From a virus: a DNA stretch of 22,275 nt. The stretch covers positions 1 to 22,275 of the IMG/VR virus record IMGVR_UViG_3300018048_001491. The stretch is one strand, 5' to 3'. Positions within the stretch are counted from its first letter, which is position 1. Each line of letters begins with the position of its first letter. A program made the position numbers and the translations under genes. Below are positions 1 through 22,275 of the stretch, piece after piece. Under the pieces are notes generated by a model. It worked only from the letters and a program-made list of their open reading frames with translations. It ran no database searches and was not told the origin of the DNA.

Positions 1-681
1 TTACTTTCAGGTGAAATAGATTGTGCGATACACAGTGCCAAAGACGTTGGAACGGAAATAGCAGACGGCACAGAACTATTAGGATGTGTCTGGGAGCAAG
101 GTGACAGACGTGATGTGTTGATTGGACCTTTCGAAAATTTTGATTCTATTCCAAGCGGATACAGAATAGGAACAAGTGCTCCACGTAGAGCAAAAATGTT
201 ATCAGACCAAAGACCTGATTTGCGGTTTGTGCCTATAAGAGGAAATATTCAAACAAGAATAGATTTAATTGCTAAACAAGAAGTTGATGGAATCATTATG
301 GCAAAGTGTGCGTTAGATAGATTAAACGTACAAGTACAACACACTGTGATGCCCGAAACAGAATTGTTGCCTGCCGCAGGACAAGGAAAAGTTGTTGTGC
401 AGATAAGAAGCGATGACATCAAAATGAAAGACATATGGAATCCTCAAATATTAGAATGGCCCACGATTGAATTAATGGCAGAACGATATGTTTTAGAATT
501 AGTTAATGGAGATTGTCAAACAGCAATAGGCGTTACCGCAGATGCTAGACCTGAAAAAGGAATGATGCAGATACGTTGTTCTTATCATGACGGAACCAAA
601 GCACACCATATTCAAGAAATTGGAGAACTTGCTAACTGGAAAATGTTAGCACAAAAAGTTGTCCATGCATTTATATCTTAA
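1..681 (+). CDS. hemC: Porphobilinogen deaminase (hydroxymethylbilane synthase), 5'-truncated by window edge
   Basis: The reading frame is open from base 1 to the stop at 679-681, so the start lies outside the window. HemC condenses four porphobilinogen molecules into hydroxymethylbilane in tetrapyrrole synthesis. Seen in the sequence: HSAKD (codons 11-15, the HSxKD motif carrying the catalytic Asp), GTSAPRR (the arginine pair that binds substrate carboxylates), RGNIQTR, LPAAGQG, and NGDCQTAIG, whose Cys is in the place of the residue that carries the dipyrromethane cofactor. All key residues are present, so the enzyme looks functional. About 54 residues follow the Cys, against about 71 in E. 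coli, so the C-terminal domain is shortened. The gene is AT-rich (16 GC of 60 in 241-300), like the phage replication genes. In a T4-like phage this would be an auxiliary metabolic gene; a host segment is unlikely given the phage genes around it. Confidence 0.93.
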   Translation, partial: LLSGEIDCAIHSAKDVGTEIADGTELLGCVWEQGDRRDVLIGPFENFDSIPSGYRIGTSAPRRAKMLSDQRPDLRFVPIRGNIQTRIDLIAKQEVDGIIMAKCALDRLNVQVQHTVMPETELLPAAGQGKVVVQIRSDDIKMKDIWNPQILEWPTIELMAERYVLELVNGDCQTAIGVTADARPEKGMMQIRCSYHDGTKAHHIQEIGELANWKMLAQKVVHAFIS

Positions 682-778
682 TTATAAAAACAATAGTAGC
701 AGATAAATTTTATCGATACTGATGTAAATAACTTGCGAATAAGGCAAACATAACAACTCAAATAAGGGAGAATAGGCA

Positions 779-898
779 ATGAAAAAAGTCAAACAAATAG
801 TCACATTCGTGACGTCTTCAATTAAAAATTTTTTTATTAGGATATACAACAGGTTAGAAAAATTTGTTGAAAAAGCCGTAAAAAGTTTTGAAAATTAA
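779..898 (+). CDS. Small basic amphipathic protein, 39 aa
   Basis: A 39-codon frame opens with ATG at 779 and ends with TAA at 896-898. AAGGGAG at 764-770 is a strong Shine-Dalgarno with 8 nt spacing, the best-looking ribosome site in this part of the window, and is the main reason for calling the gene. The product starts MKKVKQIV, is rich in Lys, and alternates hydrophobic and charged residues in a way that suggests one or two amphipathic helices; there is no clear transmembrane segment. TGTAAATA at 723-730 differs by one base from the T4 late promoter box TATAAATA and could drive it. I do not recognise the family. It lies just downstream of hemC and converges on the oxygenase gene at 927-1610. 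Confidence 0.6.
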   Translation: MKKVKQIVTFVTSSIKNFFIRIYNRLEKFVEKAVKSFEN

Positions 899-918
899 TT
901 GATTTAAATTAAACCAGT

Positions 919-980
919 AACCAGCCTTAAAATTCTAGCCAGGTATTAATTGTGTACTTAGGTCCAGATAAAGGCTGGTT
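919..980. repeat. Perfect 10-bp inverted repeat with 42-nt loop
   Basis: AACCAGCCTT at 919-928 is exactly complementary to AAGGCTGGTT at 971-980. It sits at the convergent junction between the small plus-strand gene and the 3' end of the minus-strand oxygenase gene, whose stop lies between the arms. A role as an RNA 3'-end structure or weak bidirectional terminator is possible, but there is no adjacent U-tract. Confidence 0.4.
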
Positions 981-1610
981 GCCTCTATGTGTGTGAGTAT
1001 AATTTCCAGGAAAAATTAATAATGTTCCTGCTTCTGCTTTGAGTCTTCTAGGATAATATAAAAATTCTGTTTCACCACCATCTTCCACGTCATTAAGAAA
1101 TACCTGTATCACCATAAACCTTGTGGTGTCTGATCTACTGCTCTGTTCCCAATGCCACACGTGATATCCTTCACCAGGTGCTGTTCTTTGAATCTTCATT
1201 TCATACACCATTTGTGGTGCACCTTCTGTTTGCAAAGATGAAAATTGATGTCTGTATATTCCGTTGTAACACGCCCAAAATGTATCTAAAAATTTATTCT
1301 GTACTCCAGGCACTCCTACTATACTCAAAAGATTATCTCCTTGCGAATACAATCTTGTGGTGTTAAAATTTTGTGTGTCTTTAAGATGTCTAGGTGCTCC
1401 TGAAATTTCTTGTATGGATCTACCAAAACCCATCTTAGTCATTTCATCGAAATATTTAATTGCTTGATCACACCATTCTTTTGTGTATGCTTTTTTAAAC
1501 ACACCAACAAAGTCTCTGATCTCTACTTCCATTTCAGGATTGAAAGGAGGCTCATTGCCTTCTTCCCACTGACGGAGATTGATTGTTTTGTTTTGAATTT
1601 CGTTGGACAT
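927..1610 (-). CDS. 2-oxoglutarate/Fe(II)-dependent oxygenase, 227 aa
   Basis: This is a probable non-haem iron dioxygenase with a double-stranded beta-helix fold. The iron triad reads H153-W-E155 and H206, the last in LLIFPGNYTH, which matches the family pattern LxFPxxxxH. K218 in GPKYTINTW stands where an Arg or Lys binds the 2-oxoglutarate carboxylate. The proximal pair is HxE instead of the usual HxD, which some members of the superfamily also use. The N-terminal 130 residues carry no motif I recognise. The gene is on its own on the minus strand, facing the plus-strand metabolic cassette across a 213-bp intergenic region. The substrate cannot be told from sequence; related phage proteins are often annotated prolyl-hydroxylase-like. 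Confidence 0.82.
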   Translation of the reverse strand: MSNEIQNKTINLRQWEEGNEPPFNPEMEVEIRDFVGVFKKAYTKEWCDQAIKYFDEMTKMGFGRSIQEISGAPRHLKDTQNFNTTRLYSQGDNLLSIVGVPGVQNKFLDTFWACYNGIYRHQFSSLQTEGAPQMVYEMKIQRTAPGEGYHVWHWEQSSRSDTTRFMVIQVFLNDVEDGGETEFLYYPRRLKAEAGTLLIFPGNYTHTHRGNQPLSGPKYTINTWLEF

Positions 1611-1823
1611 TTGAAATTACTTATCTTGACCTGGTTGATAACAGCAGTATTTTGACTGGTGCTGTTGCACTAACATATAGGCATCTACAGTACCATAAAA
1701 CAGTGTTTTAAAGCGTCATAGACGTCAATACACGGGCCAGTCACAGTGTTGATGTATGTGCGGTTATCAGCATCAAAACCATACCTACAACCTGTTGTTT
1801 TCGCAGTCTATAAATATTTTACA
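1611..1823. other. Divergent intergenic region with hairpins
   Basis: This region separates the minus-strand oxygenase from the plus-strand cassette. It holds AACAGCA (1640-1646) paired with TGCTGTT (1660-1666), a 6-bp TAAAAC/GTTTTA hairpin with a 3-nt loop (1696-1710), and CGTC/GACG (1714-1724). Two TTGAC boxes occur at 1626 and 1652. The second (TTGACT) is 18 bp from TATAGG at 1676, a weak sigma70 candidate for the plus strand. No tRNA-like or coding signal is seen. An in-frame ATG at 1752 could extend the cassette's first gene by 24 codons, but the TATAAATA box at 1809 argues for the later start. Confidence 0.4.
1809..1816 (+). promoter_or_regulatory. T4-type late promoter box TATAAATA
   Basis: This is an exact match to the T4 late promoter -10 element, with no -35 hexamer at the expected distance. 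It ends 7 bp before the ATG at 1824, so transcription from it would begin at or very near the start codon. It is the best candidate promoter for the five-gene cassette 1824-5694. Confidence 0.5.
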
Positions 1824-2450
1824 ATGAATTTCAACATATATCACAGATACATCAAATTACCATTTATTATCAATAAACCAAAATGTTTTGCTGAAGGTTT
1901 AACAGATAATTTTTTGATGTATGTTAATCCGGATGAACTGCCCGACGAATTGTTCAAATGGTTGGCTCAACACAATTTAAAAATATCAAATGTGATTGAA
2001 GGATTTTATACCAAACCCAATGGAGGCGCGATACCTATTCATAACGATACAGTGATACCTCCTGGACAACGAGATGCTTGTAAACTTAATTTTACATGGG
2101 GTCCTGAAACTAGTACCACAAGATGGTGGAAGTTAAAATCTGGTTGCAACTATATAGAAATAAATCACGATGAAACCGAAGTAAACAAAAGTTTTCAAGA
2201 GGCTGGTATAGAACCAGACATTGATTGTTACAAATGTTACAGTGCAGATGAAAACAATATAGAACTGGTTCATCAGGCAGTGATCAATAAGCCAAGCATA
2301 TTAAATGTTGGACAACTACACAACACGCACAATCCAGATCCCACACAACACAGATGGACTTTATCACTAACTCTGTTGAAATTGCCAGGCGAACATCTAA
2401 GTTTTGAAGAAGCATTGTTAAAGTTTAAGGACAGCATAGAACATGAATAA
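1824..2450 (+). CDS. 2OG-Fe(II) oxygenase / aspartyl-hydroxylase-like protein, 208 aa
   Basis: This is the first gene of the cassette. Seen: IPIHNDTV with H73 and D75 as the HxD pair, then ILNVGQLHN with H166 as distal His, then HRWTLSL with R177 as the likely 2-oxoglutarate ligand. This order and spacing fit the non-haem iron dioxygenases. KLNFTWGPETSTTRWW between the motifs has the strand-rich character of the barrel core. Upstream in-frame starts exist (1746, 1752), but the ATG at 1824 directly follows a TATAAATA box and gives a normal domain start. It overlaps the next gene by 8 bp, which suggests translational coupling. It is not closely similar to the oxygenases at 927-1610 or 4079-4630, so it probably acts on a different substrate. 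Confidence 0.72.
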   Translation: MNFNIYHRYIKLPFIINKPKCFAEGLTDNFLMYVNPDELPDELFKWLAQHNLKISNVIEGFYTKPNGGAIPIHNDTVIPPGQRDACKLNFTWGPETSTTRWWKLKSGCNYIEINHDETEVNKSFQEAGIEPDIDCYKCYSADENNIELVHQAVINKPSILNVGQLHNTHNPDPTQHRWTLSLTLLKLPGEHLSFEEALLKFKDSIEHE

Positions 2451-2979
2451 AATTTTCACACTGCGTTGTCCAAAAGAAAAAGGCAAAAATTATTTCAGTT
2501 TAGAAAAGCATCAATACAAAAACAATCTTACTGTGATGATTAACGATGCTGTTGTGTTTGAAAATATTAATGATGCTGAAGAAAATTTACCTTTAACATT
2601 GAGTGATCAAATATTATTCGATTCAGACAGTGTGAACTCAGTGAGTTTAATTTATGATATTTCTTTTGGAGAAATCAAAGAAAAATCCGAAGTGGACTTT
2701 GTGTTTGATAGCAACAGTTCTATATGCACCACAAATTTTAATAGAAAAAATTTTGTACAAGGCAGTGAAAAATTAACTGATCAATACTGTGTAACGCTAA
2801 AGATTAATGATCAAACACACACTCTTGATAAAACATTTCACAAAGGCGAAACTAAAAAGATATCTGTTCAAAATTTTGTGGATATGAGTTTGCCGATCAC
2901 AGTAAGTTTAGAATCCAAAAAACAATTTGAAGATTCCAATGACATCACATACGATCAATTGGAGTTTGAAATACAATAA
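2443..2979 (+). CDS. Unknown beta-rich protein, 178 aa
   Basis: I do not recognise this family. The product is acidic, has no signal peptide or membrane segment, and is dominated by alternating hydrophobic/polar stretches typical of beta strands. Two halves look loosely alike: LTVMINDAVVF near residues 29-39 and VTLKINDQTHTL near 116-127 are each followed by a strand-rich segment, so an internal duplication of a beta-sandwich domain is possible but weak. It overlaps the upstream oxygenase by 8 bp and is 8 bp from the aminotransferase, so it belongs to the operon. It is AT-rich (16 GC of 60 in 2701-2760), unlike the next three genes. It could be an accessory, carrier or substrate protein, or a virion protein; the sequence does not decide. 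Confidence 0.7.
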   Translation: MNKIFTLRCPKEKGKNYFSLEKHQYKNNLTVMINDAVVFENINDAEENLPLTLSDQILFDSDSVNSVSLIYDISFGEIKEKSEVDFVFDSNSSICTTNFNRKNFVQGSEKLTDQYCVTLKINDQTHTLDKTFHKGETKKISVQNFVDMSLPITVSLESKKQFEDSNDITYDQLEFEIQ

Positions 2980-2987
2980 TTAAGATT

Positions 2988-4082
2988 ATGAAATCAATTA
3001 AAGGACTCATACCAGGTGTACAAAGATTGACCACAGTTGCCAAACCTCATTGGCAGTACGGTTACATGGACAACAGTAAGAAGATAATAGATCCATTGTT
3101 GCACTATGGTTGTTTCACATTGGGGTTTGACCGACATGACATATTGGATTATGTGTATGACAATATTCGAGTGAAACCAGAAATAGCAGAAAGCATTGTG
3201 CAGAATGAAGAACTGTATCTCAATGAACCCAGTTATCAATTGTCCGACACTCTGTTTCACATGACAGGCTACAAAAGTATATTTGCTCTCAGTGGATCAG
3301 ATGCCAACGAAGGTGCGGTCAAACTTGCCAGTGCTTATCAAAAACTGCTAGGACAAACACAACGCACAAAAATTGTGTGTTTTGAAAACAGTTATCACGG
3401 CTCTACATTTTTAAACTACAACATGGGAGACAGTCTGTTTACCGATCCTTTCTACACTTTAAAACCTTATGACCAAGTGATCCGACTGAAAAGAGATTTT
3501 GATATCAATCAAACAGAGTGGAATCAAGTGATGTGTGTGATGGTGGAAACGTGTTCATATGGTGAACAATTGAGACCCAACTCAAAAGAATTCTGGAACA
3601 AGATAAAACAGTTGCAGGAGCAGGGTGTGGTTGTGATTGTGGACGACATTTTTATTGGCGGCGGAAAGACAGGCACATTTGTTGGGTGGCAACAAACTCC
3701 CATTCAGCCAGACATATTCACCATGGGCAAAGCAATCACAGGTGGATTTTTTCCGCTCAGCATCACCATGTACAACTCAAAGATTGATGATGTGTTGCCA
3801 GATGATTTTGATTGGGAACACGGGTTCACATACAATTACAGTCTGCCTGGCATATTGAGTTGTATTAAATATATTGATATACTGCATCAGGAACAATTGA
3901 TGACACAACATCACAACATTGTGGCAACAGCAAAAGCAACGTTTGAACAAGCAGGCTATACCATAGTGGGACAGTTTGGTACACTATTTGATTTGATCAA
4001 AGGCGATGATCATAAATTTTTTATCATACCCATCAATGCCACAGAAGAATATTTTGATGTGTTGAAAGGACAGTTACAATGA
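2988..4082 (+). CDS. Class III PLP-dependent aminotransferase, 364 aa
   Basis: The fold type I class III signature is clear: SGSDANEGA (102-110, phosphate and cofactor contacts), SYHGST (135-140), IVDDIFIGGGKTG (217-229, the D-E-x-x-x-G-x-G-R-T-G motif with DD in place of DE), and FTMGKAITGG, where K248 is the Schiff-base lysine. These enzymes move an amino group from an amino acid to an aldehyde or ketone; family members include the ornithine, DAPA, glutamate-semialdehyde (HemL) and cyclitol aminotransferases. At 364 residues it is shorter than the usual 420-450, mainly at the C-terminal domain. HemL was considered because of hemC nearby, but the SGSDANEGA segment is closer to the other branches. 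It overlaps the next oxygenase by 4 bp (ATGA). The downstream amidinotransferase suggests it supplies the amine that becomes guanidinylated; that is inference. Confidence 0.88.
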   Translation: MKSIKGLIPGVQRLTTVAKPHWQYGYMDNSKKIIDPLLHYGCFTLGFDRHDILDYVYDNIRVKPEIAESIVQNEELYLNEPSYQLSDTLFHMTGYKSIFALSGSDANEGAVKLASAYQKLLGQTQRTKIVCFENSYHGSTFLNYNMGDSLFTDPFYTLKPYDQVIRLKRDFDINQTEWNQVMCVMVETCSYGEQLRPNSKEFWNKIKQLQEQGVVVIVDDIFIGGGKTGTFVGWQQTPIQPDIFTMGKAITGGFFPLSITMYNSKIDDVLPDDFDWEHGFTYNYSLPGILSCIKYIDILHQEQLMTQHHNIVATAKATFEQAGYTIVGQFGTLFDLIKGDDHKFFIIPINATEEYFDVLKGQLQ

Positions 4083-4630
4083 TCATAAAAGATAATTTTT
4101 TGACATCAGAGCAATTGGTTCAAATCAATCAGATGATTGATGCAGATATCACACAGCACAATGGACGTTTTGAAAGATACGATGATGAAGTGGATCATCA
4201 CGAAACAGACGATTGTAATCTGTTCTATCTCAACAAAGAAATAAAAGATTTCTTTTTTGGCTTGTTGGTGGAAAAAGGTTACTTCACAGAGGAATTGCTC
4301 ACAGGGCACGATCAAACACTGCGATATCATGAAATGAAATATCCTTATGTGAGCACATGGCACAAGGACAGATTTCTTGATTGGGAAAAAGAAGAAATAG
4401 ATTTTATGGGAGTGACATTTTTCTTAAATGAAACGTGGGACTTTAAGGATGGCGGATTGTTTTTGTTCCGCAAGGATGATGCAGACAGAGGCGAATATGT
4501 GGAACCCATCGGCAATAGAATCATAATCAACAACGAAGATCTGTATCATGCTGTGACAAAAATTGTGACGCCAGATGTGAAACGACGCAGTCTACAGGCT
4601 TTTATGCACGTGAAATATTTGAACATATGA
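4079..4630 (+). CDS. 2OG-Fe(II) oxygenase, 183 aa
   Basis: This is a compact single-domain non-haem iron dioxygenase. Seen: STWHKDRF with H95 and D97, GVTFFLNETWDFKDGG (the barrel strand and GG turn typical of prolyl-4-hydroxylase-like proteins), DLYHAVTKI with distal H157, and RRSLQAF with R169 or R170 to bind 2-oxoglutarate. All expected metal and cosubstrate residues are present. It overlaps both neighbours by 4 bp through ATGA stop/start codons, so the aminotransferase, this oxygenase and the amidinotransferase are probably made in fixed ratio from one message. It likely hydroxylates the pathway intermediate or the amino-acid donor; the substrate is unknown. Confidence 0.85.
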   Translation: MIIKDNFLTSEQLVQINQMIDADITQHNGRFERYDDEVDHHETDDCNLFYLNKEIKDFFFGLLVEKGYFTEELLTGHDQTLRYHEMKYPYVSTWHKDRFLDWEKEEIDFMGVTFFLNETWDFKDGGLFLFRKDDADRGEYVEPIGNRIIINNEDLYHAVTKIVTPDVKRRSLQAFMHVKYLNI

Positions 4631-5694
4631 TATACACAGAATACGATCCGTTGGAATCAATCATAGTGGGAGACACATACGATCCCGGACAGGTTCACGT
4701 GTTGCATCATAAGGATCCCAGCAAGTTCAATCGTATCCTGGAAGAAACCAAACGAGATCTGGACAATCTAGCAGACTTTTTAAAGAAAGGTGGCGTTGAA
4801 GTGATGCGTCCCACTGTGCATGAGTACTATGATCCCATACATATGCCTGATTTTGATGTGGAATTTCCCATTGCTCCCATAGTGCCCAGAGATGCACTGA
4901 TGGTGATGGGTCGCACAATCATACAGACATACACCAGTTACACCGACAGATACTTTGATGCTGTGAGTTATTATCCCATATTTGAAAAGATGTTTCGTGA
5001 AGGCTATCGTTGGATCAGCCAACCCCCGCCCGTGTTACAGAATTTAAACACTGAAGATGATTGGTTTGTGAATGATAGAACCTACAAGGACAAATTAATG
5101 GACAGAGTGTTGTGGCACACAGCCACCATGTTTCGAGCAGGAGATGCCTTCATTGTGAATCCAGAAGGTCCTGGCTCAGCAACAGGATTGGAATGGTGCC
5201 GCAGAGAGTTGCCGGAGTACAGATTTATTCCCAACACAGGCACACGTTTTAACGGCTTTGGACACATTGACCACGGCTTTATCATGATAGATGATGACAC
5301 TGTGATACACGCAGGCATGGATTGGGTACCAGACTGCTTACGCAACAAACATCTGATTGATGTGAGTGACTGTTTGCCTGAATTGAAAATGGATAGATTT
5401 GTGCAGGATTATGCAGAAGCCAAAAATAGAATGGACATTGCTTGGGTCAACAAGTACTTGGAGAATTGGAGAGGTTACAATCAAGAAGTGTGCTTTGATC
5501 TCAATGTGTTGGTGATAGACAGAAACAACATTGTGTTTGCACGACACATACCCAAACTGTTTGCAAAACTGAAGTCCTTACACATAGACTGTCACGTTGT
5601 GCCACAGAGACACTATTTGTTTTGGGACGGTGGAATACATTGTAGCACACTTGATGTCAAAAGACGAGGCGTCAAAAGACAGATCATAGATTAA
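4627..5694 (+). CDS. Amidinotransferase (glycine/inosamine amidinotransferase family), 355 aa
   Basis: The start EYDPLESIIVGD matches the opening of AGAT/StrB-type amidinotransferases, which move the amidino group of arginine to an acceptor amine. The triad can be placed as D173 (AGDAFIV), H213 (FGHIDHG) and the nucleophile C339 (WDGGIHCSTLDVKRRG), in the order and rough spacing of the family. The length of 355 is close to StrB1 and shorter than human AGAT (423). Arginine deiminases and peptidyl-arginine deiminases share the fold, but the N-terminal motif and the GGIHCSTLDV context favour the amidinotransferases. It is the last gene of the cassette, joined by a 4-bp overlap to the oxygenase, and is followed by a hairpin pair. 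It is GC-richer than most of the window (30 GC of 60 in 5101-5160), which hints at transfer. Confidence 0.9.
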   Translation: MIYTEYDPLESIIVGDTYDPGQVHVLHHKDPSKFNRILEETKRDLDNLADFLKKGGVEVMRPTVHEYYDPIHMPDFDVEFPIAPIVPRDALMVMGRTIIQTYTSYTDRYFDAVSYYPIFEKMFREGYRWISQPPPVLQNLNTEDDWFVNDRTYKDKLMDRVLWHTATMFRAGDAFIVNPEGPGSATGLEWCRRELPEYRFIPNTGTRFNGFGHIDHGFIMIDDDTVIHAGMDWVPDCLRNKHLIDVSDCLPELKMDRFVQDYAEAKNRMDIAWVNKYLENWRGYNQEVCFDLNVLVIDRNNIVFARHIPKLFAKLKSLHIDCHVVPQRHYLFWDGGIHCSTLDVKRRGVKRQIID

Positions 5695-5718
5695 AATTGC
5701 TTACCGAAATCGCTGTGC

Positions 5719-5763
5719 TTACCGCTTCGCGGATTTGAAATTTCTGCGTTACCGCTTCGCGGA
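5719..5763. terminator. Tandem hairpin pair between convergent genes
   Basis: A 15-bp unit TTACCGCTTCGCGGA occurs at 5719-5733 and again at 5749-5763, exactly 30 bp apart. Each holds CCGC-TTC-GCGG, a 4-bp GC stem with a 3-nt loop. The second is followed by AATTTTTG, giving a terminator-like U-tract for the plus strand. A degenerate partial copy (TTACCGAAATCGC) begins at 5701. It lies between the amidinotransferase (ends 5694) and the minus-strand methyltransferase (ends 5781), where a bidirectional terminator is expected. Confidence 0.6.
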
Positions 5764-5780
5764 ATTTTTGCTGTCCGCCT

Positions 5781-6419
5781 CTAGGCTTTCTTTTGATGGA
5801 TGTAGTTGCTATCTTTTGAAAAATCGATATGTTGGTTTCTTATTGCTATGTTAGACAAGAATAAATCTTTGTTGATCATAAATTTACTTTGCTCTGTCTT
5901 TTGAAATGCATAGTAAACACAACCTCCTGTTGTGTATCTTTTATTGATGAATTTGTAATTGCTTTCTTTTATTAGTGTTTCAAAAAACTTTTCGCTATAA
6001 TAATAGTGACAGTGTTTTGCGAATATTTTTTCTTTATCTCTTTTGTTTACTTCTGGAACTCCGTGTATCATTATACCATTTGTTTTACAGCAATGATCTG
6101 CTATTTTAAAACAAGTGTACTGTGCATCAAACGGTTCAACGTGTTCTGATGTACCCATGTTGTACACAACATCGTATTGCTCTTTCCAATCCACAAATTG
6201 ATCAAATACAGAAAGATCTTTTACAATTGATCCGTGCTTACCATTTACATCAACAGAAGTGTGTATGAATCCTCTAGTTTGCCAATATTCTTTTGCTGGA
6301 TTTAATTTAGGACGAATTATTTGATCACCAAGTTCCAGCATTTTCAAATCTTTACAACTGTTGTGAACTTTTAAAATATCTTCTTCTATATCTTGTAGTA
6401 TGTATAATTTTAGTCCCAT
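5781..6419 (-). CDS. Class I SAM-dependent methyltransferase-like protein, 212 aa
   Basis: Seen: KMLELGDQ near residues 26-33 as SAM-binding motif I (normally hhExGxG), a following acidic residue in HTSVDVNG (D58), and YDVVYNMGTSEHVEP, which resembles the post-II region of Methyltransf_11/23-type enzymes. GIMIHGVPEV fits the strand 5 region. Motif I is degenerate (GD instead of GxG), so the assignment rests on overall layout. There is no DPPY or NPPY motif, so an adenine or N4-cytosine DNA methylase is not indicated; a sugar or small-molecule methyltransferase is more likely, in keeping with the glycosyltransferase-like gene 24 bp upstream. TATAAAAC about 17 bp before the start is a weak late-promoter-like box. 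Confidence 0.62.
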   Translation of the reverse strand: MGLKLYILQDIEEDILKVHNSCKDLKMLELGDQIIRPKLNPAKEYWQTRGFIHTSVDVNGKHGSIVKDLSVFDQFVDWKEQYDVVYNMGTSEHVEPFDAQYTCFKIADHCCKTNGIMIHGVPEVNKRDKEKIFAKHCHYYYSEKFFETLIKESNYKFINKRYTTGGCVYYAFQKTEQSKFMINKDLFLSNIAIRNQHIDFSKDSNYIHQKKA

Positions 6420-6443
6420 ACTGTATGTATCAGTTTTATAGAC

Positions 6444-7283
6444 TTAATTAATTTTAGTAATATTGATTCCGTAGTATTTGCTGATAGTGTCCCAAGCAAC
6501 ACCTGTGATTAATTCACCAGAATTAAATTGTAAATTAGTTAAACAATTGAATAGATACTGTCTATTATCAGGATAATATAGATTATTAATTTTTGAAATT
6601 GAATCCACACTGTAATCTTTTAAACAACCAGGCACTAATGATATAATTGGACAGCCTTCTCTCAATGCTTCAGTCATTGCCATAGTGTGCAAACTGACCA
6701 CACAGTGTATATTTTCTAATGAATCACAGAATCCTCTTGAACCTCTTGCTTTCTTAGGCAGTTTTTTCCTCACTTTGATTGGTCTATTTGTGTATTTTTT
6801 GATTTCTTCTGTTGTTGATTCTATCCATTGATCCACAGTTTGTTTTATACCATACACATCTAAACCATTTTGGCTAGGCGCCACAATGTACACTTGATCT
6901 CCCATTTGCCAAGGTTTAATTTTCATATTGAATTTTACAAAACGTTCGTTAGTCCATTCACCTTTGATGTCTGTGATTTGATTTTCGTTGAATGTCACTC
7001 TCCAATAAACAGGTTTCCACCAATTGCAGTAACCTTTTTCAACGTTGAGATAATCTATATTTTGCTCTTGAAATGTTTCATGGTATTTTTTAAATCCATC
7101 GTGTCCACCAACTCCACCTAATACTACCAAGTCCCCTTGGACAATTGATTCCACATCGGTGAAAATATTCAATCCTGTTCTAGCACTTATAGTATTTGCC
7201 AACTGATGACAAGTACGCCTGCTGGTTCCTAAATCTAAACCTTTTGGAATTACTATTCTTTTGTATTGTTTATTCATCGCCAT
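6444..7283 (-). CDS. GT-B-like glycosyltransferase / capsule-synthesis-like protein, 279 aa
   Basis: This is a divergent member of the family also encoded at 18367, 20026 and 20970. The shared pattern is a strand plus Ser/Gln loop (VYIVAPSQNG), a helix W-x3-T-x2-E-I-K-K-Y-T-x-R with a following I-x-V-R strand, a V-V-S-L-H-T loop and E-A-L-R-E-G-C-P. This is the second-domain layout of GT-B proteins such as KpsS/LipB-type capsule proteins, where the Ser/His loop and E-x6-G-x-P contact the nucleotide sugar. The start is uncertain between ATG 7283 and ATG 7277; both overlap the helicase stop at 7270. It follows the helicase gene in the same operon. Donor and acceptor are unknown; phage DNA, virion or host glycan are all possible. 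Confidence 0.55.
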   Translation of the reverse strand: MAMNKQYKRIVIPKGLDLGTSRRTCHQLANTISARTGLNIFTDVESIVQGDLVVLGGVGGHDGFKKYHETFQEQNIDYLNVEKGYCNWWKPVYWRVTFNENQITDIKGEWTNERFVKFNMKIKPWQMGDQVYIVAPSQNGLDVYGIKQTVDQWIESTTEEIKKYTNRPIKVRKKLPKKARGSRGFCDSLENIHCVVSLHTMAMTEALREGCPIISLVPGCLKDYSVDSISKINNLYYPDNRQYLFNCLTNLQFNSGELITGVAWDTISKYYGINITKIN

Positions 7284-8715
7284 CAAGGTTCTTTAAGAAG
7301 TCCCTTAATTTTGTTTGATCAGTATTACCTGAATCAATTCTACTTACTGTATCACCTTTGGTAGGATCAGGTAATTTAAGTTCAGTTGTGTTTTTTTCTG
7401 CACTATCATTAACTGTAGATGTCTTTTTTAATGAATTATAAATTGTGCTTGACCCTTTATAATCTTGACTGTCTGAGTCTTCTGCTAGATCTCTTATTCT
7501 TAAACTGTCCACATCAAATTCTAAATCAATCTTTTGACCAACACCACTGGATGATCTTGTTTTCATTAACTGTATTTGATATCTGCCTCTTTCTCTCATT
7601 GCTCTTGATGTGAATATACCAAACACGTTGTCAGCAGTTTGTATTTTACTTAAACCTCCAGATATATGCGAATGATCAAACTCAATTTCTTCTACTGCTC
7701 CTCTATTCAACTGCGATGCTGTAACAAAGATTACATTCAATTCCATTGATAAATTTCTTAATTCTTCTGAAACAAATTTGTCCTTCACAAATAAATCACT
7801 TGGAGAAACTTTTCTACTGATTGGCATCATAAGATCCAAATAGTCTACCAGTATTACATCTAATTTTTTACCTGTTTTAATTTCATATTCTTTGATGTAA
7901 CTTCTTAAGTCGTTTGCATTTTTACCACTTGCCATGTATTTGATTTGAAATCTACCTGCTTTTTTGCCTAACAGTTTAACTTTCATTTCAACACCATCTA
8001 AATCTTTAAAAATTTCTCTTGCTGGAATATCAGTTAACATTGAATCCAATCTCATACTCACTAGTGCTTCACTCAATTCAAAAGTAATATACGCCACATT
8101 CAATCCATTCAATACCCAATTGCAACCTAAGTTTGCCAAGAACAACGATTTACCTGCTCCAGAACCACCTGCAAATATATTCAATTCACCTTTGTTAAAT
8201 CCACCAAATAATTTCTTATCTAGTGTTGCCCAGCCTGTGCTGACCTGTCCATTAGAATTTTTTAGTCCCATAAGTCTTGCTTTTGGATCATCGAAATAAT
8301 CTGTACCTATATCTTTGTGTAATCCAATCTGTACTGCCTTCTTGACCAATTCTTCAACTGGACCATATTCACCTTTTTCCAACATATCTGCTGATTTTAA
8401 AATTGCTCTTTCTAAACTTTTGTGTCTAACAAATGTTTCAAAATCATCAAGCAACCAAGTAAAATGTTCTTCAGTTAGATTTTCTGTTGGCTTCAAATCA
8501 ACATTACAACTCTTGTTCACAATGTCATATGTTGGCAATGAATTGTATTGTGACACATACTTGTTCACAAAGTCTGCTGTGTCTTGTAACTTTCTATCAA
8601 ATAAAGAATAATCAAATATAGATTGGCAACGCACAAATGTTTCTGCGTCACTCAGCATCATTTCGAGATACAGTTTTTGTATCTCATATCCATAGTCTTT
8701 GTTCTGTTTAACCAT
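7270..8715 (-). CDS. 41: Replicative DNA helicase, T4 gp41 / DnaB family, 481 aa
   Basis: This is the hexameric 5'-3' helicase that unwinds DNA ahead of the replisome and works with the gp61 primase. Seen: an N-terminal helical domain (about 1-110), a linker, then the RecA-like core with Walker A GGSGAGKS (183-190), DVILVDYLDL as Walker B, and FVTASQLNRG, the DnaB sensor-type motif. Length is close to T4 gp41 (475). ATG 8715 was chosen over an upstream in-frame start at 8781, because AAGGA lies 2 nt before it and a consensus sigma70 promoter ends 7 bp upstream; the longer form would begin inside that promoter. It overlaps the carbamoyltransferase stop by 8 bp. The C-terminal 60 residues are polar and low in complexity. 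Confidence 0.93.
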   Translation of the reverse strand: MVKQNKDYGYEIQKLYLEMMLSDAETFVRCQSIFDYSLFDRKLQDTADFVNKYVSQYNSLPTYDIVNKSCNVDLKPTENLTEEHFTWLLDDFETFVRHKSLERAILKSADMLEKGEYGPVEELVKKAVQIGLHKDIGTDYFDDPKARLMGLKNSNGQVSTGWATLDKKLFGGFNKGELNIFAGGSGAGKSLFLANLGCNWVLNGLNVAYITFELSEALVSMRLDSMLTDIPAREIFKDLDGVEMKVKLLGKKAGRFQIKYMASGKNANDLRSYIKEYEIKTGKKLDVILVDYLDLMMPISRKVSPSDLFVKDKFVSEELRNLSMELNVIFVTASQLNRGAVEEIEFDHSHISGGLSKIQTADNVFGIFTSRAMRERGRYQIQLMKTRSSSGVGQKIDLEFDVDSLRIRDLAEDSDSQDYKGSSTIYNSLKKTSTVNDSAEKNTTELKLPDPTKGDTVSRIDSGNTDQTKLRDFLKNLDGDE

Positions 8716-9706
8716 TGTCCTTATTATACCACATTTTGTCTGAATTGTCAATGTGCTTGTTGTATTTGGCACACACAGCACCTATGCATGAACCAGGATC
8801 GCCAGGATTTTTTGGAACCCATATGTCATCCCAAACCGATGCCAGTTTGATTCTAGCAGTCTTGTTCAATGCACAACCTCCTACCAAAACAATGTTATTA
8901 GTAGGAATATTCATTTGAATCCACGAACTGGCACACATCAACACTTGTTCAAAAATGTGTTGTGTGGTTGCCGCCAAATCTGCTGTATCCTGTTCCGAAT
9001 TTAATTCTGGTCTCCACCAATTACATCCTCGGTGTAGATTAACTCTTGTCTTGAAAGGCATTCTGGTTTTGATAATTTCTTCCATCATGATTCTATGATA
9101 TTTTCGCCAGTTGCCTTTTTGTGCCAATTGTTCCAGTTTGTACTCTTCTGCATTGGCTTTGAATCCACATCGTTGAGTCATGGCTGAATAAAATAAACCA
9201 ATACTGTGTGGGTATCTTTGTGTGTATTTCTTTTCTAATTGATCTCCTTGTCCGTGCCAAATTGTGTATGTTTCAAACTCACCAATTGAATCTAGCACAA
9301 CAACTGCCGCGTTGTTGTATGGAGATGTGTAATAACCATATGCCGCATGGCTCATATGATGATCTATATATTCAACAGGAACATGGATACCTTGACGCTG
9401 TAAAAATTTCTTCACGTCATTTTCTTTAAATTTTAATCCTTGTCCTGCCAACAGTTGACGCATACTCTTCTTAAAAGGTTTTTCATACCAAATTATTTTT
9501 GCCGGGTGAGCCCATCTAGGATTTGATCTCACGTGTGCTAACATTTCTGGACACAGGTTAGGATCACCAGGTATGCCACTGAAGTCTGAACTCTTACCAG
9601 CCCAATGAACATACAATCCATATCTGTCTGTTAAACCTTTTACATGATATTCCATCACAGCCAGACTGGCATCGTGATTATTTCCTGTTATTCCCCAAAC
9701 TATCAT
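8708..9706 (-). CDS. Carbamoyltransferase, NodU/TobZ family, Kae1-like domain only, 332 aa
   Basis: Seen: GNNHDASLAV (8-17, ATP-fold start), HHMSH (116-120) whose H116 and H120 form the iron-binding HxxxH, VVVLDSIGEFETYT (136-148), LVGGCALN, and NPGDPGSCIGAV, whose D303 is the third metal ligand. These mark the Kae1-like domain that passes the carbamoyl group to a hydroxyl. Full-length family members (about 550-600 aa) continue with a YrdC-like domain that makes carbamoyl-adenylate; here the protein stops about 29 residues after D303, so that domain is missing and no other YrdC-like gene is seen in the window. Phage relatives have been linked to carbamoylation of 5-hydroxymethylcytosine in DNA, to the best of my recall. 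AGGA 9 nt before the ATG supports the start. Confidence 0.88.
   Translation of the reverse strand: MIVWGITGNNHDASLAVMEYHVKGLTDRYGLYVHWAGKSSDFSGIPGDPNLCPEMLAHVRSNPRWAHPAKIIWYEKPFKKSMRQLLAGQGLKFKENDVKKFLQRQGIHVPVEYIDHHMSHAAYGYYTSPYNNAAVVVLDSIGEFETYTIWHGQGDQLEKKYTQRYPHSIGLFYSAMTQRCGFKANAEEYKLEQLAQKGNWRKYHRIMMEEIIKTRMPFKTRVNLHRGCNWWRPELNSEQDTADLAATTQHIFEQVLMCASSWIQMNIPTNNIVLVGGCALNKTARIKLASVWDDIWVPKNPGDPGSCIGAVCAKYNKHIDNSDKMWYNKDNG
8723..8751 (-). promoter_or_regulatory. Perfect consensus sigma70 promoter before gp41
   Basis: On the minus strand TTGACA (8751-8746) is followed after exactly 17 bp by TATAAT (8728-8723). The helicase ATG begins 7 bp after the -10 box, so the predicted transcript start coincides with the start codon. 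The promoter lies inside the 3' end of the carbamoyltransferase gene. Confidence 0.85.
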
Positions 9707-9713
9707 CTATTTC

Positions 9714-9836
9714 CTATTTGTAAATGAATGGATCTCTTTTTTGTAATTCTCTTATCTTCTTTTTGTACTTGATGTATGACACAAGTTTCGTGATAGGAGA
9801 AAACAAAAATGATATCGCTTTTTTTAAGTAAACCAT
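9714..9836 (-). CDS. Small basic protein, 40 aa, between primase and carbamoyltransferase
   Basis: The frame opens at ATG 9836, inside the last codons of the primase (AAATGGTTTACTTAA), and ends at TAG 9714. The product begins MVYLKKAISFLFSP, has a hydrophobic N-terminal half that may touch the membrane, a central Lys/Arg-rich stretch (KYKKKIRELQKRD) and ends DPFIYK. The overlap with the primase stop, the absence of other coding sequence there, and a fit up to the Shine-Dalgarno of the next gene support a real gene. I recall small proteins with a similar RxxDPFIY ending near primase/helicase genes of marine T4-like phages, but cannot check this. Function unknown. Confidence 0.6.
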   Translation of the reverse strand: MVYLKKAISFLFSPITKLVSYIKYKKKIRELQKRDPFIYK

Positions 9837-10828
9837 TTTTTCATCCTCAGTTTTATTTTAAGTTGTGAATCTTCTGCGTTTTTTATAATTGTGTACAAAG
9901 TATGCAATCTACCATATTTACGCACAGCATCATTAACGTCTTTTATTTCGTGACTCCAGTCAGGCATACTCACACTCCAACCTGTTTCAAGACTGTCCCA
10001 AACTAACTTTTGACCTGCTTCATCTCTGTCTGGAACAACTATGACGTGTTTGCCCAGACTGTTTATCAGTGTTGATTGTTGCTCTTTTACTTCACTGCCT
10101 AGCAGTGCTACACCATCAATAGCAATAGCATCAATTGGACCTTCCACAGCCACAATGTATTTTCTATCATCATCCTGAGCATCTGTGTTGAACACATAAC
10201 CAGGTTGTTGTTCGGATAGATATTTTACTTTGCTTTCTACAACTTTTCTTGCTGTGTATCCTACAATCTTAGATTGATATGTGAAAGGTATAATTAATCT
10301 GTCTTTGAAACCAGGTTCAGGACTCCAGTAAAAATCATAATCATCTAGTGTTAGTTTTCTCTCTGCAATGTATTCTATCACTGAAAATAAATCTTTATCT
10401 ACTCCACTTGGTTCTAGTGCTTTGTAATCTGCCCAATCATATATGGGCTTGGCTTTTGCTGGTAATTCTTTTATTTCAAATTTCGGAAGTTGTGTTATTG
10501 CTTTAAATCCAGATGTATCTGTTTTTTGTTGTAAAACCTGCAGTGCTAATTTTGTTATGATGTCGTCGGGCATATTAAGCCAACGCATAAACTTTTTCAT
10601 TTTGTAAGACAAATTTCTACCAATACGCCAACTGGTTTTGAATCCACAGTTGAAACAATGAAAACTTACACCGTCACTGGCATTAGCAATCAGTCCGCCC
10701 CTTTGTCTAGTGTCTGGTGTAGTACCGTTATGCTCACAACAAGGAGCATTGAAAGCCACCCATCCACTTGGTGTTTGTTTTCGTTTTGCTGGAAGATAAG
10801 TTTGTAAAGTATCAAGCACAATATTCAT
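9824..10828 (-). CDS. 61: DNA primase, T4 gp61 type, 334 aa
   Basis: This enzyme makes RNA primers for lagging-strand synthesis together with the gp41 helicase. Seen: an N-terminal zinc-binding region with C30, C31 and H33 followed by C58-x2-C61 (HCFNCGFKTSW), and a TOPRIM domain with VAVEGPIDAIAI (the conserved Glu) and VVPDRDEAGQK (the DxD pair). Length is close to T4 gp61 (342). The ATG at 10828 is fixed by the sigma70 promoter that ends 6 bp before it. A 40-aa gene starts within its last codons, followed by carbamoyltransferase and helicase, so primase and helicase share one transcription unit in addition to the helicase's own promoter. Confidence 0.92.
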   Translation of the reverse strand: MNIVLDTLQTYLPAKRKQTPSGWVAFNAPCCEHNGTTPDTRQRGGLIANASDGVSFHCFNCGFKTSWRIGRNLSYKMKKFMRWLNMPDDIITKLALQVLQQKTDTSGFKAITQLPKFEIKELPAKAKPIYDWADYKALEPSGVDKDLFSVIEYIAERKLTLDDYDFYWSPEPGFKDRLIIPFTYQSKIVGYTARKVVESKVKYLSEQQPGYVFNTDAQDDDRKYIVAVEGPIDAIAIDGVALLGSEVKEQQSTLINSLGKHVIVVPDRDEAGQKLVWDSLETGWSVSMPDWSHEIKDVNDAVRKYGRLHTLYTIIKNAEDSQLKIKLRMKKWFT

Positions 10829-10834
10829 GCTCTT

Positions 10835-10863
10835 ATTATAAGTTAATTTTTTGGAAAAGTCAA
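10835..10863 (-). promoter_or_regulatory. Near-consensus sigma70 promoter before gp61
   Basis: On the minus strand TTGACT (10863-10858), 17 bp, then TATAAT (10840-10835). Only 6 bp (AAGAGC) separate the -10 box from the primase ATG at 10828, so the message would have essentially no 5' leader. The promoter occupies the whole gap between the structural gene (ends 10864) and the primase. Confidence 0.82.
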
Positions 10864-11649
10864 TTAGTTTCGAACTAATATTTTGGTAATGCTACCAGAA
10901 CTTAATGTGTGTTTGAATCTTAAGTGATTGAACACTCCATTGAAATTAATATATTTGATTGTGTCTAAACTTGCGGCTGTGAACGTGTTTATGTCAGACC
11001 AAAATGTATTGGAGTTTGGTTGGTTATCTAAAGTACCTTGAACAACAATAGTGCCAACTGCTTGATTCAAATAATATGTTACAGTATGTAGTGCTGAGTT
11101 TCCATTTATAGCAGGTTGAGCCGTAACTGTTTCTGAAATAAAAATGCCTGATGCAGGATTAGTTTCAGTAAATGTAGTCACTGAATACGAGTCAAGTGGT
11201 CCAGGAAATTCTTCCGAACTCACAAAAATTGTGCCTTTGTTTTCAAAATTAGTTCCACTGTGTAGAATAGTTTTTGCGTTAGTGGAATCATTTTGAAGAT
11301 ACACAGTGTAGTGTAAATATTGAGATTTGATGTTTAGCAAGTCGCTTTCTGCTATGGTTATAGTAAAATGTCCAACCTTGCTTGGAGTTCCTGTTTCAAT
11401 TATAGTGCCATCTCTTTCAACAATCAAGCGATTATTTTCGTCATACAGTTGAAACTTAGGTGTGTATGTGTTCAGAATAGATACTGGTTTCTGATCAGCA
11501 TTCAGCACATTGAATTGAATAGTATTGTCTATACCTCTAGCGACGTTGATATTTCTTTGATACACTGCTCTATACTCCGTTATTTGTCCAGCCAGATTTG
11601 CCGTCAGGCTCACACTGTTATTTAATAAATATTTTGGCACAAGTTGCAT
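10864..11649 (-). CDS. Probable virion structural protein, 261 aa
   Basis: A beta-rich protein beginning MQLVPKYLLNNSVSL and containing EYRAVYQRNINVARGIDN, LNADQKPVSI and FPGPLDSYS. I associate these with a conserved structural protein of marine T4-like phages, possibly a tail or fibre component, from memory only. No catalytic motif, coiled coil or membrane segment is visible; the second half is Ser/Thr/Asn-rich with repeated short strands. The frame is open back to 11769, but that extension would cross the divergent gene's start, and the MQLVP start is preceded by a late-promoter-like box, so 11649 is preferred. A late gene here would sit between early replication genes. Confidence 0.7.
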   Translation of the reverse strand: MQLVPKYLLNNSVSLTANLAGQITEYRAVYQRNINVARGIDNTIQFNVLNADQKPVSILNTYTPKFQLYDENNRLIVERDGTIIETGTPSKVGHFTITIAESDLLNIKSQYLHYTVYLQNDSTNAKTILHSGTNFENKGTIFVSSEEFPGPLDSYSVTTFTETNPASGIFISETVTAQPAINGNSALHTVTYYLNQAVGTIVVQGTLDNQPNSNTFWSDINTFTAASLDTIKYINFNGVFNHLRFKHTLSSGSITKILVRN

Positions 11650-11669
11650 AATCTTTAATAATTTAAATG

Positions 11670-11677
11670 TATTTATT
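11670..11677 (-). promoter_or_regulatory. T4-late-like box AATAAATA in a divergent region with an inverted repeat
   Basis: On the minus strand AATAAATA (one mismatch to TATAAATA) lies 20 bp before the structural gene's ATG at 11649, leaving room for a short leader. It overlaps TTTATTT-G-AAATAAA (11672-11686), a perfect 7-bp inverted repeat directly abutting the plus-strand ATG at 11687. The 37-bp gap between the two starts has no sigma70-like pair. Confidence 0.4.
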
Positions 11678-11686
11678 TGAAATAAA

Positions 11687-12052
11687 ATGCTGTTAGACGA
11701 CATAGAAAAGAACTTTCCGTTTATATCAGTCGTCGAATATGGCGGACAAGAGTATGTAGGGGTAATCAATAATCAAGATAACTCCATTACGTCCATGTAC
11801 ATATATGAAGAAATTCACACCAATTCGAGAGAAACTTTCATGGAATTATGTAAAACATGGTGGTGGGAATCCAATAGAATGGTACCAATTGGCATCTTTT
11901 TACGTAAAGAATTACAAAAATTCCGTAGTGTTTTAATGATGATGAATACAAAAGATGTGAAAGTGAAGATTGGTCCAGTCACCAGTCTCGGCAATCTTGC
12001 TATGAAGCGTAGCAAAAGGAAGTCGGTTCAACTGGTTAGAAAACCTAAATAA
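11687..12052 (+). CDS. Conserved unknown protein, 121 aa
   Basis: I do not recognise a named family. The N-terminus FPFISVVEYGGQEYVGVINNQD looks like a small beta domain; the middle holds WWWESNRMVPIGIFL (about residues 58-72), and the C-terminus is very basic (KRSKRKSVQLVRKPK), suggesting nucleic-acid or surface binding. I recall similar proteins in marine T4-like phages without an assigned role. It is the only plus-strand gene between 5694 and the window end. It is transcribed divergently from the structural gene and ends flush with the minus-strand DUF2061 gene (stops at 12050-12052 and 12053-12055). No good Shine-Dalgarno precedes the ATG; AAATAAA is immediately upstream. Confidence 0.72.
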   Translation: MLLDDIEKNFPFISVVEYGGQEYVGVINNQDNSITSMYIYEEIHTNSRETFMELCKTWWWESNRMVPIGIFLRKELQKFRSVLMMMNTKDVKVKIGPVTSLGNLAMKRSKRKSVQLVRKPK

Positions 12053-12307
12053 TTACCAACGTTTATCTTCTTTATAAGGGAATATAGTAGTGTGTGGTTC
12101 TTTGTATTCTTTAGCCCAAGCAATTTTATTCCACACTCTCTCATGACCATAATACAAAAACATTTTTGTTAAAACTTCGACTCCAGCAATAGCACTGGCC
12201 CATGTCCATTCTCCTGTTATCAACCAAGCAATTATAAATGTATCGGTAGTAGCAACTATTCTCCAGGTTAATGTTTTAACTAAACTTCTTCTTATTTTAC
12301 TTGTCAT
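12053..12307 (-). CDS. DUF2061 small membrane protein, 84 aa
   Basis: The sequence RRSLVKTLTWRIVATTDTFIIAWLITGEW, followed by ASAIAGVEVLTKMFLYYGHERVWNKIAW, fits the DUF2061 family: two hydrophobic segments (about residues 15-32 and 36-54) with a basic N-terminus and a conserved HERxWNxIxW after the second. It should sit in the inner membrane. Family members occur in marine bacteria and phages and have no established function. The start (ATGACAAGTAAA) overlaps the end of the upstream polymerase-like gene by 11 bp, so it closes the long minus-strand operon. Confidence 0.82.
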   Translation of the reverse strand: MTSKIRRSLVKTLTWRIVATTDTFIIAWLITGEWTWASAIAGVEVLTKMFLYYGHERVWNKIAWAKEYKEPHTTIFPYKEDKRW

Positions 12308-12863
12308 TGTTTTGTAATTGTTCGCAGATTAAATTCATGTGTATCACAACTGCCACAGCATATGACGTTGCGTGTGATTTTTTAAAATAATATCCATCAG
12401 TGGGCTTGACCCATACTTCCTTCATAATAGAATCCCAATCTTTGTTTAGTAGATATCTTTTGCTTGGTCTGATGATTGCTAATACAGCCGCCAGTTGTTC
12501 TATATTTTTCGGTTTTAATCTTTTCAATATTTCATTATGACCGTTCAAATGAAATACCTGATCGCTGAATTCTTTTGCTTCTAACAATTCCCATACAGGT
12601 TCCTTATTCATCAATTGATTCAAATGATCCTCATCCTTTACATCTTTGTATATGCTTACGTTGAGACAATCTATTTTAAAATAGTTTCTTTCTTCAGCAG
12701 TTTCGTAATCTATTGTTGCCATATTTGTTGCTGGGTCGTGTGGAATTTCTGTGAAGTAAACACCTGTGTTATGTTTTTTTTCTGTGTCTAATTTTGCTAT
12801 TCTGTGTTTAAGTTTTTCTAACAACACATTTCTATCAGCAAAGTCTATATCAATATCGAACAT
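12297..12863 (-). CDS. DNA polymerase III alpha (DnaE/PolC, family C)-like palm fragment, 188 aa
   Basis: Four blocks match family C polymerases in order. FDIDIDFADR (2-11) matches the PDFDVDF catalytic Asp motif. YFKIDCLNV (61-69) matches VKFDFLGL, which carries the third catalytic Asp (D65 here). QVFHLNGH with ILKRLKPKNIEQLAAVLAI, then IRPS (102-134), matches the VFQLESRGM...LIKRLQP...ALFRPG region. YYFKKSHATSYAV (158-170) matches YGFNKSHSAAYAL. A bacterial alpha subunit has about 1160 residues; here the PHP domain, most of the thumb and fingers, the clamp-binding region and OB fold are absent, and the stretch between RPS and FKKSHA is shrunk to about 25 residues. All three carboxylates remain. 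It overlaps the zinc-finger gene upstream by 1 bp. T4-like phages replicate with a family B polymerase, so its job is unclear. Confidence 0.78.
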   Translation of the reverse strand: MFDIDIDFADRNVLLEKLKHRIAKLDTEKKHNTGVYFTEIPHDPATNMATIDYETAEERNYFKIDCLNVSIYKDVKDEDHLNQLMNKEPVWELLEAKEFSDQVFHLNGHNEILKRLKPKNIEQLAAVLAIIRPSKRYLLNKDWDSIMKEVWVKPTDGYYFKKSHATSYAVAVVIHMNLICEQLQNNDK

Positions 12864-13546
12864 TATAAATTTGCCTCCTTGATTACTTCTTTAACCATTT
12901 CAATATCTGCGGGTAGTCTTTTAAATCTTAATGTCCAATGACTGGGATCCATTATAGCATATACCATTTGTAATTGTTCATCGTTAAATCTTTTCATCAT
13001 TTCTTTTCCAGTTTTACAATTCAATATAAGCCAAGGAGAAATTTTACCATCTTTTATATCTACAACTGCTCTATTCAAACTAGCATATCTAAAATAATCA
13101 CTCCATGGTGCTTGTTTTTCATCACCCCAATCCATCATTGTTTTGATTGATCTTTCCATGGCTGTTTCAACTCGTTCTCTTAAAATCAAATCAATAGCAT
13201 ATTTTTGATACAGTTCTTCTCTACACCAGTGATCAAGTTTAACTCCAGATGTTACAACGTAATCTATGTACTTGTTTGGATACAATGGTTTAACATTACT
13301 GATAAAACTTCCAAATTTTACAAATGCTGTATAGTATGGAGATTTACAAAACTCTTCATAAGTTTTAGGTGTTGTAACTTTTTGACACAGTTCATAGAAT
13401 CTTACAAAAGTTTGAAATCCTAATTGTACTCTACGTTCATCTTTCTGTAGATATCTTCTTTTTTGCTCACACATATGTACTGATAATGTCTTTTCTTTGG
13501 CGAATTTAGCATTACAATATTTGCAAGGGTATAACTTTTCTATCAT
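12863..13546 (-). CDS. Zinc-finger protein of unknown function, 227 aa
   Basis: The N-terminus carries CKYCNAKFAKEKTLSVHMC, a C2HC-type finger (C-x2-C-x12-H-x2-C, about residues 7-26) like a classical C2H2 finger with Cys as last ligand. The rest is helical, with YYTAFVKFG, IDYVVTSG, WCREELYQKY, DYFRYASLNR and ISPWLILNC as landmarks. I recall homologues in marine T4-like phages annotated only as hypothetical. It directly precedes the polymerase III-like fragment (1-bp overlap) and overlaps the preceding gene by 4 bp, so a role in DNA replication or recombination is plausible but inferred. Confidence 0.75.
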   Translation of the reverse strand: MIEKLYPCKYCNAKFAKEKTLSVHMCEQKRRYLQKDERRVQLGFQTFVRFYELCQKVTTPKTYEEFCKSPYYTAFVKFGSFISNVKPLYPNKYIDYVVTSGVKLDHWCREELYQKYAIDLILRERVETAMERSIKTMMDWGDEKQAPWSDYFRYASLNRAVVDIKDGKISPWLILNCKTGKEMMKRFNDEQLQMVYAIMDPSHWTLRFKRLPADIEMVKEVIKEANL

Positions 13547-14019
13547 AATAATTTTTTGATTTGCTCTTTACTCATTCCTAAATCTTCTGCTAATTCTTTA
13601 AGTTCTTTAGTGGTGTTAATATTTGCTAATAATCTTAATTCGTCAATTTTTTTATTAGGATAAAGTTTTTCTAAAAACTTAAATGCTTTGTTATTGTTAG
13701 ATTCTTTAAACTTATAACCAATCCATTCATGATATCTGATGTTCTTTTTGTCACTAGCAGTCATACACAACAGAAACCACAATAGTTTTTTATGTTTGCT
13801 CAATGTAAAAAAGTTTTTATTGTAATATTGGTTGGTTTTTAAAATTTGTAATTCTTTTTGTTCTTTGGTTCCTTTGATAGCACTAGCATATCTATTCAAC
13901 AAATAAAAAGAAACTTGTTTTCTATCGTCATCTGAAAGTTCGTCCCAAACGCTTTTGGCATTCATATCAATAGCCGCCAATATATCTTTCAAAGGTAGTT
14001 TGTTAGTTTTGGTTACCAT
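13543..14019 (-). CDS. Conserved helical protein, 158 aa, unknown function
   Basis: Not recognised as a named family. An N-terminal segment LPLKDILAAIDMNAKSVWDELSDDDRK resembles small clamp- or helicase-accessory proteins, followed by FYLLNRYASAIKG and NKNFFTLSKHKKLLWFLLC. The C-terminus (ELKELAEDLGMSKEQIKKLL) looks like a helix-turn-helix or tetrapeptide-like helical hairpin. Lys-rich, pI likely high. It overlaps the gene on either side by a few bases. Being in a block with UvsW and the polymerase-like fragment, it probably serves DNA metabolism; that is inference. Confidence 0.72.
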   Translation of the reverse strand: MVTKTNKLPLKDILAAIDMNAKSVWDELSDDDRKQVSFYLLNRYASAIKGTKEQKELQILKTNQYYNKNFFTLSKHKKLLWFLLCMTASDKKNIRYHEWIGYKFKESNNNKAFKFLEKLYPNKKIDELRLLANINTTKELKELAEDLGMSKEQIKKLL

Positions 14020-14282
14020 CTATCTTCTTTTATTAAATTATAAAGTAATTTTAACTTCTTTAACTGAATTTGTAAAGTTTTATTTCCTTCGTTTGCGTAA
14101 TCTACCACTTCGCTAATTTCTAATTCGGACAAATACCAATCAGGATCTTTAGTTTCTTCAACTAATATTTTTGGTCCTTTACCATTTAATGGTTGACCAT
14201 ACACAGTTTTACCTCCATCAGGAGAAGTAAAAATCATTTCTTCTTGTTTAATACGTTTTCTTTTTTTGACTGCTTTAGGCAT
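14013..14282 (-). CDS. Small basic protein with SPDGGKTVY motif, 89 aa
   Basis: No function is recognised. The N-terminus is a Lys/Arg cluster (KAVKKRKRIKQEE), then TSPDGGKTVYGQPLNG, then a helical C-terminal half (SELEISEVVDYANEG, LKKLKLLYNLI). Small size, basic head and helical tail would suit a transcription or replication accessory factor such as a gp33-type protein, but I see no diagnostic motif. The start shares bases with the upstream stop (TAATG), and it overlaps the next gene by 7 bp. Confidence 0.68.
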   Translation of the reverse strand: MPKAVKKRKRIKQEEMIFTSPDGGKTVYGQPLNGKGPKILVEETKDPDWYLSELEISEVVDYANEGNKTLQIQLKKLKLLYNLIKEDRW

Positions 14283-14788
14283 TATAACAACATTGTGTAC
14301 TCAATACTTTCACATTGACGAGAAATATCTTTTACAAAGAATGCACAGTTTGGATTTTCGTTATCAGTTAGAGGTGTTGTTAATAACTGATTATTTTTAA
14401 TTTTTGGAAAATACCATTTAACATCATTGTAAAAGTTTATCACATTCACTTCAAAAAAGTCTGCTTTGAATCCTTTCAAAGGATTGAATATAAAAGCACT
14501 GAAACCTCGGTCTGCTATACTGGTTAAAGATACAACTTCTACAGTGTTGCTGTCTTCTTTGTCTCCAACTGCTATGCTCCAATCTAAAGGCATAGTAAGT
14601 TCTTTTCCACCAATTTCCAACACAATGGCTGGAGCACTGAATGATTCAATATAAATCAGTGGTAAGAAAAAGAAGTCTGGTTCTTTAGGATTACTGTTGT
14701 CCAAAACTGAAAATGCCATGTCATCTGACACAGTTTGTGGCATCTTGTTAAGGTCGTATGGTATATTGTCTACTGTTAATATTTTCAT
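14282..14788 (-). CDS. Conserved unknown protein, 168 aa
   Basis: I do not recognise a domain. The protein is beta-rich in the first two thirds (FFFLPLIYIES, PAIVLEIGGKELTMPLDWSIAVGD), then FIFNPLKGFKADFFEVNVINFYNDVKWYFPKIKNNQLL and ends with CAFFVKDISRQCESIEY. I recall similar FNPL...DVKWYFPK...FVKD proteins in marine T4-like phages without a function. GGAAGGAA with about 8 nt spacing is a strong ribosome site. This gene begins 2 bp after the nitrilase-family stop, so it is in the same operon. Confidence 0.74.
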   Translation of the reverse strand: MKILTVDNIPYDLNKMPQTVSDDMAFSVLDNSNPKEPDFFFLPLIYIESFSAPAIVLEIGGKELTMPLDWSIAVGDKEDSNTVEVVSLTSIADRGFSAFIFNPLKGFKADFFEVNVINFYNDVKWYFPKIKNNQLLTTPLTDNENPNCAFFVKDISRQCESIEYTMLL

Positions 14789-14790
14789 TA

Positions 14791-15609
14791 TTAATTTCCT
14801 TCCTGATAAGAATATTTTGTGTTAGACGTATTGTAGTAAAAATAGTGTGTGCCTGTTTTGGGTAGTTGTAATACAGTATCGATTGGAAGATAAATTCCTG
14901 ATGTAAAAGACGTTCCTACATCAGTTTCATATCCGTGTATGTGCCAAGGATTATCTACACTGATGATGGGTGTGTTGGTAGCATATGCTATAAATTTTGT
15001 ACAAGCATCATGAAATTCATCATGTATTTTTTTAACCTGAGGTCCTTGATCTTTTTGAGTATTGCTTGAGTGTATTATTAGATCGACGTTTTTTTCTTTC
15101 AACTTTTTGGCTAGATTGTCTCCGCCTGAATAATAATTACCCACCAGATCATTACATATTAACGCACCAACTTTGATTGTTTCGTGTTCTGTGACAAGTT
15201 CTACAACGGGAAATTCATTCCGCTTTTCACAATCTTGATCAAATGATACCAGTTTTGTTTTGAATGTTGATCCAATGTGCTCTCCTTTTTTATTATAGAA
15301 ACGCAATTGATTTGTTTTTTTTCCAAAAAATGGACCATTGATTGTTTCTTTATCGTCCAACCATAGCGTTCCAATAATTAAACCAAGGTTCTTTGAAGAT
15401 GCAAAACTTACTAGTTTTTCCATTGCCTGTTCTGTTTCTTTACAAGTATTGATATTAAAACTAGGAGCATCATAACCACTCAATGATGCTTCTGGTGTAA
15501 ACAGATAATCAACTTTATTTTCTACTGCCCATTCGCAGGCTTTTAAAATTTCGTTGTAGTTGTCTTGAACGTTTCTACTTACTGGTATTTGTGCACCTGC
15601 TATTTTCAT
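14791..15609 (-). CDS. Carbon-nitrogen hydrolase (nitrilase superfamily), 272 aa
   Basis: The Glu-Lys-Cys triad is visible: E40 in LFTPEASLSGY, K117 in TFKTKLVSF and C152 in GALICNDLVGN. Length fits a single-domain member. These enzymes hydrolyse amides, nitriles or N-carbamoyl groups, or serve as glutaminase domains of NAD synthetase. Substrate-side loops are not diagnostic; N-carbamoylputrescine-type amidase, an omega-amidase, or a partner for NAD metabolism are all open. The start is ATG 15609, sharing ATGA with the UvsW stop; an in-frame TTG at 15618 would lengthen the overlap and is less likely. A metabolic hydrolase inserted between uvsW and core unknowns of the replication operon is unusual. 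Confidence 0.85.
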   Translation of the reverse strand: MKIAGAQIPVSRNVQDNYNEILKACEWAVENKVDYLFTPEASLSGYDAPSFNINTCKETEQAMEKLVSFASSKNLGLIIGTLWLDDKETINGPFFGKKTNQLRFYNKKGEHIGSTFKTKLVSFDQDCEKRNEFPVVELVTEHETIKVGALICNDLVGNYYSGGDNLAKKLKEKNVDLIIHSSNTQKDQGPQVKKIHDEFHDACTKFIAYATNTPIISVDNPWHIHGYETDVGTSFTSGIYLPIDTVLQLPKTGTHYFYYNTSNTKYSYQEGN

Positions 15610-17063
15610 TTTGTCCAATCCACTTTCTCTATTGTAAAAGGATAATTTGCTTCTTTGTAAAATTTTTTTCTGTGTGTTAAATGTCTTTTAGCAAATTTAC
15701 AACTTGAAGTTAAATCCCATATCTGTACAAAGTCTTTGTCTTTGGCTTTACGTATTCCTCTGCCGATTGATTGAATTACTCTTACAAATGATTTGCCTGG
15801 CTCAATCAATACAAGATTGAATATTCTAGGAATATTAATTCCCACACTGGCTACACCGTACGTGGCAATAATTACTTTATTAGTACTGCTAGATATTTCG
15901 TCATACTGTTCTTTACGATCTGCTAATTTGGTTTCTCCTTGAATAAACACACTGTCATCTATGATTTCTAATAATTTTTTACCTGCTGTAAGTCTATCAA
16001 TTAATACCAATGTGTTACCGCTTGATTTTATTTTGTTTACAAGTTTACCTAAATACTCAATTCTTTTTTCGTCTGTAACTAAAAACTTTAATTCTTCTTG
16101 ATAATTTTTATACACGTTGGTATCTACCAATTGTACAACATTTACATGACATTTAGATAGCACTCCTTTGTCTTGTAATTCTTTTGCTGATATTTGATTA
16201 ACAACTGGACCAATGCTGGCTAAGATGCTTTGAAATTCAAATTGTTCTTTGGGCACAGTTCCAGTTAGACCCCAACGAACAGGGGAATTTTTTAAATGAT
16301 GTGTGAGTAATTTTTTTAAAACTTCTGCTTTTGCTTGGTGCACTTCATCTATTATAACAGTTTTTACTCCGTCTAAAAACTCTGCTAAACTAAAAACAGA
16401 TTCTCCTGCTTTAGATTTTTTATCTAATACATTAAGACTTTGCCATGTACAAATAGTGTGTGTTCGATTTAATTCTTTTCTATCTCCAAAATAAACTCCA
16501 ACATCTAATCCTACGTTGATGTAATCTTCTTCTGTTTGTGTAACTAATCCTTTGTTAGGCACAATAACCAATGTTCTTCCAAACTTTTCACATATGCTAC
16601 TCAATGCCGCAGTGATAATTGTTTTACCAGCACCTGTGGCAACTTCTTGTAAACTTTGTGGCTCCTTGATAAAATTATTAATCACGTCCACTTGGTAGTC
16701 ACGTAATTCGATTTTTTGTCCTTCGCATTGATGTCCTTTGGGCCACGTTTTATTTCCGAAAAAGTTTTTGTCTACTTTACTAAAAGTTAGATCAAATTTT
16801 TCTCTTTTGTCTACGACTTCTTCGATTTCTACACCTGCTTCATTGAGATATTGAATGATCTTGTCCAGATGATTGACATAACCATTACCACCTAGACCAA
16901 AGAAACCAACTGTACCGTCCCAACGTCCTAGTTTATATTGAGGAAGATATCTAGCATAAGGCACTTGAAATTTAAATTTGTTTGCTATTTTTCTTCGCAC
17001 TTCAACAGGCAGTCCTTCAATTTTTACATTGACTTCGTCGCTTATAATAATTTTACATCTCAT
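15606..17063 (-). CDS. uvsW: UvsW-like SF2 DNA helicase, 485 aa
   Basis: Recombination helicase that unwinds R-loops and branched DNA and supports the switch to recombination-dependent replication in T4. Seen: an N-terminal DNA-binding domain with PYARYLPQYKLGRWDGTVGFF (about 35-56), motif I ATGAGKT (142-148), motif II DEVH (239-242), GLTGTV as motif III-like, and motif VI SIGRGIRK (432-439). Length matches T4 UvsW (503). ATG 17063 is preferred over an in-frame start at 17096, since it shares ATGA with the upstream stop and begins with the domain. It overlaps the nitrilase-family gene by 4 bp. No promoter is seen directly ahead, so it depends on the promoter at 18350-18378. Confidence 0.92.
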   Translation of the reverse strand: MRCKIIISDEVNVKIEGLPVEVRRKIANKFKFQVPYARYLPQYKLGRWDGTVGFFGLGGNGYVNHLDKIIQYLNEAGVEIEEVVDKREKFDLTFSKVDKNFFGNKTWPKGHQCEGQKIELRDYQVDVINNFIKEPQSLQEVATGAGKTIITAALSSICEKFGRTLVIVPNKGLVTQTEEDYINVGLDVGVYFGDRKELNRTHTICTWQSLNVLDKKSKAGESVFSLAEFLDGVKTVIIDEVHQAKAEVLKKLLTHHLKNSPVRWGLTGTVPKEQFEFQSILASIGPVVNQISAKELQDKGVLSKCHVNVVQLVDTNVYKNYQEELKFLVTDEKRIEYLGKLVNKIKSSGNTLVLIDRLTAGKKLLEIIDDSVFIQGETKLADRKEQYDEISSSTNKVIIATYGVASVGINIPRIFNLVLIEPGKSFVRVIQSIGRGIRKAKDKDFVQIWDLTSSCKFAKRHLTHRKKFYKEANYPFTIEKVDWTK

Positions 17064-18343
17064 AGTGTTTCGCTTCCAAAGTGTAGTTGATTCCAAAAAC
17101 TGTCTTGTCCGTTGACTTGTAATTGTAAATCGATATTACTCACATATTTGTCAACCTTAGAATAATTTCTAGTGTTGTCACATATCAATACTGCTTCAGG
17201 TTCCCAAGTAGAAGTCAATAAAGGCTTTGGTATCTTCTTATTTGTAATATACACTATTTTTGTTGTTTTAGCAAGTGAATTATTTAATTGTTTGTCCTTA
17301 ATGTAATCATTAAATTCTTTACCAAAAACAGAATTGCTTTTGCACCTTGACAGTACAGATATTTCATCGCTAGGTATAATGTTTGTAAAAAGTTTGTGTG
17401 TCTTATGAAGATGATTTAGAGTGTCTTCATCGGTATTACTGGGTAAAACAACCAATAAAGGAAATCTTCTCAGTTCTATTATGGTATCGATTACTTGTTG
17501 AAGATGCCACTTGTCTATGTCTAAATTGATTCTAGGCCACTGTCGTTCTAATATCTTTTTTGATAATGATGATAAATTACTTTTGGAACTGTCTAGTTCT
17601 TTGTTATCAAAATAATGAAGTCCCATTTTTTCTTTTCTATCATAGTACAAACATAAATTTTCTTTAACAGGTTCTCCAAAAAATTCGACATAGTGTTGAG
17701 TTATTATATCGGCACTGTGTTTAATCTCATAATCATATATACCCGGCACAAACTTTTCTGGATTTTTTGATATTTTTTCACATTCATTGTAAACATCGAT
17801 TAGAATCGGATCTATGTCTTTGATTTTGTTCTTAAATTTTGATAGAAGTTTGTGCGTTACTTTTTCTGTGTAAGGTAAAATATATTTGTCTTTTAATCTT
17901 TGAGCATAGTATCTGCTAATAGTAGGACCTAGTAAACGTCTAACTTCGTTGATTGTTTTTGTATAAGTCATATTGAACGGAAATCTTATTACAATAACTT
18001 TGGTAGGAATAAATCCGGACCAATATGGTTCTACATAAGCAGATCCATCTTCCAATCTGATATATTCGCTTCTATCCAAATGTCTTAACGGTTGCCTTAA
18101 TGTGTTAACACTGTTCTCCAGGTCAATGCCTCGCATTTTGAATTGTGATTTATATCTGGTGATTAGTATTTTTTTGACTGCTTCTAGTTGCCTATCAGTT
18201 AATGCGGAACCTTTATAAACTTTTTTAGCAATATCGAAAATAATTTTTTTGTCACGATCCAGTACAATGAACGCAGGATTGATTGCTTTGGCAGATAGTC
18301 CTGCCATTAATTCTAGACACTCTTCTATTGTGATTGAACGCAT
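17060..18343 (-). CDS. Unknown protein heading the UvsW operon, 427 aa
   Basis: No family is recognised. The first 110 residues are charged and helical (LTDRQLEAVKKILITRY), a central part carries TKVIVIRFPFNMTYTKTINEVRRLLG and a Lys-rich helical stretch, and the C-terminal 150 residues alternate strands and helices in a Rossmann or RecA-like way (FPLLVVLPSN, TKIVYITNKKIP, EAVLICDNTRNY). A Walker A motif is not present, so a degenerate helicase or non-ATPase partner of UvsW is possible. It is the first gene of the long replication operon, has its own near-consensus sigma70 promoter with a 6-bp gap to the ATG, and overlaps uvsW by 4 bp, which argues for an early role in DNA metabolism. Confidence 0.78.
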   Translation of the reverse strand: MRSITIEECLELMAGLSAKAINPAFIVLDRDKKIIFDIAKKVYKGSALTDRQLEAVKKILITRYKSQFKMRGIDLENSVNTLRQPLRHLDRSEYIRLEDGSAYVEPYWSGFIPTKVIVIRFPFNMTYTKTINEVRRLLGPTISRYYAQRLKDKYILPYTEKVTHKLLSKFKNKIKDIDPILIDVYNECEKISKNPEKFVPGIYDYEIKHSADIITQHYVEFFGEPVKENLCLYYDRKEKMGLHYFDNKELDSSKSNLSSLSKKILERQWPRINLDIDKWHLQQVIDTIIELRRFPLLVVLPSNTDEDTLNHLHKTHKLFTNIIPSDEISVLSRCKSNSVFGKEFNDYIKDKQLNNSLAKTTKIVYITNKKIPKPLLTSTWEPEAVLICDNTRNYSKVDKYVSNIDLQLQVNGQDSFWNQLHFGSETL

Positions 18344-18349
18344 TTCACA

Positions 18350-18378
18350 AGTATAACGGATTTTGGTTAAAAAGTCAA
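18350..18378 (-). promoter_or_regulatory. Near-consensus sigma70 promoter heading the UvsW operon
   Basis: On the minus strand TTGACT (18378-18373), 17 bp, TATACT (18355-18350), then TGTGAA and the ATG at 18343. It has the same 17-bp spacer and very short gap to the start codon as the promoters before gp41 and gp61. It overlaps the last codons of the upstream glycosyltransferase-like gene. Confidence 0.8.
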
Positions 18379-19203
18379 TCTAGAAAAAGGTATACCTTGT
18401 GCTATTTCTTCTGTAGTCCACTCAGTATGAACATAATCATTCAGCCATTGCTGTCTATCAGGGGTCTTTGGGCTGTTAATGGTGCTGAAATCGTGATTGG
18501 CAACGTCATATGCTAGACTTTGTTCTCCTACAAATGCAGGGATTCCATTCAGTACAGCGTGTATGCCTGGATTACTGCTCCAACTTACAACGGCCCAAGC
18601 ATTAGAAAAATTTAAATCAAAATCATCATATGTGTTATCAATCTGTTTTGGAATTTCATAAACAACATTATCCAATCTCAGTTGAGCTGGTAATATGCAT
18701 CTAGGATGCGATCGTACAATTATTTTTCGATCAGTGTGCTGTCGTAAACGTTGAACAGTTTCTAATACATATTGTTCTAATGGTGGCATATTTTTCCACT
18801 GTTCACTTTTGTCGTGTTGTAAGCACAACAATATATGTTCTCCTTGAGTGCGCCAAGGTCTTATGTCTAATCCTAATTGTGCAACTCTTGTGTCATCATT
18901 ATTTTTAGGACCAAAGTCTGCCAGTCTATTAATGCCGTTGATACCAACTTTCCAAGTTGAATTTCTTTTGATACCGCCCACTTCTATAACTAAAACTTTT
19001 TTATTTTGTGATCTAAATTTGTCCCAAACAATTTTATTTTTTATCATCCTGCCATGCCACAATAATGACCATATCACAGGAATATCTGTGTCTATATTGT
19101 TTTCGTCTACAGTGTGTCCCAACTTCAACAGTCCTAATTTCACAGCGTCCCACACAGGAGGACTGTTTAAAGAACCGTAATCTGTAAACAAACTAAACTT
19201 CAT
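18367..19203 (-). CDS. GT-B-like glycosyltransferase / capsule-synthesis-like protein, 278 aa
   Basis: Member of the four-copy family. Seen: HILLCLQHDKSEQW (nucleotide-domain strand and loop), YVLETVQRLRQHTDRKIIVRSHPR, AWAVVSWSSNPGIHAVLNGIPAFVG, and a C-terminal W-L-N-D-Y-V-H-T-E-W-T-x-E-E-I-A-Q-G. The S-W-S-S loop before A-V-L-x-G-I-P is the classical donor-site arrangement of KpsS/KpsC and related GT-B proteins. The N-terminal half (MKFSLFTDYGSLNSPP) starts like the first Rossmann domain. It overlaps the GT-A gene upstream by 11 bp. It is likely cytoplasmic, with no signal peptide. Confidence 0.65.
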   Translation of the reverse strand: MKFSLFTDYGSLNSPPVWDAVKLGLLKLGHTVDENNIDTDIPVIWSLLWHGRMIKNKIVWDKFRSQNKKVLVIEVGGIKRNSTWKVGINGINRLADFGPKNNDDTRVAQLGLDIRPWRTQGEHILLCLQHDKSEQWKNMPPLEQYVLETVQRLRQHTDRKIIVRSHPRCILPAQLRLDNVVYEIPKQIDNTYDDFDLNFSNAWAVVSWSSNPGIHAVLNGIPAFVGEQSLAYDVANHDFSTINSPKTPDRQQWLNDYVHTEWTTEEIAQGIPFSRLTF

Positions 19204-20029
19204 TCCAATATGTCTCTGATCTATTTGAGATCAAATCTTTCTTTTGACTTTTGCCTTGATTTTTTCTAGCACCTTTCATATGATCAAACCATTTTCCTAA
19301 AACTGAATTAATCAGCGGATGTCCACCTCCACCTGTTTTTGCTGTTTGATTAAAAATACTTTCAGCATAATCCAAATAATTTTTATCGATAGGTGTGAGT
19401 TTATTCAGTACATCTCCAAAGACATAACTGTCGTGCCATTCAATCAATTTGAATATACCGTTGTCTGCGTCTTCGTACATACGTTCAAATTCTTTTAAAA
19501 ACTTTTTGCAGGTTTCATTTTTAATATTCAATCCGTAAAATCCACATTCAGGCCAAGTCTGTGATCCTTTACCTCTGCCTACAAATGTTATCCATTTATC
19601 ATTGGGTAATAAATTTTGAAATTGATCATATGAAATAGCAGAGTGTACATAGGTATCTCCATCCATCCATACAGTCCATCCATCTTCTGTTCGATTTACA
19701 GCATCAAACACAGCATATACTTTGTTGGCAAATCTTACAGCGTCCCATTTAAATTCTTTGTGATGATCTCTTGGACGTTTTTCCGGAAAAGGACATTTAC
19801 CATTTGCTTTAGGTACATTCCCCCAACGTGCTTTAAATTGATTAAGTTTGATTAATTCTTTTGCATCAATAATTTCAATTTGAGATGAATCCGGATTTAC
19901 TGGTGAACAATTTTCTGCATACACCAGTAATTTAATTTGTTTATCCACATTACGAGCAAAACTATCTAAGAATCTTTGCCCATATAAATCTAATCCAGGT
20001 TTATGAAATGTTGTTAATACTTTAATCAT
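19193..20029 (-). CDS. GT-A-type glycosyltransferase, 278 aa
   Basis: The key motif is WTVWMDGDTYVHS with D123-G-D125, the DxD that binds the metal and sugar nucleotide in GT-A enzymes. The start MIKVLTTFHKPGLDLYGQRFLDSF and the later CGFYGLNIKNE and EWHDSYVFGDVL fit a GT8-like or related single-domain fold. The start is ATG 20029, which shares ATGA with the upstream stop; an in-frame codon at 20056 would overlap by 31 bp. The C-terminus is Lys-rich (RKNQGKSQKKD). It is encoded between two GT-B-like paralogues, suggesting a joint pathway. Acceptor unknown. Confidence 0.75.
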   Translation of the reverse strand: MIKVLTTFHKPGLDLYGQRFLDSFARNVDKQIKLLVYAENCSPVNPDSSQIEIIDAKELIKLNQFKARWGNVPKANGKCPFPEKRPRDHHKEFKWDAVRFANKVYAVFDAVNRTEDGWTVWMDGDTYVHSAISYDQFQNLLPNDKWITFVGRGKGSQTWPECGFYGLNIKNETCKKFLKEFERMYEDADNGIFKLIEWHDSYVFGDVLNKLTPIDKNYLDYAESIFNQTAKTGGGGHPLINSVLGKWFDHMKGARKNQGKSQKKDLISNRSETYWNEV

Positions 20030-20973
20030 TTTACATATTTTTTTAGGTGTTGCCAAGCCAAGCCCGATTTTACTTCATCCAATGTCCAGTGTATTTGTGC
20101 TATTCGTCTAATCCAAAGTTCTCTATCAAATTCTTTTGGATTTTCAAGGTCTTCCCACTTTTCTAAATTGACTCCTTTAATCTGAGCTCTATCTGGATCT
20201 GTTACCAGTGTTGGTATTCCTTCTATTACTGATGCCACAGTAGGACTAGAGTTATGACCTACAACTGCTTGAGCGTGAACAAATTCATCACGCAAGTCCT
20301 TGGCCCCACTTATAACAATATTGGTATATTGTGGTTGTCCAGAGTTAATCCATTGACGCACAAGCGATTTCCATTGAACAGACATTTTATCACCGGGATG
20401 AAATCTTATTCTAATTTCTTTTTTAGTAAATTTTCTTATTTCTTGTATTGTGTGTTGTAGCCATACGTTTACTTTTAAACCACCCATACTCCAACCACCG
20501 TCTCTTTGACAGCAAACTAAAATGTATTTGCCACCACCCAATCTCCATGGTTTTAAATCTATACCTAAATCTTTTTTGATTAATTCCCAACGCAATGGGT
20601 CTGGGTTATCATAACAATATTCTGCTGTATTAGGAAATATTCCATCATAACCATAACGTAGATAATTTTTAGATTGTGTTGGATCAGCATACAAAAACAA
20701 ACTACTGTCAACAATCATTGTGCGTTTGTTTCTTTTTTGTTGCTCTTCGTACACACTTTTACGCAACATGAGATGTCTATGCTTTTGTGGTTGTTGGTGT
20801 ACAAATCCTTGTAACACTGCTATATCGCTAGGAACTATTGTCCAACCATTACTGATTATCCCTCTATCTCCACATCTATTAACACCTTCAATAAAATTTT
20901 TAATAATCAAAGGCTTTTGTAATTTTTTATTTCCAGGAGGAATAACTTTCATATATCCAACAACACTTATCAT
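20026..20973 (-). CDS. GT-B-like glycosyltransferase / capsule-synthesis-like protein, 315 aa
   Basis: The largest of the four paralogues. Seen: KYILVCCQRDGGWSMGG, WLQHTIQEIRKFTKKEIRIRFHPG, AQAVVGHNSSPTVASVIEGIPTLVT and a C-terminal WIRRIAQIHWTLDEVKSG. The H-N-S-S loop and G-I-P match the GT-B donor site. It overlaps both neighbours by 4 bp (ATGA), so it belongs to a strictly coupled operon. The N-terminal domain (MISVVGYMKVIPPGNKK) differs clearly from its paralogues, as expected if acceptor sites have diverged. Confidence 0.66.
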   Translation of the reverse strand: MISVVGYMKVIPPGNKKLQKPLIIKNFIEGVNRCGDRGIISNGWTIVPSDIAVLQGFVHQQPQKHRHLMLRKSVYEEQQKRNKRTMIVDSSLFLYADPTQSKNYLRYGYDGIFPNTAEYCYDNPDPLRWELIKKDLGIDLKPWRLGGGKYILVCCQRDGGWSMGGLKVNVWLQHTIQEIRKFTKKEIRIRFHPGDKMSVQWKSLVRQWINSGQPQYTNIVISGAKDLRDEFVHAQAVVGHNSSPTVASVIEGIPTLVTDPDRAQIKGVNLEKWEDLENPKEFDRELWIRRIAQIHWTLDEVKSGLAWQHLKKYVK

Positions 20974-21767
20974 AATAGTCCGTGTGCCTCCATAATTCTT
21001 ACTGCTTCACCTGTGCCTAATTCTTTAATGTGGTATTGACAATAAGCCAACCAGTGTTGCCATTTTTCAACCTGATGTTTAGATGGATAAAATGGTGATT
21101 CAATTTTACTTAAATCTTGTGAAGTTACAGAATCAGCCGCTGTCTTCTGCATGGTAAAAGCAGGTACTCCTACACAAACACTTTCTATCGCCGCAATTGA
21201 TTGATAGGTCACTGTGGCATAAATTTTTTCTTTAATAAGATACCAAGGAACACTGCCAGCACCAACTCTTTCATGGCGTTTGCCTTTATCTCTAATAATA
21301 ATTTCTCTATCTGTATATTTTTTTAATTCTGCAACAGTATTCTCCACCCATTGATTTCTGTCAATATTATAAAATTTACAAGGCTTTTCGCTCGGAGTAA
21401 CCAGTAATATTTTTCCTTTGTGATTCTTTCTCCAGTCAACAAATTCTAATTCTGGACTAGTTCTTTTAATTTTTTGCCAACGATCATCAGGCACATTAAA
21501 AACTATGCTATGTTGTACGTCATTCTTTACTACTCTGTGATACAATTTCTTTTTGATTAAATTTCCCACATAACCTGTGTCTATATAATAAAATGTTCGA
21601 CCAGATTTTTTACAATCGTTTATAATTTTTCTTTTGGCTAAACTTCTAAAACTTACTGTGTTTTCTATCGGTAGTTTTTTGATTGCTTCGTAAGGAAGAT
21701 GATGACAGCCTAGGCCTCTAACCCAGTGTTGTAGTATTTCATCTTGTTTGTCAAAAGCATAGTGCAT
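20970..21767 (-). CDS. GT-B-like glycosyltransferase / capsule-synthesis-like protein, 265 aa
   Basis: Paralogue with KILLVTPSEKPCKFYNI, WVENTVAELKKYTDREIIIRDKGKR, ATVTYQSIAAIESVCVGVPAFTM and a final WLAYCQYHIKELGTGEA. It is closest in its second domain to the gene at 6444-7283 (both have a P-S loop and K-K-Y-T-x-R). The start at 21767 lies 1 bp after the upstream glycosyltransferase stop. The nucleotide-sugar site looks intact by motif, although the usual S-S is replaced by Q-S. Function in glycan, DNA or virion modification is inferred from the cluster. Confidence 0.63.
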   Translation of the reverse strand: MHYAFDKQDEILQHWVRGLGCHHLPYEAIKKLPIENTVSFRSLAKRKIINDCKKSGRTFYYIDTGYVGNLIKKKLYHRVVKNDVQHSIVFNVPDDRWQKIKRTSPELEFVDWRKNHKGKILLVTPSEKPCKFYNIDRNQWVENTVAELKKYTDREIIIRDKGKRHERVGAGSVPWYLIKEKIYATVTYQSIAAIESVCVGVPAFTMQKTAADSVTSQDLSKIESPFYPSKHQVEKWQHWLAYCQYHIKELGTGEAVRIMEAHGLL

Positions 21768-21768
21768 A

Positions 21769-22275
21769 TCATTTGTTCATCATTTCTGCTAGATATTTTT
21801 TCCAAACATCTCCATATTCGCAGTGTCTATAGTTTTTAAACCACGGGCCGCCTTCAGTATAGTGCAAGGCTTTGGGCTCACCATCTTGTGGAGATTTGTA
21901 CCATCCCACAAGCCAATTCCATTCATGACTGAGCGAACCAATTTCTTCGTCTTTGAGCCAACTAAATCTGTGAAAGTATGCTCCGTCATAATTAGGATTG
22001 TTTACTAAATCAACTGTGACTTTTTCATTTGAAGGGTGTCCACAGTTCCACAACACCATCGAACTCCAATTTTTTCTTGGATATAACGTTTGTTTTTGAC
22101 CATCCATTTTAATTCCAGGCTTTGGTGTGTAATCGTGTTGAACACACATCACAGCATATTTGTTGTCTACACAATCAAACAATTCTTTAATATCTTTCAT
22201 AAAAACAATGTCTGAATCGCAGAACAATGCCCAACCTTTATAATTTTCTAATGCTGGTATTAAAAATCTTGTGAA
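21769..22275 (-). CDS. GT-A-type glycosyltransferase, N-terminus beyond the window
   Basis: The frame is open on the minus strand to the last base (22275), so the start is outside. Seen: WALFCDSDIVFMKDIKELF with D-S-D as DxD metal site, then VMCVQHDYTP, SSMVLWNCGHPSN, and WNWLVGWYKS with ALHYTEGGPWF, the late His region that in GT8-like enzymes helps bind the metal and donor. About 169 residues are present. It is the first visible gene of the glycan operon reading toward 18367 and is followed directly by a GT-B-like paralogue. Confidence 0.78.
   Translation of the reverse strand, partial: FTRFLIPALENYKGWALFCDSDIVFMKDIKELFDCVDNKYAVMCVQHDYTPKPGIKMDGQKQTLYPRKNWSSMVLWNCGHPSNEKVTVDLVNNPNYDGAYFHRFSWLKDEEIGSLSHEWNWLVGWYKSPQDGEPKALHYTEGGPWFKNYRHCEYGDVWKKYLAEMMNK

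What the first reader, a model, noticed from the sequence alone, without database searches (positions are those of the whole stretch)
1824..5694. Five-gene aminotransferase-oxygenase-amidinotransferase cassette in a T4-like phage
Seen: five plus-strand genes with 8-bp or 4-bp overlaps (one 8-bp gap), encoding 2OG oxygenase, unknown protein, class III aminotransferase, 2OG oxygenase and an AGAT/StrB-like amidinotransferase, with catalytic residues in place (K248; H95/D97/H157; D173/H213/C339). Known: in streptomycin-type pathways an aminotransferase makes an amine that an amidinotransferase turns into a guanidine, and 2OG oxygenases hydroxylate arginine-like compounds. Inference: the phage makes a guanidino small molecule or a guanidino modification of a nucleotide, protein or glycan. 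I do not know of a described phage pathway of this composition.
Basis: partly seen in the sequence, partly recalled or inferred. Interest (0 to 1): 0.85.

Follow-up and report, generated by a model that had tools for sequence, protein, structure and literature searches.

The report
Swappable phage guanidine-making gene cassette
A family of aquatic phages carries a late-expressed, part-exchangeable block of enzymes that looks built to make and hydroxylate an unknown guanidine-bearing compound, and its amidinotransferase-like enzyme consistently has a histidine where all cellular relatives checked have a catalytic aspartate.

Summary
The five genes are real, intact and under purifying selection. 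They are a conserved unit: the aminotransferase (AT) lies just upstream of the amidinotransferase-like gene (AGAT) in 40 of 40 related loci where the contig reaches that far, and the exact five-gene order survives down to about 50% AT identity in other phages. At least four architectures exist. All pair the AGAT with one to several 2-oxoglutarate (2OG) oxygenases. Two also carry an AdoMet-decarboxylase-like gene, a family shown elsewhere to act as ornithine/arginine decarboxylases in phages. (2) The upstream half (oxygenases plus AT) is swapped between phages whose helicases are 94-99% identical, behind a conserved late-promoter box (TATAAATA). Best reading: a late, modular tailoring operon making a hydroxylated guanidino product, for a virion glycan/protein or as a small metabolite. 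Acceptor and product are unknown. The streptomycin analogy is weak; the closest fold is the polyamine amidinotransferase HsvA. A thymidylate-synthase-type DNA-modification route has no support.

The parts
1809..1816 (+). TATAAATA late-promoter-like box in front of the operon
   Evidence: only TATAAATA in the window (about 2 expected by chance, so the single hit alone is not significant); conserved before the cassette in architecture A and B loci; NATAAATA is enriched upstream of this phage's gene starts, 11 of 15 plus-strand sites in 4.4% of positions, many of them virion genes
1824..2450 (+). G1: putative Fe(II)/2OG oxygenase; start at 1824 rather than the in-frame GTG at 1746
   Evidence: no Pfam hit alone; invariant H73xD75...H166...R177 in 15 homologues; conserved start in homologues
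2443..2979 (+). G2: two-domain all-beta protein of unknown role
   Evidence: AlphaFold2 pLDDT 90.6, pTM 0.86; no PDB or viral fold match at E<=1e-3; found in architecture A only
2988..4082 (+). AT: class III PLP aminotransferase; the C-terminal part of the Pfam profile is not matched
   Evidence: PF00202 E 3.9e-36, profile matched only to 328 of 403; K248 and D219 invariant in 16 homologues
4079..4630 (+). G4: Fe(II)/2OG oxygenase
   Evidence: PF13640 E 2.4e-6; H95, D97, H157 and R169 invariant in 14 homologues
4627..5694 (+). AGAT-like pentein, putative arginine-dependent amidinotransferase with His164 in place of the catalytic Asp
   Evidence: phmmer to HsvA, StrB1, AGAT, SxtG; model pLDDT 82.8, best folds HsvA, AGAT, SxtG, StrB1; D89, H213, D215 and C339 invariant; His164
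5781..6419 (-). downstream convergent gene, methyltransferase-like by eye; membership in the pathway doubtful
   Evidence: found in only 3 loci; not confirmed by Pfam
6444..7286 (-). downstream convergent gene, glycosyltransferase-like by eye; membership doubtful, part of the phage backbone
   Evidence: no Pfam hit; conserved next to gp41-like helicase

Best explanation
The cassette is a late-transcribed, modular tailoring operon of a T4-related aquatic phage. Proposed order of events: one or two Fe(II)/2OG oxygenases hydroxylate or oxidise a precursor; the class III aminotransferase installs or rearranges an amine; the pentein moves an amidino group from arginine through Cys339 to that amine, giving a guanidine and ornithine. 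The product is a hydroxylated guanidino group, either on a late phage structure (virion-associated glycan or protein) or as a free metabolite tied to arginine/ornithine/polyamine metabolism. Phages exchange the oxygenase+AT half while keeping promoter and AGAT, so the chemistry is diversified. Shown here: gene content, conserved linkage, intact oxygenase and PLP motifs, AGAT fold, His-for-Asp change, late-type promoter box, module exchange. Inferred: reaction order, donor, acceptor, product and purpose.
For: AT-AGAT adjacency in 40/40 loci. Scanning with the AT instead of the AGAT: 48 of 80 AT loci have AGAT next door, most in the exact five-gene order. 2OG oxygenases of several subfamilies accompany every AT-AGAT architecture. 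AGAT profile and fold match only amidinotransferases at the top, hydrolases far behind. SpeD-like gene next to AGAT in two architectures; phage SpeD homologues are ornithine/arginine decarboxylases (PMC9992855). Late promoter box. Exchange on a nearly identical backbone and a recombination scar. Purifying selection. The 84-kb relative carries many glycosyltransferase-, heptose- and carbamoyltransferase-type genes by reading its ORFs.
Against: No substrate or product evidence. The catalytic Asp is replaced by His, so amidinotransfer is not assured. The AT lacks the usual C-terminal part, so its donor is unclear. The AT also lives without AGAT in other phages. No SpeD gene in the window's own lineage. 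The glycan genes sit mostly elsewhere in the genome, so a link to them is circumstantial.
Confidence: 0.55

Rival explanations
1. Free small-molecule route only: the cassette is an offshoot of arginine/polyamine metabolism that makes a hydroxylated guanidino-amine (polyamine-like), used for DNA charge neutralisation, translation or competition, and nothing on the virion is modified.
For: Closest fold is HsvA, a polyamine amidinotransferase; SpeD-like decarboxylase adjacent in several phages with phage homologues acting on ornithine/arginine (PMC9992855); a CN-hydrolase gene in the window.
Against: No SpeD in the window lineage; late-type promoter box rather than early; several oxygenases are more than polyamine synthesis needs.
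Confidence: 0.3
2. DNA hypermodification: the guanidino group ends up on a nucleobase and protects phage DNA from nucleases; the module exchange reflects an arms race with restriction systems.
For: The cassette sits beside helicase-primase genes; AT relatives sit between uvsW- and gp47-type genes; phages are known to carry hypermodified bases.
Against: No thymidylate-synthase-family gene in 21 records; QueC in 1 of 20; late-type promoter. Records are fragments, so absence is weak.
Confidence: 0.1
3. The pentein is not an amidinotransferase: His164 makes it a hydrolase, a transferase of another kind, or a binding protein.
For: His replaces the catalytic Asp in the whole close clade and the main distant phage clade.
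Against: Cys339, His213, Asp215 and Asp89 are invariant; top fold hits are all amidinotransferases, hydrolases weaker by about 14 orders of magnitude; purifying selection.
Confidence: 0.2
4. Unrelated auxiliary genes that happen to share a hot spot for gene acquisition.
For: The locus does exchange genes; AT and AGAT both occur without the other in some phages.
Against: Exact gene order, overlaps and pairing kept across several genomic contexts.
Confidence: 0.05

Closest known systems
HsvA of Erwinia amylovora (polyamine amidinotransferase, PDB 5wpi)
   Same: Best sequence and fold match of the AGAT-like protein; Cys, His and guanidine-binding Asp residues kept
   Different: About 22-25% identity; His164 replaces the catalytic Asp; different neighbouring genes
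StrB1 (streptomycin) and human AGAT (creatine)
   Same: Pentein amidinotransferase fold and Cys/His residues
   Different: Asp179/Asp254 replaced by His; no cyclitol-pathway genes seen in the window
Radical SAM + glycine amidinotransferase module of Campylobacter phages CP220/CPt10 (PMC2853527)
   Same: Phage-borne, amidinotransferase-containing, interchangeable between related phages
   Different: Radical SAM enzymes instead of 2OG oxygenases; no class III AT annotated in the stretch; its AGAT keeps Asp
Virus-encoded polyamine pathways (PMC9992855)
   Same: Phage SpeD homologues that decarboxylate ornithine/arginine; such a gene flanks AGAT in sister architectures
   Different: That paper does not mention amidinotransferases; SpeD not found in the window lineage
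Synechococcus phage S-SCSM2R amidinotransferase region
   Same: Amidinotransferase beside 2OG oxygenases
   Different: 25% identity; sits with KdsA/KdsB and glycosyltransferases; no class III AT annotated

Membership tests
Arginine-dependent amidinotransferase (AGAT/StrB1/HsvA) | pentein fold closest to amidinotransferases | tested here: met
Arginine-dependent amidinotransferase (AGAT/StrB1/HsvA) | nucleophilic Cys and His (Cys407/His303) | tested here: met
   C339 and H213 invariant
Arginine-dependent amidinotransferase (AGAT/StrB1/HsvA) | triad Asp (Asp254) | tested here: not met
   His164; Asp in 29/29 cellular relatives; triad from PMC3684758
Arginine-dependent amidinotransferase (AGAT/StrB1/HsvA) | amidino transfer activity | not testable with these tools
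   needs enzyme assay
Class III aminotransferase (PF00202) | fold-type I signature with PLP Lys and Asp | tested here: met
   K248, D219 invariant
Class III aminotransferase (PF00202) | complete C-terminal domain | tested here: inconclusive
   profile matched to 328 of 403 only; the last 40 residues are too divergent to align
Class III aminotransferase (PF00202) | a named subfamily (BioA, ArgD etc.) above curated cut-off | tested here: not met
   best 117 bits against cut-off 405
Fe(II)/2OG oxygenase (G1, G4) | HxD...H iron triad and distal Arg | tested here: met
Streptomycin-type guanidinocyclitol pathway | cyclitol-specific aminotransferase and kinase genes beside amidinotransferase | tested here: not met
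   AT is class III; no kinase in the cassette
Campylobacter-phage-type rSAM/AGAT module | radical SAM genes beside AGAT | tested here: not met
   none in the window cassette; present in distant relatives L060-L081

The most novel reading that the evidence does not exclude
A previously undescribed, widespread phage biosynthetic system in which an amidinotransferase with a His-His-Cys active site and a swappable set of 2OG oxygenases produces variable guanidino decorations of the virion late in infection, diversified under antagonistic selection.
Probability: 0.25. Interest if true: 0.88.

Novelty: new variant of a known kind. Interest (0 to 1): 0.68.

Why it matters
It would show that aquatic phages carry their own multi-step guanidine chemistry, exchanged in parts much like serotype loci, and would give a natural pentein whose catalytic Asp has been replaced by His. 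The linkage, the altered residue and the promoter make it directly testable with one operon in E. coli and one enzyme assay.

Tried and rejected
D173 as the catalytic Asp: rejected. Streptomycin-like cyclitol route: no supporting genes. Heme-route idea (hemC nearby and class III AT, hence HemL): HemL is not among the best NCBIfam hits and AT homologues without hemC exist. DUF6875-like protein as a heme guanidine N-oxygenase: no PDB match, left open. DNA modification through thymidylate-synthase-type or QueC genes: not found or only once, weak because records are fragments. G2 fold search gave no significant match. No model coordinates were available, so the distance His164-His213-Cys339 could not be measured. 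Searching isolated phages with the AT found only bacterial-type aminotransferases below 31% identity.

Full report
OBSERVATION. The window is a whole 22,275-base virus record, itself a fragment.

ACTIVE SITES. G1 family: H73xD75, H166, R177 invariant. G4 family: H95, D97, H157, R169 invariant. AT: K248 and D219 invariant, but the C-terminal part of the Pfam profile is not matched and no NCBIfam subfamily reaches its cut-off, so donor and acceptor cannot be named. AGAT-like protein: D89, H213, D215, C339 invariant over 20 phage sequences. The published human triad is Asp254-His303-Cys407 (PMC3684758). In ungapped alignment to AGAT, StrB1 and HsvA the Asp254 position is His164. It is His in the close phage clade and in the main distant phage clade, Asp in a few other phage paralogues and in CP220, and Asp in 29 of 29 sampled cellular relatives. 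The substitution is therefore conserved, not decay. dN/dS is about 0.02-0.17.

FOLD. The AGAT model (pLDDT 82.8, pTM 0.87) matches HsvA, human AGAT, SxtG and StrB1 at about 1e-24; arginine-type hydrolases follow at 1e-10. G2 is modelled at pLDDT 90.6 as an all-beta protein, which I read as two domains, without a significant match.

CONSERVED LINKAGE. 289 viral places encode a relative of the AGAT-like protein; 80 were kept. In every locus of at least about 55% identity whose contig reaches far enough upstream, 40 by my count, AT lies just upstream, next to AGAT or with G4 between. These loci are not all independent. Scanning with the AT gave 80 loci: 48 with AGAT nearby, most in the order G1-G2-AT-G4-AGAT, down to about 50% AT identity. 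Of the 32 without it, the large majority form one lineage where a DUF6445 (2OG-like) gene overlaps the AT start and a gp47-like gene follows; a few have G1-radical SAM-beta protein-AT; L197 lacks AGAT after G4. So AT+oxygenase is the wider core and AGAT an addition.

ARCHITECTURES. A: G1-G2-AT-G4-AGAT. B: three 2OG oxygenases-AT-AGAT. C: G1-AT-AGAT with SpeD-like/DUF6875-like genes. D: SpeD-like-DUF6875-like-AGAT-three oxygenases, with an AT elsewhere in the record. SpeD-like genes occur in 10 of 30 records, none of the window lineage. Phage SpeD homologues have been shown to be ornithine or arginine decarboxylases (PMC9992855). More distant AGAT-like proteins (about 30%) sit in radical-SAM-rich regions of large phages, often in two or three copies. 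In Campylobacter phages an amidinotransferase/radical SAM block was described as an interchangeable module (PMC2853527).

EXCHANGE. L010 and L017 share helicase (94%), primase (96%) and AGAT (91%), but their ATs are 63% identical and their oxygenase sets differ. L013 and L015 have 99% helicase and primase, 93% AGAT, 70% AT. L027/L028 hold a small ORF joining the start of a G4 gene to the end of a different AT, followed by a different G4: a recombination scar. Similarity between A and B loci falls away just after the promoter box.

EXPRESSION. TATAAATA at 1809-1816 is the only copy in the window; about two would be expected by chance, so the single match proves nothing. It is, however, kept in front of the cassette in both A and B loci (CATAAATA in three of them). 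In the 84-kb relative with an identical cassette, NATAAATA lies within 60 bases upstream of gene starts in 11 of 15 plus-strand cases, 4.4% of positions being upstream, many of them virion genes. This supports late transcription. The short distance to the ATG would give a nearly leaderless message in the window (inference from T4 late promoters).

BEST READING. A late, modular tailoring operon making a hydroxylated guanidino group, with acceptor unknown. Late timing and the large set of glycan-type genes (read by eye) favour a virion glycan or protein; HsvA likeness and SpeD neighbours favour a small amine. DNA modification has no positive evidence, though absence in fragments is weak.

TAXONOMY. 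Terminase and helicase are closest, at about 52%, to jumbo Pseudomonas phages of the PA5oct kind, so 'T4-like' holds only broadly; the host is unknown.

Noticed in passing
window 115-681 (+); longer in L002 5195-6055: A hydroxymethylbilane synthase (hemC) homologue in the phage, conserved beside the cassette in the window lineage.
   Followed up: partly
L027 9208-9471, L028 8051-8314: Chimeric ORF: start of a 2OG oxygenase gene joined to the end of an aminotransferase gene; a recombination scar.
   Followed up: yes
L040 5544-6359, L051 6855-7652, L059 10517-11314: SpeD-like decarboxylase fused to a DUF6875-like domain near AGAT.
   Followed up: partly
L060-L081: Large phages with arrays of radical SAM/SPASM genes, two or three amidinotransferase paralogues, a class I/II aminotransferase-like gene and a nucleosidase.
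   Followed up: partly
window 14791-15618 (-): Carbon-nitrogen hydrolase (nitrilase superfamily) gene in the phage; possible amidase of arginine/polyamine metabolism.
   Followed up: no
window 8708-9706 (-) and L084 8830-10659: Two carbamoyltransferase-like genes; the first is confirmed by Pfam, the second read by eye.
   Followed up: no
window 6444-7286, 18367-19203, 20026-20973, 20970-21767 (-): Several genes that look like paralogues of one uncharacterised glycosyltransferase-like family, with no Pfam hit.
   Followed up: no
L191-L230: Aminotransferase relatives placed between a DUF6445 2OG-like gene and a gp47-like gene in T4-type phages.
   Followed up: partly
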